DNA of 64,000 nucleotides. Origin: Phenylobacterium haematophilum (GTDB lineage: Bacteria; Pseudomonadota; Alphaproteobacteria; Caulobacterales; Caulobacteraceae). The DNA is taken from the NCBI RefSeq assembly GCF_014196295.1, contig NZ_JACIDK010000007.1:62001-126000 (forward strand). Reading direction: 5' to 3'. Position numbers and translations under genes: made by a program. The notes beneath the pieces are model-generated. The model made no database searches. It saw only the letters and a list, made by a program, of their open reading frames with translations, and had not been told where the DNA came from. Below, one piece after another: positions 1-64,000 of the stretch; position 1 is the first letter of the stretch; every line of letters begins with the position of its first letter.

Positions 1-51
1 CGGCCGCTCGGCTGGAAATGGCCGCGCCGCTGGCTGGCCCTAGCCGAATAG
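1..51 (+). CDS. C-terminal end of an upstream gene (partial)
   Basis: An open frame enters from the window edge in frame 1 and stops at the TAG at 49-51. The last residues read RPLGWKWPRRWLALAE, an aromatic and basic tail. Too little is present to assign a family. The 80 bases between it and the next gene would hold that gene's promoter. It could also be chance open frame, so confidence is low. Confidence 0.35.
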   Translation, partial: RPLGWKWPRRWLALAE

Positions 52-131
52 GCCGGTCGCGACGTCAGCGTCGCTTTGCGCGCGCGCCTTGGCGGGCCAT
101 ATAGCGGAACGTACCTGAGCGGGATGACCGG

Positions 132-2264
132 ATGATGCGCCTTCTTGCGAAGCTCCTGGCGGCTTTCACCCTCGTCTGGGCGCTTCCTGCGGTCGCCCAG
201 CCGGTGGACACCGGCCATCTGGTCGCTGAACTGGTGGCCCGCGACCAGTCGATCGCGCCGGGCGCGACGACCTACGTCGCCTTGCGCCAGAAGATCGACA
301 AGGGCTGGCACACATACTGGCGCAATTCCGGCGACAGCGGCGAGGCGACCCGCATCGCCTGGTCCCTGCCCAGCGGCTGGACCGCCGGCGAGATCGTCTG
401 GCCGGCGCCGACGCGCCAGCCGACCGGGCCGCTGATGAACTACGGCTACAAGGACGAGGTGCTGCTGCCGGTGCCGATCACCGCGCCGGCGACCGCCAAG
501 CCGGGCGAGACGGTCACCCTCAAGGCCCAGGCCACGTTCCTCGTCTGCGAAGAGATCTGCGTTCCTGAGGACGCCGAGCTGACCCTGTCGCTGCCCGTCG
601 CCGAAGGCCTGGCCGAGCCGAACCCGGAGTGGAGCGGACTGATCGCCAAGACGCTCGCTAATGCGCCGGCCCCCGCCGGCCTCAACGCCGTCTTCGCCAA
701 GCAGGGGCCGATGCTGGCCCTGGCGATCACCGGTGAAGCGTTGAAGGGCGCGGATCTTTCGGACGCCTACTTCTTCCCGTTCGACTCCACGGCCATCGAC
801 CACGCCAAGCCGCAGGGGATCGAGCGCGGCCCTGACGGACTGACCCTGACCCTGACGCCGGGCTACGCCTTCCAGCAGCCGCAGACCCCGACCGCCATGG
901 CCGGGGTGCTGACCGTGGGCGACAAATCCTACGAGGTCTCGGCCGCCGAGGGCGCGCTGCCGGCCGGCGCCTCGGGTCTCGGCCCGCCGGCCAAGGCGAG
1001 CGGCGGCGCATCGGGTTCGCTCGGCCTGCCGCTGGCCGCGGCTTTCGCCTTCCTGGGCGGGCTTATCCTCAACCTGATGCCCTGCGTCTTCCCCATCCTG
1101 GCGATGAAGGCCGCCTCGCTGGCCGGCCACGCGCACGAACGCAAAGCCGCCCAGGGCCAGGGCCTGGCTTTCCTGGTCGGCGTGCTGGCGACCTTCCTGG
1201 CCCTGGCGCTGGTGCTGATCGCCGTGCGCGCCGGCGGCGCCGCGGTCGGCTGGGGCTTCCAGTTGCAGTCGCCGCCGGTGGTGGCGGGGCTGGCCCTGCT
1301 GATGCTGGCCGTGGCCCTGAACCTCTCGGGCGTGTTCGAGGTCGGCTCGTCGCTGCAGGGCGTCGGCACAGGGCTGGCCGGCAAGCGCGGCCTGGCCGGC
1401 GCCTTCTTCACCGGAGCCCTCGCCGTCGTCGTCGCCGCCCCGTGTACGGCGCCGTTCATGGCCCCCGCGCTCGGCTGGGCGCTGACCCAGAGCGCGCCGG
1501 CCGCCCTGACCGTGTTCCTTGCGCTCGGCCTCGGCTTCGCCGCGCCATTCGCCCTGGCCGCCTTCACGCCTGGCCTGCTGGCCCGACTGCCCAAGCCCGG
1601 CCCGTGGATGGACGGCTTCAAGAAGCTGCTGGCCTTCCCGATGTACGGCGCGGCCGCCTGGCTGGTCTGGGTGCTGACCCTGCAGGCCGGCGACACCGCC
1701 CTGGCGCGGATCTTCATGGCTGCGATCGTGCTGGCGCTGGGCGCCTGGCTGCTCGGCGTGGCCCAGCGCCGCCATGCCAGCGGCGCCTCGGTGGTGGCGC
1801 CCGCGGCCGTCGGCGGGGTGTTGGCGCTGGCTGCGGCGCTGGCGGCCGTCTGGCCGAACTACGGCGAGCCCGGCGCCGCGGTCGCCTCGTCCGGCGGCGG
1901 CGGTAAGGCCGACGTTCCCTATGAAGCCTATTCGCCCGAGAAGCTCGCCGCCGCCCAGGCGGCCGGCAAGCCGGTGTTCGTCAACTTCACCGCCGCCTGG
2001 TGTGTGACCTGTCAGGTCAACGAGCGCGTCGCCCTGACCAGCCAAGCGGTCGCCGACGCCTTCAAGGACACCGGGGCAGTCTATCTCAAGGCGGACTGGA
2101 CGCGAAAAGATGCAGCAATCGAGGCTGAACTCGCCAAGCACGGGCGCGCCGGGGTTCCGCTCTACCTCGTGTATGGCGCCAAGGGCGGGGAGGGCGTTAT
2201 CCTGCCGCAGATCCTCACCGAAGGCCTCGTCGTCCGGGCTCTGAAGGACGCGCAAGGCCGCTGA
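132..2264 (+). CDS. DsbD/ScsB-like thiol:disulfide interchange protein
   Basis: Predicted inner-membrane protein that passes electrons from the cytoplasm to periplasmic thiol partners. A signal peptide at residues 1-22 is followed by a periplasmic DsbD-alpha-like domain with a CEEIC cysteine pair near residue 140. A multi-TM CcdA-like core follows, with the paired cysteines LMPCVFP (about 317) and AAPCTAPF (about 437). A C-terminal thioredoxin domain carries CVTC near residue 622. The length of 710 aa fits the ScsB/DsbD family, longer than E. coli DsbD. The start is the first of two adjacent ATGs. A secreted redoxin follows 17 bp downstream and is the likely partner. The family call is firm; the specific substrate is not known. 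Confidence 0.88.
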   Translation: MMRLLAKLLAAFTLVWALPAVAQPVDTGHLVAELVARDQSIAPGATTYVALRQKIDKGWHTYWRNSGDSGEATRIAWSLPSGWTAGEIVWPAPTRQPTGPLMNYGYKDEVLLPVPITAPATAKPGETVTLKAQATFLVCEEICVPEDAELTLSLPVAEGLAEPNPEWSGLIAKTLANAPAPAGLNAVFAKQGPMLALAITGEALKGADLSDAYFFPFDSTAIDHAKPQGIERGPDGLTLTLTPGYAFQQPQTPTAMAGVLTVGDKSYEVSAAEGALPAGASGLGPPAKASGGASGSLGLPLAAAFAFLGGLILNLMPCVFPILAMKAASLAGHAHERKAAQGQGLAFLVGVLATFLALALVLIAVRAGGAAVGWGFQLQSPPVVAGLALLMLAVALNLSGVFEVGSSLQGVGTGLAGKRGLAGAFFTGALAVVVAAPCTAPFMAPALGWALTQSAPAALTVFLALGLGFAAPFALAAFTPGLLARLPKPGPWMDGFKKLLAFPMYGAAAWLVWVLTLQAGDTALARIFMAAIVLALGAWLLGVAQRRHASGASVVAPAAVGGVLALAAALAAVWPNYGEPGAAVASSGGGGKADVPYEAYSPEKLAAAQAAGKPVFVNFTAAWCVTCQVNERVALTSQAVADAFKDTGAVYLKADWTRKDAAIEAELAKHGRAGVPLYLVYGAKGGEGVILPQILTEGLVVRALKDAQGR

Positions 2265-2281
2265 CCTGCAAGGAGGCGCCC

Positions 2282-2890
<609 letters not shown>

Positions 2891-2893
2891 GCG

Positions 2894-3331
2894 CTAAACC
2901 GGCGCCTGCGGCGGCGCGGTGATCACCTCGACATTGTCGTTGAGCAGATAGCCCATGTCGGCGATCGCCGTGTCGCGCTCGGTCGTGCTCTTGGCCTCTT
3001 CGAGCGCCTTGAGCTTCAGCGGCAGGTCCTCGGAAATGCCGCGCAGGATGCACTTCAGGTCGCCGTCCAGATTGCGCTCGGCCAGGCTGCGGTGCGCCTG
3101 CATGTCCAGCGCCGCCAGTTCGCCGACCTTCGTCTTGAACGCCTCGCCGATCGGCGCGTTGCTTCCCTTGAACGCCTCGACTTCGGCCTTCAGGGCGCCG
3201 GCCCGCTTCACGATGTCGGCGAACAGCGGCTCGGTCGCGATCACCGGCGGCGGCGTCGCGCCTGCGCCTGCGCCGGCCGGGGCGGCGGCGAGCCAGAGGG
3301 CCGAAAGCATGGCGGCGGCGCTGCAGGACAT
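2894..3331 (-). CDS. secreted hypothetical protein
   Basis: 145 aa with an N-terminal hydrophobic signal sequence (about residues 1-24) and a charged, mostly helical remainder containing one cysteine (LKCIL). I do not recognise the family. It is convergent with the redoxin gene, the two stop codons being only a few bases apart, and divergent from pgi. The alternative start at Met8 would shorten the signal peptide but keep it functional. The codon use matches its neighbours and the predicted secretion supports a real gene. Confidence 0.65.
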   Translation of the reverse strand: MSCSAAAMLSALWLAAAPAGAGAGATPPPVIATEPLFADIVKRAGALKAEVEAFKGSNAPIGEAFKTKVGELAALDMQAHRSLAERNLDGDLKCILRGISEDLPLKLKALEEAKSTTERDTAIADMGYLLNDNVEVITAPPQAPV

Positions 3332-3429
3332 CGGACGGGACCTTCCTCGAAACGGCCAAGACAGGCCGGGCGCCTTTTGCTAACGGCGATACGGTAAACG
3401 CCCCGCTACCGTCTAACGAAGGGTACCGC

Positions 3430-5046
3430 ATGACCGATCTCGCCGCCGCCTGGACCACGCTGGAAACCGCCGCCCAGGACGCCCGCGAGCGTCGCATCGC
3501 CGACCTGTTCAAAGCCGAGCCCGACCGCCTGGACAAACTCAGCGTCGAGGCGCCGCAACTGCTGCTCGATCTCTCCAAGCAGCCCTGGTCTCGGGCGGAG
3601 GCGCAGGCCGCGCTGGCTCTCGCCCGCGCTGGCGGGATCGAGGCGGCCCGCGACCGCCAGTTCGCCGGCCAGGCCGTGAATCCCTCCGAGGACCGCGCGG
3701 CCCTGCACATGGCCCTGCGGGCCGCCAAGGGCGCGGACTTCCAGGCCAAGGGCGAGCCGGTCTCGGCCGAGGTCGACGCCACCCGTGAGGCGATGGCCGC
3801 GATCGCTCGCGCGGTCCGCTCGGGCGAAAAGCGCGGCGCGACCGGCCAGCCCTTTAGCGCCATCGTCCACATCGGCATCGGCGGCTCGGACTTCGGCCCG
3901 CGCCTAGTCTGGGAAGCGCTGCGCCCGCTTTCGCCCCAGATCGAGCTGCGCTTCGCCGCCAACGTCGATCCGGCCGACATGGCCTTGGCGCTCGCCGGCC
4001 TCGACCCGGCCCGCACCCTGGTGGTCGTGGTCTCCAAGACCTTCACCACCCAGGAGACCATCGCCAACGCCACGGTCGCCCGCGCCTGGCTGCGCGCCGC
4101 GCTCGGTCAGGCCGGCGACGCGCACCTGCTCGCCGTCTCCGCCGCGCCCTCCGCGGCCCAGGCCTTCGGCGTCCCGGCCGACCAGATCTTCGGTTTCCGC
4201 GACTGGGTCGGCGGCCGTTACTCGGTGTGGTCGGCGGTCGGGCTGTCCTGCGTGATCGCGCTCGGTCCCGAGGCGTTCGAGGAACTGCTGGCCGGCGCGC
4301 GGGCCATGGACGACCACTTCCGCACCGCGCCGCTGGCCGCCAACGCCCCGGTGCTGCTGGCGCTCGCCCACATCTTCAACCGCAATGGCCTTGGCCGTCC
4401 GATCCGCGCGGTCGTGCCCTACGCCCAGCGCCTGCGGCTGCTGCCGAACTTCCTCCAGCAGCTGGAGATGGAGTCCAACGGCAAGCAGGCTGGGGTCGAC
4501 GGCAGGCCGGTCCCCCGCGGCACCGCCGCGGCGGTGTTCGGCGACGCCGGCACCAACGTCCAGCACGCCTTTTTCCAGCTGATGCACCAGGGGACCGACA
4601 TCATCCCGCTGGACATCATCGCCGTCGCCCAGGCGAGCGAGGGCGAGCCCTCCAACCAGACCAAGCTGCTCGCCAACGCCATCGCGCAGGCCGAAGCCTT
4701 GATGGTCGGCAAGCCCGAGAGCGAGGTCCGCGCCGAACTGACCGCCCAGGGCATGGCCCCGGCCGCCATCGATGTGCTGGCCCCGCAGAAGACCTTCCAC
4801 GGGAACCGGCCGTCCAGCTTCATCTTGCTCGACCGGCTGACGCCCCAGGCGCTCGGCGCGTTGATCGCGCTCTACGAACACAAGACCTTCGTCGAGGGCG
4901 TGCTCTGGGAGATCAACAGCTTCGACCAATGGGGGGTGGAGCTGGGCAAGACGCTGGCGACCCGGATCCTCGGCGAACTGGAAGGCGGCGCGCGCGGCGT
5001 GCATGATCCGTCCACCGAGCGGCTGGTGAGCCGCCTCAAGGGCTAA
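3430..5046 (+). CDS. pgi: glucose-6-phosphate isomerase
   Basis: Interconverts glucose-6-phosphate and fructose-6-phosphate in the cytoplasm. At 538 aa it has the family's usual length. Landmarks in order are GIGGSDFGPRL (about 150), VSKTFTTQET (about 200), the GGRYSVWSAVGLS signature (about 260), the catalytic-glutamate segment QQLEMESNGK (about 345), GTNVQHAFFQLMHQGTD (about 375) and a C-terminal active-site stretch SFDQWGVELGK. The gene follows a 98-bp divergent intergenic region and precedes an SDR gene by 26 bp. Confidence 0.97.
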   Translation: MTDLAAAWTTLETAAQDARERRIADLFKAEPDRLDKLSVEAPQLLLDLSKQPWSRAEAQAALALARAGGIEAARDRQFAGQAVNPSEDRAALHMALRAAKGADFQAKGEPVSAEVDATREAMAAIARAVRSGEKRGATGQPFSAIVHIGIGGSDFGPRLVWEALRPLSPQIELRFAANVDPADMALALAGLDPARTLVVVVSKTFTTQETIANATVARAWLRAALGQAGDAHLLAVSAAPSAAQAFGVPADQIFGFRDWVGGRYSVWSAVGLSCVIALGPEAFEELLAGARAMDDHFRTAPLAANAPVLLALAHIFNRNGLGRPIRAVVPYAQRLRLLPNFLQQLEMESNGKQAGVDGRPVPRGTAAAVFGDAGTNVQHAFFQLMHQGTDIIPLDIIAVAQASEGEPSNQTKLLANAIAQAEALMVGKPESEVRAELTAQGMAPAAIDVLAPQKTFHGNRPSSFILLDRLTPQALGALIALYEHKTFVEGVLWEINSFDQWGVELGKTLATRILGELEGGARGVHDPSTERLVSRLKG

Positions 5047-5072
5047 AACAACAACACAAGGGGGAGGCCCGA

Positions 5073-5927
5073 ATGCGCGACCTGAGCGGGAAGACGGCGT
5101 TCATCACCGGCGGGGCCAGCGGCCTGGGCCTAGCCATGGCGCACGCCTTCGGCGGCGCGGGCATGAACGTCATGCTGGCCGACATCGAGGAGGCGCCGCT
5201 GAAGGCGGCCGTCGCCGATCTTGAAGCCCGCCAGGTCCGCACCTCCAGCGTGCTCTGCGACGTCGGCGATCGGGCCGCCGTGGCCGCCGCCGCCCAGGCG
5301 ACGATCGACGCCTTCGGTAAGGTGCATGTGGTCTGCAACAACGCCGGCGTCGGCGTCGGCGGTCCGATCGGCGAGGTGAAGCCCGCCGACTGGGACTGGA
5401 TCGTCGCGATCAACCTGATGGGCGTGGTGTACGGCATGGAGGCGTTCCTGCCGCACGTCCGGGCGCACGGCGAAGGCGGCTGCTTCGTCAACACCGCCTC
5501 GATGGCCGGGATGATCTCGGTGCCGGGTATGGAGCCCTACACCGCCACCAAGTACGCCGTGGTCGGCATGTCCGAGGGCTGGGCCGGCCAACTGGCGCCC
5601 GAGAACATCAATGTCGCCGTGCTCTGCCCCGGCTTTGTGAAGACCAGGATCAACCAGTCGGGCCGCACCCGCCAGACGCAGTACGGCGGGCCTGTCCCGA
5701 ACAACCCGGTGGTCGGCCAGTCCAACGTCGACAACGGCATCGACCCGGAGTTCGTCGGTCGCCGGGTTCTCGAGGCTGTCCAGAACGACGAGCGCTACAT
5801 CTTCACCCATCCGGATATGCGCGGCCTGGTGCAGGGGCGTTTCGCGCGGATCATGGCCGGCTTCGACGCCGCCGACGCCAGTCCGGCGCTCGACGGCCTG
5901 GAGTACGTCACCCCCACGCTCGGCTAG
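5073..5927 (+). CDS. short-chain dehydrogenase/reductase (SDR)
   Basis: 284 aa NAD(P)-dependent oxidoreductase with the classical SDR pattern: cofactor motif TGGASGLG (residues 10-17), NNAGVG (about 90), the catalytic serine in NTASMAGM (about 143), and YTATKYAVVG (about 156) with the YxxxK pair. The C-terminal part carries a longer loop with several asparagines. A strong GGGGGAGG ribosome site lies upstream. It may be read through from pgi, 26 bp away, but there is no pathway link. The substrate cannot be assigned. Confidence 0.88.
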   Translation: MRDLSGKTAFITGGASGLGLAMAHAFGGAGMNVMLADIEEAPLKAAVADLEARQVRTSSVLCDVGDRAAVAAAAQATIDAFGKVHVVCNNAGVGVGGPIGEVKPADWDWIVAINLMGVVYGMEAFLPHVRAHGEGGCFVNTASMAGMISVPGMEPYTATKYAVVGMSEGWAGQLAPENINVAVLCPGFVKTRINQSGRTRQTQYGGPVPNNPVVGQSNVDNGIDPEFVGRRVLEAVQNDERYIFTHPDMRGLVQGRFARIMAGFDAADASPALDGLEYVTPTLG

Positions 5928-5973
5928 TCGGATCGAGAGCGCCTTTCAGAGGCCCCCGATTCACCTCTTGCAT

Positions 5974-6005
5974 TTAACCCATCGGTTAATTAACTTGTCG
6001 GTTAA
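5974..6005. promoter_or_regulatory. tandem ArsR-type operators
   Basis: Two 16-bp inverted repeats of the form TTAAC(C/T)-N4-GGTTAA lie directly side by side at 5974-5989 (perfect arms) and 5990-6005 (one mismatch). The second ends exactly where the ArsR start codon begins. This AT-rich palindromic pair stands out in the high-GC context and is a natural autoregulatory operator. No Shine-Dalgarno sequence fits between it and the ATG. Confidence 0.75.
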
Positions 6006-6362
6006 ATGAAGACAGCATCCGACCCGCTCAGCACCACCTTCCAGGCACTGGCCGACCCGACCCGGCGCGCGATCCTGGCGCGCCTCGCGCTGGGCGAGGC
6101 GTCCGTCTCCGATCTCGCCGAGCCGTTCGCAATCAGCCTGCCGGCCGTCTCCCGTCATCTGAAGGTGCTGGAACAGGCCGGCCTCGTCTCACGGACGCGC
6201 GAAGCCCAATGGCGGCCCTGCCAGTTGAATGCGGGACCGCTCAAGGACGCCGCCGGCTGGATCGACCATTACCGGCGGTTCTGGGACGCCAGCTTCGAGC
6301 GGATGGACGTGTACCTCGCCGAGCTCCAGGCCAAGGAGGCACAGGACAATGACCGCGACTGA
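6006..6362 (+). CDS. ArsR-family winged-helix transcriptional regulator
   Basis: 118 aa. The wHTH begins at FQALADPTRRAILARL (residues 12-27), and the recognition region is AISLPAVSRHLKVLEQAGLVSRTRE. No CxC metal site is visible, so it belongs to the non-metal ArsR subgroup that is commonly paired with SRPBCC proteins. The C-terminal helix WIDHYRRFWDASFERMDVYL is typical of that subgroup. The ATG abuts the operator and no later start would keep the DNA-binding domain, so the mRNA is probably leaderless. It overlaps the next gene by 14 bp. Confidence 0.9.
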   Translation: MKTASDPLSTTFQALADPTRRAILARLALGEASVSDLAEPFAISLPAVSRHLKVLEQAGLVSRTREAQWRPCQLNAGPLKDAAGWIDHYRRFWDASFERMDVYLAELQAKEAQDNDRD

Positions 6363-6819
6363 CGCCACGGTCCTTCAGGACGACGAACTGCTGATCGAGC
6401 GCATCTTCGACGCGCCGCCGGACCTGGTCTTCAAGGTCTGGACCACTCCCGAACACCTGATGCGCTGGTGGGGCCCCAAGGACTTCACCACGGTCGCGTT
6501 TGACCAGGATTTCCGGGTTGGCGGCGGCTATCGGGCCGGCATCCGCGAGGCGTCGGGGGCCGAGCACTGGATGGCTGGGACCTATAGCGAGATCGTCGAC
6601 GGGGAGAAGATCGTCATGAGCTTCCGCTGGGAAGACGGCGCCTTCGACGTCGACAACACCATCACGGTCACGTTCGCCCGATTGGCCGGCGGACGTACCC
6701 TGTTCCGCTTCCACCAGGCGCCCTTCGCCACGGTCGAAGCCCGCGATTCCCACACCGGCGGCTGGACGTCCCTGGTCGACAAGCTTGTCGCCTATCTCGC
6801 TACGGAGGATGCACGATGA
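6349..6819 (+). CDS. SRPBCC / AHSA1-domain protein
   Basis: About 156 aa, starting at the ATG preceded by AAGGAGG rather than at an earlier in-frame codon inside arsR. The START/Bet v1-like fold is indicated by RIFDAPPDLVFKVWTTPEHLMRWWGPK at the N-terminus (split here only in description) and by the terminal helix HTGGWTSLVDKLVAYL. AHSA1-like proteins bind small hydrophobic ligands. The ArsR-SRPBCC pairing is a common two-gene arrangement. The ligand is not predictable. Confidence 0.88.
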   Translation: MTATDATVLQDDELLIERIFDAPPDLVFKVWTTPEHLMRWWGPKDFTTVAFDQDFRVGGGYRAGIREASGAEHWMAGTYSEIVDGEKIVMSFRWEDGAFDVDNTITVTFARLAGGRTLFRFHQAPFATVEARDSHTGGWTSLVDKLVAYLATEDAR

Positions 6820-7466
6820 TCGAAGTTTCCGCCTTCAAGTGGGTTCCGCCCTTCGCCCGCGGCCTGGTCCGCGACCTGCGCGTCCGCTGGGCGCTGGAGG
6901 AGGCCGGCGTGCCTTATCGCGTTCGATTGATCGACTTTGACGACCGGGAGACCGCCGCCTATCGCGCGCTGCAACCGTTCGGCCAGGTCCCCGCCTATCA
7001 CGACGGCGAGTTGTCGATGTTCGAGAGCGGGGCGATCGTGTTGCACATCGCCGCCGGCGCGCCGGCTCTGATGCCCACCGATGCAGGCGGCCAAGCCCGG
7101 GCGACCACGTGGCTGTTCGCCGCCCTCAACTCGATCGAGCCGCCGATCCAGAACCTGGCCGAGCTCGACCTTTTCAACGCCGATCAGGAGTGGGCGCGCC
7201 TGCGGCGGCCAGGTCTCGTCGCCTTCGTCGAGCAGCGGCTGGGCGAACTGGCATCTAACCTCGGCGATAAGGACTATCTGGAGGCGGACGGCTTCACCGC
7301 CGGCGACCTGATGATGGTCACGGTGCTGCGCAACCTGCGCCACACGGACCTGATGGCGAAGTTTCCCAACCTGGCCGCCTACCAGGCCCGGTGCGAGGCG
7401 CGGCCGGCCTTCCAGGCGGCGCTGGCCGCCCAGCTGGGCGACTTCGTCGAGCTCGAACCGGCCTGA
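6816..7466 (+). CDS. glutathione S-transferase family protein
   Basis: 216 aa. The N-terminal thioredoxin-like domain shows EEAGVPYRVRLIDFDDRE and the cis-proline/glutathione-binding segment FGQVPAYHDGELSMFESGAIVLHIA. An all-helical GST C-domain follows. It overlaps the SRPBCC stop by 4 bp (ATGA), so it is translationally coupled and forms the third cistron of the ArsR operon. A detoxification or stress role is plausible from context; the electrophilic substrate is unknown. Confidence 0.88.
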   Translation: MIEVSAFKWVPPFARGLVRDLRVRWALEEAGVPYRVRLIDFDDRETAAYRALQPFGQVPAYHDGELSMFESGAIVLHIAAGAPALMPTDAGGQARATTWLFAALNSIEPPIQNLAELDLFNADQEWARLRRPGLVAFVEQRLGELASNLGDKDYLEADGFTAGDLMMVTVLRNLRHTDLMAKFPNLAAYQARCEARPAFQAALAAQLGDFVELEPA

Positions 7467-7516
7467 GTCGTCCGGACTCGCCATCTTCACACTTTGCGTC
7501 TAAGACCCGCGTCGCA

Positions 7517-7594
7517 ATGATCCGGGTTTCGCACCATCACGGCCATCACCATCCGACCGCGCACGCGGGATCGGCCTGGGATCGCATGGCCTAA
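7517..7594 (+). CDS. histidine-rich leader peptide of the hisS-hisZ-hisG operon
   Basis: A 25-codon ORF reads MIRVSHHHGHHHPTAHAGSA followed by WDRMA. Seven of its 25 codons are histidine, six of them within seven consecutive codons. It lies 163 bp upstream of three histidine-related genes. The start is the only ATG before the histidine run. The composition and position match the amino-acid-sensing leader peptides of attenuated biosynthetic operons. It is short and would normally be missed in annotation. Confidence 0.85.
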   Translation: MIRVSHHHGHHHPTAHAGSAWDRMA

Positions 7595-7693
7595 AGCGAC
7601 CCCCGCCCGAGCCTCCCGCACCAGCGGATGGGGCTTAAGGGCATCCCGGCTCCATCCGTCGAACATCTCCTTCCCAAGGACCCGACGAATGGA
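7549..7693 (+). promoter_or_regulatory. predicted translational attenuator of the his operon
   Basis: Four mutually exclusive segments can be read. Segment 1 is CCATCCG inside the His codons (7549-7555). Segment 2 is CGGATGGGGC (7625-7634). Segment 3 is GCTCCATCCGTCG (7649-7661). Segment 4 is CGACGAATGGA (7683-7693). Segment 2 pairs with 1 (7 bp) or with 3 (10 bp plus an inner GGG/CCC). Segment 3 pairs with 4 over 11 positions with one mismatch, reinforced by an inner TCCTT/AAGGA stem (7668-7680). The 3:4 hairpin sequesters the AAGGA and ATG of the next short ORF. No U-run follows, which favours translational over transcriptional control. This is a manual fold. Confidence 0.68.
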
Positions 7694-7748
7694 CATCTCC
7701 GCTTCCCAAACCCAGCCGCGCCTTGCCGCGCGCGCTGCGACCCGCTAG
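7689..7748 (+). CDS. short ORF coupling the attenuator to hisS
   Basis: A 19-codon ORF begins MDISASQTQP and stops at TAG 7746-7748, 9 bp before the hisS ATG and in the same reading frame as hisS. Its AAGGA ribosome site (7676-7680) and ATG are both inside the predicted 3:4 hairpin, while hisS itself has only a weak ribosome site. It may be a coupling cistron. It could instead be a vestigial N-terminal extension of hisS cut off by the in-frame stop. Confidence 0.5.
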   Translation: MDISASQTQPRLAARAATR

Positions 7749-7757
7749 GCGAGCGCC

Positions 7758-9227
7758 ATGACCGACGCTCCCCGCCCCGAGGCCCGCGCCCCGCGCGGTT
7801 TCAACGACCGCCGCGCCCGTGACCTGGCCGCCGAGCGCCAGATCCTGGCCAAGGTCTCCGCCGTCTATGAACGCTACGGCTTCGAGGCCTTCGACACCGG
7901 GGCCTTCGAGTACGCTGATGCCCTGGGCAAGTTCCTGCCTGACGCCGACCGTCCGAACGAGGGCGTCTTCGCCCTGCAGGATGACGACGAGCAGTGGATG
8001 GCTTTGCGCTACGACCTGACGGCGCCGCTGGCGCGGTTCGTGGCCGAAACGAAGGAAGGCCTGCCCAAGCCGTTCCGCCGCTATGCCTACGGTCCGGTCT
8101 GGCGGAACGAGAAGCCCGGCCCCGGCCGCTTCCGCGAATTCATTCAGTGCGACGCAGACACCGTCGGCTCGGCTCGGCCGGAAGCCGACGCCGAGATCAT
8201 CGCCATGGCGGTCGAGGGCCTGGAGGCCGCCGGCCTGCCCGCCGGCTCGGCGGTCATCAAGATCAACAACCGCAAGCTCCTCAACGGCCTGCTGACCACG
8301 GCCGGCGTCCAGAACGACGTCCAGAAGCTGGCCGTGCTGCGCGCCGTCGACAAGCTCGACCGCCTGGGTCCGGAAGGCGTGCGCCTGCTGTTGGGCGAAG
8401 GCCGCAAGGACGAGTCCGGCGACTTCACCAAGGGCGCGGGCCTTAACGCCGCCGGCGCCGAAGCGGTTCTGGCCTTCGTCGGCGCGGGGCTGAGCGGCCG
8501 GTCCGATACCCTCGACCAGATCGCGAACATCATCGGTGGCTCGGCCGAGGGCGACGCCGGCCTCGCCGAACTCGCCGCCATCGATAAGGCGCTGACCAGC
8601 CTAGGTGTCGGCGTCGAGCGCGCGGCCTTCGATCCGTCGATCGTCCGCGGGCTGGAGTACTACACCGGCGCGGTGTTCGAGGCCGAGCTGCTGCTCAAGA
8701 CCAAGGACGAGAAAGGCCGCGGCGTGCGCTTCGGCTCGATCGGCGGCGGCGGCCGCTACGACGACCTCGTCGCCCGCTTCACCGGCGAACAGGTGCCGGC
8801 CACAGGCTTCTCGTTCGGCGTCTCGCGTCTGGTCTCGGCGTTGCGCGCCGCCGGCCGTGACCTGGGCGACCAAGTCCGCGGCCCGGTGGTGGTGATCGCC
8901 TTCACACCCGACGACATGGCCCACTACTTCTCGGTGGTCGGCGAGCTGCGCAGCGCCGGCATCCCGGCCGAGGTCTATCTCGGCTCGGCCGGCATGAAGG
9001 CCCAGATGAAGTACGCCGACCGCCGCATGGCGCCGGCGGCGATCATGCTGGGCGGCGACGAGATCGCCGCCGGCAAGGTCACCATCAAGGATCTCGACCT
9101 CGGCCGCGCCCTGTCCTCGGGCGTCGCCGACAACGCCGAATGGCGCGAACAACGCCCGGGTCAGCAGACCATCGACCGTTCCGAACTGGTCGCGGCGGTG
9201 CGCAAGATCATCGAGGCCGGCCAGTGA
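7758..9227 (+). CDS. hisS: histidyl-tRNA synthetase
   Basis: 489 aa class II synthetase that charges tRNA-His. Motif 2 is GPVWRNEKPGPGRFREFIQCD (shown in part; about residues 113-132). The histidine-A region is VRGLEYYTGAVFEAEL (about 297), and motif 3 is FSFGVSRLVSAL (about 353). A C-terminal anticodon-binding domain follows (VVVIAFTPDD onward). The GLEYYTG form in place of GLDYY is typical of the divergent alphaproteobacterial HisRS, known to act on tRNA-His lacking G-1. It is the first large gene of the operon; its stop overlaps hisZ. Confidence 0.95.
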   Translation: MTDAPRPEARAPRGFNDRRARDLAAERQILAKVSAVYERYGFEAFDTGAFEYADALGKFLPDADRPNEGVFALQDDDEQWMALRYDLTAPLARFVAETKEGLPKPFRRYAYGPVWRNEKPGPGRFREFIQCDADTVGSARPEADAEIIAMAVEGLEAAGLPAGSAVIKINNRKLLNGLLTTAGVQNDVQKLAVLRAVDKLDRLGPEGVRLLLGEGRKDESGDFTKGAGLNAAGAEAVLAFVGAGLSGRSDTLDQIANIIGGSAEGDAGLAELAAIDKALTSLGVGVERAAFDPSIVRGLEYYTGAVFEAELLLKTKDEKGRGVRFGSIGGGGRYDDLVARFTGEQVPATGFSFGVSRLVSALRAAGRDLGDQVRGPVVVIAFTPDDMAHYFSVVGELRSAGIPAEVYLGSAGMKAQMKYADRRMAPAAIMLGGDEIAAGKVTIKDLDLGRALSSGVADNAEWREQRPGQQTIDRSELVAAVRKIIEAGQ

Positions 9228-10357
9228 GCGCCGAACCCGCCGTTCCCGCCGAACCGCTCGCCGCGATCCGCGCGCCGTTTCTGGACCAGGCCGCCGAGGT
9301 CGTCGACGCGCCGATCCTGCAGCCGCTCGGCCTGCTGCTGGAGCTGGCTGGCGAGGCTATGCGTCCGCGGCTGTTCGTCGTGCAGTCGGAAGGCGGGCAG
9401 GAGACCTGCCTGCGTCCCGACTTCACCGTTCCGGTGGTGCGCCAGCACCTCGAAAGCGGCCGCTCCTCGGGCCGCTATTTTTATGAAGGCAAGGCCTTCC
9501 GCGCCTCGCCCGAGCCCGGCCGCCCCGACGAGTTCCGACAGATCGGCCTGGAAAGCTTCGACGGGGCCGAGGCCTCGGTGGTTCAGGCGGACGCCGAGAT
9601 CGCCGCCCTGGCCTGGCGCTCGGCCCTGGCCGGCGGACGCAGCGACCTGTCGCTGTGGCTCGGCGACATCGCGCTCTTCGCCGCCTTCGTCGACACCCTG
9701 GGCCTCGCCGCCCCGCTGGCGGCGCGCGTGAAGCGCGTCGCCGCCCGCCCGCGGCTGCTGGCCGCCGAACTGGCCCGCGCCGACGGCGCGGCCGCCGCCC
9801 CGGCCGACGACGGCAAGCTGGCCGGTCTGCTGTCGGGCCTGTCGGAGGCCGAGGCCGCCACCGTGCTGGAAGAGGTCTGGGCCCTGGCCGGGATCGATCC
9901 GGTCGGCGGCCGCGGCCCGGCCGAGATCGCCCAGCGACTGATCCGCCGCGCGCAGGCCGCCCAGGCCCCGGCTCTGACGGGCGACCAGGCCGACCGCATC
10001 CGCCGCTTCCTGGCCATCGAGGACGCGCCCTCTGCGGCGTTCGATGCAGTGGCCGACATCGCCGGCAAGGGCGCCCTTGATGCGCAGTTGGCGGCCTGGG
10101 CCGAGCGGTTGGCGCTCCTCCATGCAGCGGGCGTGCCGACCGAGGCGATCCGCTTCTCCACCGCGCTCGGTCACGCCTTCGACTACTACGACGGCCTGAC
10201 CTTCGAGATCCGCTCGGCGTCGTTGGACCCCGAGCGCAGCGTCGCCGTCGGCGGACGCTATGACAGCCTGCCCTCGCGGCTGGGCGGAACGGCCGACGTG
10301 CGGGCCGTCGGATGCGTAGTCCGGCCCTGGCGGGCCTGGGCGGGAGGCGAGTCGTGA
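9224..10357 (+). CDS. hisZ: ATP phosphoribosyltransferase regulatory subunit
   Basis: 377 aa HisRS paralogue without aminoacylation function, the partner of HisG in the first step of histidine biosynthesis. It keeps the class II core: DAPILQPLGLLLEL, LRPDFTVPVVRQHL, RYFYEGKAFRASPEPGRPDE and the C-terminal GHAFDYYDGLTFEI and AVGGRYDSL. I chose the GTG at 9224 because it overlaps the hisS stop (GTGA); the earlier ATG would lie deep inside hisS. It lacks the anticodon-binding domain, as expected for HisZ. Confidence 0.92.
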   Translation: MSAEPAVPAEPLAAIRAPFLDQAAEVVDAPILQPLGLLLELAGEAMRPRLFVVQSEGGQETCLRPDFTVPVVRQHLESGRSSGRYFYEGKAFRASPEPGRPDEFRQIGLESFDGAEASVVQADAEIAALAWRSALAGGRSDLSLWLGDIALFAAFVDTLGLAAPLAARVKRVAARPRLLAAELARADGAAAAPADDGKLAGLLSGLSEAEAATVLEEVWALAGIDPVGGRGPAEIAQRLIRRAQAAQAPALTGDQADRIRRFLAIEDAPSAAFDAVADIAGKGALDAQLAAWAERLALLHAAGVPTEAIRFSTALGHAFDYYDGLTFEIRSASLDPERSVAVGGRYDSLPSRLGGTADVRAVGCVVRPWRAWAGGES

Positions 10358-11304
10358 GCGAACCCCTTATCCTCGCCGTCCCCTCGAAGGGGCGCCTGAA
10401 GGAACAGGTCGAGGCCTGGCTCGGCGACTGCGGACTGAAACTGTCCGTGGCCGGCGGATCGCGCGGCTACATGGCCGAACTCAAGGGCGTGCCCGGCATC
10501 CAGGTCCGGCTGCTGTCGGCCGGCGACATCGCCGAAGCCCTGGACCTCGGGGAGGTGCATCTGGGCGTCACCGGCGAGGACCTGTTGCGCGAGCGCGGCG
10601 GCGACGTCGACGCCCGCGTGCTGCTGCTGCGCGCGCTCGGCTTCGGCCGCGCCGACCTGGTCGTCGCCGTGCCCAAGAGCTGGATCGACGTCGAGACCAT
10701 GGCCGACCTGGAGGAGGTGGGCCATGACCTGCTCGCCCGCTCCGGGCGGCGCATGCGGGTGGCTACGAAGTATCTGGTCCAGACCCGCGCCTTCTTCGCG
10801 CGGCACGGCGTCGCCGACTACCGGATCACCGAATCCGGCGGCGCGACCGAGGGGGCCCCGGCCGCCGGCTCGGCCGAGCTGGTGGTCGACATCACCACCA
10901 CCGGCGCGACCCTGGTCGCCAACGGCCTCAAGGTGCTGGGCGACGGGGTGATCCTGAAGAGCCAGGCCCAGCTGACCGCATCGCTGCGTGCATCCTGGAG
11001 CCAAGATCAACTTGCGGCGGCCGAGCGGCTGTTGCGTGTGATCGAGGCCCGTGCCGCCGCCCACGACAGCGCCACCCTGATCTGGCCGTCCGACCCGCGT
11101 GAGACCCCGGTGGTCGAAGCCCTCGTAAAAAGCGGCGCCAGCCGCCGCCCGAACGGCTTGCTGGTTCCGGCCGGCAAGGTGGCGGAGGCTTCGTTGGCGC
11201 TGGCGGGCGCCGGAATCGGCCCCGTCACCGCTTCGCGTCCGGACTTTGTCTATGACGTGGGTTGTGTGTCGAGTGAGGAACTACGCAGACGAGTGCATTT
11301 TTGA
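10354..11304 (+). CDS. hisG: ATP phosphoribosyltransferase, catalytic subunit with C-terminal extension
   Basis: Catalyses the ATP-PRPP condensation, the first and feedback-regulated step of histidine synthesis. The start is the GTG overlapping the hisZ stop, giving VSEPLILAVPSKGRLKEQ. The catalytic core matches short-form HisG: GVTGEDLLRE, the PRPP-binding segment AELVVDITTTGATLVANGLK and GVILKSQAQL. The core ends near residue 233, and about 80 further residues follow (HDSATLIWPSDPRE to the end). Short HisG proteins that need HisZ are usually about 200-230 aa, so this tail is notable. The stop codon lies inside a 24-bp palindrome. Confidence 0.93.
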   Translation: MSEPLILAVPSKGRLKEQVEAWLGDCGLKLSVAGGSRGYMAELKGVPGIQVRLLSAGDIAEALDLGEVHLGVTGEDLLRERGGDVDARVLLLRALGFGRADLVVAVPKSWIDVETMADLEEVGHDLLARSGRRMRVATKYLVQTRAFFARHGVADYRITESGGATEGAPAAGSAELVVDITTTGATLVANGLKVLGDGVILKSQAQLTASLRASWSQDQLAAAERLLRVIEARAAAHDSATLIWPSDPRETPVVEALVKSGASRRPNGLLVPAGKVAEASLALAGAGIGPVTASRPDFVYDVGCVSSEELRRRVHF

Positions 11305-11320
11305 CGGTACCGTCAAAAAT
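11297..11320. repeat. 24-bp perfect palindrome over the hisG stop
   Basis: ATTTTTGACGGTACCGTCAA plus AAAT is a perfect palindrome containing the hisG TGA. The core form is TTTTGAC-N6-GTCAAAA. The same arms and spacing recur at 11572-11591. It could be a protein-binding site, one end of a small repeated element, or part of the transcription end of the operon. Confidence 0.75.
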
Positions 11321-11394
11321 AATCCCTCAAATCGCCCAAAAAGTCCCGCTCGCGCAAATCTGATCGATAATTCCCCAGGACTTCGATTTCGGCG

Positions 11395-11560
11395 CATTGA
11401 CTCGGGTCAGAAATTACCGTTTTCTCAGTCCTGCGAGAGACATGACGGCCACCAAGTCCGACAGTCTCCGGCGTTTCGGGGAGGAAACGCCCGCTCTATA
11501 AGAGCGACTGCTCAAAATAAGGCCCGCTGCGATTATCCCCCGCAGCGGGCCAAATTTTTG
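11395..11560 (+). ncRNA. candidate small RNA in the hisG-M13 peptidase gap
   Basis: The 357-bp gap between convergent genes has no credible ORF and is far richer in A+T than its surroundings. Three perfect hairpins follow one another: GCGTTTC/GAAACGC (11471-11490), CGCTCT/AGAGCG (11492-11506) and the 11-bp terminator stem (11521-11551). The series ends in a T-run. Closely packed stems ending in a strong terminator suggest an independent transcript. The 5' end and promoter are not defined; a TTGACT at 11398-11403 is a possible -35. It could also be only a 3' UTR of hisG. Confidence 0.4.
11521..11558. terminator. bidirectional intrinsic terminator
   Basis: A perfect 11-bp GC-rich stem, GGCCCGCTGCG (11521-11531) and CGCAGCGGGCC (11541-11551), has a 9-nt loop and is followed by AAATTTTT. 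On the other strand the stem is followed by TTATTTT. It therefore suits both the plus-strand his operon and the minus-strand direction. Confidence 0.85.
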
Positions 11561-11571
11561 CCCGACAGAAA

Positions 11572-11591
11572 TTTTGACAATATCGTCAAAA
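11572..11591. repeat. second TTTTGAC-N6-GTCAAAA palindrome
   Basis: It has the same 7-bp arms and 6-bp spacing as the site at 11299-11318, with a different spacer (AATATC). The two copies bracket the hairpin-rich block. Confidence 0.7.
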
Positions 11592-11661
11592 ATGTTCGAG
11601 GCCAAAGAAAAGGCGACGTCCGACGCGGAGCGCCGCCCTTCCGGGTCGAACTAGCTGGCGA

Positions 11662-13707
11662 CTACCAGATCCGCACCCGGTCGCCCGGCGCCAGGTACAT
11701 GCCGTCGCCGGCCTTGACGCCGAACGCCTCGTAGAAGGCGTCGATGTTCTTCACCGGCACGTCGACGCGGTACTTCGGCGGCGAATGCGGGTCCGAGACC
11801 AGCTGCTGACGCATCATGTCGTCACGGTACTTGCCGCGCCATACCTGCGCCCAACCCAGGAACACCCGCTGGTCGCCGGTCACGCCGTCGAGCACAGGCG
11901 AGGGCTGGCCGTTCAGCGACAGGCGATAGGCGTCCAGCGCCACCAGCAGGCCGCCCAGGTCGGCGATGTTCTCGCCCATGGTCAGCTCGCCGTTGATGCG
12001 TGCGCCGGGCAGAACCTCGACCGCCGAGTACTGAGCGCCGAACTTCTTGGCCTGGGCGTCGAACTTGGCGGCGTCCTCGGCGGTCCACCAGTCGGTGAGC
12101 TTGCCGTCGCCGTCCGACTTGCGGCCCTGGTCGTCGAAGCCGTGGGTGATCTCGTGGCCGATCACGCCGCCGATGGCGCCGTAGTTGACCGCCGGGTCGC
12201 CGTCGGGATCGAAGAACGGCGGCTGCAGGATGGCGGCCGGGAAGGCGATCTCGTTCTTGGTCGACAGGTAGTAGGCGTTGATCGTGGCCGGGGTCATCAG
12301 CCACTCGTCCTTGTCGACCGGACCGCCCAGGCGCGCGACGCGGTAGTCCCAGTCGAAGGCGCTGGCCCGCTTGACGTTGCCGTAGAGGTCGCCGTCCTTG
12401 ACCTCCAGCGCCGAATAGTCGCGCCACTTGTCCGGATAGCCGATCTTGGCCCCGAACTTCGAAAGCTTCTCCAGGGCCTTGGCCTTGGTGTCCGGGCCCA
12501 TCCACTCGAGCTTCTCGATCCGGCCCTTCATGGCGACTTTGACGTTGGCGACCAGCGCTTCCATCTTCGCCTTGCTCTCAGGCGGGAAATAGGCCGCGAC
12601 ATAGAGCTTGCCCAGCGGGTCGCCGACATTGCTGTCGGTGGCCGCCACCGCGCGCTTCCAACGCGGACGCTGCTCGGGCTGGCCCGACAGGGTCTTGTTG
12701 CGAAACTCGAAGCTGGCCTGGACGAAGTCCTTGGACAGGTACGGCGCGGCCTGGTCGACCAGGTGGAACGCCGACCACGCCTTCAGGGTGTCCATCGGGG
12801 CGTCGGCGAAGATCTTGGCGATCTTCGGGAAGGCGGTGTTCTGGGCGACGATCACCCGGTCGACCTTGTCGAGTTTGGCGCCCTTGAGGTACGCGGCCCA
12901 GTCGAAGCCGGGGGCGTACTTTGAAAGCTCGGCGACGGTGTAGGGGTTGTAGGTCTTGTCGTCGTCGCGGCTCTCGGCCCGGGTCCACGACGCCTCGGCG
13001 ATCTGCGTCTCCAGGGCGACGATCGCGGCGGCGTGCTCGGCGGGCTTGTCCCAGCCGGCCAGGGTCAGCTGCTTGGCGACATAAGCCTGGTAAGCAGCCT
13101 TCTGGGTCTTGAAGCGGTCGGCCAGATAGTAGTCGCGGTCGGGCATGCCGAGGCCGCCCTGGTTCACATAGACCGTGTAGCGATCAGGCGCCTTGGCGTC
13201 GTCGTGGATATAGGTCCCGAAGAACGCGCCGCCGAACTGGCGCATCGTCGCGCCCATCAGTTCGGAGAGCTCGGACTTTGTCTTGATCTTGCGGATGACG
13301 GCCAGGTCGCCGGCCAGCGGCTTGGCGCCCAGGGCCTCCACCGCGGCCTCGTCCATGTAGCTGCGGTAGAAGGCGCCGACCTGGGCTTCCTCGCCGGTCG
13401 CGTCCTTGTTGGCGGCGGCTTTCTCGGCTACCGCGCGCATGCGCTGCTGCGACAGGTCCTGCAGGGCGTCGAAGGCGCCGAATCGCGAGCGGTCGGCGGG
13501 GATTTCGAGCTTCTTCAGGTATGTGCCGTTGGCGTATTCGAAGAAGTCGTGCGACGGCGCGACCGAGGTGTCGCGTCCCGCCATGTCGAAGCCCCAGGGC
13601 CCCATCCGGGGCGCCTTGGAAAGGTCGGGCAGGTTGTCCGCCAGCGCCGGGGCCGACACGCAAAGAAGGGCCGCGGCGGAAGCCGCGCCCAGCCACAGGG
13701 TCTTCAT
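11662..13707 (-). CDS. M13-family (neprilysin-like) zinc metallopeptidase
   Basis: 681 aa with a signal peptide ending at APALADN, so exported. The M13 N-domain begins DTSVAPSHDFFEYANGTYLK. The zinc site GHEITHGFDDQGR lies near residue 515, and the downstream glutamate ligand motif ENIADLGGL near residue 577. The conserved NAYY region and a C-terminal tryptophan (RVRIW) are present. Length and motif order match the neprilysin-like family, which cleaves peptides outside the cytoplasm. It is monocistronic, with a terminator upstream and one downstream. Confidence 0.95.
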   Translation of the reverse strand: MKTLWLGAASAAALLCVSAPALADNLPDLSKAPRMGPWGFDMAGRDTSVAPSHDFFEYANGTYLKKLEIPADRSRFGAFDALQDLSQQRMRAVAEKAAANKDATGEEAQVGAFYRSYMDEAAVEALGAKPLAGDLAVIRKIKTKSELSELMGATMRQFGGAFFGTYIHDDAKAPDRYTVYVNQGGLGMPDRDYYLADRFKTQKAAYQAYVAKQLTLAGWDKPAEHAAAIVALETQIAEASWTRAESRDDDKTYNPYTVAELSKYAPGFDWAAYLKGAKLDKVDRVIVAQNTAFPKIAKIFADAPMDTLKAWSAFHLVDQAAPYLSKDFVQASFEFRNKTLSGQPEQRPRWKRAVAATDSNVGDPLGKLYVAAYFPPESKAKMEALVANVKVAMKGRIEKLEWMGPDTKAKALEKLSKFGAKIGYPDKWRDYSALEVKDGDLYGNVKRASAFDWDYRVARLGGPVDKDEWLMTPATINAYYLSTKNEIAFPAAILQPPFFDPDGDPAVNYGAIGGVIGHEITHGFDDQGRKSDGDGKLTDWWTAEDAAKFDAQAKKFGAQYSAVEVLPGARINGELTMGENIADLGGLLVALDAYRLSLNGQPSPVLDGVTGDQRVFLGWAQVWRGKYRDDMMRQQLVSDPHSPPKYRVDVPVKNIDAFYEAFGVKAGDGMYLAPGDRVRIW

Positions 13708-13740
13708 CGGTGTTTTCGAGCCTTCTGAGGGTCTTACGAA

Positions 13741-13773
13741 AGAGGGCGCGACCGTGGACCGGCCGCGCCCTCT
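13741..13773 (-). terminator. intrinsic terminator after the acyl-CoA synthetase gene
   Basis: Arms AGAGGGCGCG (13741-13750) and CGCGCCCTCT (13764-13773) form a perfect 10-bp stem. On the minus strand it is followed by TTTCGT, and it lies between the synthetase stop and the M13 peptidase start. Confidence 0.65.
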
Positions 13774-13797
13774 GAAGCACGTTACTTTTTTGTTACG

Positions 13798-15429
13798 TTA
13801 GGCGTCCGTCGCCAGGGCGGCGATCGCCTGGGCCTTCAGCGCCTTGTAGTCGAGCTTGCCGTTCGGAGCGCGGGCCACGGGGGCCAGCACCAGCTCGCGC
13901 GGGGCCTTGTAGTCGGCAAGCAGGCTCTTCACGTGGGCCGACAGGTCGGCGAGGGTCGGCAGGTTGTCGCCGCCGAAGTCCACGATCGCGCCGATACGCT
14001 CGCCGAAGCGCGGGTCGGGCAGGCCGACCACGGCCGCGTCGCGCACGCCCGGGAAGCGCTTCAGGGCTTCCTCGACCTCTTCCGGGAAGACCTTCTCGCC
14101 GCCGGTGTTGATCACTTGCGAGCCGCGGCCCAGCAGGGTGATCGAACCGTCAGCCTCGACGGTGGCCCAGTCGCCTGGCACGCTCCAGCGGCGGCCTTCG
14201 AAGGTGCGGAAGGTCTTGGCCGACTTTTCTTCGTCCTTGTAGTAGCCGATCGGCGTGTGGCCGCCGACGGCCACCAGACCGCGGACGCCCGAACCGGGCT
14301 CGACGCGCACGCCGTCCTCGGTGAACACCGCCGCGTTGGGGCCGGTGACGAACTTGGCGGTGCCGGTGGCCTGGCCCGCACCCGAGGTCGAGGACGCGAG
14401 ACCGAGCGCTTCGGACGAGCCCAGGCTGTCCATCAGCATCACGTTCGGCAGGTGCTTCAGCAGGCCCTGCTTGTTCTCCAGGCCCCACATCGCGCCCGAC
14501 GAAGCGATGCGCTTCAGCGACGGCATGGTCCAGCGGCCCGGATTGGCGTCCAGGGTCTCCAGCATCGGCGCGGCGAAGGCCGGTCCGACGATGATCAGGC
14601 CGGACGCTTCCAGGCGCTCGACTTCGTCGAACAGCACCGCCGGGTCGAACTTGCGGCCGGTCAGGGTGGCGACAGCGCCGCCGCCGATCAGGGTGCCGAA
14701 CGAGATGAACTGGCCGGTGGCGTGCATCAGCGGGGCGACCGGGATGGTGATGTTCAGCGGCGCGCCCGAGGCGCCGACCGCCTTGGCCCGCTGGCCGGCT
14801 TCGGCGACGGTCTCCAGCGGCGGCAGGCCGAGCAGCAGATTGGCTCCGCCGCCGAGCGCCTTGAACAGGTCCTCCTGGCGCCACATCACGCCCTTGGGCA
14901 TGCCGGTGGTCCCGCCGGTGTACATGATCAGCAGGTCGTCGGCGGTGCGGCCCCAGGGCGCTTCGAAGCGGTCGGCGCCCTGCGCGACGATGACGTCGTA
15001 GTCGGCGGCCCATTCGGGGACGGGATGGCCGGCTTCCGGCACCGCGATCCAGATCTTCACCTTGGGCAAGCGGCCGCGGACCTTGTCGGCCATCTCGGCG
15101 AACGAGGCGTGGAACACCACGGCCTCGGCGTCGGCGTTGTCGAACAGGTAGGTCAGTTCGTCGCCGCCGTAGCGATAGTTGGTGTTGAATGGGGCCAGGC
15201 CGGCCTTGAAGGCGGCGTAATAGCTCTCAAGATACTCCGGCCCATTATAAAGATAGGCCGCAACCTTCGACTGCTGCGAAAGGCCTGCGTCGACCATGGC
15301 CTTGGCCAGGGCGTTGGCGCGGCGGTCGAAGTCACGCCAGCTCAGGCGGCGCTCGCCATGGATAAGGGCGGGGCGGTCAGGGGTCGCGTCGGCGACGGAC
15401 TCCCAGAGGTTGGCGTAATTCCAAACCAA
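13798..15429 (-). CDS. acyl-CoA synthetase (AMP-binding, FadD-like)
   Basis: 543 aa adenylate-forming enzyme that activates a carboxylic acid to its CoA thioester. The AMP-binding P-loop is MYTGGTTGMPKG (about 170). A DSLGSSEAL motif (about 335) and GDWATVEADGSITLLGRG (about 420) follow, then NTGGEKVFPEEVEEAL. The catalytic lysine region is APNGKLDYK near the C-terminus. The TTG start has a GGAGGA ribosome site at good distance. The chain length or type of substrate cannot be read from sequence. Confidence 0.92.
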   Translation of the reverse strand: MVWNYANLWESVADATPDRPALIHGERRLSWRDFDRRANALAKAMVDAGLSQQSKVAAYLYNGPEYLESYYAAFKAGLAPFNTNYRYGGDELTYLFDNADAEAVVFHASFAEMADKVRGRLPKVKIWIAVPEAGHPVPEWAADYDVIVAQGADRFEAPWGRTADDLLIMYTGGTTGMPKGVMWRQEDLFKALGGGANLLLGLPPLETVAEAGQRAKAVGASGAPLNITIPVAPLMHATGQFISFGTLIGGGAVATLTGRKFDPAVLFDEVERLEASGLIIVGPAFAAPMLETLDANPGRWTMPSLKRIASSGAMWGLENKQGLLKHLPNVMLMDSLGSSEALGLASSTSGAGQATGTAKFVTGPNAAVFTEDGVRVEPGSGVRGLVAVGGHTPIGYYKDEEKSAKTFRTFEGRRWSVPGDWATVEADGSITLLGRGSQVINTGGEKVFPEEVEEALKRFPGVRDAAVVGLPDPRFGERIGAIVDFGGDNLPTLADLSAHVKSLLADYKAPRELVLAPVARAPNGKLDYKALKAQAIAALATDA

Positions 15430-15436
15430 GGACGAT

Positions 15437-15459
15437 CCTCCATTCTTAAAATATGGAGG
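15437..15459. promoter_or_regulatory. inverted repeat upstream of the acyl-CoA synthetase
   Basis: Arms CCTCCAT (15437-15443) and ATGGAGG (15453-15459) are separated by 9 AT-rich bases. The repeat includes the ribosome binding site of the synthetase gene, so it could be a repressor operator or an RNA hairpin hiding the GGAGG. Confidence 0.4.
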
Positions 15460-15531
15460 GCATAGACGACGCGGGGGGCGGCGCTGTCAACGCCGCCCAT
15501 GGGTCATCGTTCGGCCTTGCTGCGTAACGCC

Positions 15532-16029
15532 TCAGTGATGGTGGCGGGCGTCGGCGGCCGGGGCCTTGGCGCCAGCTGCGCCGGGCGCGCCCGCCGCCAC
15601 CTGGAACTCGACCTTCAGCTTCGCGCCGCTCTTGAACACCAGGGTCGCCGGGACCTTGTCGCCAAGCTTGGTCGCCTTGGTCAGGCCCAGGAACATCACG
15701 TGGTAGCCGCCGGGCGCGAAGGCTACCTGCTTGCCGGCCGGGATGGCGACCCCCGCGTCCTGGCGCTCCATCTTCATGACGCCGCCGGCGGTCGAGGTGC
15801 GGTGCACCTCGGTCTTGCGCGCTGCGGCGGTTTCAACGGCGACCAGCGTGTCGGCGGCCGCGCCGCGGTTGACGATGGTCAGGAAGCCGCCGCCGTTGCC
15901 GTTCGCGGCGGCCGGCCGGCTCCACGGATCGACGACTTCCAGCGTCCCAAGGCGATAGGTCGCCGCCTGGGCGGCGGTGGAAAGACTGAGGGCGGCAGTG
16001 GCCGCGGCGATGATCGCAAGGTGTCGCAT
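15532..16029 (-). CDS. periplasmic copper chaperone PCu(A)C
   Basis: 165 aa including a signal peptide ending at TAAQA. The copper-binding pattern is present: EVHRTSTAGGVMKM supplies histidine and methionines (about 85-98), and GGYHVMFLGL supplies the second HxM (about 118). A C-terminal HHH may add metal affinity. The start is the ATG with GAGGA upstream, 10 bp after the YcnI-like gene, so it is the last gene of the copper operon. The family delivers Cu(I) to cytochrome oxidase. Confidence 0.92.
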   Translation of the reverse strand: MRHLAIIAAATAALSLSTAAQAATYRLGTLEVVDPWSRPAAANGNGGGFLTIVNRGAAADTLVAVETAAARKTEVHRTSTAGGVMKMERQDAGVAIPAGKQVAFAPGGYHVMFLGLTKATKLGDKVPATLVFKSGAKLKVEFQVAAGAPGAAGAKAPAADARHHH

Positions 16030-16039
16030 GAGGCGTCCT

Positions 16040-16525
16040 CTAGTGCTGATGGGTTTCGGCCGCAGCGGCCTTGGGGGTGACGACGAGCGCGGGCGCCGGA
16101 TGGCTGGCCCGTTCGCCCGCTGACGGAATCTCCGTCCATTGGCTCTCGTCGGCGCCGCAGGACTGCACGGTCGGGAAATAGAGAGTCGCGGGCTGGTCGG
16201 GCAGTTTGAACAGCATCGCGAACTCGTCGAACTGGTCGTCCGGCAGCTCGCCCCGCCAGGTGACGGCGGTGACCTTGCCGTCCTGGCGCTCGATCTCCAG
16301 CGTCCAGCCCGGCTTGGGCTGCGGCCGGGCCGAGGCCATTTCGGTCGGAAGCTCGATGCGCAGCGCCGTGGTCGCCGCCTCGCCGCAGCCGTGCCCGACG
16401 CGGAACACCACGGCCTGATAGGCGCCGGCCTGCGCGCGGCCCGGATCGGCGGCCACATGCGCGGTCGCCAGGCCGGGCAGGGCGGCGAAGGCGGCAGCCA
16501 TCAACCAGGGTTTCAGAACGCCCAC
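16040..16525 (-). CDS. YcnI-like DUF1775 copper-binding protein
   Basis: 161 aa if translation starts at the GTG at 16525, which has GGAGG seven bases upstream and overlaps the receptor gene's end. A later ATG would truncate the signal peptide. Cleavage after LATA would leave an N-terminal histidine (HVAADPG), as in YcnI proteins that bind copper through that residue. The core includes VVFRVGHGC, WTLEIERQDGKV, VTWRGELPDDQFDEF and a C-terminal ETHQH. No C-terminal membrane anchor is seen. It sits between a TonB receptor and PCu(A)C. Confidence 0.88.
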   Translation of the reverse strand: MGVLKPWLMAAAFAALPGLATAHVAADPGRAQAGAYQAVVFRVGHGCGEAATTALRIELPTEMASARPQPKPGWTLEIERQDGKVTAVTWRGELPDDQFDEFAMLFKLPDQPATLYFPTVQSCGADESQWTEIPSAGERASHPAPALVVTPKAAAAETHQH

Positions 16526-18564
16526 GTCACGCCTCCGAACACCGAGCGGCCTTCGCCGGGGAAGAACACCGCCTTGGAGACGCTTGGCAGACGCGCGTCG
16601 GTGATCGCGCTGAAGTTCGACACATAGCGCTCGTCGGCCAGGTTGCGGGCCTCGACGAAGACGCTGACCCCGTTGGGACCGCGCCAGCCGCCGCCCAGCG
16701 ACCAGACCGCGTAGGAGGGCGCCTTCAATGTATTGGCGTAGTCGACATAGGTGTCGGTGATCGACCATTCGACCGAGGGGGCGATGAACCAGCCGCTGGG
16801 GTGATCGTAGCGCAGTTCAGCCCGGTAGAGATGCTCGGGCACGACCGGCAGCCGGTTCTCGCCATAGACGCTGTCGCCGTCGAAGCGGAAGTCGGACCAG
16901 GCGTAGGTCTGGCGCAGCCGCGCCGAACCGATGCGCCAGTCGAGTCCGGCCTCCAGGCCCTGGTGGATCGTCGGCCCGGCGTTGAAGGTTGCGGCCGGAA
17001 TGCTGGGCGAAACCACGAAGTTCAGCAGCTCGTTCTCCAACTCGGCCCGATAGAGCGCCACGTCCCAGGAAATCGCGCCGCGCCGGCCGCGGGTCCCGAC
17101 CTCGGCGGTCCAGGCCTCCTGCGCCTTGAGCGGCGCGAAGCCGACGAACGGCCCGGTCTGGACCAGGGCGCTGAAGTTCGGCGGCTCCACCGACTTGGTC
17201 AGGTTGGCGAAGGCCTGGGCGCCGTCGTCCGCCTGCCAAAGCAGCCCGACGCGCGGCGCGAACCACTCGTAGGTGATCGAACGATCGGCGCTGCGGTTCA
17301 GGTTGTTGCGGAACTGGCGATTGGCCGAGCCCAGCGAACCGCCCCCGATCAGCGCCAGTTGGTCGGTGACGAACAGCCGGCCTTCGGCGAACACGTCCAG
17401 GGCGCGGGCGTTTTGGCGGCTGTCGGCCCGCTTCTCGCCCTTCGACGACTTCAGGTTCACCCATTGCAGGGCGTCCAGGTCGCCCAGCCGCGCCGAGGCG
17501 CCGACGAACAGATCGGCGCGGCGGCCGGCCAGCTCGCCCTCGACGTCCAGCCGCCCGAAAGCGCCCCAGTTGCGGCTCTCCTGGTCGATGACCTGGAAGA
17601 TCGGGTGGTCGAGATCCTTCCAGCTGGCATAGACCCCGCCCTCGAACACGGCGTTGTCGGCCACCCGCCAGCGGGTCTGCAGCGTGCCGCGGACGCTGCG
17701 CATGTTGCGCTGGTACTCGTTGGCCAGGTTGCCGGCTGCGGCCTTGCGCGGGTTGTTCAGCGCCTGGCTCAGGTCGACGGCGCCCGGGATCTCCTGATCG
17801 ACGTTGTGTCCCGACAGGATGAAGCGCAGCTCGCGATCCTCGCCGAAGCTGCGGCCGATGTTCAGCGAGACATGCTGGGCGGTCTGGTCGCTTTGCTCGC
17901 GCCAGCCGTTGGCCGAGATGGCGGTGGCGGCGGCGAACATGTCCCACTCGCCCCACTGGCGGGCGACCTCGCCGTGGCCGCGGATCGTGCGGTACGAGCC
18001 GCCGTCCAGCCGCAGCAGGTTTTGCGCCCCCGCGTCCTTGCCGGTCGGGGTCACCATGTTGATCGCCCCGCCCAGCAGCGCGCCGCCGAAGCGCAGGGCG
18101 TTGCCGCCCTTATAGACCTCGGTGAAGCGGGCGATCAGCGGGTCGATCTGCTGGAAGTCCCCATAGCCGTCGGCCTCGTTGAACGGCACCCCGTCCTGGG
18201 CCAGCAGCGTGCCGCGGTTGTGGTTGGGGTTGCCGATCCCCGAGCCGCGGATCGACAGCCGGGTGTCGTCGCCCCACTTCTTCTGTGCGTAGACGCCGGG
18301 CACGTCGCGCAGCGTCTCGGCCAGCCCCTGAGCGTAGCGGTCGCGATAGGCCTCGGCGGAAATCACCGCCACGGCGCCGGGGGTTTCGGACAGCCGGCGG
18401 CGGGCGTCGGCGACGACTGGCGGGTCTTCAGGATCGGGATTGGCGGTGACGATCACCGCGTCCACCAGGGGCCCGGCTTCGTCGGCATGGGCGAAGGCGG
18501 GCAGTGAAAGGGCGGTGGCGGCGAGCAGCAGCGCGCGCGGCGAGGCGCGCAGAAAAGCGAACAT
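16513..18564 (-). CDS. TonB-dependent receptor, probably for copper
   Basis: 683 aa outer-membrane receptor with a signal peptide (ending AFAHA), a plug domain (ETPGAVAVISAEAYRDRYAQ, LRDVPGVYAQKKWGDD, LSIRGSG, GGAINMVTPTG) and a C-terminal 22-strand barrel ending in WAF. It is second in an operon with DUF2946, YcnI-like and PCu(A)C genes, which points to copper or a copper chelate as cargo. No TonB-box sequence was confidently located, and the substrate is inferred only from neighbours. Confidence 0.9.
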   Translation of the reverse strand: MFAFLRASPRALLLAATALSLPAFAHADEAGPLVDAVIVTANPDPEDPPVVADARRRLSETPGAVAVISAEAYRDRYAQGLAETLRDVPGVYAQKKWGDDTRLSIRGSGIGNPNHNRGTLLAQDGVPFNEADGYGDFQQIDPLIARFTEVYKGGNALRFGGALLGGAINMVTPTGKDAGAQNLLRLDGGSYRTIRGHGEVARQWGEWDMFAAATAISANGWREQSDQTAQHVSLNIGRSFGEDRELRFILSGHNVDQEIPGAVDLSQALNNPRKAAAGNLANEYQRNMRSVRGTLQTRWRVADNAVFEGGVYASWKDLDHPIFQVIDQESRNWGAFGRLDVEGELAGRRADLFVGASARLGDLDALQWVNLKSSKGEKRADSRQNARALDVFAEGRLFVTDQLALIGGGSLGSANRQFRNNLNRSADRSITYEWFAPRVGLLWQADDGAQAFANLTKSVEPPNFSALVQTGPFVGFAPLKAQEAWTAEVGTRGRRGAISWDVALYRAELENELLNFVVSPSIPAATFNAGPTIHQGLEAGLDWRIGSARLRQTYAWSDFRFDGDSVYGENRLPVVPEHLYRAELRYDHPSGWFIAPSVEWSITDTYVDYANTLKAPSYAVWSLGGGWRGPNGVSVFVEARNLADERYVSNFSAITDARLPSVSKAVFFPGEGRSVFGGVTWAF

Positions 18565-18630
18565 GGTCGATGGTGTCCCTGGATGTACGAGAAAAGCCGC
18601 AGACGCGCGGGCGCTGCGGGCGGTTTCGAC

Positions 18631-19023
18631 TCAGACGTTCAGGGAAGGGGGGCCTTGGCCCGGCGGCCGCGGCGGCGCGCGGGCGCGGGGCTGCAGCGGC
18701 CGCGCCGGCGCGGCGTGGCGCACCACGACAGCGGCGTAGGCGACTGGCGCGACCGCCAGTTCGGGGGTGACGACGACCGCCATGCTGGCGGCGAGGCAGT
18801 CGTGACAGGGCAGGCCGGCGAAGCCGCTTTTGCGCTCCTGGCCGTCGGCGCCGATGACCACCGTCTTGGCCCCGGTCTCGGTGCAGAGCTCGACGCGGAC
18901 GGTGGACAGCGATTCGGCCGCCATGGCCGCGCCCGGCAGCAAAGCCTGGGCAAGCAGCGCCACGAGGGCCGCCAGGACCCCCAGGCTCGCCCGCCCTGCG
19001 CGCTTTTTTCGGCCGAAGTGCAT
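18631..19023 (-). CDS. DUF2946 family protein
   Basis: 130 aa with an N-terminal hydrophobic segment (SLGVLAALVALLAQALLPGA), a conserved cysteine pair LCTETG and GLPCHDCLAA, and a proline/arginine-rich C-terminus. The CHDC motif and its position ahead of a copper-operon TonB receptor agree with DUF2946, a family often found with copper genes. It is probably the first gene of the operon, divergent from the KefC-like gene with an 84-bp shared promoter region. Confidence 0.75.
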   Translation of the reverse strand: MHFGRKKRAGRASLGVLAALVALLAQALLPGAAMAAESLSTVRVELCTETGAKTVVIGADGQERKSGFAGLPCHDCLAASMAVVVTPELAVAPVAYAAVVVRHAAPARPLQPRARAPPRPPGQGPPSLNV

Positions 19024-19107
19024 GGGCCGGCGTCTTAAGGGCAGCCCGACGGGTTACGCAAGAGGCGTCGAAACCCCATAGTGGCGCTCATCACAGAAGG
19101 GGAGCGC

Positions 19108-20910
19108 ATGGAAGGTCACGTTTCGCCGGGCGAATACAAGGACGTCGTCCTCTTTCTCGCTACCGCCGGCGTGATCGTGCCCTTGTTCCGCCGCTGGCGG
19201 ATCAGCCCCATCCTCGGATTCCTTGGCGCGGGAGTCGTCCTTGGTCCTTTCGGGCTGGGCGCCCTCAGCGGCGCGTTTCCCTGGCTTGGCTACTTCACCA
19301 TCGCCAACCCGGGCGAGATCGCCCAACTCGCCGAATTCGGGGTGGTCTTCCTGCTGTTCATGATCGGGCTGGAGCTGTCGTGGGAGCGCCTGCGGCTGAT
19401 GCGACGGTGGGTGTTCGGCATGGGCGCGCTGCAGGTGACGCTCTGCCTGGCGGCCATCGCCCTGGCCGGCATGACGTTGGGCCTCGACATCGCGCCGGCC
19501 GTCGCCATCGGCGCCGCGCTGGCCCTGTCTTCCACCGCTGTGGTCATGCAGATCCTGACTGAGCACAAGCGCCAGCACTCGCCCGCGGGCCGGGCGACCT
19601 TCTCGGTGCTGTTGTTCCAGGATCTGGCGGTGGCCCCGATCCTCGTCACCCTGGCGATCCTCGGCCGCGGCGGAGACGGCGAGGCGTTCTCGCCGCGGCT
19701 GCTGCTCGCCTTCGCGCCGGCGGCGCTGGGGGTGATGATCCTCGTGGCGTTCGGCCGGCTGCTGCTGCGCCCGATGCTCAAGTCCGTGGCCCGAGCCAAG
19801 AGCGAAGAGCTGTTCATGGCCGCCTGTCTGCTGGTGGTCATCGGCGCGGGGCTGGTCAGCGCGCTCACCGGCCTGTCCATGGCGCTCGGCGCCTTCATCG
19901 CCGGCCTGTTGCTGGCCGAGACCGAGTACCGGCACGAGGTCGAGGTCACCATCGAACCGTTCAAGGGCCTGCTGCTCGGGCTGTTCTTCCTCTCGGTGGG
20001 CATTGGGCTCGACCTGTCGCTGCTCGCCGCCCAGCCCTGGGCGATACTCGGCATGTCGGTCGGCGTCGTCGTCCTCAACGCGACGGTGGTTTTTGGGCTC
20101 GGACGGTTGTTCGGCCTGCCCTGGCGCGGAGCGCTGGAGGCCGGTCTGCTCCTCGCCGGCGGCGGCGAGTTCGCCTACGTCATCCTCTCGGCGGCGATGG
20201 GCGACGGCATCGTCCCGCGGCCGCTGGGCCAGATGGTGCTGGTCTCGTCGACCATCTCGATGATGTGCATCCCGTTGCTGGCCGCACTGGGCTTGAAGCT
20301 CGGCGGCCGCAGAACCGGCGGCCAGGGGCTGGCGGCCGAGCCGGCCGTTCCGCCGGCCGCCGATCCGGCCGAAGCCGAAGCGCCCAAGGTGCTGGTCGTC
20401 GGCTACGGGCGCGTAGGCAAGCTGGTCGGCGACATGCTGCACCGGCACGACATCGCCTGGGTGGCGGCCGAGCGCGATCCAAAGCTGGTCGAGGCCGCGC
20501 GCCACGCCGGCGAGGCGATCTATTTCGGCGACGCCTCGCGCCAGGAGTTCCTGCGCCGCTGCGGGCTGGAGACCGCCCCGGCCCTGGTCGTGACCATGGA
20601 TTCGCCCGAAGGCGTCGAAGCGATCGTCGCCACCGCCCGGGCCATGCGCCCTGACCTGACCATCGTCGCGCGGGCCCGCGATGCGCGCCAGGCTCAGAGA
20701 CTCTACGAGCTCGGCGCCACCGACGCGGTGCCCGAGACGGTGGAAGCTAGTTTACAATTGTCCGAGGCGGTTCTGGTTGAGATCGGCGTGCCAATGGGAC
20801 TAATCATCGCATCGATCCATGAGCGGCGGGACGAGTTCCGAAAGGCGCTCAACCGACCCGAGGCCCTGGGGGGAAGAGTCAGACGCTACCGGCGCGCGCA
20901 AGAAAATTGA
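19108..20910 (+). CDS. KefC-like monovalent cation:proton antiporter (CPA2) with RCK domain
   Basis: 600 aa. An Na+/H+ exchanger domain of about 12 TM segments (residues 10-390) includes GFLGAGVVLGPFGLG and ALSSTAVVMQIL. A cytoplasmic TrkA-N domain follows, with KVLVVGYGRVGKLVGDML (about 430) as the nucleotide-binding glycine motif. The family exports K+ or Na+ in exchange for protons and is gated by ligand binding to the RCK domain. I preferred the ATG at 19108 with AAGGGGAG over the GTG at 19081. No KefF-type ancillary subunit is adjacent. Confidence 0.9.
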   Translation: MEGHVSPGEYKDVVLFLATAGVIVPLFRRWRISPILGFLGAGVVLGPFGLGALSGAFPWLGYFTIANPGEIAQLAEFGVVFLLFMIGLELSWERLRLMRRWVFGMGALQVTLCLAAIALAGMTLGLDIAPAVAIGAALALSSTAVVMQILTEHKRQHSPAGRATFSVLLFQDLAVAPILVTLAILGRGGDGEAFSPRLLLAFAPAALGVMILVAFGRLLLRPMLKSVARAKSEELFMAACLLVVIGAGLVSALTGLSMALGAFIAGLLLAETEYRHEVEVTIEPFKGLLLGLFFLSVGIGLDLSLLAAQPWAILGMSVGVVVLNATVVFGLGRLFGLPWRGALEAGLLLAGGGEFAYVILSAAMGDGIVPRPLGQMVLVSSTISMMCIPLLAALGLKLGGRRTGGQGLAAEPAVPPAADPAEAEAPKVLVVGYGRVGKLVGDMLHRHDIAWVAAERDPKLVEAARHAGEAIYFGDASRQEFLRRCGLETAPALVVTMDSPEGVEAIVATARAMRPDLTIVARARDARQAQRLYELGATDAVPETVEASLQLSEAVLVEIGVPMGLIIASIHERRDEFRKALNRPEALGGRVRRYRRAQEN

Positions 20911-20920
20911 CAGCGGCGGT

Positions 20921-20945
20921 GGAACTAAGCCGTAAGGGGAACGTT
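20921..20945 (+). promoter_or_regulatory. sigma-EcfG (sigma-T) type promoter
   Basis: GGAAC at 20921-20925 and CGTT at 20942-20945 are separated by exactly 16 bases, which is the alphaproteobacterial general-stress ECF consensus. It points towards ompA, 455 bp away, and begins 10 bp after the KefC-like stop. Confidence 0.6.
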
Positions 20946-21399
20946 GTCCGCTCGAACCAGAGACGGAATTCGCGTCTTAGGCGAAGGGGGAGTGACCAGC
21001 TAGACAGTTGAGCTTTTGTCAGCAGTGCGCGGGTGTTCGCGCGCGGCCTGGACTTTACGGTCCCGCTGACTGCGCTCATAGTTCAAGAGAATCAATCGGC
21101 TTCGGTCGGACGGCGCATGCGCTTCTGGCGCGGTCGCATTTTCCGCACTGGACCCGAAAACAAGAATTCGGCGTTGCGATGTTGCCCAGGGCGCGTCGTT
21201 GGCGACCGAACGAGGGATGTGTCTCTCGCCCCGAAGTTGATCGCCGAGGGGAAGAACGTGTAACGTCCTGGGGTTGGATTTGAGAGGCGCTTCGAATTGG
21301 CGAAGGTGTTGCTCTGGCGACACTTTCGTAATGGTTGGGCCTTGATATAACAGCGCTGGGTCATTTGGCCGCAGCAGAGGGCAAGAGAGGGCTCTGAAT
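20946..21399 (+). other. gene-free leader region upstream of ompA
   Basis: A 454-bp stretch without a convincing gene. Overlapping frames up to 91 codons are present but have no ribosome site and poor composition. It begins just after an EcfG promoter. A TATAAC at 21345 is a possible -10 element for ompA. It may be a long 5' UTR or hold an unannotated stress RNA. Confidence 0.4.
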
Positions 21400-22590
21400 A
21401 TGAAATTCAAACTCCTAGCGGGGGCCGCCCTGGCTGCGGTCTTCGCCGCGTCGGGAGCTTCGGCGCAAGAAGTTGGTTGGTACGGCGCTGTCGACCTCGG
21501 CTACCACTGGCCGGACGGCATCGACGGTGAATCGTCGAACAACTCGGCTGGCGGCTCGCCCTACAACTGGACCTTCAACCAGGAAGAGGATTGGACCGGC
21601 TTCGCCCGTCTCGGCTACCAGCTGAACGAGCATTGGCGCGTCGAACTCGAAGGCGGCTACCGTCCGGGCGACATCGAGTCGATCCGCGGTGGCTCGAACA
21701 ACGCGATCCTCGGCCTGTGCACCCCGGGCGTGGTCCGCTCGGCCGCCGCTCCTAACTGCGGTTCGGCCTCGGGCGACATCACCTCGTGGACCCTGATGGG
21801 TAACGTGATCTATGACATCGCCCCGGGCGCGGTCATTAATCCGTTCGTCGGCGCCGGCATCGGTATCAACCACGTGAAGGTCGATACCGTCGGCCAGTTC
21901 TCGTCGGTGACCGGTGCGTTCAGCGCGACCAACCCGTCGATCCAGAACCTGACCATCGACGACGACGACACCGCCCTGGCCTGGCAGCTGATCGCTGGTC
22001 TGGCCTGGCGCGCGACCGACCGTCTGAACGTGGACCTGACCTACCGCTACCTGGGCGGCACGGACCTCGACTTCGCGTCGACCGGTTCGCACGCTCTGCA
22101 GCCGGGCGTCTTCACGGGCGAATACACGGACCAATCGGTGACCGTCGGCCTGCGCTACTCGTTCGCTGCGCCGCCGCCGCCGCCGCCGCCCCCGCCGCCC
22201 CCGCCGCCGCCTCCCCCGCCGCCTCCGCCTCCCCCGCCGCCTCCGCCGGCGTATGAGGCGAAGCAATTCATCGTCTACTTCCCGTTCGATCAGTACGTGC
22301 TGACTCCGGAAGCCCAGACGGTGATCCAGGAAGCTGCGACCTACGCGACCAGCGGCAACGCGACCCGCGTGATCGTGGTCGGCCACACCGACACCTCGGG
22401 TTCGGCCGCGTACAACGTCCGCCTGTCGGAACGTCGTGCTAAGGCCACCGCCGACGCCCTCGTGGGCCTGGGCGTGAACCAAGGCGCGCTGCAAGTGGAT
22501 TGGAAGGGCGAAACCCAACTCGCCGTCCCGACCGCCGACGGCGTGAAGGAACCGCTGAACCGCCGCTCGACGATCGACATCAACTTCTAA
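21400..22590 (+). CDS. OmpA-family outer-membrane protein with a 26-proline linker
   Basis: 396 aa. A signal peptide (ending GASAQ) leads into an 8-strand barrel (about residues 24-255) with conserved NPFVGAGIGINHVKV. An uninterrupted run of 26 prolines follows (residues 258-283; 22171-22248). The C-terminal OmpA domain binds peptidoglycan and contains YFPFDQYVLTPEAQ, VVGHTDTSGSAAYN and LSERRAKATADAL. This is the usual architecture of an abundant envelope tether. The codons of the proline run are mixed (CCG, CCC, CCT), so it is not a simple slipped trinucleotide. It ends in a strong terminator. Confidence 0.95.
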   Translation: MKFKLLAGAALAAVFAASGASAQEVGWYGAVDLGYHWPDGIDGESSNNSAGGSPYNWTFNQEEDWTGFARLGYQLNEHWRVELEGGYRPGDIESIRGGSNNAILGLCTPGVVRSAAAPNCGSASGDITSWTLMGNVIYDIAPGAVINPFVGAGIGINHVKVDTVGQFSSVTGAFSATNPSIQNLTIDDDDTALAWQLIAGLAWRATDRLNVDLTYRYLGGTDLDFASTGSHALQPGVFTGEYTDQSVTVGLRYSFAAPPPPPPPPPPPPPPPPPPPPPPPPPPAYEAKQFIVYFPFDQYVLTPEAQTVIQEAATYATSGNATRVIVVGHTDTSGSAAYNVRLSERRAKATADALVGLGVNQGALQVDWKGETQLAVPTADGVKEPLNRRSTIDINF

Positions 22591-22620
22591 GTCGATCTCG
22601 GCGATCAGCCGAACTAGCGG

Positions 22621-22650
22621 AGAGCCCGGCCGAAAGGCCGGGCTCTTTTG
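22621..22650 (+). terminator. intrinsic terminator after ompA
   Basis: The 11-bp stem AGAGCCCGGCC / GGCCGGGCTCT (22621-22631 and 22636-22646) with a GAAA tetraloop is followed by TTTTGCTTTT. Confidence 0.92.
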
Positions 22651-22724
22651 CTTTTGGGGCGCAGCCTTCGCCGCGGTGCGGCGTTGTGCAAGCTCCACCG
22701 CGGCGGGTGGGGCAGGTGGCGACG

Positions 22725-24509
22725 ATGACGCTCGACCAGGGACTGGCCTTCGGGCTCATCGCGCTGACCATCGGCGCCTTCATCTGGGGGCGTTTCCGGT
22801 ATGACGTCGTGGCCGTCTGCGCCTTGCTGGCCGGCGTTGCGATCGGCGTGGTGCCGGCCAAGAACGCCTTCGACGGCTTCTCCAACGACATCACCGTGAT
22901 CATCGCCGCGGCCCTGGTGGTCAGCGCCGCCTTCGCCAAGTCCGGGATCGTCGAGGCGGTCTTGCGCCCGCTGATCCCGAAACTGAAGACCGAACGCAGC
23001 CAGGTCCCGGTGCTGACCGCGGCGGTGACCGTGCTGTCCACCGCCACCAAGAACGTCGGGGCCCTGGCGATCCTGATGCCGGTTGCGCTGCAGCTCTCAC
23101 GCCGCACCGGCTCCTCGCCTTCGCGGCTGCTGATGCCTATGGCCTTCGGCGCCATGCTCGGCGGCATCGTCACCCTGGTCGGCACCGCCCCGAACATCAT
23201 CGTCTCGCAGGTGCGCGAGGAACTGCTCGGCAAGCCGTTCGCCATGTACGACTACACCCCGGTCGGCCTGGCGCTGGCGGCGATCGGCTTCGTGTTCCTG
23301 ACCTTCGCCTACCGCATCCTGCCCAAGGATCGCGCCCCGGCCGTGAACATCGAGGAGGCGCTGGCCGCCAACGCCTACATCACCGAGGTGGAGGCCCCGG
23401 AAGACTGGGCCCTGGCCGGGACCCGCATCGGCGAACTGCACGAACTGGCCGGCGGCGAGGCCCAGGTGATGATGCTGCTCAGCGGCGGGCGCCGCCGCCC
23501 GCGACCGCATCCGAACACCAAGGTCCGCCCCGGCGACGTGTTGCTGCTGCAGGGCGAACCCCAGGCCCTCGACGAATTGATCAACCGCGGCAAGTTGCGG
23601 CTGACCCGCTCGGACCGTCCCGTCGCCATGGAGGAGCCGACCGACGAGGTGCGGGTGGTCGAGGCGGTGGTCGGCGGCGAATCGGAGCTGATCGGCCGCT
23701 CGGCCCAGCAGTCGGATCTCTATGGCCAGTATGGCGTGAACCTGCTGGCGGTCAGCCGTTCGGGCTTCGACCTCAAGCAGAGCCCCAGCCGCATCCGCCT
23801 GCGCGCCGGCGACATCGTCGTGTTGCAGGGCGCTGAACGCACCCTGCCCACGGCCCTGGCCGCCCTCGGCCTCTTGCCGCTGGCCGAGCGCGAGGTGCGG
23901 CTCGGCGGCATCCGCCACGCGGTCGCCCCGGCGGTGATTCTGGCTGCGGCCATGGTGCTGGTCGCATTGAAGGTCGTGCCGGTCGCCATCGCTTTCTTCG
24001 GCGCGGCCGTGGCGATGATCGTCGTGGGGGCGCTGCGCATGCGCGAGGCCTACGCCGCCGTCGATGGGCCGCTGATCGTGCTGATCGCCGCGATGATTCC
24101 GGTGTCCGAAGCAATCTCGACCACCGGCGGGGCGGAGCTGATCGGCGGCTGGCTGTCGAGCGTCTTCCGCGGCCAGTCCCCGATGATCGCGCTGGTGTCG
24201 ATCATGGCCGTGGCCATGGCCGCCACGCCGTTCCTCAACAACGCGGCGACCGTGCTGATCGTCGCGCCGGTGGGGGCGAGCATGGCCCGGCAGCTCGGCC
24301 TCAACCCCGACCCGTTCCTGATGGCCGTCGCGGTCGGGGCGGCGTCCGACTTCCTCACCCCCATCGGCCACCAGTGCAATACGCTGGTGATGGGGCCCGG
24401 CGGCTACCGATTCGCCGACTATCCGCGGCTGGGCGCGCCCCTGACCCTGCTGGTGCTGGTCCTGGGCGCGCCGCTGATCGCCTGGTTCTGGCCGCTGACC
24501 GCGGCCTAG
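22725..24509 (+). CDS. SLC13-type permease with two RCK_C domains
   Basis: 594 aa. N-terminal TM segments (FGLIALTIGAFIWGRFRYDV onward, given in part) include TKNVGALAILMPVAL and GTAPNIIVSQ, typical of the SLC13/ArsB superfamily. Two TrkA-C (RCK_C) domains lie in the central loop (about 205-380), each with an IRLRAGDIVVLQG-like or VRPGDVLLLQG segment. The second TM half has FLNNAATVLIVAP and SDFLTPIGHQCNTLVMGPGGY. Such proteins move anions such as sulfate or dicarboxylates. The ATG at 22725 is the sensible start; upstream codons run into the ompA terminator. Confidence 0.88.
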   Translation: MTLDQGLAFGLIALTIGAFIWGRFRYDVVAVCALLAGVAIGVVPAKNAFDGFSNDITVIIAAALVVSAAFAKSGIVEAVLRPLIPKLKTERSQVPVLTAAVTVLSTATKNVGALAILMPVALQLSRRTGSSPSRLLMPMAFGAMLGGIVTLVGTAPNIIVSQVREELLGKPFAMYDYTPVGLALAAIGFVFLTFAYRILPKDRAPAVNIEEALAANAYITEVEAPEDWALAGTRIGELHELAGGEAQVMMLLSGGRRRPRPHPNTKVRPGDVLLLQGEPQALDELINRGKLRLTRSDRPVAMEEPTDEVRVVEAVVGGESELIGRSAQQSDLYGQYGVNLLAVSRSGFDLKQSPSRIRLRAGDIVVLQGAERTLPTALAALGLLPLAEREVRLGGIRHAVAPAVILAAAMVLVALKVVPVAIAFFGAAVAMIVVGALRMREAYAAVDGPLIVLIAAMIPVSEAISTTGGAELIGGWLSSVFRGQSPMIALVSIMAVAMAATPFLNNAATVLIVAPVGASMARQLGLNPDPFLMAVAVGAASDFLTPIGHQCNTLVMGPGGYRFADYPRLGAPLTLLVLVLGAPLIAWFWPLTAA

Positions 24510-25063
24510 CTTGCGACCAGGATCCAGACGCCGATCGCCGCGAAGCACGCCGCCGCGGCCCAGCGGATGTACTTGAGCGGCAGGCGCGTGGCCGCGGCCT
24601 CGCCGATCAGCACCGCCGGGACGTTGGCGATCATCATGCCGAGCGTGGTGCCGGCCGCGACCAGCAGCACCTGATGGAACTTCGCCGCCAGGGCGACGGT
24701 CGCAACCTGCGTCTTGTCGCCCATCTCCACGAAGAAGAACGCCACCAGGGTGGTCAGGAACACCCCGGCCCGATCCTTGGGTTTGTCGCTTTCCTCGAAC
24801 TTGTCGGGAATCAGCGCCCAGACGCCGAAGCCGATGAAGGCCAGGCCCAGGACCCACTTCATCCACGGGCCGTTCAGCAGCGAGGCCGCGGCGACGCCGA
24901 CCCAGGCGGCCAGGGCGTGGTTGGCGATGGTGGCGACGAGGATGCCGAGAATGATTGGAGCGGGCTTGCGGAACCGCGCCGCCAGCAACAAGGCCAGCAG
25001 CTGGGTCTTGTCGCCAATTTCGGCGACGGCCACGAGACCGGTGGAGACGAGGAAGGCTTCCAT
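24506..25063 (-). CDS. TMEM165/GDT1 family (UPF0016) manganese/calcium transporter
   Basis: 185 aa membrane protein with six predicted TM segments and the duplicated hallmark motif: EIGDKTQ (about residue 15) and EMGDKTQ (about 113). The family exports Mn2+ (or exchanges Ca2+/Mn2+ with H+). It starts at the ATG at 25061-25063, because the longer frame upstream runs into the riboswitch. It is convergent with the SLC13 gene, the two stops overlapping in CTAG. A Mn2+-sensing yybP-ykoY RNA upstream supports a manganese-exporter role. Confidence 0.92.
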   Translation of the reverse strand: MEAFLVSTGLVAVAEIGDKTQLLALLLAARFRKPAPIILGILVATIANHALAAWVGVAAASLLNGPWMKWVLGLAFIGFGVWALIPDKFEESDKPKDRAGVFLTTLVAFFFVEMGDKTQVATVALAAKFHQVLLVAAGTTLGMMIANVPAVLIGEAAATRLPLKYIRWAAAACFAAIGVWILVAS

Positions 25064-25080
25064 GGAGAACAGGCGTCCGG

Positions 25081-25125
25081 GCGGGGTCGAGACATACCAA
25101 TGGCCTTCCGCGCCGCCGACCCCGC
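25081..25125 (-). promoter_or_regulatory. hairpin between riboswitch and GDT1 start
   Basis: A perfect 9-bp stem, GCGGGGTCG (25081-25089) and CGACCCCGC (25117-25125), lies between the aptamer and the start codon. It is a candidate expression platform. No T-run follows, which suggests translational control. Confidence 0.5.
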
Positions 25126-25245
25126 ATGGACCGACGCACGAAAGCCAAAGGTCTCGCCAAGCAATTGCCGGATGCGCCATGCCTTGCGGCAAGTTTGTTG
25201 ACGCGTCCCCCGCTGGAGTTACGGGCGGCTACTCCCCAGTGACGC
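25126..25245 (-). promoter_or_regulatory. yybP-ykoY manganese riboswitch
   Basis: On the minus strand the conserved aptamer blocks occur in order: GGGGAGTAGC (complement of 25228-25237), CGTCAACA (about 25195-25203) and GAGACCTTTGGC (about 25144-25156). The GGGGAGUAGC and GACCUUUGGC elements are the defining internal loops of the Mn2+-binding aptamer. It lies directly upstream of a GDT1-type Mn2+ transporter, one of the classical target families. The boundaries are approximate. Confidence 0.9.
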
Positions 25246-25573
25246 GGTGTGGATAGGGTGGTGGCTGACGGTGGGCAAGTGCGAACGACTCGCGATTGAA
25301 TCGCCCCCAGTTTTCACAGTCTCGTGAGCGGAGGCTTTGTCGCGGCCGGGAGCGCCTGTGGAAAACTCAAGCCCGCCAAGCCCTGGCTGCAAAGGTAAAT
25401 GCGGCGTTAACGAAATTCTCGTGGGGATGACCGCTCCAGACCGTTGACGAGTCATTAGCCTTCATGGCCCCATATGGAGCGTATCGGGGGCGGGGCAGCC
25501 ACTAGATATAGCGGTGAATACGGCCGGGCGGTGTCCCGGAGGCAAAGCGTCTGATAGTTATGGGTTTTGGGGC
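25246..25573 (+). promoter_or_regulatory. nrdA upstream region with NrdR-box-like and DnaA-box-like sites
   Basis: No gene is seen here. At 25499-25514 CCACTAGATATAGCGG matches 12 of 16 positions of the NrdR box (acaCwAnATaTwGtgt). A weaker copy is centred at 25473. TGTGGAAAA (25357-25365) and TGTGGATAG (25248-25256) resemble DnaA boxes on the reverse strand. Three GANTC (CcrM) sites lie at 25287, 25298 and 25449. Together this is consistent with cell-cycle and dNTP-linked control of nrdA. Confidence 0.5.
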
Positions 25574-27439
25574 ATGAGCAGCGGCGAAGCGGTGATGCGA
25601 ACGGTTTCGGAAGCGACCCAGACGGCGCCGGATCGGGCTGAACGGCCCGCGCTTCAGCTCGTCCGGAAGGTCGAGGTCGATCGCTCGCGCGACGCGCTGT
25701 TGACCGAGTTCGGCAAGACGACCCTCGAAGACCGCTACCTGCTGGCGGGCGAGAGCTACCAGGACATGTTCGCCCGCGTCGCGACGGCCTATGCCGACGA
25801 CGCCGAGCACGCCCAGCGGGTCTACGACTACATCTCGAACCTCTGGTTCATGCCGGCCACCCCGGTGCTCTCGAACGGCGGCGCCGGTCGCGGCCTGCCG
25901 ATCTCCTGCTTCCTGAACGCGGTCGGCGATTCGCTCGACGGCATTCAGAGCGTCTGGAACGAGAACGTGGCCCTGGCCTCCAACGGCGGCGGCATCGGCA
26001 CCTACTGGGGCGGCGTCCGTTCGATCGGCGAGAAGGTCAAGGGCGCCGGCCAGACCAGCGGCATCATCCCCTTCATCCGGGTGATGGACTCGCTGACCCT
26101 GGCGATTTCGCAGGGCTCGCTGCGCCGCGGTTCGGCCGCGGTCTATCTCGACATCCACCACCCGGAGATCGAGGAGTTCCTCGAGATCCGCAAGCCGTCG
26201 GGCGACTTCAACCGCAAGTCCCTGAACCTGCACCACGGCATCAACATCACCGACGAGTTCATGGAGGCTGTCCGCGACGGCGCCATGTTCGGGCTGCGGT
26301 CGCCGAAGAACCAGGAAGTCCTGCGTGAGGTCGACGCCCGTTCGCTGTGGCAGAAGATCCTCGAGATCCGCCTGCAGACTGGCGAGCCCTACCTGATCTT
26401 CTCCGACACCGTGAACCGCTCGATGCCGCAGCATCAGCGCGACCTCGGCCTCAGCGTCCGCCAGTCGAACCTGTGCTCGGAGATCATGCTCCACACCGGA
26501 ACGGACCACCTGGGCCACGAGCGCACCGCGGTCTGCTGTCTCTCGTCGGTCAACGCCGAGAAGTTCATGGAATGGCGCGACCACCCGACCTTCGTCGAGG
26601 ACGTCATGCGGTTCCTCGACAACGTGCTGGAGGACTTCATCCGCAGCGCGCCGCCGGAAATGAAGAACGCGGTCTACGCCGCCCAGCGCGAACGCTCGGT
26701 GGGGCTGGGCCTGATGGGCTTCCACTCCTTCCTGCAGATGCAGAACGTGCCGTTCGAGAGCGCCCTGGCCAAGAGCTGGAACATGCGCCTGTTCAAGCAC
26801 CTGCGCCGTCAGTGCGACGCGGCCTCGCGCAAGCTAGCCGCCGAGCGCGGCGCCTGCCCGGACGCGGCCGAGAAGGGCGTGATGGAGCGCTTCAGCCACA
26901 AGCTGGCCATCGCCCCGACCGCCTCGATCTCGATCATCTGCGGCGGCACCAGCGCCGGCATCGAGCCGATCCCGGCCAACATCTACACCCACAAGACCCT
27001 GTCGGGTTCGTTCGCGGTGAAGAATCCCTACCTGGAGCGCCTGCTCGACGAGAAGGGCAAGAACACCTCGCAGGTCTGGGACTCGATCCTGGAGAACGAA
27101 GGCTCGGTCCAGCATCTCGACTTCCTCAGCCAGGACGAGAAAGACGTCTACAAGACCGCCTTCGAACTCGACCAGCGTTGGGTGATCGAACTGGCCGCCG
27201 ACCGCACCCCGGACATCTGCCAGTCGCAGTCGGTCAACGTCTTCCTGCCGGGCGACGTCGACAAGTGGGACCTGCACATGCTGCACTGGCAGGCCTGGGA
27301 ACGCGGCTGCAAGTCGCTCTACTATCTACGCTCCAAGTCGGTGCAGCGCGCCGCTCACGCCGGCGGCGAGGGCGTGGCCATGGTCATCGACGCGCCGTCC
27401 GAGCGCACCGACTACGAAGAGTGCTTGGCCTGCCAGTAG
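25574..27439 (+). CDS. nrdA: ribonucleoside-diphosphate reductase alpha subunit, class Ia, without ATP-cone
   Basis: 621 aa catalytic subunit that reduces ribonucleotides to deoxyribonucleotides. Active-site features are PISCFLN (reactive cysteine), NLCSEIML (N-C-E catalytic triad), the radical-transfer tyrosine pair in LYYLRSK, and a C-terminal redox-shuttle CLACQ. The usual N-terminal ATP-cone (about 90 residues) is absent: the protein starts only about 25 residues before the LLTEFGKTTLEDRYL segment. The ATG at 25574 is one of two candidates (the other is 25595). nrdB lies 2.3 kb downstream rather than adjacent. Confidence 0.95.
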   Translation: MSSGEAVMRTVSEATQTAPDRAERPALQLVRKVEVDRSRDALLTEFGKTTLEDRYLLAGESYQDMFARVATAYADDAEHAQRVYDYISNLWFMPATPVLSNGGAGRGLPISCFLNAVGDSLDGIQSVWNENVALASNGGGIGTYWGGVRSIGEKVKGAGQTSGIIPFIRVMDSLTLAISQGSLRRGSAAVYLDIHHPEIEEFLEIRKPSGDFNRKSLNLHHGINITDEFMEAVRDGAMFGLRSPKNQEVLREVDARSLWQKILEIRLQTGEPYLIFSDTVNRSMPQHQRDLGLSVRQSNLCSEIMLHTGTDHLGHERTAVCCLSSVNAEKFMEWRDHPTFVEDVMRFLDNVLEDFIRSAPPEMKNAVYAAQRERSVGLGLMGFHSFLQMQNVPFESALAKSWNMRLFKHLRRQCDAASRKLAAERGACPDAAEKGVMERFSHKLAIAPTASISIICGGTSAGIEPIPANIYTHKTLSGSFAVKNPYLERLLDEKGKNTSQVWDSILENEGSVQHLDFLSQDEKDVYKTAFELDQRWVIELAADRTPDICQSQSVNVFLPGDVDKWDLHMLHWQAWERGCKSLYYLRSKSVQRAAHAGGEGVAMVIDAPSERTDYEECLACQ

Positions 27440-27747
27440 GCGCCGTCTTCTAACCGCCGTCCTCCAGCGGCGGCCGACAGGAACGACCTGGATCGAGGGG
27501 CTGCGGGCCCCTCGATTGCTGTCTGGACGGCCGGAGGCCGGCCCGGCCCCGGCGCGCACGAATTGCGCGCATATCCCTTGTTCTGTCCCAGTTTGATCCG
27601 GTTCCGCGCCCGCGGACACGCCGCCTCAGGTGTAAACCCGATGTGACGCAGGGCTGAGGAACGGATTTCCCGTTGGCGTCATTCCACCATCATGGAAGGG
27701 TGCTTGTTGAGCCGCACGCTCAACGATGCGGTACGGGAGAATTGCTG
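27440..27747 (+). terminator. nrdA 3' region with terminator-like hairpins
   Basis: No gene is seen in these 308 bases. ATCGAGGGG (27492-27500) and CCCCTCGAT (27508-27516) form a perfect 9-bp stem with a 7-nt loop, and GCGCGCA/TGCGCGC forms a second stem near 27555. Neither has a strong T-run. The end of the region holds the promoter of the next gene. Confidence 0.5.
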
Positions 27748-28584
27748 ATGAGGCTGTTGGCTGGGCTGGCCATCGCCTTGAGTTTTGGCGCTGCGACGGG
27801 GGTCGACGCCCAAATACCGAGGCCTGTAGGCGCCACGGACCTGAAGGACGCGGCTTTCGCGCCGGACAAGGCGCCGAAGATCCGACAGGACGACTTTTCC
27901 AACATGGTCGAGCGCGAGCAGTTCGCGCCCGACGGCGCCCCCGTCCGCTGGACCACCAACAACTTCCAGATCGGCAAGACCGAGCGCGGCTCGGTCGACA
28001 ACCTGCGGCTCAGCGTCGGCGGCGCGGTGCGCTCGCCCAGCGGCCTGCCGGCCAATATCGACCCGCGCGCGGCCCAGTTCGACGCCGACGCCTATGAGGT
28101 GGCCGTCACCCGCGACTGGGCGCCGGTGCGTATGCGGGCCGGAGAGCTCGATGTCGCCGTCACCCCGCACACGGGCGTCGGCCTCTCCAACAGCGGCGGC
28201 CAGGCCGAGGCCGGCGCCACCCTGACGGTCGCCCAGAAGCGCGACGATGCGGTCGAGGACCGCCTCAACGACCTCGGGGTCCGTGACGGCAAGGCTTATG
28301 GCGACCAGGGCCGCTGGTACCTGTTCGCCGCCGCCAGCGGCCGGGCGGTCGGGCTCAACGTCCTGCGCACCGGCAACAGCTGGGACGGCCAGGGCTGGAC
28401 CACCGATCCGTCCAGCGCCCTGGTGGGCGACGCCCATGTCGGGGTCGCCTACCGCAAGGGGGCCCTGCAGACCTCGTTCGGCTACATCCACCGCGAAGTG
28501 AAGGGCGAACACATGGTCTTCGGGCAGGAGACCAAGGAGGATTCGGTCCTGGCCTTCACCTTCTCGATCAAGCCGCAGAAGTGA
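27748..28584 (+). CDS. outer-membrane-like protein, possibly LpxR-type lipid A deacylase family
   Basis: 278 aa with a signal peptide (MRLLAGLAIALSFGAATGVDA), preceded by GGGAGA. The body alternates amphipathic strands, and the C-terminal part (GVAYRKGALQTSFGYIHRE, then GQETKEDSVLAFTFSIKP) resembles the end of LpxR-type barrels. I could not identify catalytic residues with confidence. It lies between nrdA and nrdB with no functional link. It could be an unrelated barrel protein. Confidence 0.6.
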   Translation: MRLLAGLAIALSFGAATGVDAQIPRPVGATDLKDAAFAPDKAPKIRQDDFSNMVEREQFAPDGAPVRWTTNNFQIGKTERGSVDNLRLSVGGAVRSPSGLPANIDPRAAQFDADAYEVAVTRDWAPVRMRAGELDVAVTPHTGVGLSNSGGQAEAGATLTVAQKRDDAVEDRLNDLGVRDGKAYGDQGRWYLFAAASGRAVGLNVLRTGNSWDGQGWTTDPSSALVGDAHVGVAYRKGALQTSFGYIHREVKGEHMVFGQETKEDSVLAFTFSIKPQK

Positions 28585-28733
28585 CGCAGCCGATCGGACT
28601 TGAGATATATCGGAATGTCGCTATGACGGGCCCTGCAGCGCGTCCCGTGCTTCCGTAAGCGTTTACGTCAGCCAACGCATCCACCTTGCCCGCCGGGCGC
28701 CGGATGCATCGCGCGGCGCTTACGGAGTTCCAT

Positions 28734-28979
28734 ATGCCTGCACTTCCCCGCCGGCTGCCTGCGCGTTTCGCCGGCGTCGTCATGCCTTTCGTGCTTTCGA
28801 TCCTGATGACCTTCATCGTCTCGGGGATTTCGACCCTCAAGAGCGTCGGCGCGACGCCGGCCATGCCCGCCGCCTGGATGGGCGCCTGGGCGGTTTCCTG
28901 GCTGGTCGCCTTTCCGGCTTTGCTGGTGCTGCTGCCGGTCGTCCGGCGCATCGTCGCCCTGATCGTCGAGCCGGCCTGA
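28734..28979 (+). CDS. DUF2798 family small membrane protein
   Basis: 81 aa with two TM helices (VVMPFVLSILMTFIVSGISTL and WMGAWAVSWLVAFPALLVLL, each quoted only in part) separated by a short loop. The two-helix layout, with a charged N-terminus and an ending near LVVLPVVRRIV, fits DUF2798. The ATG at 28734 has GGAG upstream and is preferred over an earlier in-frame ATG. The function is unknown. It is convergent with a GST gene, the stops being about 17 bp apart. Confidence 0.72.
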   Translation: MPALPRRLPARFAGVVMPFVLSILMTFIVSGISTLKSVGATPAMPAAWMGAWAVSWLVAFPALLVLLPVVRRIVALIVEPA

Positions 28980-28995
28980 GTCGCGGGGAGGGCGC

Positions 28996-29652
28996 CTAGC
29001 CCTCCCATGCCCCTTCGAACGGCATCCGATCAGCCCAAAACGCGGCCAGCCGCGGCTCGGCGTCCACCCGGCGCACGACGGCGCTCATCTTCGGGGCGGC
29101 CCGGTAGAAGACCTTGCGGCGTGGCGTCCAGCGCGACATCACCGCCACATAGAGGTCGAGCACGCTGAAGGCGTCGCCCAGGATGTAGTCGCCGGGCTCG
29201 ATCTGTTCGTCCATCATCCGCCAGCAGTCGGCGATACGCTGGGCGGTGCGCTCGCTGATCACCTTCTCGGCCGCCCGGTCGGCGGCCAGCCGGCTCGGAT
29301 CGTCGCGCACCCAGAACATCGAATAGACCTGCGCCGGCAGATAGATCATCCAGCGCAGGAACTGCGCGCGCTCCGCCGCATCGATCGCCGGCGCCAGCCT
29401 CGCCTCCGGGTGGCGGTCGGCCAGGTGGATCAGGATCGCCGCGCTCTCGGTCAGCAACTCCCCCTCGGGCGTGATCACTGCTGGAACTTGGCGCAGGCGG
29501 TTGACCTCGCCGACCGCGTCGGCCGCCGCCTGGCTGGCCCAGGGCGCGTTCTCCACCACCCGATAGGGCAAGCCCAGCAAGGTCAGTGTCGCTTCGACCG
29601 GGACCGAACCCGATCCGGCCGCCCCGTGGACGACATATTCAGAGCTCATCAT
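28996..29652 (-). CDS. glutathione S-transferase family protein
   Basis: 218 aa. The N-domain has VVHGAAGSGSVPVEATLTLLG (in part), the cis-proline motif RLRQVPAVITPEGELLTESAAILIHLAD, and a helical C-domain with YILGDAFSVLDLYVAVMSRW. It is only distantly like the GST at 6816. It is transcribed divergently from nrdB across a 129-bp region that carries NrdR-like boxes. Confidence 0.85.
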   Translation of the reverse strand: MMSSEYVVHGAAGSGSVPVEATLTLLGLPYRVVENAPWASQAAADAVGEVNRLRQVPAVITPEGELLTESAAILIHLADRHPEARLAPAIDAAERAQFLRWMIYLPAQVYSMFWVRDDPSRLAADRAAEKVISERTAQRIADCWRMMDEQIEPGDYILGDAFSVLDLYVAVMSRWTPRRKVFYRAAPKMSAVVRRVDAEPRLAAFWADRMPFEGAWEG

Positions 29653-29665
29653 TCATCCCCGTGTT

Positions 29666-29714
29666 TCACAACATCTTGCGTGTGATGTGATGACCCAACC
29701 ACAAGATATGCCCT
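29666..29714. promoter_or_regulatory. paired NrdR-box-like sites upstream of nrdB
   Basis: The box at 29666-29681 (TCACAACATCTTGCGT) matches about 12 of 16 consensus positions. The box at 29699-29714 (CCACAAGATATGCCCT) matches its left half and shares CCAC-A-GATAT with the nrdA site. The start-to-start distance is 33 bp, close to the usual three helical turns of tandem NrdR boxes. Confidence 0.55.
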
Positions 29715-29781
29715 TCCGCTGGCGCCCGAACGGCGCCTAGATACGCTCCAACACCAGCCGTCAGATTCGAAAGCCGCACCC

Positions 29782-30810
29782 GTGACCGCGACGTCCGCTC
29801 AGCCCGGCCTGCTCACTCCGTCCTTCGCCTACAAGCCGTTCCGCTACCCTTGGGCCTATGACTTCTGGAAGAAGCAGCAGCAGGTCCACTGGATGCCGGA
29901 AGAGGTGCCGCTGGGCGAAGACCTCAAGGACTGGGCGGCCAAGCTCAACGACAAGGAGCGCAACCTCCTCACCCAGATCTTCCGGTTCTTCACTCAATCG
30001 GACGTCGAGGTGAACGACAACTACATGGAACGCTACAGCCGCGTCTTCAAACCCACCGAGGTGAAGATGATGCTGTCGGCCTTCTCCAACATGGAGACGA
30101 TCCACATCGCCGCCTACGCTCTGCTGCTCGAAACCATCGGCATGCCCGACAGCGAGTTCACGGCGTTCCTCGACTACCAGGCGATGCGCGACAAGCACGA
30201 CTACATGCAGAAGTTCGGCGTCGACTCGAACGCCGACATCGCCCGCACGCTGGCCATGTTCGGCGGCTTCACCGAGGGCCTGCAGCTGTTCGCCAGCTTC
30301 GCGATGCTGATGAACTTCCCGCGCCACAACAAGATGAAGGGCATGGGCCAGATCGTCTCGTGGTCGGTGCGCGACGAGAGCCTGCACTGCGAAGGCATCA
30401 TCAAGCTCTACCACGCGTTCAACAAGGAGACCGGCGCGGTCACCAAGAGCGTCGGCGACGACATCGTCGACTGCTGCAAGACCGTGGTCGGCCTGGAAGA
30501 CAAGTTCATCGACCTGGCCTTCGAGGCCGGCGAGATCCAGGGCATGACCCCGGACGACATCAAGGCCTACATCCGCTTCATCGCCGACTGGCGCCTCCGC
30601 CAGCTGCATCTGCCGGAAGTCTACGGCGTGAAGGAAAACCCGCTGCCCTGGCTGCAGTCGATGCTCTCGGGCGTCGAGCACGCCAACTTCTTCGAGGCCC
30701 GCTCGACCGAGTACTCGAAGGCCGCGACCAAGGGCCAATGGCACGGCGCCGACGGCGTCTGGTCGTCCTTCGACAACATGCTGGCCAAGCGCGCCGAAGC
30801 CGCGGAGTAG
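29782..30810 (+). CDS. nrdB: ribonucleoside-diphosphate reductase beta subunit, class Ia
   Basis: 342 aa radical-generating subunit. Diiron ligand motifs can be seen: the FFTQSDVEVNDNY segment, METIHIAAYALLLE (ExxH) and VRDESLHCEG (ExxH). The C-terminal tail binds NrdA. There is no N-terminal ATP-cone, so neither subunit carries the activity-site domain. The start is a GTG at 29782 with no obvious strong ribosome site. It is separated from nrdA by three unrelated genes but shares its NrdR-like control sites. Confidence 0.95.
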   Translation: MTATSAQPGLLTPSFAYKPFRYPWAYDFWKKQQQVHWMPEEVPLGEDLKDWAAKLNDKERNLLTQIFRFFTQSDVEVNDNYMERYSRVFKPTEVKMMLSAFSNMETIHIAAYALLLETIGMPDSEFTAFLDYQAMRDKHDYMQKFGVDSNADIARTLAMFGGFTEGLQLFASFAMLMNFPRHNKMKGMGQIVSWSVRDESLHCEGIIKLYHAFNKETGAVTKSVGDDIVDCCKTVVGLEDKFIDLAFEAGEIQGMTPDDIKAYIRFIADWRLRQLHLPEVYGVKENPLPWLQSMLSGVEHANFFEARSTEYSKAATKGQWHGADGVWSSFDNMLAKRAEAAE

Positions 30811-30823
30811 ACGCCTCCAAATC

Positions 30824-30925
30824 CTCCCCCGCTGGAGGAGGTGGCGCGCGTAGCGACGGAGGGGGACTGCGGCTCAACAAGCCCCCTCAGTCAGCCTGTC
30901 GGCTGACCGTTCCCCCAGCGGGGGA
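30824..30925. repeat. intergenic palindromic repeat with nested hairpins
   Basis: The outer arms CTCCCCCGCTGG (30824-30835) and CCAGCGGGGGAG (30914-30925) are perfect inverse complements. Inside are GAGGGG/CCCCTC and a perfect GTCAGCC/GGCTGAC hairpin (about 30892-30909). It lies between convergent nrdB and a methyltransferase gene and resembles a REP-type element of this genus. It can also act as a bidirectional transcription barrier. Confidence 0.7.
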
Positions 30926-30929
30926 GCAA

Positions 30930-31526
30930 CTACTTCACCGCATCCACGAACCACCACTCGCGCATCACCCCGTCGAAGCCGCCGCCCTGGCCGGCGGTGA
31001 GCTCCAGCGCCGCCCAGTCGCCGGCCGCGCCATAGGCCTTGCGCAGGCTCTCCTCGGTCGGGAAATTGTAGTAGCGGCCCAGGCTGTCGCGCCCGCCGCC
31101 GTCGCCGGCCTTGAACCCGGCGTTGAACCGCCCGCCCGGCTTCAGCGCCCGATGGATGCGGGTCAGCACGTCGGCCAGGCCGTTCTCGGGCACATGCAGC
31201 AGGCAGGCGTTGGCCCAGACGCCGTCATAGGCGCCGACCTCGTCCAGTTCCTCGAACCGCATCACCCGCACCGGCCGTCCCAGGCGAGCCTGCGCCTGCG
31301 CCGCCAGTCCGGCCGAGCCGTCGGTCGGCGTGACGTCGAACCCGGCGGCGTCCATCAGTTCGGCGTCCTGCCCGCCGCCGCAGCCCAGCTCCAGGATCCG
31401 CGCCCGCGGCCGCAGCTGTTCCAGGAAACGGTGCAGCCGCGTCGGCTCGCCCCGCTTGCGCGCCGCATAGGCGGCCGCTTCGCGGTCGTAGAAGGCCAGG
31501 GTGTCCTCGTCGTGCATCTGCGCCAT
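30930..31526 (-). CDS. class I SAM-dependent methyltransferase
   Basis: 198 aa. The SAM-binding motif I is ILELGCGGGQDAELM (about residues 44-58), with motif II around the aspartate in TPTDGSAG and post-motif region GVWANACLLHVP. Other family marks are ALKPGGRFNAGFKAG and a C-terminal WWFVDAVK. It is a stand-alone gene with no clear neighbour link; the methyl acceptor is unknown. Confidence 0.85.
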   Translation of the reverse strand: MAQMHDEDTLAFYDREAAAYAARKRGEPTRLHRFLEQLRPRARILELGCGGGQDAELMDAAGFDVTPTDGSAGLAAQAQARLGRPVRVMRFEELDEVGAYDGVWANACLLHVPENGLADVLTRIHRALKPGGRFNAGFKAGDGGGRDSLGRYYNFPTEESLRKAYGAAGDWAALELTAGQGGGFDGVMREWWFVDAVK

Positions 31527-31605
31527 GGCCGTCCTCCCCTAAGGTCTGGCCTCCACCTCCCACCGCGTTCATTGTCGCGTCAACGCAAGAACGAGGGGAA
31601 ACGCC

Positions 31606-32400
31606 ATGTCCAAGCTTGTTGAGACGTCCGACGCCGGCCACGTCCGCTCCATCCGGCTGAACCGCCCGGAGAAGAAGAACGCGCTCTCCCAGCAGTTGGC
31701 CTGGGGCGTGATCGAGGCGGTCGACGCGGCCGCCCGCGACGACAACGTCTGGGTCGTGGCGCTGACCGGCTCGGGCAACGCCTTCTGCGCCGGCCTCGAT
31801 CTGACGGGCTCCGAGCCCTACCATCCGGATTCGGCGATGACCGCCCAGCTCGACGACATCAGCTGGGTCGGCCAGTTCGTGCTCGCCCTGCGCAAGCGCT
31901 GCGACAAGCCGGTGGTCGGCGGAATCAACGGCGTGGCGGTCGGTGCGGGCCTCGGCCTGGCGATGGCCACCGACGTGCGGCTGGTCGCCTCGAGCGCGCG
32001 GCTGATGGCCGGCTACACCCGCATCGGCGGCTCCCCGGACGCCGGCCTCACCATCACCCTGCCGCAGGTCATGGGCTACGAGCGGGCCATGCGCTTCATG
32101 ATGGAGAACCGCACCGTCGTCGGCGCCGAGGCGCTGGCCTGGGGCATGGCCGGCGAGGCGGTCGACGATGCGAACTTCCACGCTCGGCTGGCCGAGTACT
32201 GCGCCCAGCTTTGCGAGTGGTCGCCGATCACCCTGCGCCTGCTCAAGCGCGGCATCGTCAAGTCCTACGAGTCCATCGATATGGAGCAGCAGCTCCGCTA
32301 CGAGGTCTCCAATATCGGCCGCGCCTTCCGCAGCGAGGACGGCCAGGAAGCCCGGCGCGCCTTCCTCGAAAAGCGCAAGCCGGTGTTCCAGGGTCGCTGA
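31606..32400 (+). CDS. enoyl-CoA hydratase/isomerase family protein
   Basis: 264 aa crotonase-fold protein. The oxyanion-hole segments are SGNAFCAGLDLTG (about 58) and GGINGVAVGAGLGLAMATDVR (in part, about 105). The region that normally carries the second catalytic glutamate reads GYTRIGGSPDAGLT, so an aspartate may replace it, as in some isomerases and dehalogenases of this superfamily. The reaction therefore cannot be assumed to be classical hydration. It has an independent promoter in a 79-bp gap. Confidence 0.85.
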   Translation: MSKLVETSDAGHVRSIRLNRPEKKNALSQQLAWGVIEAVDAAARDDNVWVVALTGSGNAFCAGLDLTGSEPYHPDSAMTAQLDDISWVGQFVLALRKRCDKPVVGGINGVAVGAGLGLAMATDVRLVASSARLMAGYTRIGGSPDAGLTITLPQVMGYERAMRFMMENRTVVGAEALAWGMAGEAVDDANFHARLAEYCAQLCEWSPITLRLLKRGIVKSYESIDMEQQLRYEVSNIGRAFRSEDGQEARRAFLEKRKPVFQGR

Positions 32401-32418
32401 CCAGCTTCCAAGGAAGCG

Positions 32419-33393
32419 CTAGCTGTTCCAGGGGCCGCCGTTCGGCCTGCGGGGCTCGGTGGTCGGCACCGCGGTCGCCCCGCCGCCCCAGCGGCCGCCG
32501 CCGCTGACGATCGGGTCCTGCTGGCGCGGGGGCGCTCCGCGGCCGCCGACCATCTTCATCAGCGCGGCGACGCGGTTGCCGGTGGCCGGGTGCGTCGAGA
32601 ACAGGTTGTCCGCGCCGCGCCCCGCCAGCGGGTTGATGATGAACATCTGACCGGTGGCCGGATTGCGCTCGGCGGTGACGTTGACGATGCCGTGGGCGTA
32701 GGCCTCGATCTTCTGCAGCGCGCTGGCCAGAGCCTGCGGGTCGCCGCTGATCTCGGCGCCGTGTTTGTCGGCCTCGTATTCGCGGCCGCGGCTGATCGCC
32801 ATCTGCACCAGGGCCGCGGCCATTGGGGCAAGAACCATCAGCGCGATGGTGCCGATGATTCCGCCCGGACGCTCGCGGTCGTTGCCGCCGAAGAACAGCG
32901 CGAAATTGGCCAGCGACGAGATCGCCCCGGCCAGGGTCGCGGTGATGGTCATGGTCAGGGTGTCGCGGTTCTTCACGTGCGCCAGTTCGTGCGCCATCAC
33001 CCCGCGGATCTCGCGGCGGTCCAGCATGCGCAGCAGGCCGACGGTGGCGGCCACGGCGGCATGTTCGGGATCGCGGCCGGTCGCAAAGGCGTTCGGCTGC
33101 TCGGTCTCCATCACATAGACCTTCGGGCGCGGCATGTTGGCCCGGTCGGCCAGTTCGTAGACGTCGTTGACGTAGTTGCGCAGCAGCGGCTCGGAAGTGC
33201 CCGGATCGACCTCGCGCGCGCCGTACATGCGCAGCACGATCTTGTCGGAGTTCCAGTAGCTGAAGAAGTTCATCGCCACGCCGAGGGCGAGCGCGATGGC
33301 CATGCCGGTGGCCCCGCCGATCAGGTAGCCGACGCCGACGAACAGGGCGGTCATGCCCGCCAGCAACATGAAGGTGCGAAGGTGGTTGTGCAT
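32419..33393 (-). CDS. htpX: membrane zinc metalloprotease HtpX (M48)
   Basis: 324 aa integral membrane protease of envelope quality control. Two N-terminal TM helices ([20 protein letters not shown] and [15 protein letters not shown]) precede the catalytic [10 protein letters not shown] (about 138) and a third zinc ligand in [11 protein letters not shown] (about 218), with two further hydrophobic stretches between. A glycine/proline-rich tail extends beyond the usual end. The ATG at 33393 begins [11 protein letters not shown]; the longer upstream frame lies inside the hydrolase gene. Confidence 0.95.
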
Positions 33394-33461
33394 GGGCGCG
33401 GATATGGGGGTGCAAAGGGCGGCTGCGCAAGGCGCAGCCGCCCTCCCGCCGTCCGATTTCG

Positions 33462-34289
33462 TCAGGCCTGGATGAACGCCAGCAGGTCCGGATTGACGAT
33501 CTCCGGATGGGTCGTGCACATGCCGTGCGGCAGGCCGGGATAGACCTTGAGCTCGCCCTTCTTCAGCAGCTTGATCGCCAGCAGGGCGGAGTCGGCGATC
33601 GGCACGATCTGGTCGTCGTCGCCGTGCATGACCAGGACCGGAACCTCGATCGCGCGCAGGTCGTCGGTGAAGTCGGTTTCCGAGAACGCCTTGATGCACT
33701 CGTAGTGGGCGTTGGCCGCGCCCATCATCCCCTGGCGCCACCAGTTGTCGATGGCGCCCTCGGAGACCTTCGCTCCCGGGCGGTTGAAGCCGTAGAACGG
33801 CCCGGCCGGCACGTCGCGGAAGAACTGCGCGCGATTGGCGACCAGGGCGGCGCGGAAGCCGTCGAACACCTCGATCGGCAGGCCCCCCGGGTTCTTGTCC
33901 GACTTGACCATGATCGGCGGCACCGCCCCAATCAGCACCGCCTTGCCGACCCGGCCGCCGCCGCCGTGGCGGGCGACATAGCGGGCCACCTCGCCGCCGC
34001 CGGTCGAGTGGCCGATGTGCACGGCGTCCTTCAGGTCAAGGTGCGCGGCCAGCGCCGCTACGTCGGCGGCGTAGGTGTCCATCTCGTGCCCGCCGGAGGT
34101 CTGGGTCGAGCGCCCGTGGCCGCGGCGGTCGTGGGCGATCACCCGGAAGCCCTTGGAGAGGAAGAACATCATCTGGGCGTCCCAGTCGTCGGCGCTCAGC
34201 GGCCAGCCGTGGTGGAACACGATGGGGCGTCCCGAGCCCCAGTCCTTGTAGAAGATTTCGGCGCCGTCGGTGGTGGTGATGGTGGGCAT
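33462..34289 (-). CDS. alpha/beta hydrolase (non-heme chloroperoxidase/esterase type)
   Basis: 275 aa. The nucleophile elbow GHSTGGGE (about residue 97), [12 protein letters not shown] (about 54), the acid region [11 protein letters not shown] (about 225) and the terminal histidine in [11 protein letters not shown] (about 255) form the expected Ser-Asp-His triad. This set matches the cofactor-free haloperoxidase/esterase subgroup. The ATG at 34289 with AGGAG upstream is preferred over the longer frame. It may be co-transcribed with htpX, 68 bp downstream. Confidence 0.88.
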
Positions 34290-34403
34290 CGTCCTGCTCC
34301 TGTTGATGGCCGTCGCGCCGGGCGCGGCGCCTGGCATCTCGCGGGGCGGGGAGAGGATTGTCGAGTCGGGCCGGCGCCCTAGCCGGCGGCGCGCGCCGAT
34401 CGC

Positions 34404-35888
34404 CTAAAATGCGGCCGTGCGCAGGGTGGCGGCGGCGGCCATGATGCGGTCGGTGGGCGCCTCGGCGCCGGCGGCCTGCTCGCGCATCAGCGCCTCGCAG
34501 GCGTCGCCCGGCATCGGGCGGGCGAACAGGTAGCCCTGCATGCGGTCGGCGCCGGCGGCGCGCAGGAAGATGGCCTGGGCCTCGTCCTCGACCCCCTCGG
34601 CGACGATGCGGGCGTCCAACGACTTGGCGGCGCTGAGCATGGCGCGGACCAGCTTGGAGACGCGCGGGTCGCGGCCGACGCCGCCGATCAGCGACTGGTC
34701 CAGCTTCACGGTGTGAATGGGCAGCTGCAGCAACGCCCGCAGGTTCGAATAGCCGGTGCCGAAGTCGTCTAACGCGATGCGCACGCCGCGTGAGGCCAAC
34801 CGCTCGATGTGGCGGCGCGCCAGGCTCAGGTCGTGCACCAGGAAGGTTTCGGTGATCTCGACGGTCAGCGCCGTGGCCGGCAGGTCGGTGTCGGCCAGCC
34901 GGGCGATCAGCTTGCGCGAGAAGGCCGGGTCCAGCAGCTCGCGCTGCGAGACGTTGCACGAAATCGTGTCGATCATGCCCTCGGAAACCCAAGGGGCGGC
35001 GCGCTGGCAGGCGGACTGGAAGATCGCCCCGTCCAGCTCGCCGATCAGGCCCAACTCCTCGGCCAGCGGCACGAACACGCCTGGCGGGATCATGCCGCGC
35101 TCGGCGTGGTTCCAGCGGGCCAGCACCTCGGCGGCGATGATGCGGCCGTCGGCGGCGTTCACCACCGGCTGGAACCAGGGAACGATATCGCCCGCCGGGA
35201 TCGCGCGGCGCAGCTCGGTCTCCAGACTGTTGCGCGCCTCGGTGGCCTTGCGGAGGTCCTCGTCGAAGGCCGCCCAGCGGCTGCCCCCGGCGGTCTTGGC
35301 GCGGTAGAGCGCAATGTCGGCGAACCGCTGCAGGTCGGCGGCGTCGGCGGCGTCGGTCGGGTAGACCGCCAGTCCGACCGAGGCGCCTGGCGCGATCGCC
35401 CGGCCATAGATGGTGTGGGTCTGGGTCAGGGCCGAGGTCAGCTCGGCGGCCCGCGCCGGGGCGTCGGCGCCGGCGGCGATGACCGCGAACTCGTCGCCGC
35501 CCAGGCGCGAGACGACGTCGCCCTCGCGCGCGTCGGCCTTCAGCCGGCGGCCGATCTCGACCAGCAGCTGGTCGCCGGCGTCATGGCCGAGGCTGTCGTT
35601 GAGGTTTTTGAAGCGGTCGAGGTCGATGACGAACAGCGCCACGCGCGCGCCGCTGCGCTGGGCGTCCTCAAGCCGTCCGATCAGGGCGGCGGTGAAGGCC
35701 CCGCGGTTCAACAGCCCCGTCAGGCTGTCGGTCCGCGCCAGGTGCATGGTCAGGGCGCGCTCGGTCTCCAGCTCCTCGATGCGCGCGGCCAGGCTCGCCG
35801 AGACCTGGCGCAGCTCCTGCCGCGCCTCGATCAGCAGCGCCTCGGCGTCGCGCGCCGCGGGTGCGGTGGGTTGACCAAAGAGGCTCAC
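34404..35888 (-). CDS. cyclic-di-GMP enzyme with GGDEF and EAL domains
   Basis: 494 aa, without TM segments. A short coiled coil (residues about 20-55) leads into GGDEF (about 60-220; RLGGDEFAV near 129) and EAL (about 240-480; the EAL triplet is EVL in AAEVLARWNH, with later DDFGTGYSN and EGVEDEAQA). Both domains look catalytically competent, so it may make or degrade c-di-GMP. The GTG start lies 6 bp after the stop of a short ORF that looks like an H-NOX N-terminus, suggesting a former NO-sensing operon. Confidence 0.92.
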   Translation of the reverse strand: MSLFGQPTAPAARDAEALLIEARQELRQVSASLAARIEELETERALTMHLARTDSLTGLLNRGAFTAALIGRLEDAQRSGARVALFVIDLDRFKNLNDSLGHDAGDQLLVEIGRRLKADAREGDVVSRLGGDEFAVIAAGADAPARAAELTSALTQTHTIYGRAIAPGASVGLAVYPTDAADAADLQRFADIALYRAKTAGGSRWAAFDEDLRKATEARNSLETELRRAIPAGDIVPWFQPVVNAADGRIIAAEVLARWNHAERGMIPPGVFVPLAEELGLIGELDGAIFQSACQRAAPWVSEGMIDTISCNVSQRELLDPAFSRKLIARLADTDLPATALTVEITETFLVHDLSLARRHIERLASRGVRIALDDFGTGYSNLRALLQLPIHTVKLDQSLIGGVGRDPRVSKLVRAMLSAAKSLDARIVAEGVEDEAQAIFLRAAGADRMQGYLFARPMPGDACEALMREQAAGAEAPTDRIMAAAATLRTAAF

Positions 35889-35894
35889 GGCCGA

Positions 35895-35975
35895 TCAGGC
35901 CCCCGGACGCCGTCCGGCCGGGCCCGTGGAATCCGTCTTGGATCCCAGGAACTCCGTCAAGACGATGCCCTTCAT
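35895..35975 (-). pseudogene. probable H-NOX (HNOB) gene remnant
   Basis: A 26-codon ORF starts MKGIVLTEFL, the characteristic beginning of heme NO-binding (H-NOX) proteins, after a GGAAGGGGG ribosome site. From residue 11 on (GSKTDSTGPAGRRPGA) there is no resemblance, and a stop follows; real H-NOX proteins are about 180 aa. It ends 6 bp before a GGDEF-EAL gene, the arrangement seen in H-NOX/c-di-GMP operons. I infer an internal deletion leaving a short leader ORF that may still be translated. Confidence 0.6.
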
Positions 35976-36047
35976 GCCGCCCCCTTCCGCGTCCTCTGAA
36001 AAATCAGGGTTACGCGTAATATGCGGCAATCCCGGAATCGTCCGTTA

Positions 36048-36072
36048 ACGGGCGCCCGAAACGAGCGCCCGT
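36048..36072 (-). terminator. hairpin downstream of the symporter gene
   Basis: ACGGGCGC (36048-36055) and GCGCCCGT (36065-36072) form a perfect 8-bp stem just after the symporter stop on the minus strand. There is no real T-run, so it may act with Rho. Confidence 0.5.
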
Positions 36073-36081
36073 CGGGGGACT

Positions 36082-37332
36082 TCAGGCGCGGGCGGTCTCG
36101 CTCCCGCCGGGCTCCTCGATCTGGTTCTCCCACTTGGCGACCACCGCCGCGGCCACCGAATTGCCGACCACGTTGGTGGCGCTGCGGCCCATGTCGAGCA
36201 GGTGATCGACGCCGAGGATCAGCAGCAGGCCGGCTTCCGGCAGGTCGAAGTAGGTGAGGGTGGCGGCGATCACCACCAGCGAGGCGCGCGGCACGCCGGC
36301 CATGCCCTTCGACGTCACCATCAGCAGCAGCAGCATGGTGATCTGCTGGCCGATCGTCAGTTCGATGCCGTAGGCCTGGGCGATGAACAGCACCGCGAAG
36401 GTGCAGTACATCATCGAGCCGTCGAGGTTGAACGAGTAGCCGAGCGGCAGCACGAAGCTGGAGATCCGGCGCGACAGGCCGAACTTCTGCAGCTCCTCCA
36501 GCGTCCGCGGATAGGCCGCTTCCGACGAGGCGGTGGCGAAGGCCAGCAGCGCCGGCTGCCGGATCGCGCCCAGCAGCTGCAGCGCGCGCTTGCCGACGAT
36601 CAGGATGGCCGCCAGACTCAACAGGCCCCACAGCACGCCGAGCGAGGCGTAGAAGCCCAGCACGAACTTGGCGTAGTCGACCAGCACGCCCAGGCCTTGG
36701 GTCGAGATGGTCGCCGCGAGCGCCGCGAAGATCGCCAGCGGCGCGGTCTTCATGACGTAGCCGGTGACCTTCAGCATGATGTTGGCGATCTGGTCGACCA
36801 GGGCGGTGACGGCCGGGGCCTTGTCGTCCAGGGCCGCAACGGCGGTGCCGACGAACACCGAGAACACCACGATCTGCAGGATCTCGTTGTTGGCCATCGC
36901 CTCGACGATCGACTTCGGCACCAGGTGGGTGACGAATTCCTTGAGGGTCAGCTTGCTGGCGTCCACCGCGCCGGCGGCGTGACCGGCGCTGTCGACCAGG
37001 CCCATGCCGACGCCCGGCTGGATCAGGTGCACCATCAAAAGGCCGATGGTCAGCGAGACGATCGAGGCGGTGATGAACCAGGCCATGGTCTTGACGCCGA
37101 CCCGGCCGATGGAGGCGGCGTCTTCCATGTGGGCGATGCCGGCGACCAGGGTCGAGAAGACCAGCGGGGCGATAATCATCTTGATCAGCCGCAGGAAGAC
37201 GTCGGTGATGATGGTCAGGTTGTCGGCGACGGACTTGGCCTGTTCGGGGCTCAGCCCCTGGTTCACGCCCCAGCCGACGAGGACCCCGAGCACCATCGCC
37301 CCAACAATGAAGGCGGTGAAAAGTCTGTTCAT
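36082..37332 (-). CDS. dicarboxylate/amino acid:cation symporter (DctA/GltP type)
   Basis: 416 aa with 8 TM helices and two hairpins. Family signatures are present: the serine-rich hairpin ATASSEAAYPRTLEEL (about 278), GYSFNLDGSMMY (about 310), and TSKGMAGVPRASLVVIAATL in part (about 350). The Asp/Asn ligands of the C-terminal helix are in DHLLDMGRSATNVVGN. It imports C4-dicarboxylates or glutamate/aspartate with Na+ or H+. The ATG at 37332 is the start; the longer frame has no ribosome site. Confidence 0.93.
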   Translation of the reverse strand: MNRLFTAFIVGAMVLGVLVGWGVNQGLSPEQAKSVADNLTIITDVFLRLIKMIIAPLVFSTLVAGIAHMEDAASIGRVGVKTMAWFITASIVSLTIGLLMVHLIQPGVGMGLVDSAGHAAGAVDASKLTLKEFVTHLVPKSIVEAMANNEILQIVVFSVFVGTAVAALDDKAPAVTALVDQIANIMLKVTGYVMKTAPLAIFAALAATISTQGLGVLVDYAKFVLGFYASLGVLWGLLSLAAILIVGKRALQLLGAIRQPALLAFATASSEAAYPRTLEELQKFGLSRRISSFVLPLGYSFNLDGSMMYCTFAVLFIAQAYGIELTIGQQITMLLLLMVTSKGMAGVPRASLVVIAATLTYFDLPEAGLLLILGVDHLLDMGRSATNVVGNSVAAAVVAKWENQIEEPGGSETARA

Positions 37333-37455
37333 GGCGGGTCCCCCAACGTCACTAGAGCAGGCCTTGTGGCCGACAATGGGGGCTTTCGTCCATAGCTTTG
37401 CAGAAGCGTGAAAGAGACGTCTCGCAACCTGCACAAGAGCAGGCTAAACTGACCC

Positions 37456-38904
37456 ATGTTCAACGACGAGAAAGCAGCCGCCATCGTCGAGCGGCTCAAT
37501 ACCGAATATCAGACGACCGTCGAAGCTCTGCGGAGCGCCTTGAAGACCTTCCTGGCCGGCGGTTCTCCGCCCAGCGCAGCCGCCCGCGCCGAAGGAATTT
37601 TCGCCTATCCGGAACTGCGGCTGACCTGGCCTCCGGGTCACAGCTACCCGCGTCTGTCCCGCGCCTACGCCCGTCTCTCCCAGCCGGGTGAGTACTCGGT
37701 CACAGTTACGCGACCGGACCTGTTCCGCGACTATTTGACCGAGCAGATCAGCCTGCTGATGGCCGACTTCGACGTCGTCATCGAGGTCGGGCGCTCGCGC
37801 CAGGAGATGCCGTTCCCCTACGTGCTGGACGGCGCCGTCGATCTGGCCATGGCCGACATCGGCTCGGCCCAGATCGCCCGCCATTTTCCGACCACGGAGC
37901 TCGCCCACATCGGCGACGAGATCGCCGACGGCTTCTGGGACGCCAGCCTGGAGCCGACCCGGCCGCTGGCGCTGTTCGACGGCCTGCGCACCGACTTCTC
38001 GCTGGCCCGGCTGGCGCACTACACCGGCACCCCGGCCGAACACGTGCAGCCCTACATCCTGTTCACCAACTACCATCGCTACGTCGATGAGTTCGTGCGC
38101 TGGGGCTGCCAGCAGATCCGCGAGGGCCATTACGACGCGCTCAGCGCCGCCGGCCGCGTGCTGGTCACCGCCGAGACGCAGAACCCCGAGCAGGTGGTCG
38201 CCGACGGGGCCTGGCGCCGCCACCAGATGCCGGCCTATCACCTGATGGCCAAGGGCAAGCGCGGCCTGACCCTGGTCAACATCGGCGTCGGCCCGTCCAA
38301 CGCCAAGACCATCACCGATCACCTGGCGGTGCTGCGGCCCCAGGCCTGGCTGATGATCGGCCACTGCGGCGGGCTGCGCGGCTCGCAGACCATCGGCGAC
38401 TACGTCCTGGCCCACGCCTACCTGCGCGACGATCATGTGCTCGACGACGTGCTGCCGCCGGAGATACCGATCCCGCCGATCGCCGAGATCCAGGTGGCCA
38501 TGAACCGCGCCGCCGAGAACGTCACCGGCGAGAGCGGCGAGATGCTCAAGCGCCGCCTGCGCACGGGCACGGTGGTGACCACCGACGACCGCAACTGGGA
38601 GCTCCGCTTCTCGTCCTCGTCGCTGCGGTTCAATCAATCGCGGGCGGTGGCCATCGACATGGAAAGCGCCACCATCGCGGCCCAGGGCTATCGCTTCCGG
38701 GTGCCTTACGGGACGCTGCTCTGCGTGTCGGACAAGCCGCTGCACGGCGAGATCAAGCTGCCGGGCCAGGCCAACGCCTTCTACGAACGCGCCATCGGCC
38801 AGCATCTGCAGATCGGCATCGCCACCATGGACCTGCTGCGCGACGAGGGCTCGCGCGTCCACTCGCGCAAGCTGCGCAGCTTCGACGAGCCGCCGTTTAG
38901 GTAA
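37456..38904 (+). CDS. amn: AMP nucleosidase
   Basis: 482 aa enzyme that splits AMP into adenine and ribose-5-phosphate. The N-terminal AMN domain (residues 1-170) precedes a phosphorylase-like catalytic domain with IGVGPSNAKTITDHL (about 280), GHCGGLRGSQTIGDYVLAHA in part (about 301), and VAIDMESATIAAQGYR (about 396). A final segment is CVSDKPLHGEIKLPGQANAF in part. The length matches the Gram-negative family. It is divergent from the symporter and followed by a palindromic repeat. Confidence 0.93.
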   Translation: MFNDEKAAAIVERLNTEYQTTVEALRSALKTFLAGGSPPSAAARAEGIFAYPELRLTWPPGHSYPRLSRAYARLSQPGEYSVTVTRPDLFRDYLTEQISLLMADFDVVIEVGRSRQEMPFPYVLDGAVDLAMADIGSAQIARHFPTTELAHIGDEIADGFWDASLEPTRPLALFDGLRTDFSLARLAHYTGTPAEHVQPYILFTNYHRYVDEFVRWGCQQIREGHYDALSAAGRVLVTAETQNPEQVVADGAWRRHQMPAYHLMAKGKRGLTLVNIGVGPSNAKTITDHLAVLRPQAWLMIGHCGGLRGSQTIGDYVLAHAYLRDDHVLDDVLPPEIPIPPIAEIQVAMNRAAENVTGESGEMLKRRLRTGTVVTTDDRNWELRFSSSSLRFNQSRAVAIDMESATIAAQGYRFRVPYGTLLCVSDKPLHGEIKLPGQANAFYERAIGQHLQIGIATMDLLRDEGSRVHSRKLRSFDEPPFR

Positions 38905-38923
38905 GGACGCACCACCACCAGCA

Positions 38924-39031
38924 TCGTCATCCCCGGCCGCGCATGCGTGCCGGGGATCCATACGCCCATGCGCGTCCTGGTCAGGCTCTTTGTCTATGAA
39001 TGGCCAGGGCCTATCGGCCCGGCCATGACGA
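38924..39031 (+). repeat. ~107-bp palindromic repeat, copy 1
   Basis: It starts TCGTCATCCCCGG and ends GGCCCGGCCATGACGA. It contains two hairpins: CCCCGG/CCGGGG near 38930-38956 and GGCC-rich arms near 39000-39025. The reverse complement of 46797-46902 matches it over both ends and much of the middle. Confidence 0.8.
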
Positions 39032-39049
39032 CCTGAGTGGGACCAACTC

Positions 39050-41080
39050 CTAGAACCTCGTCCGCAGGCCGACCGCGAAGCTGCGGCCGCGCAGCGGCGC
39101 GACGTCGGTGATGAACGAGGCGTGGTTCAGCGCGTGCTCGTCCAGCAGGTTGGTGCCGCGCACGAACGCCTGGCTGGCGAAGCCGCCGGCCGCGAAGTCG
39201 TAGGCCACCGTGCCGTTGACCATGTCGTAGCCGGGGGTCTTGGTCTCGAACTGCGCGATGCGGTCCTGCTCGAAGACCCGCACGTATTCCAGGTTCCCCG
39301 ACCAGTCGCCCCGGGCGAAGTCGCCCCGCACGCCCAGCCGCCCGGCCGGAATGCGCGGCAGGTCGCCGCCGTCGTCGTCGAACTCGGCGCGCACATAGTC
39401 GCCGAACACCGCCGCCGACAGCCCCGGCGCCAAGGCGTGGCGGACCTCGCCCTCAACACCGGTGAAGGTCGCGTCGGCCTGGCTGTAGCGGATCAGCCGG
39501 AAGTCCTCGAACTGGTCGAGGGTGCGGGCGAAGATGTAGCCGTCATAGGCGTAGCGATAGGCGCTGGCCGAGAAGGTCGTCGCCCCGCCGGTCTTCTTCA
39601 GGCCCAGTTCCACCGAGCTGGCGGTCTCGACGTCCAGCGTCGCGGTCCCGATCTCGTAGGTGTTGGTCGCCAGGTGGACGCCGCGGGCATAGAGCTCCTG
39701 GGCGCTCGGCGCGCGCTGCGAGCGGGCCACCGACAGGCTGAGCGCATAGTCGGACGCAAACCGCCAGGTCGCCGCCGCCGAGGCCGAGAACGGGCTGTGG
39801 TCGGTGTCGACGCGACCCTGGGCGCGGGCGTCCTGCCACTCCTGGCGCAGCGCGCCTTCGAACCGCCAGGCGCCGAGCTCCAGCTCCTCAAGCAGGAAGA
39901 TCGCCGAGTTGATGGTGCGGCTCTTGGGGATGAACGACTCGGCCCCGACCGCGGCGAAGTCGCTGCGGGCGGTCTGCACACCGATCACCCCGCGCAGGGC
40001 GCCTATCTGCGCGTGCTGCGCTTCGATCCGCGCGTCATAGCCCTTGTTGGTGAAGGTGGTCGCCACCACGCCGTCGTCGATCTCGTCGTGAGCGTAGTCG
40101 GTGTAGCCGCCGCGCAGGCGGATGCGCTCGACGCCGGCGATCGGGTCGCGCAGCTCGCCGCGCACGTCGACCCGCTTGCTCTTCAGCTCGACGATCGGCG
40201 CGCCGTGCTCGTCGCCCTCGCCATGTTCGTGCTCGTGGTCATGGTCGTGGCCGCCGCAGTGCAGGCTCGAGCCATGCGGGTGGCAATCCTCGTACTCGTG
40301 GCTGTGTCCGGGCAGGCCGTAGGTGCTGCGCTGGTCGGTATAGGCCGCGCCCAGATAGCCCCGGCTGCCGACCCACGAGAGGCCCAGCGTCGCCGTGCGG
40401 CTGCGGTTGAACGAACCGTCCAGGGTGTCCTCCGGCCACTCCGGAACCTCGTAGTCGTCGGCCCGGCGGCCCGCCGCCTCCAGGCGGATCGCGACGTTTC
40501 CGGTCCCGCCGGTCACCCCGACCACGCCCGCGCGCTCGTTGTCGGCCGAGCCGAGCCGCACCTCGGCGACGCCCTCGAACCCTTTGTCAGGGATCGCGGT
40601 GGGAATCTTCTTGTCGATCAGGTTGACCGCTCCGCCGATCGCCCCGCCGCCATAGAGCAGGGCGCTCGGGCCGCGCAGGATCTCGATGCCGTCCAGCAGC
40701 AGCGGCTCGCCCGACACGGCGTGGTCCGGCGACACCTCCGAAGCGTCCATCAGCGCCGAGCCGTCGGTCAGCACCTTCACCCGCGGCGCGGTCTGGCCGC
40801 GGATCACCGGCCGGCTGGCTCCGCCGCCGAAGGTGTCGGAGTTCACGCCCGGCAGGCCGGTCAGGGTCTCGCCCAGCGTCGACTGGCGGCGATGGGCCAG
40901 GTCCTGGCCGCGCACCACCGCCACGCTGGAGATCACGTCCTTGTCGGAGCGGCCTAACGGGTCGCCGGTGACGACGATCTCTCCGATCTCGGTTCCGGGG
41001 CCGGACTGGTCGGCCCAGGCCGCTGTGGCGCTCACCGCCGACAGGCTTGCGGCGGCGAGGAGGACGGTTCGAAGTTGCAT
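39050..41080 (-). CDS. ZnuD-like TonB-dependent zinc receptor
   Basis: 676 aa outer-membrane receptor with a signal peptide (ATAAWA), a plug with LTGLPGVNSDTFGGGASRPVIRG in part (about 70-95) and GGAIGGAVNLIDKK, and a barrel ending GLRTRF. A histidine- and acid-rich external loop at about residues 262-292 (CHPHGSS, HCGGHDHDHEHEHGEGDEH) is the mark of ZnuD-type zinc receptors. A Zur-like operator stands 41 bp upstream of the start. This fits import of zinc during starvation. Confidence 0.9.
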   Translation of the reverse strand: MQLRTVLLAAASLSAVSATAAWADQSGPGTEIGEIVVTGDPLGRSDKDVISSVAVVRGQDLAHRRQSTLGETLTGLPGVNSDTFGGGASRPVIRGQTAPRVKVLTDGSALMDASEVSPDHAVSGEPLLLDGIEILRGPSALLYGGGAIGGAVNLIDKKIPTAIPDKGFEGVAEVRLGSADNERAGVVGVTGGTGNVAIRLEAAGRRADDYEVPEWPEDTLDGSFNRSRTATLGLSWVGSRGYLGAAYTDQRSTYGLPGHSHEYEDCHPHGSSLHCGGHDHDHEHEHGEGDEHGAPIVELKSKRVDVRGELRDPIAGVERIRLRGGYTDYAHDEIDDGVVATTFTNKGYDARIEAQHAQIGALRGVIGVQTARSDFAAVGAESFIPKSRTINSAIFLLEELELGAWRFEGALRQEWQDARAQGRVDTDHSPFSASAAATWRFASDYALSLSVARSQRAPSAQELYARGVHLATNTYEIGTATLDVETASSVELGLKKTGGATTFSASAYRYAYDGYIFARTLDQFEDFRLIRYSQADATFTGVEGEVRHALAPGLSAAVFGDYVRAEFDDDGGDLPRIPAGRLGVRGDFARGDWSGNLEYVRVFEQDRIAQFETKTPGYDMVNGTVAYDFAAGGFASQAFVRGTNLLDEHALNHASFITDVAPLRGRSFAVGLRTRF

Positions 41081-41120
41081 TTTACGGGACCCCGGCTCAT
41101 GACTGAAGGGTCGCTCATTA

Positions 41121-41135
41121 TGTTATAACGTAACA
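41121..41135. promoter_or_regulatory. Zur-like operator between the zinc receptor and a methyltransferase-like gene
   Basis: TGTTATAACGTAACA is an inverted repeat with arms TGTTA and TAACA and a 5-bp spacer, close to alphaproteobacterial Zur boxes. It lies in the 64-bp divergent region and ends 9 bp before the ATG of the plus-strand gene, so one bound repressor could control both genes. Confidence 0.65.
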
Positions 41136-41144
41136 CTCATCAAG

Positions 41145-41924
41145 ATGCTCTCAGGCCCGCCCCTCAAGACCTCCGCGCTTTTCCGCCATATCGAGCAGCT
41201 GCAGGGCGAGGCTCCCTGGGGCGCGTTCCTCGACGCGGGGACCGGTGTGAACTCCGCGCTGTGGTCGACCGCATTGCCGACCGAGCGCTGGTGCGCGGTC
41301 ACCGGCTCGCCCGGCCATGCCGCCCAGGTCCAGGACCGGGCCGGCGGCCGTTTCCGCTCGCAGGACCGGCTGATCGTCGGCAACTGGACCGACCCGGACA
41401 TGCTGGCGGGAGAGGGGTTCGACACCGTGCTGGCCGACTACCTGGTCGGCGCGATCGAGGGCTTCTCGCCCTACTTCCAGTCGCAGCTGTTCGCGCGGCT
41501 GCGGCCGCTGGTGAAGCGGCGGATCTATGTCGTCGGGCTCGATCCCTACGTCGTCGGCGAAGCCGAAACCCCGGCCGCCCGCGCCGTCCGCGACATCGGC
41601 CGGCTGCGCGACGCCGTACTGCTCCTCTCTGGGGAAACGCCTTACCGCGAGTATCCGGCCGAGTGGGTGGTCAACGCCCTCCAGGCGTCCGGCTACCGTG
41701 TGCTGTCGGCGCGCCGGTTCGCCAATCGCTACCGGGAAACCTGGGTGAACGGGCAGCTCGACATGGCGAAGCGTCGCCTCGTCAAGCTGCCCGACTCCGC
41801 CCTAGCCGCAGCCATGGGGCTGATGATCGAGACAATGCGGGGGAGCAGCCTCGATCTATGCCTGCGGCACGGCGGGCTCGCCCACGGCCATGATTATGTG
41901 ATTGCGGCCGAGGCGTCCGCCTGA
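41145..41924 (+). CDS. SAM-methyltransferase-like protein divergent from the zinc receptor
   Basis: 259 aa. Features suggest a Rossmann-like methyltransferase fold: FLDAGTGVNSALWS (glycine-rich motif I, about residue 29), WCAVTGSPGHAAQVQD, FDTVLADYLVGAIEGF (about 97) and RRIYVVGLDPY. The classical acidic residue after motif I is not evident, so enzymatic activity is uncertain. No strong ribosome site fits in the short leader, and the Zur-like site almost reaches the ATG. It may be part of the zinc response; this is inferred from the shared operator. Confidence 0.65.
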   Translation: MLSGPPLKTSALFRHIEQLQGEAPWGAFLDAGTGVNSALWSTALPTERWCAVTGSPGHAAQVQDRAGGRFRSQDRLIVGNWTDPDMLAGEGFDTVLADYLVGAIEGFSPYFQSQLFARLRPLVKRRIYVVGLDPYVVGEAETPAARAVRDIGRLRDAVLLLSGETPYREYPAEWVVNALQASGYRVLSARRFANRYRETWVNGQLDMAKRRLVKLPDSALAAAMGLMIETMRGSSLDLCLRHGGLAHGHDYVIAAEASA

Positions 41925-42081
41925 GGGCGGGAGTTTCTCCGAACGGGTTCTCCCGTCGCGACATGCATCTGTCAGCGAAATCAGCGTTTCACGAAAATCT
42001 ATCGGACTATAGCTTTTTGTCTGACGTGCGGCAGGCATTCACCCCATTTTGAGGCGCGCCGCTTCTGGGGGAGAATGGACG

Positions 42082-42753
42082 ATGACTTCGGCCAGACCAG
42101 ACCCGCGACCCGCCGGCTACCGCAAGGGCGACGAGACCCGCGCCCGCATGCTCGACGTCGCCGCCAAGCTGTTCGGCCAGCACGGCTTCGCGGCGGTCAC
42201 CACCCGCCAGATCGTCGAGGACGCCGAGGCCAGCCTGCCGACTTTGAACTACTATTTCGGCGACAAGAACGGGCTCTACATGGCCTGCGCCGAGGAGATC
42301 GCCCTGCGCTATGAGGCCGCCCTCGGCGAGGTCGGCCGCCAGGCCCTGGCGGCGATGCAGGCGCCGATGACGCCGCAGGACGCTCGCGCCGCGCTGAACG
42401 GATTCTACCGCAGACTGATCGACTTCATGCTGGCCGACGAGGACAGCAGCAGCTGGGCCCTGTTCATCCACCGCGAGATCGCGGTGCCGGGACCGGCGCA
42501 CGAACTGCTCTACTCGCGCCTCTGGGCGCCGGGGATGGAGCTCTCGGCCGCGCTGATCGCGCGCGCCCTCGGCCAGCCGCGGACCAACACCGAATCCAAG
42601 GTCCGCGCCATCCTGCTGTCGTCCAGCCTCACCGCCTTCCAGGCCGGCCGCGGCGTCTATGCCCGCATGCTCGGCGAGGGGCTTTCCCTGCGGCAGCAGT
42701 CCGACGTCGTCGCCCGGGTGATCGAGGAAGAGATCGAGCGCCTCGGCGCTTAA
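42082..42753 (+). CDS. TetR-family regulator (CecR/DUF1956-like)
   Basis: 223 aa. The N-terminal HTH has RARMLDVAAKLFGQHGFAAVTTRQIVEDAEASLPTLNYYFGDKNGLY (segments quoted separately in nature; residues about 21-67). The C-domain has WALFIHREIAVPGPAHELLY (about 131), resembling CecR-like regulators. The ATG at 42082 follows a GGGGGAGA element. The target is not obvious; no transport operon is adjacent in the same direction. It is convergent with the LysR gene, overlapping by 4 bp. Confidence 0.85.
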   Translation: MTSARPDPRPAGYRKGDETRARMLDVAAKLFGQHGFAAVTTRQIVEDAEASLPTLNYYFGDKNGLYMACAEEIALRYEAALGEVGRQALAAMQAPMTPQDARAALNGFYRRLIDFMLADEDSSSWALFIHREIAVPGPAHELLYSRLWAPGMELSAALIARALGQPRTNTESKVRAILLSSSLTAFQAGRGVYARMLGEGLSLRQQSDVVARVIEEEIERLGA

Positions 42754-43622
42754 AGCGTCTGCAACAGCGCCGCGGCCGCGCGGCTCGGCCTGCGGTCGGG
42801 GTGACGGACCAGATCGAACGGTCGCGGCGGCAGCTCCGGCCCAATGGCGGCCAGCGCGCCGCTGACGATCAGCGGCTGCGCCGCCAGCTCCGACACCGCC
42901 GCCAGCAGGCCCCCCTGCGCCACCGCCGCCACGATCGCCTCGTTCGAGGCCAGCACCAGGGCGCAGGGCAGGGCGTCCGGATCGACCCCCAGCCCGCGCA
43001 GCGCCTGCTCGAACTCCGAGCGCGTTCCAGATCCGGCTTCGCGTCGCGCCCAGCGATGTTCGGTCAGCTGCGCGACGTCGAAGGTCTTGGCGTGCGCCAG
43101 CGGGTGATCGGGCGTCGCCACCATCGCCAGCCGGTCGGCCCCGACCTGCCGCCGCTCCAGCAGCGGCGCCTCGACGGCGCCCTCGACGAAGCCCAGCTCG
43201 ACCGCTCCGCTCAGCACCGCCTCGGTGACCTGGGCGGTGTTGCCGATCGCCAGGTGCAGCTCGATGCCGGGGTGGTCGCGCCCGAACGCCGCCAACCGCG
43301 GCGGCAGCCAGTACGCCCCGACCGTCTGGCTGGCGAAGATGTCGATGCGCCCGCGCCTCAGGCCGGCCAGGTCGTCCAGCAGCCGCCCGGCGTCGGCGGC
43401 GCGGGCCAGCACCGCCCGGGCCTCGGGCAGGAAGGCGCGGCCCGCCTCGCTGAGCGCCAGCCCGCGTCCGACCCGGTCGAACAGCCGGGTGTCGTGCCGC
43501 GCCTCCATCGCCGCGATCGCAGCAGAGGCTGCCGACTGGGTGATGTTCAGCGCCTGCGCCGCTCGCGTCATGTGCTGGCGCTCGGCTACCGCCACGAAGA
43601 TCCGAAGCTGCTCCAATGTCAT
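42750..43622 (-). CDS. LysR-family regulator divergent from yeiH-like gene
   Basis: 290 aa. The wHTH is LRIFVAVAERQHMTRAAQALNITQSAASAAIAAMEAR (residues 6-42, described as one domain), and the substrate-binding domain starts at GRIDIFASQTVGAYWLPPRL. The start at 43622 begins MTLEQLRIF. The divergent neighbour is a YeiH-type transporter, the same pairing as the E. coli YeiE/YeiH pair, so control of that gene is likely. A palindromic site lies between them. Confidence 0.9.
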   Translation of the reverse strand: MTLEQLRIFVAVAERQHMTRAAQALNITQSAASAAIAAMEARHDTRLFDRVGRGLALSEAGRAFLPEARAVLARAADAGRLLDDLAGLRRGRIDIFASQTVGAYWLPPRLAAFGRDHPGIELHLAIGNTAQVTEAVLSGAVELGFVEGAVEAPLLERRQVGADRLAMVATPDHPLAHAKTFDVAQLTEHRWARREAGSGTRSEFEQALRGLGVDPDALPCALVLASNEAIVAAVAQGGLLAAVSELAAQPLIVSGALAAIGPELPPRPFDLVRHPDRRPSRAAAALLQTL

Positions 43623-43643
43623 GCCGAATGATCGGATTTGGCG

Positions 43644-43657
43644 ATTGAAATGGCAAT
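43644..43657. promoter_or_regulatory. LysR-type operator
   Basis: ATTG-N6-CAAT (ATTGAAATGGCAAT) lies 22 bp upstream of the LysR start and 45 bp upstream of the transporter. The T-N11-A-like symmetric form is usual for LysR autoregulation. A second CAAT/ATTG pair follows at 43660-43678. Confidence 0.5.
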
Positions 43658-43701
43658 AACAATGCGTTGGATCGATTGAATGGTTGGGCGGACAAGACGG
43701 C

Positions 43702-44706
43702 ATGTCGATCGCCGCCATCCTCCGCGCCCGTCTCCCAGGCGTCCTCCTCTGCGCGCTGCTCGGCCTCGCCGCCGTCGGCCTGCAGGGCCTTGAGGTGCAG
43801 TTGACCGGCCGCGCCTGGCTCGAGGCGCTGGTCCTCGCCATCCTGCTCGGCGCCGCGGTTCGCACCGTCTGGGCCCCGGGGCCGCTGTGGACCGGCGGCG
43901 TCGAGTTCAGCGCCCGAACCCTGCTCGAACTCGCCGTCGCCCTGCTCGGCCTCGGCGTCAGCGCCGCCAGCCTCGCCGCCGTCGGTCCCGCAATGTTGGC
44001 CGGTATCGCCCTGGTCGTGGCGCTTTCCGTGGCCGGCGGCTACGCCATCGCCCGGACCTTCGGCCTGCCGCGCCGCATGGCGGTGCTGATCTCCGCCGGG
44101 AACTCGATTTGCGGCAACTCGGCCATCGCCGCCGTCGCCCCGGTGATCGGCGCCGAGCCGGACGACGTCGCCTCCGCCATCGCCTTCACCGCCGTGCTCG
44201 GGGTCGGGGTGGTCCTGGCTGCGCCGGCGCTGGCGGCGCTGCTCGGGCTCTCGCCGCTGGCGGCCGGCGCCTTCGCCGGCCTCACCGTCTACGCCGTACC
44301 CCAGGTGCTGGCCGCCGCAGCGCCGGCCGGGGCCGCGGCCGTGCAGGTCGGGGCGCTGGTCAAGCTGACCCGGGTGGTGACCCTCGGCCCGGTGTGCCTG
44401 GCGCTCGGCCTATTGTCGCGCGGCGGCGAGCGCGCCGACCTGCGCCGCCTGGTCCCCTGGTTCGTGGTCGCCTTCCTGGGGCTCGCCGCGCTGCGAGCCG
44501 CCGGTCTCGCTCCGCCGGCCGCGATCCACGCCGCCGGCCAGGTCTCCATCTGGCTGACCGTCGCCGCCATGGCCGCGCTCGGCCTCGGGACCGACGTCCG
44601 CGCGCTGCTGCGGGCCGGGCCGCGGGTCATCGCCGCGGCCAGTCTGTCGCTGCTGCTGCTCGGCGTCCTGGCGCTCGGCCTGCTGGCGCTGCTCGGCTGG
44701 GCCTGA
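43702..44706 (+). CDS. YeiH-family (UPF0324) putative anion exporter
   Basis: 334 aa with about 10 TM helices. Conserved family segments are LLELAVALLGLGVSAASL (about 73), ISAGNSICGNSAIAAVAPVI (about 130) and VQVGALVKLTRV (about 217). The family is annotated as putative sulfate exporters, on weak experimental ground. The ATG at 43702 is preferred over an upstream TTG. Control by the divergent LysR is expected. Confidence 0.88.
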   Translation: MSIAAILRARLPGVLLCALLGLAAVGLQGLEVQLTGRAWLEALVLAILLGAAVRTVWAPGPLWTGGVEFSARTLLELAVALLGLGVSAASLAAVGPAMLAGIALVVALSVAGGYAIARTFGLPRRMAVLISAGNSICGNSAIAAVAPVIGAEPDDVASAIAFTAVLGVGVVLAAPALAALLGLSPLAAGAFAGLTVYAVPQVLAAAAPAGAAAVQVGALVKLTRVVTLGPVCLALGLLSRGGERADLRRLVPWFVVAFLGLAALRAAGLAPPAAIHAAGQVSIWLTVAAMAALGLGTDVRALLRAGPRVIAAASLSLLLLGVLALGLLALLGWA

Positions 44707-44756
44707 GGCGCCGCGCCCTCTCGAAATCGTCACCTGGAAGCGCTAAATCCGCGGCC

Positions 44757-45530
44757 ATGACGACGATCAAGTTCGAAGCCATCGACAACTTCCGCGACTT
44801 CGGCGGCTACGGCACGGCCTGCGGCCGCGGCCTGAAGGCGGGGCGCCTGTTCCGCTCGGCCAACCACGCCTACGCCACCGACGGCGACCTCGCCGCCCTG
44901 CGCGACCTCGGGGTCGGGGTGATCGTCGACCTGCGCCGCCGTCGCGAGCGCGAGCGTGAGCCGTCCCGCCGCTGGGAAGGCTTCGCCGGCGCAGTGATCG
45001 AGAACGACATCGACGGACCCGAGCACGACTGGGCCGACGCCCTGAAGGCCGCCTCCAGCGTCAACGCCGACTGGTTCTTCCAGGACAGCCTCGACTTCTA
45101 TCGCGCCGCGCCGCACGCCGAGCGGATGGTGGACCTGTTCAGCCGCTACTTCCGGACCCTGGCCGAGACCGAGGGCGCGGTCGTCGTGCACTGCGCGGCG
45201 GGCAAGGACCGCACCGGCATGATCTGCGCCCTGACCCACCACATCGCCGGGGTGCATCGCGACGACACCATGGCCGACTATCTGGCCACCAACGACGCGG
45301 CCGCCATCGACAAGCGTGTCGAGTTCCTCGGTCCCTGGATCCGCGACCTGACCGGCGTCACCGTCGACGACGCCGGCCTGCGTCAGGCGGTCAGCGTCCA
45401 CGAGGCGTTCCTCGCCGAAGCCTTCGCGGTGATGACCGAGCGTCACGGCTCGGTCGACAACTACCTGGCCGAAGTCCTCGGCGTCGACGCGGCCCTGCGC
45501 GACGCCATCGCCGCCCGCATCCTGCGCTAG
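44757..45530 (+). CDS. tyrosine-protein phosphatase family protein
   Basis: 257 aa. The signature HCX5R loop is HCAAGKDRTGM (His near residue 145), preceded by NFRDFGGYGT and GRLFRSANHA at the N-terminus, which are typical of the Y_phosphatase3/DSPc-like bacterial family that can act on phosphotyrosine or phosphoinositides. The C-terminal helical region includes YLATNDAA. No membrane or secretion signal is seen. It follows the YeiH gene by 50 bp and could share its transcript. Confidence 0.88.
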   Translation: MTTIKFEAIDNFRDFGGYGTACGRGLKAGRLFRSANHAYATDGDLAALRDLGVGVIVDLRRRREREREPSRRWEGFAGAVIENDIDGPEHDWADALKAASSVNADWFFQDSLDFYRAAPHAERMVDLFSRYFRTLAETEGAVVVHCAAGKDRTGMICALTHHIAGVHRDDTMADYLATNDAAAIDKRVEFLGPWIRDLTGVTVDDAGLRQAVSVHEAFLAEAFAVMTERHGSVDNYLAEVLGVDAALRDAIAARILR

Positions 45531-45616
45531 TCCAGACGCATGGTGTCATCCCCGGGCTGACATCGGCCGTCCGATCCCCTAAGCGTCCCCGCAACCAACA
45601 AAGACGGGGACCAGTC

Positions 45617-46786
45617 ATGCAGAGCTTCCAGCCGCCGCGGCGCATCCTGATGGGGCCCGGCCCCTCCGACGTCAGCCCCCGCGTACTGTCGGCCCTGGCC
45701 CGTCCAACCATCGGTCACCTGGACCCGCAGTTCCAGGAACTGATGGAAGAGATCAAGGGCGCGCTGGCCCGGCTGTTCAACGCCCCCGACCACGCCTGCG
45801 TCCCGCTGCCCGCGCCCGGCACCGCCGGCATGGAAGCGGCGATCATGAACCTGCTGGAGCCGGGCGACCGCGCCGTCATCGCCATCAACGGCGCCTTCGG
45901 CGGCCGCATGGCCGACATGGCCGACCGCGCCGGCGCCGAGGTCGTGAAGGTCGAGTTCGAGTGGGGCAAGCCGGTCGATCCGGCCGCGGTCGAGGAAGCC
46001 CTCAAGGCCGCCCCGACCAAGGTCTTCGCCTTTGTTCACGCCGAAACCTCGACCGGCGCGCGTTCGGACGCCGCCACGCTCTGCGGCCTGGCCCGCAAGT
46101 ACGGCGCGCTCTCCATCGTCGACTGCGTGACCTCGCTCGGCGGGATCACCGTCGACGTCGCCGCCTGGGACGCCGACGCGGTCTATTCGGGCACCCAGAA
46201 GTGCCTATCGGCCCCTCCGGGCCTCTCGCCCATCGCGCTCTCCAAGCGCGCGCAGGAAGCCATCGCCGGCCGCAAGACCAAGGTCCGCAACTGGCTCTGC
46301 GACTTCAATCTGCTGATGAGCTACTGGGGCGGCGACGGCGGGCGCACCTATCACCACACCGCGCCGATCAACGCGCTCTACGGCCTGCACGAAAGCCTCG
46401 TCGCGCTGTTCGAGGAAGGCCAGCAGGCCGTTCTCGTCCGCCACGCCCGCACCCACGAAGCGCTCGCCGCCGGTATCGAAGCGATGGGCCTGAAGTTCCT
46501 GGTTGCAGAAAAGGACCGCCTGCCGCAGCTCAACGCGGTGATCGTCCCGGACGGCGTCGACGAGGCCGCCGTGCGCGCCTACGTGCTCGACAAGTGGGAC
46601 CTGGAAATCGGCGCCGGCCTCGGCCCGCTGAAGGGCAAGGTCTGGCGCATCGGCCTGATGGGCGCTTCGGCGACCCCGTGGCACGTCCGCCTGTGCCTGA
46701 ACGCGCTCTCCGAAGCCCTCGCCGCCCAGGGTTTCAAGGCCGACGGCCCGGCCGGCCTCGCCGCCGCGGAAGCCAAGCTGGCCTGA
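45617..46786 (+). CDS. class V aminotransferase (alanine/serine-glyoxylate type)
   Basis: 389 aa PLP enzyme. Family features: ILMGPGPSDVSPRVL at the N-terminus, GTAGMEAAIMNLL (about 75), HAETSTGARSD (about 142), VDCVTSLGG (about 170), and the PLP lysine in YSGTQKCLSAPPGLSPI (Lys about 195). GLGPLKGKVWRIGLMG lies near the end. It transfers amino groups to glyoxylate. The donor (alanine or serine) is not decided from sequence. Confidence 0.9.
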   Translation: MQSFQPPRRILMGPGPSDVSPRVLSALARPTIGHLDPQFQELMEEIKGALARLFNAPDHACVPLPAPGTAGMEAAIMNLLEPGDRAVIAINGAFGGRMADMADRAGAEVVKVEFEWGKPVDPAAVEEALKAAPTKVFAFVHAETSTGARSDAATLCGLARKYGALSIVDCVTSLGGITVDVAAWDADAVYSGTQKCLSAPPGLSPIALSKRAQEAIAGRKTKVRNWLCDFNLLMSYWGGDGGRTYHHTAPINALYGLHESLVALFEEGQQAVLVRHARTHEALAAGIEAMGLKFLVAEKDRLPQLNAVIVPDGVDEAAVRAYVLDKWDLEIGAGLGPLKGKVWRIGLMGASATPWHVRLCLNALSEALAAQGFKADGPAGLAAAEAKLA

Positions 46787-46796
46787 TCCAACCCGC

Positions 46797-46902
46797 TCGT
46801 CATGGCCGGGCCGTCAGGTCCCGGCCATCCATAGCCGCGCGCCTCTCAGGACGGACTTGCGACTGTGGATCCCCGGTACGCTCGCGCGACCGGGGATGAC
46901 GA
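46797..46902 (-). repeat. ~107-bp palindromic repeat, copy 2 (inverted)
   Basis: Read on the minus strand it begins TCGTCATCCCCGG and ends GGCCCGGCCATGACGA, as copy 1 does at 38924-39031. The hairpin arms are conserved while the loops and centre vary. It lies between convergent genes. Confidence 0.8.
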
Positions 46903-46910
46903 TTTGAGCC

Positions 46911-48734
46911 CTAGATGCTCGCCTGCATCCGGTAGAGCCCCTCATAGGCGCCTCCGGCGGCGATCAGCTGGTCGTGGCTGCCCTGCTCAGCCACCCCCTG
47001 GTCGGTCAGCACCAGGATGCGGTCGGCGTTCCGCACCGTCGACAGCCGGTGGGCGATGACCAGGGTCGTGCGGTTCCTGGCCAGCTCGCCCAGCGCCTGC
47101 TGCACGGCCCTTTCGCTTTCATTGTCGAGCGCGCTGGTCGCCTCGTCGAAGATCAGGATCGGGGCGTCCTTCAGAAACGCGCGGGCGATGGTCAGCCGCT
47201 GCTTCTGCCCGCCTGACAGCTTCACCCCGCGCTGGCCGATGTAGGTGTCGTAACCGTTCGGCAGCGCGCTGATGAAGTCGTGGGCGTTGGCCCGCCGGGC
47301 GGCTTCGACAATCTCCTCGTCGCTGGCGTCCGGCCGCCCGTATCGCAGGTTCTCGGCCACGCTGCCGGCGAACAAGTTGACGTCCTGCTGCACCACGGCG
47401 ACGTTGCGGCGGAGCGAGCTCAGCGTCAGGTCGCGCACGTCGATCCCGTCCACCTCGACCGCCCCGGCGCTGGGCTCGTAGAACCGCGGGATCAACGAGC
47501 ACAGCGTCGTCTTGCCGACCCCCGAGGTCCCGACCAGCGCGACGAACTCCCCCGGCCGCACATCGAGCGTGACGTTGCGCAGCACGTGCTGGCCGTCCTC
47601 CTCGTAGCGGAAGCTGACATCCCGGAACGCGATGGCCCCGCGCGGCCTATCCAGCACGATCGCGCCGGGCCGGTCGGCGACCTCCGGCGTGGTCTCCAGG
47701 ATCTCCATCATCCGGGTGAAGCCCGTGTAGCCCTGCTGCCAGAGCCGCACGAAGTTCGCCAGCCGCTGCACCGGGTCGATCAGCACCGCCACGCAGAGCA
47801 GGAAGGTCAGCATATCGGCGATGCTGAGCTGGGCCTGCTGCACCCGGATCGCCCCCACCACGATGACCACCACCGTGATCAGCTGGGCGAAGGTGGTGGT
47901 CCCGACAGAGAAGTAGGCCTCGCTCTTGTAGCCGGCCCGCCGGGTGTCGAGGAACTTCTGGTTCTCCGCCTCGAAGCGCCGGTTCTCCACCGCCTCGCCC
48001 ACGAACGACTTCACCACCCGGATGCCGGCCAGCGCGTCCTCGACCCGTTCGTTGATCGCCCCGACTTGCCGTTTTGACTGGGTCAGGGCGACGTTCATCC
48101 GCCCGCTGAAGTGCAGGGCGTACATCACCGCGAACGGGATGATCGCCACGATCATCAAGGTCAGCGGCAGGTCGAGATAGGCCAGGATCGCGATCGCCCC
48201 GGCGAACTTCAGCACCGCGATCGCCAGGTCTTCGGGACCGTGATGATAGAGCTCGCCCAGCATGAACAGGTCGTTGGTGATCCGGCTCATCAGCTGCCCG
48301 ACCCGCGTCTGGTCGTAGAAGCGGAAGGGCAGGGTCTGGCAGTGTTCGAACAGCTCCTTGCGGAGCGCGCTCTCCATCTTCGCGCCCATCACATGGCCCT
48401 GGTAGTCGACGAACAGCGTCGCCAGCACCTGCACCGCCAGCAGGCCCAGCATGAGCCCGCCGACCGCGTAGATCTGGTTCAGCGCCAGCGGCGCGTCGCC
48501 GGCCGCGCCAAGCTGGCGGGCGACGTAGTTGGCGCACAGCGGCAGGAACAGCGCCGTCGCCGAGACGATCACTGCGCAGGCAAGATCCGCCACAAGCAGC
48601 GGAATGTGCGGCCGATAGTAGGAAACGAATTTCAGCGCCCGGGCGCGGGCCTGGGCCGAAAGTCCGGCGCTCGGCCGGAAGGCGAGGGGGTTATGCCGCG
48701 CGTCTGCGTGCGCCCTCGGGGTTCGTGATTGCAT
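46911..48734 (-). CDS. MsbA-like ABC exporter (TM and ATPase fused)
   Basis: 607 aa half-transporter. A six-TM exporter domain (residues about 40-340) carries SRITNDLFMLGELYHHGPED and QSKRQVGAINERVEDALAGI. The ATPase domain has Walker A GTSGVGKTT (about 398), Q-loop VVQQDVNLFAGSV, signature KLSGGQKQR and Walker B ILIFDEATSALD. It likely works as a homodimer exporting lipid or drug-like substrates. It does not show the LpxK/WaaA neighbours of a true msbA operon, so the cargo is unknown. Confidence 0.92.
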   Translation of the reverse strand: MQSRTPRAHADARHNPLAFRPSAGLSAQARARALKFVSYYRPHIPLLVADLACAVIVSATALFLPLCANYVARQLGAAGDAPLALNQIYAVGGLMLGLLAVQVLATLFVDYQGHVMGAKMESALRKELFEHCQTLPFRFYDQTRVGQLMSRITNDLFMLGELYHHGPEDLAIAVLKFAGAIAILAYLDLPLTLMIVAIIPFAVMYALHFSGRMNVALTQSKRQVGAINERVEDALAGIRVVKSFVGEAVENRRFEAENQKFLDTRRAGYKSEAYFSVGTTTFAQLITVVVIVVGAIRVQQAQLSIADMLTFLLCVAVLIDPVQRLANFVRLWQQGYTGFTRMMEILETTPEVADRPGAIVLDRPRGAIAFRDVSFRYEEDGQHVLRNVTLDVRPGEFVALVGTSGVGKTTLCSLIPRFYEPSAGAVEVDGIDVRDLTLSSLRRNVAVVQQDVNLFAGSVAENLRYGRPDASDEEIVEAARRANAHDFISALPNGYDTYIGQRGVKLSGGQKQRLTIARAFLKDAPILIFDEATSALDNESERAVQQALGELARNRTTLVIAHRLSTVRNADRILVLTDQGVAEQGSHDQLIAAGGAYEGLYRMQASI

Positions 48735-48976
48735 GAACCGTCATGTCCTGTTGCGAGGAATTTCCTTTCTGGCTGGACACGAACGTTCTCATTTCACTCT
48801 CCCTGCGCCGGCCCGTTGCGTGGGCCGTTGTCGACGTCGCGGACTATGCCGCCGCCGCGCTGATCGGGCAACGGCGTTATCTGTGCGCCATGCCGCTTTT
48901 TCGATTCCCAAGCCCCCGGCGAGGCGTAACGTGCCGGCCAAGTCCGCCGCCATGAGCGGGCGACCGGGAGACGGCC
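48735..48976. other. divergent intergenic region without a convincing gene
   Basis: 242 bases between the ABC exporter and the MFS gene. A 70-codon frame at 48743-48955 contains WLDTNVLI, which looks like the start of a PIN domain but lacks the rest of it and any good ribosome site. I see promoter space only. Confidence 0.4.
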
Positions 48977-50422
48977 TTGAGCACAGTTGAAGCCAGCGGG
49001 TCCGGCGCGGTCGCCGATCTGCCGATCGACGCCGAAGTCATGGGCGACGGCCGCCTGAACCGCGGCGGGGTCGCCTGGTCGCTGTTCGAAGGGGCCCGCA
49101 ACCCCTACGTCATCCTGATCACCATCTACATCTTCATGCCCTATGTCGCGGGCGTGATGGTCGGCGATCCTGTGCGCGGCCAGGAGGTGATCTCGCAATG
49201 GAGCCAGTACGCCGGCTGGGCGGTGATGCTGACCGCGCCGCTGCTCGGCGCCTCGATCGACCAGCTCGGTCCCCGCAAGGGCTGGCTGGCCCTGATCGTC
49301 GGCCTCATGGTCCCGATGATGATCGCGCTCTGGTGGGCCAGGCCGGACCAGAGCGGCCTGACCGTCACCATGGTCATGCTGCTGACCACGGCCATCGGCC
49401 TGCTCTTCGCGTTCAGCGAGGTGCTGCACAATTCGCTGCTGGTGCGCGCCGCCGGCCTCAACGGCGCCCACAAGGCCTCGGGCCTGGCCCTGGCGCTCGG
49501 CAACTTCACCTCGGTGGTGGCGCTGGCCTTCACCGCCTGGGCCTTCGCCCTGCCGGGCAAGGTCGACTGGGCCTGGGTGCCCCAGGCGCCGCTGTTCGGT
49601 CTCGACCCCGCCAGCCACGAGCCGGAACGGGTGGTGGCGCTGATGGCCGCCGCCATCTTCGCGTTCGGCGCCCTGCCGCTGTTCCTGTTCACGCCCGACG
49701 CGCCGAAGACCGGCGTCCCGATGCTGACCGCCTTCCGGAACGGCGCGGTCCAACTGGTGCGGATGGTCGCCACCGTCCGCCGCTACAAGGACGCGGCGAT
49801 CTATCTGGTCAGCCGGATGTTCTACGTCGACGGCATGAACGCCATCCTCATCTACGCCGGGCTTTACGCCATCGGGGTGATGAAGTGGGGGGCGCTGGAG
49901 ATGCTGATGTACGGCATCGTGCTGTCGATCCTGGCGGTGTTCGGCGGCTTCGTCGGCCGCTGGCTCGACGCCGGCCTCGGGCCCAAGGGCGCGGTGCGGG
50001 TCGAGATCTTCATGTCGCTGCTGGGCATCATCGCCATGCTCGGCATGGCGCCCGACAAGATCCTCTACTTCTGGGCCTTCGACGCCGCCGCCCATGCCCC
50101 GATGTGGGACGGGCCGGTGTTCCGCACCCTGCCGGAGTGGATCTTCATCCTGATCGGCTTCTCCAACGCAGTGTTCATCACCGCCCAGTACGCCTCCAGC
50201 CGCACCATGCTGACGCGGATCACCCCGCCCGATCAGACCGGGGCCTTCTTCGGGGTCTACGCCCTGTCGGGAGTCGCCACCGGCTGGCTTGGCCCGATGA
50301 TGGTCAACTGGGGCACCAAGGCGACCCACAGCCAGCAGGGCGGCTTCGCCATGGTCACCATCCTGCTCGCCATCGGCTTCGTCGGCCTGCTGTTCGTGCG
50401 CGGAGGCGGCCGCCGCATCTGA
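48977..50422 (+). CDS. MFS transporter, UMF1/Atg22-like
   Basis: 481 aa with about 12 TM helices. It starts at a TTG with GGGAG placed correctly upstream. Family marks include FEGARNPYVILITIYIFMPYV in part (about 34), LGASIDQLGPRKGWLAL (about 92), the long central loop with DPASHEPERV, and VSRMFYVDGMNAILIYAGLY in part (about 275). The UMF1 class includes vacuolar amino-acid effluxers in fungi. The bacterial substrate is unknown. Confidence 0.85.
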   Translation: MSTVEASGSGAVADLPIDAEVMGDGRLNRGGVAWSLFEGARNPYVILITIYIFMPYVAGVMVGDPVRGQEVISQWSQYAGWAVMLTAPLLGASIDQLGPRKGWLALIVGLMVPMMIALWWARPDQSGLTVTMVMLLTTAIGLLFAFSEVLHNSLLVRAAGLNGAHKASGLALALGNFTSVVALAFTAWAFALPGKVDWAWVPQAPLFGLDPASHEPERVVALMAAAIFAFGALPLFLFTPDAPKTGVPMLTAFRNGAVQLVRMVATVRRYKDAAIYLVSRMFYVDGMNAILIYAGLYAIGVMKWGALEMLMYGIVLSILAVFGGFVGRWLDAGLGPKGAVRVEIFMSLLGIIAMLGMAPDKILYFWAFDAAAHAPMWDGPVFRTLPEWIFILIGFSNAVFITAQYASSRTMLTRITPPDQTGAFFGVYALSGVATGWLGPMMVNWGTKATHSQQGGFAMVTILLAIGFVGLLFVRGGGRRI

Positions 50423-50459
50423 CTTTCCCTGCCGCTCGCGCGGCGCTAAGGCCCGCGCC

Positions 50460-51788
50460 ATGACCTGCGTCGCCCAGCTCCCCTCGCCCTGGCGCGAACC
50501 GGCCGAGGTGCTGAGCGCCTTCGCCGACGAGGCCTGGGCGCTGGGCCTCGTCACCGGCGGGGCCGGCGCGCGCTGGTCCTACGTCGCGCGCGCCCCGGCC
50601 GCGACGCTGGTTCATCGGGGCGCCGGCGATCCCTTCACGGCCCTGCGCGAGTTGCTCGGTCCGCCGGCCCCCGCCGCCGAGGGCCCGCCGTTCCAGGGCG
50701 GCGTCGTCGGGCTCGCCGCCTACGAGCTCGGCGACCACGTCGAGCCGCTCGGCCTGCCTCGCCATGACGCCTGGCCCGACCTCGCCGCCGCCCGCTACGA
50801 GGCGCTGCTGGCCTTCGACCACCAGTCGCGCGCGGTCTTTGCGGTCGGCCGCGCCGACGACGCCAAGACAGCGCTTTCCCGCGCCGGCGACGCGCTCGCC
50901 TGGATGGACGCCGCGCCGCTCGCGCCCCATGCCGGCGCCCTGGCCGGCCCGCTGGAGGCGGGCGACCCAGCCGCCTACGAAGCCGCCGTCGCCCAGGTCG
51001 TCGCCCGCATCCGCGCTGGCGAGATTTTCCAGGCCAACATCGCCCGCGCCTGGACCGGGACGCTGACGGCCGGCGCCCGGCCCTTCGACCTGTTCGCCCG
51101 CCTGCTCGAAGAGAGCGCCGCGCCGTTCGCCGCCTATCTCCGGCTGCCGGGCCTGGCCCTGGTCTCCAATTCTCCCGAGCGTTTCCTGCAGGTTCGCGAC
51201 GGCCGAGCTGAAACCAAGCCGATCAAAGGCACCCGCCCACGCGGCGCAGAGCCTTCCGCCGACGCCGCCCTCGCCGCCGAACTGCTGGCCAGCGACAAGG
51301 ACCGGGCCGAGAACCTGATGATCGTCGACCTGATGCGCAACGACCTGGCCCGCGTCTGCGCGCCCGGCAGCGTCAAGGTCCCCAGCCTCTGGGCGCTGGA
51401 GAGTTTCGCCAACGTCCACCACCTCGTCTCCACCGTCACCGGGCGGCTCAGCCCCGGCCGCGACGCCCTCGATCTGCTGTCCGCCGCCTTCCCGCCGGGC
51501 TCGATCACCGGCGCGCCCAAGGTCCAGGCGATGAAGGTGATCGCGGAACTGGAAACTCCACGCGGTCCCTATTGCGGCTCTCTGTTCTGGGCGGGCGCCG
51601 ATGGGGGCTTCGATTCGAGCGTGCTGATCCGCACCGCCGCCTGCGTCGAAACCCCCGATGGCTGGCGGGTCGAGGCGCGCGCCGGCGCCGGCGTCGTCGA
51701 GGGCAGCGATCCGCGGGCCGAGCGGCTCGAGACCGAGGCCAAGATCGCCGCCCTGGCCAAAGCCCTCACCGAGGAGGCCTGCCCATGA
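50460..51788 (+). CDS. pabB: aminodeoxychorismate synthase component I
   Basis: 442 aa enzyme converting chorismate (with ammonia from PabA) to aminodeoxychorismate for folate. The C-terminal chorismate-binding domain has AGEIFQANIARAW (about 186), LVSNSPERFLQ (about 236), and the PabB-type lysine motif KPIKGTRPRG (about 257), which separates it from TrpE. SIIDLMRNDLARV-like VDLMRNDLARVC and PPGSITGAPKVQAMK follow. The pabA amidotransferase is not in the window. Its stop overlaps pabC by 4 bp. Confidence 0.92.
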   Translation: MTCVAQLPSPWREPAEVLSAFADEAWALGLVTGGAGARWSYVARAPAATLVHRGAGDPFTALRELLGPPAPAAEGPPFQGGVVGLAAYELGDHVEPLGLPRHDAWPDLAAARYEALLAFDHQSRAVFAVGRADDAKTALSRAGDALAWMDAAPLAPHAGALAGPLEAGDPAAYEAAVAQVVARIRAGEIFQANIARAWTGTLTAGARPFDLFARLLEESAAPFAAYLRLPGLALVSNSPERFLQVRDGRAETKPIKGTRPRGAEPSADAALAAELLASDKDRAENLMIVDLMRNDLARVCAPGSVKVPSLWALESFANVHHLVSTVTGRLSPGRDALDLLSAAFPPGSITGAPKVQAMKVIAELETPRGPYCGSLFWAGADGGFDSSVLIRTAACVETPDGWRVEARAGAGVVEGSDPRAERLETEAKIAALAKALTEEACP

Positions 51789-52549
51789 TCCCCCTTGACG
51801 ACCGCGGCCTGCTGCTCGGCGACGGCTTGTTCGAAACCCTGCTGGCGGTGGGCGGGATCCCGGCCGCGCCGGGTCCACACCTTGACCGCATGGCCGCCGG
51901 CTGCGCGAGCCTCGGCCTGCCGCCGCTCGACCGCGCCGCCGCCGGTCGGGCCATGGCCGAAGCGCTGGCCGGGCTGGACGCGCCCCGCGCGGCCGTCCGC
52001 CTGACCCTCACCGCCGGCTCCGGCGGGCGCGGCCTCGACCGTCCCGACCCGCCGGCCATCCGCCTCTTCGCCGCCGCCGCGCCGGCCCCGGCCCCGCAGG
52101 AGCCGGCCGACCTGATCACCAGCACGGTGCGCCGCAACGACCTCTCGCCGGCCTCGCGGCTGAAGACGCTCTCCTATCTCGACAACGTCCTGGCCAGGGC
52201 GCAGGCGCGCGATGCGGGCGCGGACGAGGCGTTGATGCTCAACACCCGCGGCGATGTGGCCTGCGCCAGCGCGGCCAATGTCTTCTGGCTGTGGGGCGGG
52301 CGGCTCTACACGCCGCGGCTCGACTGCGGGGTGCTGGCCGGGACTATGCGCGCGCGGGTGATCGCTGCGGCGCAAGGGCAGGGGTTGGCGGTGGTCGAAA
52401 CCCGTTCGGGCGTCGCCGAACTGGCCCGCGCCGACGCGGCTTTCCTGACCAACGCCCTGATCGGCGTACGTCAGGTCCGTTCGCTGGACGGCTTTTCGTG
52501 GGAGCCTTCGTCGGCGGTGGCGGCGCTGGCCGCGTCGGTCAGGGCGTGA
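51785..52549 (+). CDS. pabC: aminodeoxychorismate lyase (class IV aminotransferase fold)
   Basis: 254 aa PLP enzyme. The ATGA overlap with pabB fixes the start. DDRGLLLGDGLFETLLA (residues 5-21) and the lysine region SRLKTLSYLDNVLARAQAR (about 134) are typical of the family, with a later CASAANVFWLWGG and GTMRARVI. Together with pabB it completes 4-aminobenzoate synthesis. A branched-chain or D-amino-acid transaminase role is the alternative, but the pabB context decides. Its end overlaps the TadE-like gene convergently by 11 bp. Confidence 0.88.
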   Translation: MIPLDDRGLLLGDGLFETLLAVGGIPAAPGPHLDRMAAGCASLGLPPLDRAAAGRAMAEALAGLDAPRAAVRLTLTAGSGGRGLDRPDPPAIRLFAAAAPAPAPQEPADLITSTVRRNDLSPASRLKTLSYLDNVLARAQARDAGADEALMLNTRGDVACASAANVFWLWGGRLYTPRLDCGVLAGTMRARVIAAAQGQGLAVVETRSGVAELARADAAFLTNALIGVRQVRSLDGFSWEPSSAVAALAASVRA

Positions 52550-53057
52550 AGGTGATCGGCACCCCGGCCCGCGGGCTGAGGTCCATCTTGTGCCGGAAGG
52601 TGAAGGTCCCCGGCAGCATCTTCTGGAACGGCGTGCGGTAGGTGTAGACGGTCTCGGCCCGGAGCACCCCGGTGTTCGGCGTTCGCATGGCCGCCGCCAC
52701 CGTGCTGACGTCGGTGGCCGCGATGGAGCCGCTGGCCCGGGTCCACTTGGCGCTGGGCGTGCCGCTGGCGTTGATCTCGATGCTGGTCACCCGCATGGCC
52801 AATCCGTCGACCGGGAACGGCTTCATGATCGAGCGGCTGGCGTTGAAGATGTTGTCGACGTCGGCGGTGCTCACCTGCGCCTGCTGTGTGACCAGGTCGC
52901 CGACGGCGGTGGTCAGCGCGCCGGCGCGGCGGTTGGCCAGCAGCGCCTGGGTCGCCTCGACCATGCCGAAGTAGAGCGCCAGCACGATCGGCACGATGAA
53001 GGCGAACTCGACGGCGGCCGAGCCGCGGCGATCGCGGAGCACGTTTCGCGTCAGCAT
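52539..53057 (-). CDS. TadE/TadG-like pseudopilin
   Basis: 172 aa. The N-terminal TadE signature DRRGSAAVEFAFIVPIVLALYFGMVEA (residues 9-35, one helix) carries the prepilin-type G-x4-E pattern used by TadE pseudopilins. A periplasmic domain follows. The ATG at 53057 overlaps the stop of the upstream TadE-like gene, so the pair is co-translated. It belongs to the Flp pilus locus although it is transcribed away from pilA. Confidence 0.85.
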   Translation of the reverse strand: MLTRNVLRDRRGSAAVEFAFIVPIVLALYFGMVEATQALLANRRAGALTTAVGDLVTQQAQVSTADVDNIFNASRSIMKPFPVDGLAMRVTSIEINASGTPSAKWTRASGSIAATDVSTVAAAMRTPNTGVLRAETVYTYRTPFQKMLPGTFTFRHKMDLSPRAGVPITFTP

Positions 53058-53671
53058 GAGGTCTGGTTCCCTTGGCGAGGGAGCGCCGGGTTGAACGGCT
53101 CGTTGCGGAACAACCGGGTCGAGCTGATCATCCGGCCGCCGTCGTAGTTCTTGAACAACGGGCGGATCAGCGGCGTGATGATTGGCCATTTGAAGTAGGT
53201 CGTGACCACCACGATGTCTTCCGGGTTGCCGGCGCACCAGTTGGTGGCGTCAGGATCGAAGGTGGCCGGGTCGCGCGCCGGCGCGGCGCCGGCGTCGGCG
53301 AAGGTGTTGAAGGTGCGGGCCTCGACGAACAGTGGATTGGGGTCCGCTTCGCCGGGCTTTGGCGCGTCGATCGAGCACAGGGGCTGCAGCCAGCTCATGT
53401 TGATGCAGACCAGCTGGCGGAAGCCCTGCTGGCTGACCGGAGCCTTGCTCAGCCCGCTCTGGAACTGGCCGGTGCGGATGTTGCGGGCCGCGAAGTCGGT
53501 GGCGGTGTCCAGGGTCGCCGAGACCAGCAGGATCATCGCCAGCTCCAGCACCCCGAACAGCAGCATCATCAGCGGCATGCTGATCAGGGCGAACTCCACC
53601 GCCGTGGCGCCGCGGCGCGAACGCACGAACCGCCGGATAACGGTACGGAGCTGGGTTGCAGAGCGCGGCAT
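53051..53671 (-). CDS. TadE-like pseudopilin
   Basis: 206 aa. A basic N-terminus is followed by SRRGATAVEFALISMPLMMLLFGVLELAMILL (TM helix, residues about 18-50), the TadE hallmark with the conserved Glu five residues after Gly. The periplasmic part has four to five cysteines (VCINM, PLCSID, NWCAGN, QTSC), suggesting disulfides. It is the first cistron of a two-gene unit and accompanies the Flp pilin apparatus. Confidence 0.87.
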   Translation of the reverse strand: MPRSATQLRTVIRRFVRSRRGATAVEFALISMPLMMLLFGVLELAMILLVSATLDTATDFAARNIRTGQFQSGLSKAPVSQQGFRQLVCINMSWLQPLCSIDAPKPGEADPNPLFVEARTFNTFADAGAAPARDPATFDPDATNWCAGNPEDIVVVTTYFKWPIITPLIRPLFKNYDGGRMISSTRLFRNEPFNPALPRQGNQTSC

Positions 53672-53727
53672 GGCGTCTCCAGGGAGCGTGAGCGCTGGAG
53701 ACTAGCCAAGTCTGGCTAACTGGAGGT

Positions 53728-54117
53728 TTAAGGCTTAGCTGAATCGCCGTCGCCGCCGCCGGCCCGTTCGCAGCCGCCGGCGCAGGCGTACTCCGAAACC
53801 TTCGGGCCGCGGATCACCGATACCCGGCCTTCGCTCGGGGCGGCGACCACCACCTGGCGCTCCAGCACCGTGCGGCCCAGCTGGTCGATGACCACCAGGT
53901 TGGTCACGCCGTAGCCGCGGCCGCTGATCACCGCCTTGCCGGCGTCGATCACCGCCACGTCGGCGATCGCCGGGTTGCCGATGAGAACGTCGCGGGCGCC
54001 TCGTGGCAGGGTCAGGGGCGTGCTCTGGTCGATCGGCACCACCAGCGACGGCGCGGCCTGGGCGGCCCCCGCCAGAGCGGTCAGGGCGAGCGTCAGGGAC
54101 AGGATCGAGCGGCGCAT
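53728..54117 (-). CDS. stand-alone secretin N-domain protein (CpaC N-terminal paralogue)
   Basis: 129 aa with a signal peptide (LTALAGAAQA). The core SLVVPIDQSTPLTLPRGARDVLIGNPAIADVAVID (residues about 23-57, quoted as a region) and GRGYGVTNLVVIDQLGRTVL match the pilus-assembly N-terminal domain that begins CpaC. No secretin barrel follows. A C-terminal YACAGGCERAGGG adds two cysteines. The ATG at 54117 was chosen; another 15 bp upstream is possible. It is divergent from pilA and may dock to or cap the CpaC channel. Confidence 0.8.
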   Translation of the reverse strand: MRRSILSLTLALTALAGAAQAAPSLVVPIDQSTPLTLPRGARDVLIGNPAIADVAVIDAGKAVISGRGYGVTNLVVIDQLGRTVLERQVVVAAPSEGRVSVIRGPKVSEYACAGGCERAGGGDGDSAKP

Positions 54118-54249
54118 GGGCGTTTCCGGCATGAGGGCGTCGAGCGGAGACTCGATTGGAATGGTCAATAAAGCCTGAACTTTCGGCCCCTCGCGTGCGC
54201 GAGAATCATTATGTCGAAACGCCGAAAACACCCGATTCTGGCCTCTTGG

Positions 54250-54326
54250 TTAATCGATATTTACAGTAAACGCAAGTAAACCATAGGTAAAGTGGCGTTT
54301 ATACATGACTGTTTACTGCCAATTAA
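54250..54326 (+). promoter_or_regulatory. pilA promoter region with CtrA-like boxes and phased GTAAA repeats
   Basis: TTAA-N7-TTAC (54250-54264) and TTTA-N7-TTAA (54312-54326) each differ by one base from the CtrA box TTAA-N7-TTAA. Between them GTAAA recurs at 54266, 54276 and 54287, spaced 10 and 11 bp (one helical turn), with an inverted GTTTAC at 54311. The region is strikingly AT-rich. CtrA control of pilA is established in Caulobacter. Confidence 0.65.
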
Positions 54327-54422
54327 GCCAAATGCGCGAAAGTCATCCTGCGTTTCGGGGCGAGCAGACCAAAAAGGTTTGATGCCTCAACAATCTGCTC
54401 GCTAAACAAAAGGAGATCGAGC

Positions 54423-54593
54423 ATGTCGAAGTTCGTTTCGCGCTTCCTGAAGGACGAATCTGGCGCCACCGCCATCGAATACGGCCTGATCGCGGCTCTC
54501 ATCGCCGTGGCCCTGGTCACCGCCATGGGCTTCCTGGGCTCGGGTCTGAAGAACTCGTTCGAAGGCATCCAGAAGACTCTGGAAGGCAAGTAA
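54423..54593 (+). CDS. pilA: Flp pilin
   Basis: 56 aa, too short for usual ORF cut-offs. MSKFVSRFLKDESG is the leader; cleavage after this glycine would give a mature pilin beginning ATAIEYGLIAALIAVALVTA (E5 and Y6 are the Flp hallmark). The ribosome site AAAAGGAG is strong. It is followed by a GAGA-loop hairpin that may stabilise its mRNA, and then by a second pilin. It is the major subunit of the tad pilus. Confidence 0.95.
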   Translation: MSKFVSRFLKDESGATAIEYGLIAALIAVALVTAMGFLGSGLKNSFEGIQKTLEGK

Positions 54594-54606
54594 GCCTCAC
54601 CGGCGA

Positions 54607-54630
54607 CCGCGGCGGCGAGAGCCGCCGCGG
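54607..54630 (+). terminator. intercistronic hairpin between the two pilin genes
   Basis: A perfect 10-bp stem, CCGCGGCGGC and GCCGCCGCGG, has a GAGA tetraloop and no T-run. It probably attenuates or protects the mRNA so that pilA is made in excess over downstream genes. Confidence 0.65.
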
Positions 54631-54679
54631 TTAGGCCGTTCTGAAGGCGTTCCGCGCACGGCTGCCGGGAGGGTTCGAG

Positions 54680-54856
54680 ATGAGAAAATTTCTCAAGCGG
54701 TTCAGCGTTCAAAAGTCGGGCGCCACTGCTATCGAGTACGCTCTGATGGCGGCGCTCATCAGCGTCGTTCTGGTCGCCGCCCTCGGGCCGTTGACCACCG
54801 CGCTGACGGGAGCTCTGCAGACCGTCGCCAACGCCTTTCCCCAGTCGCTTCCCTAG
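54680..54856 (+). CDS. second Flp-type pilin
   Basis: 58 aa, beginning MRKFLKRFSVQKSGATAIEY. The prepilin site G|ATAIEY is the same as in PilA, and a hydrophobic helix ALMAALISVVLVAALGPL follows. The C-terminal part (TTALTGALQTVANAFPQSLP) differs from PilA and ends in proline. A GGGAGG ribosome site lies upstream and a strong terminator downstream. It is likely a minor pilin or a duplicate under weaker expression. Confidence 0.88.
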   Translation: MRKFLKRFSVQKSGATAIEYALMAALISVVLVAALGPLTTALTGALQTVANAFPQSLP

Positions 54857-54880
54857 GGAAGGGACCGGGATCGATAAGAA

Positions 54881-54912
54881 AAGGGCCGCTCTCGCAGCGG
54901 CCCTTTTTCTTT
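54881..54912 (+). terminator. intrinsic terminator after the pilin genes
   Basis: AAGGGCCGCT (54881-54890) and AGCGGCCCTT (54896-54905) pair perfectly around a CTCGC loop, followed by TTTCTTTT. This separates pilin transcription from cpaA. Confidence 0.92.
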
Positions 54913-54978
54913 TCAATCATCCATTCACGGCTGCAGGCGCACAGTGCCGGTGAACAAAAGTTCCGGACCGATTGAGAA

Positions 54979-55497
54979 ATGATCACGCTCCTCCAGGCCG
55001 CGCTGCTGCTCTTCTTCCCGGTGCTGGTGATCGTCGGCGCGCTGCGCGACCTGACCAGCTTCACCATCCCCAACTGGATCTCCGGCCTGCTGATCGTCGC
55101 CTTCTTCCCGGCGGCGCTGCTGGTCGGTCTCGCGCCCGCGGCTATCGGGACGCATTTGCTGGTCGGGTGTGCGGCGCTGGCGGTCGGCATCGTCATGTTC
55201 GCCCTGCGCTGGATCGGCGGCGGCGACGCCAAGCTGTTCGCGGCCGCCGCGCTCTGGCTCGGCGCCCCCGCGGCGCTCTCCTACCTAGTGATGACCGGCC
55301 TGGCCGGCGGCGCCCTCGCGCTCGCCCTGATCAGCCTGCGCTCGCCGATCCTGCGGCCCTACGTGCTCAGCGGCCCGGCCTGGTTCGGCCGCCTGGCCGA
55401 TCCCGAGGAGGCGGTGCCATACGGCGTGGCGATCGCGGCCGGAGCCCTGGCGACCTTCGCGGACTCGCCGCTGATGCAGGCCTGGCCTGGTTTCTAA
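54979..55497 (+). CDS. cpaA: prepilin peptidase (A24)
   Basis: 172 aa multi-pass membrane aspartyl protease that removes the pilin leader peptides. The two catalytic aspartates lie in LRDLTSFTIPNW (about residue 24) and GGGDAKLFAA (about 81), the second within the GxGD-type motif of the family. It has no N-methylase domain, as expected for CpaA/TadV. It has its own promoter after the pilin terminator. Confidence 0.93.
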   Translation: MITLLQAALLLFFPVLVIVGALRDLTSFTIPNWISGLLIVAFFPAALLVGLAPAAIGTHLLVGCAALAVGIVMFALRWIGGGDAKLFAAAALWLGAPAALSYLVMTGLAGGALALALISLRSPILRPYVLSGPAWFGRLADPEEAVPYGVAIAAGALATFADSPLMQAWPGF

Positions 55498-55504
55498 ACG
55501 TAGC

Positions 55505-55519
55505 TTTAGGCCGCGTTAA
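55505..55519 (+). promoter_or_regulatory. CtrA-like box upstream of cpaB
   Basis: TTTA-N7-TTAA is present with one mismatch to the CtrA consensus, identical in form to the second site at pilA. It sits in the 139-bp gap before cpaB, where a promoter for cpaB-tadC would be expected. Confidence 0.45.
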
Positions 55520-55636
55520 CCATGGGCCGCGCAAACAGACCCTGCCGGCAAAACGCCGGTCGACCGAATCGCGTGCGCCCGCGGACCGCGGCGCACTCGC
55601 CCGTCATCCGCTTGCGCGGAGCCTTGAGCACCGACC

Positions 55637-56500
55637 ATGGGTTCAGCCCGTATCGCCTTGCTGGTCGTCGCCGCGATCGCCGCCATTGGGTTGGCCTTCA
55701 TCGTGCGCGGCATGGTCACGCCCAAGCGGCCTGAAGCGGTCGCCGCCGCCGCGCCGGCGCAGCCCGTCGTCCAGGTCCTGGTCGCCAAGCGCGAACTGCC
55801 GATCGGCACCCGCCTGACCCCGGCCGATCTTGGCTGGCAGCCCTGGCCCGCCGATGCGCTCAACGCCGCCTTCGTCACCGACGGCGGCGCGCCGGCCCTG
55901 CCGGCCAAGATGCCCGACAAAGCGGTCCAGAAGGCGGCTCGCGTCGCCAACGACATGGTCATGCCGCAAGGCCCGATGCAGGCCTTCGAAGGCGCCATCG
56001 TCAAGGAAGCCCTGGCCGCGGGCGAGCCGGTGGTGGCCCGCAAGGTGGTTCGCGCCGGTCAGAGCGGCTTCATGGCCGTGGTGCTGCAGCCGGGCATGCG
56101 GGCCATGGCGGTGCCGATCAACGCCGAGACCGCCGCCGGCGGCTTCATCCTGCCGGGCGATCGGGTCGACGTGCTGCAGAGCCGCACCGATTCCAACGGC
56201 GGTTCCAAGACGATGCTGACCGAAGTGCTGATGCGCAACGTCCGCGTCCTGGCCATCGACCAGAACATCGAGCCGGCCAAGGACGCCCGCACCATCGTCG
56301 GCGGCGTCGCCACCCTCGAAATTCCTGCTGGGGACGTCGAGGTCATCGCCCGCGGCAAAGCCCAGGGCGAGATGCAGCTCGCTCTCCGTTCCTACGCCGA
56401 TATCGGCGGCGCGCCGGGCCGCGGCGTCGCCAGCCGCGCCTCCGCCCAGGGCGTGCGTGTGTTCCGCGCCGGGCAGGTCACCGAGGTCGCCAATCCATGA
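55637..56500 (+). CDS. cpaB: Flp pilus assembly protein CpaB
   Basis: 287 aa. An N-terminal membrane anchor (IALLVVAAIAAIGLAFIVRG) leads to a SAF domain (VLVAKRELPIGTRLTPADLGWQPWP, residues about 51-75) and the RcpC/CpaB domain with GMRAMAVPINAETAAGGFILPGDRVDVL in part. It acts in the periplasm in building the outer-membrane channel. It overlaps cpaC by 4 bp. Confidence 0.94.
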   Translation: MGSARIALLVVAAIAAIGLAFIVRGMVTPKRPEAVAAAAPAQPVVQVLVAKRELPIGTRLTPADLGWQPWPADALNAAFVTDGGAPALPAKMPDKAVQKAARVANDMVMPQGPMQAFEGAIVKEALAAGEPVVARKVVRAGQSGFMAVVLQPGMRAMAVPINAETAAGGFILPGDRVDVLQSRTDSNGGSKTMLTEVLMRNVRVLAIDQNIEPAKDARTIVGGVATLEIPAGDVEVIARGKAQGEMQLALRSYADIGGAPGRGVASRASAQGVRVFRAGQVTEVANP

Positions 56501-58083
56501 CGCTGCGCCGCACCCTCATCGCGCTCGCCGCCTTCGCCGCCGCCCTGACGCCGGGCGCGGCCTTCGCCCAGGCCTCCGAGGCCGCCGCCCCGGCGATGGC
56601 CGCCGGCCTCGCCGCCCAGTCGGCCGTGGTCCGCGTCAACCTCACCGGCGGGACCGCGTCCCAAGCGCTGAACCTGCCGACCGGCAAGTCGGCGATCATC
56701 GAACTGCCGGTCGACGTCCGCGACGTGCTGGTGACCAATCCCGGCGTCGCCGACGCTATGCTGCGCTCGCCGCGGCGGATCTTCATCCTCGGCCTGAAGA
56801 GCGGCACCACCGACGCGGTGTTCTTCGACTCCGCCGGCCGCCGCATCCTGGCGCTCGACATCCGCGTCGACCAGGACCCGACCGCCGTCGCCCAGACCAT
56901 CAACCGCATCGTTCCCGGCGCCCGCGTCCAGGTCGATTCGATGAACGAGAGCCTGATCCTCTCGGGCCAGGTGCCGAACCTGGCCGACGCCGACAAGGCC
57001 CTGCAGATCGCCCGCGCCGCGGTCGCCAAGCCCGAGCAGGTGATCAACATGCTGGGCGTCGCCGGCAAGGATCAGGTGATGCTCAAAGTGCGCATCGTCG
57101 AGATGCAGCGCAACGTCATCAAGCAGCTGGGCTTCAACCTCAACGCCGTGCTCGGCCAGCTTGGCGAGACCCAGTACCAGTTCGGCACCATCGCCGGCTT
57201 CGGCGTTAACGGCTCGCTGCTCGGCGGCATCACCGGCGGCTGGCAGACCAACACCACCAAGCAGCCGGTGATGCAGTTCCCCTGTACGTTCGACACGAGC
57301 AAGATGTGCGATGTCGTGGTCCGCGATGCGACTCAGGCTTCGAACTGGAACACCGCCACCCTCAAGGACACCGCCGGCAGCCCCGGCCTGAACAAGGGCG
57401 AGGCGACGATCAAGGCGTTCGAGCGGGTCGGCCTGGTCCGCACCCTGGCCGAACCGAATCTCAGCGCCGTCTCCGGCGAGTCGGCCAAGTTCCTGGCCGG
57501 CGGCGAATTCCCGATTCCGGTCGCTCAGGACAAGGACGGCGGCGTCACCGTCGAGTTCAAGCCCTTCGGCGTCGGTCTCGGCTTCACCCCGGTGGTGCTG
57601 TCGTCGGGCCGCATCTCCCTGAAGGTCTCTACCGAGGTCTCCGAACTGACCAGCCAGGGCGCGTTTTCCCTCAGCACGCCCGGAACGAGCGCGGCGCTCA
57701 CCATTCCGGCCCTGACCGTCCGTCGCGCCGAGACCGCCGTCGAACTGCCGTCCGGCGGCTCGATGATGATCGCCGGTCTGCTGCAGGAGAAGACCAAGCA
57801 GAACATCGACAGCCTCCCGGGCATGACCACCCTGCCGGTGCTCGGCACGCTGTTCCGCTCGCGCGATTATCTGGCCGGCGAGACCGAGCTGGTGATCTTG
57901 GTGACCCCTTACATCGTCGAGGCTGTGAGCCCTGGCCGTCTGCAGACGCCGGTCGACGGACTGAAGATCGCCGACGACCCGTCCACCGTGCTGATGGGGT
58001 CCTTGATCAAGGCCTACAACGCCAATCCCCAGGCGCAATCGGGGCGCAGCTATCAGGGGCCGCACGGCTACGTGATCGAATGA
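56497..58083 (+). CDS. cpaC: Flp pilus secretin CpaC
   Basis: 528 aa outer-membrane channel. A signal peptide (ending AAFAQA) and the pilus N-domain (VDVRDVLVTNPGVADAMLRSP, about 68) precede a BON/STN-like stretch (GQVPNLADADKALQIARAAV), then the secretin domain with VEFKPFGVGLGFTPVVLSSG and PSGGSMMIAGLLQEKTKQN. The N-domain has a stand-alone paralogue at 53728-54117. It overlaps cpaD by ATGA. Confidence 0.95.
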   Translation: MTLRRTLIALAAFAAALTPGAAFAQASEAAAPAMAAGLAAQSAVVRVNLTGGTASQALNLPTGKSAIIELPVDVRDVLVTNPGVADAMLRSPRRIFILGLKSGTTDAVFFDSAGRRILALDIRVDQDPTAVAQTINRIVPGARVQVDSMNESLILSGQVPNLADADKALQIARAAVAKPEQVINMLGVAGKDQVMLKVRIVEMQRNVIKQLGFNLNAVLGQLGETQYQFGTIAGFGVNGSLLGGITGGWQTNTTKQPVMQFPCTFDTSKMCDVVVRDATQASNWNTATLKDTAGSPGLNKGEATIKAFERVGLVRTLAEPNLSAVSGESAKFLAGGEFPIPVAQDKDGGVTVEFKPFGVGLGFTPVVLSSGRISLKVSTEVSELTSQGAFSLSTPGTSAALTIPALTVRRAETAVELPSGGSMMIAGLLQEKTKQNIDSLPGMTTLPVLGTLFRSRDYLAGETELVILVTPYIVEAVSPGRLQTPVDGLKIADDPSTVLMGSLIKAYNANPQAQSGRSYQGPHGYVIE

Positions 58084-58763
58084 GCGCACTTCGCCTTTCC
58101 GTCCTGTTGTTCGCCGGCGCCGCGCTGGGCGCCTGCGCCGCCATCCCGCGCCCTGCGCCCGAGCCGACCCGCGCAGAGGCGGCTCTCACCCCGACTGAGC
58201 TCTGGGCCGCGGACGTGAGGCCGCAGGCGCAGGAGATCTATCTCGCGGTCCACGCTCAAGGCCTCTCGCAGACCCAGCAGGACGCCCTGGCCGGGTTCGC
58301 CGGCGACTGGCGGCTGGGCTCGCGGGGCCCGATCACCCTGCGTGCGCCGGTCGGCGGACCGGACCCGGCGATGGTCTCGCGCGCGACCGAGGGCGCCCGC
58401 GCCATGCTCGCCGGCTACGGCGCCGAAGTTCGCGTCCAGGGTTACGAGGCCAAGGGCGACGTCGCCGCGCCGCTGATCGTCGGCCGCGAAGGCTACACGG
58501 TGTCCGTGCCGACCTGCGGCCTGCAGTGGGAGAACATCTCGAAGTCGGCGACCAATCAGGTGCAGTCGCAGTTCGGCTGCTCGGTGACCGCCAACATGGC
58601 CGCCCAGATCGCCAACCCGTCCGACCTGCTGGGGCCGGCGGCGATCGATCCGGCTGACGCGCAACGCCGCGCCGTCGTGCTCGACAAGTACCGCAAGGGC
58701 GAGATCACGGCCTCGGCGCGCGACAGTCAGGCGACCGGAGCGGTGTCGCAGGTGGTGAAGTAA
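58080..58763 (+). CDS. cpaD: Flp pilus lipoprotein CpaD
   Basis: 227 aa. The start is the ATG overlapping the cpaC stop. The lipobox AGAALGAC places Cys19 as the lipidated residue. The family marker VPTCGLQWENISKSATNQ and FGCSVTANMAAQIANPSDLL (about residues 140-185) fits CpaD. It helps to localise or assemble the secretin, in the manner of a pilotin. Confidence 0.93.
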   Translation: MSALRLSVLLFAGAALGACAAIPRPAPEPTRAEAALTPTELWAADVRPQAQEIYLAVHAQGLSQTQQDALAGFAGDWRLGSRGPITLRAPVGGPDPAMVSRATEGARAMLAGYGAEVRVQGYEAKGDVAAPLIVGREGYTVSVPTCGLQWENISKSATNQVQSQFGCSVTANMAAQIANPSDLLGPAAIDPADAQRRAVVLDKYRKGEITASARDSQATGAVSQVVK

Positions 58764-60251
58764 ATGAAGCCGCAGCAGGGTCACGATCCCTTCGACCTAG
58801 ACTTCGACGCCGACGACGAGTTCGCCACGACTCAGGACGAATCCTGGCGCGATAGCCCGCCGGCCGCCGCGGCCGATCCTTTCGGCGATCCCTTCGCCGA
58901 CCTGCCGCCCGTACGCGAGAGCGCTCGCGGCGAGGCCCGCCTCGAGGCCGCCGACGACGAGTTCGGCGGCGCGCCGGCCGTGCCGCCGCTGCCGCCGGAG
59001 CGGCCGGCCGCCAATCCCGTGCACGACATGATCGCGGGGGCCGAAGCCGCCTTCGGTGAAGCCAGCCTTCCGCGCATCACCGTTCACATCTACTGCGCCA
59101 ACCCGGAGACCGCCGAGTTCGCGCAGGTCGCCGCCGCCGACCGCCGCATGGAGCGCGGCGTCGTCGCCGTGCGCATGGGCGGCCTGCCCGCCGCCGTCGA
59201 GGCCTATCAGAATGAGGCCACGCCCTCGCTGGTCATGGTCGAGAGCGCCGACCCGGCCTCGGTGCTCCTGGCCCAGCTCGACCGCCTGGCGGAGGTCTGC
59301 GACCCCGGCACCAAGGTGGTGGTCATCGGCTCGGCCAATGACATCGCCCTCTATCGCGAGCTGATGCGCCGCGGGGTGTCGGAGTATCTGGTCCCGCCGC
59401 TCAATCCGCTGCTGATCGTGCGCACCGCCACCGGCCTCTACGCCGATCCTTCCGCGCCGTTCATCGGCCGCCAGATCGCCTTCTGCGGCGCCAAGGGCGG
59501 GGCCGGCGTCTCGACGGTCGCCCACAACGTCGCCTACTCGATCAGCGAGCGGTTGCAGACCGGCGCTGTGCTGGTCGATCTCGACCTGCCCTTCGGCACC
59601 GCCGGCCTCGACTTCAACCAGGACCCGCTGCAGGGCGTCGCCGACGCGCTGGGCCAGCCCGACCGCCTCGACCCGGTGCTGATGGACCGGATGATGGCCC
59701 GCTGCTCGGACCGCCTGTCGCTGTTCGCCGCCCCGGCGACGCTCGACAGCGACTACGACATTTCCGCCGAGGCCTTCGAGGAGGTGACCCAGAAGATCCG
59801 CAGCGCCGCGCCCTTCGTGGTGCTCGACCTGCCGCACGTCTGGAACGCCTGGAAGCGCAAGATCCTGCTGTCGTCCGACGATCTGGTCATCGTCGCCACG
59901 CCGGACCTCGCCTCGCTGCGCAACGCCAAGAACATCGTCGATCTCGTGCGCCGCGCCCGGCCCAACGACGCCCCGCCGCGCCTGGTGCTGAACCAGGTCG
60001 GGGTGCCCGGCCGCCCGGAAATCCCGGTCAAGGACTTCGGGGAGGCGCTGGACCTCACCCCGGCTCTCTGCCTGCCGTTCGATCCCAAGCTGTTCGGCCA
60101 GGCGGCCAACAACGGCCAGATGATCAGCGAGGTCGGCCCCAAGTCGAAGTCCGCCGAGGGCCTCGACCAGCTGGCCCAGCAGATCGCCCGGCGCGAGCCG
60201 CCGCAGGTCCAGAAGGCCTCGCTGCTCTCCAGCCTGTTCAAGAAGAAGTAG
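58764..60251 (+). CDS. cpaE: pilus localisation ATPase CpaE (ParA/MinD-like)
   Basis: 495 aa. An acidic, disordered N-terminus (residues 1-85) precedes a receiver-like domain (about 95-220) and a ParA/MinD ATPase with deviant Walker A CGAKGGAGVSTVAHN (about 241). Walker A' VDLDLPFGTAGLDFNQD and FVVLDLPHVWNAW follow. In Caulobacter, CpaE localises the pilus machine to the pole. The ATG follows cpaD directly (stop TAA then ATG). Confidence 0.94.
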   Translation: MKPQQGHDPFDLDFDADDEFATTQDESWRDSPPAAAADPFGDPFADLPPVRESARGEARLEAADDEFGGAPAVPPLPPERPAANPVHDMIAGAEAAFGEASLPRITVHIYCANPETAEFAQVAAADRRMERGVVAVRMGGLPAAVEAYQNEATPSLVMVESADPASVLLAQLDRLAEVCDPGTKVVVIGSANDIALYRELMRRGVSEYLVPPLNPLLIVRTATGLYADPSAPFIGRQIAFCGAKGGAGVSTVAHNVAYSISERLQTGAVLVDLDLPFGTAGLDFNQDPLQGVADALGQPDRLDPVLMDRMMARCSDRLSLFAAPATLDSDYDISAEAFEEVTQKIRSAAPFVVLDLPHVWNAWKRKILLSSDDLVIVATPDLASLRNAKNIVDLVRRARPNDAPPRLVLNQVGVPGRPEIPVKDFGEALDLTPALCLPFDPKLFGQAANNGQMISEVGPKSKSAEGLDQLAQQIARREPPQVQKASLLSSLFKKK

Positions 60252-61778
60252 ATGTTCGGCAAGCGTCCCACACAAGGCGGGTCGCAGGCGCCGCGCCAGG
60301 CGCCGCCCCCCGCCGCCGAAGGCCCGGCGATCGCCACGCGTCCGCAGCGCATCGAGCCGGCCGCTGCGCCCAGCGCCCCCGTGCAGACGCCGCCGCCGGC
60401 CGAGCGCGCCGCCAAGCCGGCGGCTGGGCCCAAGCCGACGCTGGGCTTCGAGCAGCTGCGCGCCGCCCAGGGGCCTGCGCCCACGACCCAGGTCGTGCGC
60501 GAGCAGAGCGACTACTATCACGCCACCAAGACCACGATCTTCAACGCCCTGATCAACACGATCGACCTGGCCCAGCTGGCCCAGCTCGACACCAAGCAGG
60601 CCGCCGAGGAGATCCGCGACATCGTCGCCGAGCTGGTGGCGATCAAGAACGTCTCGATGTCGGTGGCCGAGCAGGACACCCTCGTCCAGGACATCATCAA
60701 CGACGTTCTCGGCTATGGGCCGCTGGAGCCGCTGCTCGCCCGCGACGACATCGCCGACATCATGGTCAACGGCGCCGGGCGGGTGTTCATCGAAGTCGCC
60801 GGCCGCGTGCAGCTGACCAATGTCCGCTTCCGCGACAACGCCCAGCTGATGAACATCTGCCAGCGGATCGTCAGCCAGGTCGGCCGCCGGGTCGACGAAA
60901 GCTCGCCGATCTGCGACGCGCGCCTGCCCGACGGCAGCCGCGTCAACGTCATCGCTCCGCCCTTGGCGCTGGATGGTCCGACCCTGACCATCCGGAAGTT
61001 CAAGAAGGACAAGCTGACCATGAAGAACCTGGTGGAGTACGCCTCCATCAGCCCGGAAGGGGCGCGGGTTCTGGGGGTCATCGGCGCGTGCCGATGCAAC
61101 CTGGTCATCTCCGGCGGTACGGGCTCGGGCAAGACCACCCTGCTTAACACCCTGACCGCCTTCATCGACCCCTCCGAGCGGGTCATCACCTGCGAGGACG
61201 CAGCCGAACTGCAGCTGCAGCAGCCGCACGTCGTGCGCCTGGAGACCCGCCCGCCGAACCTCGAGGGGCAGGGCCAGATCACCATGCGCGACCTGGTCAA
61301 GAACTGCCTGCGGATGCGACCGGAACGGATCATCGTCGGCGAAGTCCGCGGCCCGGAGGCCTTCGACCTCCTCCAGGCCATGAACACCGGCCACGACGGC
61401 TCGATGGGCACGCTGCACGCCAACTCCCCGCGTGAGGCGATCAGCCGGATGGAATCGATGATCACCATGGGCGGCTACGGCCTGCCCTCGAAGACCATCC
61501 GCGAGATGATCGTCGGCTCGGTCGACGTGATCATCCAGGCCGCACGCCTGCGCGACGGCTCGCGCCGCATCACCCACATCACCGAGGTCGTCGGGCTCGA
61601 AGGCGACGTGATCATCACCCAGGACCTGTTCGTCTACGAGATCACCGGCGACGACGCCGACGGCAAGGTCCTCGGCCGCCACCGCTCGACCGGCATCGCC
61701 CGGCCGCGCTTCTGGGATCGGGCCCGCTACTACGGCCTCGAGCGTGAACTCGCCGAAGCCCTCGATGCGGCGGAGTAG
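60252..61778 (+). CDS. cpaF: Flp pilus secretion ATPase CpaF/TadA
   Basis: 508 aa. A proline-rich N-terminal region (about residues 1-70) precedes the T2SS-E-type ATPase. Walker A is GGTGSGKTTLLN (about 287), the Asp box is TCEDAAELQLQ, Walker B is ERIIVGEVRGPEAFDLL, and the His box is GSMGTLHANSPREA. Family members power both extension and retraction of the pilus. The ATG follows cpaE with no gap. Confidence 0.96.
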   Translation: MFGKRPTQGGSQAPRQAPPPAAEGPAIATRPQRIEPAAAPSAPVQTPPPAERAAKPAAGPKPTLGFEQLRAAQGPAPTTQVVREQSDYYHATKTTIFNALINTIDLAQLAQLDTKQAAEEIRDIVAELVAIKNVSMSVAEQDTLVQDIINDVLGYGPLEPLLARDDIADIMVNGAGRVFIEVAGRVQLTNVRFRDNAQLMNICQRIVSQVGRRVDESSPICDARLPDGSRVNVIAPPLALDGPTLTIRKFKKDKLTMKNLVEYASISPEGARVLGVIGACRCNLVISGGTGSGKTTLLNTLTAFIDPSERVITCEDAAELQLQQPHVVRLETRPPNLEGQGQITMRDLVKNCLRMRPERIIVGEVRGPEAFDLLQAMNTGHDGSMGTLHANSPREAISRMESMITMGGYGLPSKTIREMIVGSVDVIIQAARLRDGSRRITHITEVVGLEGDVIITQDLFVYEITGDDADGKVLGRHRSTGIARPRFWDRARYYGLERELAEALDAAE

Positions 61779-61781
61779 CCG

Positions 61782-62762
61782 ATGCTGCTGACGCTGCTGA
61801 TCGCGGTTCTGGGCTTCGTCGCCATCGCCGGCGTCGGCCTGGCTCTGGCCGGCGGCTCGACCGCCGACGCCAAGACCCTGAAGCGCGCCCAGGCCCTGGT
61901 CGGCGGCGACGAAGCGCGCGAGGCGGGCCGCCGCCGCCCGGCGGCCACCGCCCAGGAACAGCGTCGCAAGCAGATCCTGAAAACCCTCAAGGACCAGGAC
62001 CGCGAGCAGAAGAAGGCGCTGCTCAGCATCTCCTCCAAACTGCGCCAGGCGGGCCTGGGCATGAAGGTCAGCTCCTTCTGGATGATCAGCGGCGGTCTCG
62101 CCCTCGTGGTGCTGCTGATCGCCTGGGCCGTGACCAAGATGCCCCTGATCGCCTTCGGCCTGGCCTTCGCCGCCGGCCTCGGCCTGCCGCGCTGGGTGGT
62201 CGGGGCGATCGCCAAGTCGCGGATCAAGAAGTTCACCGAGGCCTTTCCCGACGCCATGGACATCGTCGTGCGCGGCATCAAATCGGGCCTGCCCGTGCAT
62301 GACAGTCTGCGGGTCATCGGCAAGGAGGCGCCAGAGCCGCTGGCTGGCCAGTTCAACCGCCTGGTCGAGAGCATCGGCATGGGCATGACCGTCGATCAGG
62401 CGCTCGAGAAGATGCACGCCGAGATGCCGACGCCCGAGGTCCGGTTCTTCGCCATCGTGCTGGCGATCCAGGCCAAGACCGGCGGCAACCTGGCCGAAGC
62501 GCTGGGCAACCTCTCGACCGTCATCCGCTCTCGCAAGCTCATGCGCGAGAAGGTCAAGGCGCTGTCGGCCGAAGCCGTCGCCTCCGCGGCGATCATCGGC
62601 AGTCTGCCGCCCGCCGTGGCCATCCTGATCTTCATCACCGCGCCCGACTACATGGGCCCGCTGTTCACCGATCCGCGCGGCCGCGTGATGCTGATGATCG
62701 GCGCCTTCTGGATGTCGCTCGGGGTGCTCTCGATGCGCAAGATGATCAACTTCAGGCTCTGA
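61782..62762 (+). CDS. tadB: Flp pilus inner-membrane platform protein TadB
   Basis: 326 aa. One N-terminal TM helix (LLTLLIAVLGFVAIAGVGLALAGG), a basic linker, a TM pair (about 105-150), the T2SSF domain with FPDAMDIVVRGIKSGLPVHDSLR in part (about 150) and ALEKMHAEMPTPEVRFFAIVLAIQ in part, and two C-terminal TM helices. Called CpaG in Caulobacter. It is the partner of TadC, 4 bp downstream. Confidence 0.93.
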   Translation: MLLTLLIAVLGFVAIAGVGLALAGGSTADAKTLKRAQALVGGDEAREAGRRRPAATAQEQRRKQILKTLKDQDREQKKALLSISSKLRQAGLGMKVSSFWMISGGLALVVLLIAWAVTKMPLIAFGLAFAAGLGLPRWVVGAIAKSRIKKFTEAFPDAMDIVVRGIKSGLPVHDSLRVIGKEAPEPLAGQFNRLVESIGMGMTVDQALEKMHAEMPTPEVRFFAIVLAIQAKTGGNLAEALGNLSTVIRSRKLMREKVKALSAEAVASAAIIGSLPPAVAILIFITAPDYMGPLFTDPRGRVMLMIGAFWMSLGVLSMRKMINFRL

Positions 62763-62766
62763 CGGC

Positions 62767-63753
62767 ATGGTCGAGGCGCTCACCAACCCGGCCAACCTGC
62801 TGACGATCTTCGTGGCGGTGGTCTGCTTCGCGACCATCGTGACCATCGCCATGCCGATGATGGACCGCCGCAATCTCGAGGCGCGGCTGAAGTCGGTGTC
62901 GACCCGCCGCGAGGAGCTGCGCCGCAAGTCTCGCGAAGCCCTGGCCGGCGCCCGCGGCCAGAGCACTCTGCGCCACGTCGACGAAGGCCTCTACAAGAAG
63001 GTCGTCGAGCGGCTGCAGCTCTCGCGCCTGCTCGAGGATCCACAGGTGGTCGACAAGCTGGCCCAGGCCGGCTTCCGCGGACCGCGTCCGGTGTCCACCT
63101 TCTACTTCTTCCGGTTCATCCTGCCGTTCGTGTTCTTCATCGTGGTCGGGGCCTATCTGTTCCTGGTCAACGATTTCGGCCTGCCGCCAATGACCCGCTT
63201 CTTCTTCGCGGTGGTCGGCCTGACCGCCGGCTACTACGCGCCGAACGTGTTCATCAGCAATGTCGCCACCAAGCGCCGCGACTCGATCGTCGGCGCCTGG
63301 CCCGACGCCCTCGACCTGCTGCTGATCTGCGTGGAAAGCGGCATGTCGATCGAGGCGGCGATCCAGAAGGTCAGCCAGGAAATCGGCGGCAACTCGATCG
63401 AACTGGCCGAGGAACTGACCCTGCTGACGGCCGAGATCTCGTATCTGCCCGAGCGGCGCATGGCCTATGAGGGCCTCGCCCGCCGCACCAACCATCCCGG
63501 CATCAAGTCGGTGACCACCGCCATGATCCAGGCCGAGCGCTACGGCACCCCGCTCGGCGCCGCCCTGCGGGTCATGGCCAAGGAAAACCGTGAGATGCGC
63601 ATCGCTGCGGCCGAGAAGAAGGCCGCCCAGCTGCCGGCCAAGCTGACGATCCCGATGATCGTCTTCTTCCTGCCGGTGCTGTTCATCGTCATCCTCGGCC
63701 CGGCCGCGCTCAAGGTCAGCGACCTGATGCGGGCCGGGGCGGCGGGCGGCTAG
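62767..63753 (+). CDS. tadC: Flp pilus inner-membrane platform protein TadC
   Basis: 328 aa. N-terminal TM helix (LLTIFVAVVCFATIVTIAMP), a T2SSF domain with WPDALDLLLICVESGMSIEAAIQKV (about 178-202, one region) and NHPGIKSVTTAMIQAERYGTPLG in part, and a C-terminal TM helix (IPMIVFFLPVLFIVILG). Called CpaH in Caulobacter. It is the last gene of the long cpa transcript in this window. Confidence 0.93.
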   Translation: MVEALTNPANLLTIFVAVVCFATIVTIAMPMMDRRNLEARLKSVSTRREELRRKSREALAGARGQSTLRHVDEGLYKKVVERLQLSRLLEDPQVVDKLAQAGFRGPRPVSTFYFFRFILPFVFFIVVGAYLFLVNDFGLPPMTRFFFAVVGLTAGYYAPNVFISNVATKRRDSIVGAWPDALDLLLICVESGMSIEAAIQKVSQEIGGNSIELAEELTLLTAEISYLPERRMAYEGLARRTNHPGIKSVTTAMIQAERYGTPLGAALRVMAKENREMRIAAAEKKAAQLPAKLTIPMIVFFLPVLFIVILGPAALKVSDLMRAGAAGG

Positions 63754-63802
63754 GCGCCGCCGGGCCTGTTCATCGCCGGGCTGGGCGGCTAGACCTTCGC
63801 CG

Positions 63803-63988
63803 GTGAGCGTCGCCCCGATCCCTCCGCCGCCGACCCGTCCGCACGAGGACGAATGCTGCCGGCGCGGCTGCGATCCCTGCATCTTCGACTACTACGACCG
63901 CGCCCTCGACCGCTGGAGCGAGCGGGTCCGCAAGCTGGACGCCGACCCCGACGCGATTCTCAGGACGCTCTCGCCGCCCACGCCTTAG
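63803..63988 (+). CDS. small cysteine-rich protein with oxidoreductase-like domain
   Basis: 61 aa from a GTG start, MSVAPIPPPPTRPHEDECCR as opening. The stretch DECCRRGCDPCIFDYYDRALDRW is typical of the short Oxidored-like family, with four cysteines in a C-C-x3-C-x2-C arrangement that could bind metal or a cluster. It may share the tadC transcript, 49 bp upstream. The function is unknown. Confidence 0.72.
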   Translation: MSVAPIPPPPTRPHEDECCRRGCDPCIFDYYDRALDRWSERVRKLDADPDAILRTLSPPTP

Positions 63989-64000
63989 CCGCCCGGGTGC

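Follow-up and report, generated by a model that had tools for sequence, protein, structure and literature searches.

A probable translational attenuator built from five chained RNA segments ahead of hisS in Phenylobacterium haematophilum and its relatives

A short His-rich reading frame and a chain of pairing RNA segments precede the histidyl-tRNA synthetase gene hisS in Phenylobacterium haematophilum. We consider that together they probably form a ribosome-mediated translational attenuator for histidine, which would sense charged His-tRNA and pass the signal to a start codon through a relay of five segments (A–E). Among relatives the reading frame and its geometry are conserved and the pairings B:C, C:D and D:E co-vary, and in folding calculations the helices switch with the position of the ribosome. 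All coordinates refer to the window, that is, the whole 64,000-nt stretch of DNA that was analyzed.

Results

Organization of the hisS leader

The leader ORF has 25 codons, seven of them for His, as the original prediction made from the DNA sequence had stated. The start of hisS lies 163 nt further on, and hisZ and hisG follow. All three genes are supported by NCBIfam matches (hisS, TIGR00442, 382.7 bits; hisZ, NF008949, 520.2 bits; hisG, TIGR00070, 163.2 bits). The features of the locus are as follows:

7475–7479, plus strand: GACTC upstream of P1, a possible GcrA/CcrM-type element (putative function)
7499–7506, plus strand: P1, −10-like box TCTAAGAC (GCTATAGC in many relatives), from the sequences and column majorities, with a putative transcription start
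7517–7594, plus strand: leader peptide ORF, MIRVSHHHGHHHPTAHAGSAWDRMA, stop codon TAA at 7592–7594
7565–7574, plus strand: segment A, GCGGGATCGG, inside the ORF, partner B
7608–7619, plus strand: segment B, CGAGCCTCCCGC, partner A or C, beginning 13 nt past the stop
7624–7635, plus strand: segment C, GCGGATGGGGCT, partner B or D
7649–7661, plus strand: segment D, GCTCCATCCGTCG, partner C or E
7676–7693, plus strand: segment E, with the SD-like AAGGA (7676–7680) and the start region CGACGAATGGA (7683–7693)
7689–7748, plus strand: 19-codon ORF from the E start, MDISASQTQPRLAARAATR, in frame with hisS and ending 9 nt upstream of the hisS ATG
7723–7751, plus strand: P2, promoter-like, TTGCCG (7723–7728) and TAGGCG (7746–7751), putative activity
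7758–9227, plus strand: hisS, histidyl-tRNA synthetase
9140–10357, plus strand: hisZ ORF, family match from codon 31 (about 9230)
10312–11304, plus strand: hisG ORF, family match from codon 20
7467–7629, minus strand: match to Rfam RF01528 ("CC3513"), antisense to P1, the leader ORF, A, B and the start of C

The five segments are chained by the pairings A:B, B:C, C:D and D:E, and A lies within the leader ORF, 12 nt past the end of codon 12 in the window. Four segments had been predicted. The pairing of D with the start region of E (then segments 3 and 4) and an inner stem of TCCTT (7668–7672) with AAGGA (7676–7680) were both confirmed. A ribosome site and an ATG are indeed hidden by the fourth of the predicted segments, but this ATG (7689) is not the start of hisS (7758).

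The P1 box ends 10 nt upstream of the leader ATG, and a leader transcript from P1 would be near-leaderless; a scan with the sigma-70 consensus gave no match at the box. Of the 62 distinct leaders described below, 32 have GANTC, the CcrM methylation site, within the 60 nt preceding the leader ATG, and in 27 of these 32 it stands at −41, −42 or −37. Kept in position before P1, it is a possible cell-cycle (CcrM/GcrA) input.

Conservation and range

In all 30 loci fetched via RF01528, a His-run peptide precedes hisS on the hisS strand. We also considered 80 named hisS loci, the best 80 of 577 relatives in a HisS scan, with titles including Phenylobacterium, Caulobacter, Brevundimonas, Asticcacaulis and others. 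Here the peptide is present in 38 loci and missing from 42, of which three (L077, L086, L095) have too little upstream sequence to judge. All Brevundimonas- and Asticcacaulis-titled loci fall among the 42, the Brevundimonas locus L095 being one of those that cannot be judged. Merging identical leaders left 62 distinct ones from Phenylobacterium, Caulobacter and near genera, the window's included. These 62 keep the His run, the geometry and the pairings.

Both hisZ and hisG lie downstream in 36 of the 38 leader-bearing named loci, and hisZ in one more. The switch would thus usually stand over the synthetase together with the first biosynthetic enzyme, which makes hisS a less odd first target than originally thought. 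The 42 leaderless loci show neither gene in 34 cases, both in 7 and hisZ only in 1. Since seven of them keep all three genes, not every hisS-hisZ-hisG operon has the leader; leaderless operons of this kind had been named beforehand as evidence that would count against an attenuator, and they do so in part.

A covariance model (R1) was built from 40 leaders, with C:D as its sole helix. At E ≤ 0.01 it matches 110 of 199 Caulobacteraceae genomes, and it scores above 60 bits in 85 of the 199, including 38 of the 39 same-genus genomes in a listing that leaves out 69 unmatched genomes. Of 13 places above 60 bits that we fetched from several genera, in part loci met before under other ids, one was too short to show hisS; the remaining 12 all have hisS, and 11 of them also have the peptide. 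In order-wide searches 27 of 200 genomes matched at E ≤ 0.001, only two of them outside the family (29 and 35 bits), and in the class 9 of 385 genomes matched.

The twelfth place (L226) is peculiar: unrelated A+T-rich sequence replaces P1 and the His codons there, and B–E and hisS remain.

Codons 6–14 of the ORF have identities of 1.00, 0.97 and 0.87 at codon positions 1, 2 and 3 (18 leaders), and the His-Pro-Thr core of the peptide is well kept. As a separate observation, CAT is used in 53 of the 62 leaders for the His codon directly preceding Pro-Thr or for its counterpart (7550–7552 in the window), whereas only 99 of the 309 other early His codons are CAT.

Evidence for the pairings

The motif GCGGG(A/T)(A/T/C)CGG is found in segment A of 44 of the 62 leaders and is read in two different frames (24 and 20 leaders), the peptide being AGS in some and RGIG in others. 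Its preservation across two reading frames points to the RNA, not the peptide, as what is conserved. Segment B, around GAGCCCCGC, begins 10–22 nt past the leader stop in the 62 leaders. In the alignments C reads GCGGA(T/C)GGGGCT and D reads GCTCC(A/G)TCCGTCG, and the first start codon lies in E together with an SD-like stretch. Alignment A2 comprises 40 of the 62 leaders, picked for variety. L087, which has an 80-nt insertion, was left out of both alignments (A1 and A2), and L025, with 103 aa of HisS, out of the tree.

When partners were exchanged between species, own partners paired better for B:C (z −7.9), C:D (z −7.8) and D:E (z −7.1), with 0 of 5000 permutations reaching the observed value in each case. 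For A:B this test was used in place of alignment columns, since the A motif shifts by one base between lineages. It gave z −1.9, or −2.2 with flanks only (68 of 5000), which is hardly better than A:D, a pair outside the model (z −1.8). Of the 9 leaders with TTCGG in A, 8 have CGAAG in B; of the 30 with ATCGG, 1 does. Co-variation among relatives, the check named in the original prediction, is seen for B:C, C:D and D:E, and only weakly for A:B.

In C:D, 95.5% of alignment cells are paired and 18 cells are changed on both sides (U-A to C-G); 0 of 500 shuffles were as high on either measure. These double changes sit in one pair, which is U-A in 20 of the 40 sequences and C-G in 18, with one mismatch and one gap, and the other eight pairs show none. 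Both-side changes thus affect only one of nine C:D pairs and one of eight B:C pairs. On a quick HisS tree the variable C:D pair needs only about three changes, with just one change forced by well-supported branches, so the number of independent events is small. For B:C, 92.1% of cells are paired, compared with 90.0% in shuffles. The longest D:E helix takes 26 different sequence forms, yet in all 62 leaders its 3′ arm falls between −18 and +5 relative to the first start codon. The stretches 7562–7700 and 7595–7700 fold modestly better than shuffles (z −1.6 and −2.0).

We also tried pairing of the His run (CCATCCG) with C, as a functional "segment 1". It was rejected: own partners were no better (z +2.0), and at most 1.7 pairs are expected on average.

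Folding as a function of ribosome position

Each of the 62 leaders was folded after removal of everything up to a chosen front edge of the ribosome. For an edge at nt 45, the mean numbers of expected pairs were 7.4 for A:B, 6.4 for C:D, 3.9 for B:C and 6.0 for D:E. At nt 78 the pattern was different, with 0 for A:B, 10.3 for B:C, 0.3 for C:D and 10.1 for D:E. The median accessibility of the start region was 0.46–0.47 at edges 42–48, compared with 0.37–0.40 at edges 0–36 and 0.36–0.40 at edges 51–93. At edges from nt 54 to 90, B:C and D:E form and the start is shut. A second opening, at edges 99–108, would need a ribosome over B.

In toeprinting, the front edge of a ribosome usually lies 15–16 nt past the P-site codon, counted from the first base of that codon. 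Given this reach, edges 42–48 correspond to about codons 10–12 in the A site, i.e., to the second His cluster. In 36 of the 62 leaders the start was more open (by more than 0.02) with the edge on the His codons than either without a ribosome or with the edge past them; the same criterion picked on average 10.0 of 62 in shuffles (range 2–14 in 12 sets). In 12 of the 62, the start with the edge on the His codons was less open than in one other state. On average D:E retains 6 of its roughly 10 pairs even at these edges, and the predicted opening of the start is partial.

The direction of this switch reverses the account given in the original prediction, in which the stalled ribosome masks the first segment. 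B, the first pairing segment after the ORF, begins 55 nt past the end of the second His cluster (at nt 92), so a ribosome at that cluster cannot reach it. The other elements of that account, a His-codon sensor, mutually exclusive helices and a hidden ribosome site, are supported.

As in known leader-peptide attenuators, the locus has a short ORF rich in codons for the regulated amino acid and exclusive helices that, as computed, depend on ribosome position. As in RBS-sequestering elements, a helix covers the SD and start codon and an alternative frees both, judging from sequence and folding.

Start codons and a putative second promoter

The start codon in E runs in frame into hisS without a stop in 35 of the 62 leaders. 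The other 27 have a short ORF from E, in frame and stopped in 15 and in another frame in 12; all 27 end within −12 to +5 of the hisS start. The window's leader belongs to the stopped kind (ATG 7689, stop 7746–7748). A stop near hisS is consistent with translational coupling. This proximity is confounded, since the TAG in the window belongs to the promoter-like box and the ATGA of the hisS start itself ends one other frame. The stops may in part reflect the TAG/TAA of the P2 box and this ATGA, not coupling.

A P2-like box of the TA(A/G)NC kind stands at −12 or −13 of the hisS ATG, with TTG upstream, in 39 of the 41 leaders in which over 36 nt separate the E start from hisS, and in none of the other 21 (shuffled frequency 0.03). 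These 21 include all 13 titled Caulobacter and a few Phenylobacterium. A box resembling P2 is also seen in 29 of 40 loci lacking the leader, 26 of them with TTG. From these counts most Phenylobacterium leaders seen, the window's included, appear to carry an attenuated P1 and a leaderless P2; the latter would yield leaderless hisS mRNA outside the switch.

Alternative explanations

The leader might act mainly on transcription, with B:C or the untranslated stretch behind it halting the polymerase at an intrinsic or Rho-dependent terminator and D:E as an addition. In all six leaders of similar architecture that were checked before ilvC-like and GNAT-like genes, T5–T6 follows B:C, a clear T-run (TTTTTCTTT) stands after C in the hisS leader L041, and the available text of PMC4117421 reports Caulobacter ilvBN as a transcription attenuator. 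However, no terminator-like site was found on either strand of 7400–7800, and the GC hairpin with U-run of a classical transcription attenuator is missing from the window, which supports translational rather than intrinsic-terminator control there, as originally predicted. Moreover, 56 of the 62 hisS leaders have at most four T in the 9 nt after C, and D:E is held on the start codon in all 62, which a terminator would not need. We therefore consider transcriptional control unlikely as the main level of action.

The conserved object could instead be an antisense small RNA, the CC3513 RNA of Rfam, with the His codons as a by-product. RF01528 matches the minus strand from 7629 to 7467 with 40.6 bits (gathering score 40, E 1.8e-5). 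Among 60 genomes, our own included, 33 have a match at E ≤ 1 and 8 a match above the cut-off. Strand counts from G-U/A-C changes are mixed: C:D favors sense (13 vs 1) and B:C favors antisense (2 vs 7). The RF01528 consensus, however, when reversed carries a His-run ORF that on our reading of the alignment fits the leader, so the family appears to cover the leader element from the opposite side. In addition, the ORF, its codon-position pattern, the place before hisS (which adjoins the RF01528 match in 30 of 30 fetched loci) and D:E on the start fit the plus strand only. An antisense RNA is in our opinion very improbable, and RF01528 is probably a mis-stranded cis-regulator.

Equally slim is the chance that the His-rich peptide itself is functional, e.g., in metal binding, and the RNA pairings secondary: HHHGHHH could bind nickel, zinc or cobalt and the His-Pro-Thr core is preserved, but the tail switches reading frame between lineages where the RNA motif stays, and the target is hisS, mostly with hisZ-hisG.

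Similar leaders before other genes

Weaker R1 matches revealed other leader peptides, accompanied by segments that resemble A, B and C, ahead of ilvC-, GNAT-, asd-, aspartokinase- and methyltransferase-like genes; L131, one of 20 such stretches, showed no leader peptide. Names in "-like" (asd, ilvC, GNAT, aspartokinase and methyltransferase, and thrS in L146 and L149) were read from protein starts rather than from family searches.

Among class-wide matches, Thr-run peptides (e.g., MHRVAHLCTTTTTTTRFGGPDGVVMR) precede thrS or thrS-like genes in four other alphaproteobacterial genomes (L146, L147, L149, L150), with thrS backed by TIGR00418 matches at L147 and L150 (genomes G430 and G416). All four have A–E-like segments, and L146 and L150 show the D-like CCTCCGTCCG and an E-like CGGAG before ATG. 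In a survey of 40 thrS matches, hand-picked with larger genomes preferred from a table with a match in 114 of 115 genomes, two of the 40 had a Thr-run short ORF followed by a hairpin, namely L189 and L178 (identical in place to L147); such thrS leaders are thus sporadic.

In our own genome, MRRSTIKSAIKTTMPAGLGGSRVLAA (L145) precedes one of two asd genes (asd by TIGR01296), and a class-wide match gave a Thr/Lys peptide before an asd-like gene (L148). In all, peptides rich in Thr, Lys, Ile or Met with a GC hairpin behind them were seen before asd or asd-like genes at L145, L148, L119, L120, L122–L124, L126–L128 and L130. A ribosome-edge scan on nine asd leaders gave no clean switch, so we do not claim these as translational attenuators.

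The own genome also has MASGRNTWRWRSA (L172) before trpS (trpS by TIGR00233). Of the 24 genomes fetched, 10 have a short WRWR peptide just before trpS, and every one of these belongs to the same genus (L172, L153, L159, L163, L164, L165, L167, L168, L171 and L173). They fit the trpS leader CDS reported in Caulobacter.

Two further groups were noted. Peptides ending in VRDVVR, VGDVVR or RGVVR precede ilvC-like or GNAT-like genes, with a hairpin and a T-run behind them (L113, L116–L118, L121, L132), and Met/Ile-rich peptides (MLRCATMIMISTIAPSRGVGGHARD in L114) precede a methyltransferase-like gene (L114, L115).

A pattern for the architecture did not discriminate when run against the own genome: it gave 11 matches, compared with 27 for the same pattern reversed as a control, and it missed the hisS site.

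Discussion

Proposed mechanism

We infer from these patterns how stalling, the direction of the response, coupling and the two promoters would fit together in a translational attenuator. The first codons of the near-leaderless P1 mRNA would be those of the leader peptide. With ample charged His-tRNA, the ribosome would pass the His codons and cover A until termination; B would then pair with C and D with E, which would shut the SD and the start codon of E. With His-tRNA scarce, the ribosome would halt on the second His cluster (codons 10–12) and leave A free just past its front edge. A would capture B, C would capture D, E would open and translation would begin there. In the window E would start the 19-codon ORF, whose end lies 9 nt upstream of hisS, so that hisS itself would be translated through coupling; E would start hisS directly in 35 of the 62 leaders. 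P2 would provide a basal supply of hisS outside histidine control.

Relation to known systems

In translational attenuators of the ermC type, a stalled ribosome frees a hidden RBS by changing the pairings, as we propose for the hisS leader. The ermC leader senses a drug via the nascent chain; the proposed signal here is codon-specific starvation. A 2010 work by Lopatovskaya reportedly deals with attenuation of amino acid and aminoacyl-tRNA operons and may overlap with our results.

The his operon leader of E. coli and Salmonella, as described in the available text of PMC9413887, shares with the hisS leader a His-codon peptide and alternative helices chosen by ribosome position. It differs in that it has an intrinsic terminator and controls the his biosynthetic operon, whereas the hisS leader has a start-codon helix in place of a terminator and hisS as its first gene. 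In addition, stalling covers the first segment in E. coli and Salmonella and must leave it free in the hisS leader. Neither the RF00514 His_leader model nor a T-box model matched at E ≤ 1 in 7000–8200, where RF01528 was the only Rfam match.

Attenuators with an RBS-sequestering helix in place of the terminator are stated to exist (PMC9413887, in the sections available) and act at the same outcome level as the hisS leader. In the accessible literature we found no published case of this kind that precedes hisS, comes from Caulobacterales or has a five-segment relay with its first segment within the ORF. In Bacillus, according to the available part of PMC2965389, a His leader peptide precedes hisZ and a hisS paralogue, so that a His-codon leader before hisS-family genes is common to both groups; it was found via premature terminators in Firmicutes, though, and the same text reports no sequence similarity to Proteobacteria. 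For Caulobacter crescentus, from the same bacterial family, the main text of PMC4117421 describes a trpS leader CDS and an ilvBN leader, i.e., leader peptides before an aminoacyl-tRNA synthetase gene and a biosynthetic operon. Unlike the hisS leader, that of ilvBN is described with a rho-independent terminator, and hisS is absent from this main text.

The original prediction knew of no published description. Within the available portions of PMC4117421, PMC4287350, PMC2965389, PMC4833913, PMC9413887 and PMC3766115, we likewise found none of a His leader before hisS in Caulobacterales, but Rfam already carries the same DNA as RF01528, filed on the opposite strand as a Caulobacter sRNA.

A possible shared plan and its implications

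We propose that the hisS leader is the start-codon version of a shared attenuator plan. More tentatively, and with somewhat less than even confidence, we suggest a modular alphaproteobacterial class of attenuators for amino acids and aminoacyl-tRNA synthetases. Its members would share the relay (A in the ORF tail, B as GCCCCGC, C as GGAYGGGGC, D as YCCRTCC, and the SD and start in E), in which a stalled ribosome leaves the first segment free. Retargeting would come about by a swap of sensor codons (His for hisS, Thr for thrS) and of output (start cover or terminator), and Rfam would list the reverse strand of one member as an unrelated sRNA. The nine asd leaders without a switch and the low count of thrS leaders (2 of 40) speak against such a plan.

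If the translational attenuator proposed here is real, Caulobacter and its relatives would have a direct sensor of tRNA charging on the synthetase and usually also on the first step of histidine synthesis. These are model bacteria for which the literature available to us yielded no description of hisS control. The leader also suggests that a curated sRNA family of Rfam, RF01528, represents the wrong strand of a cis-regulator, and it suggests how a terminator-type attenuator may become a start-codon switch, namely by the addition of two segments.
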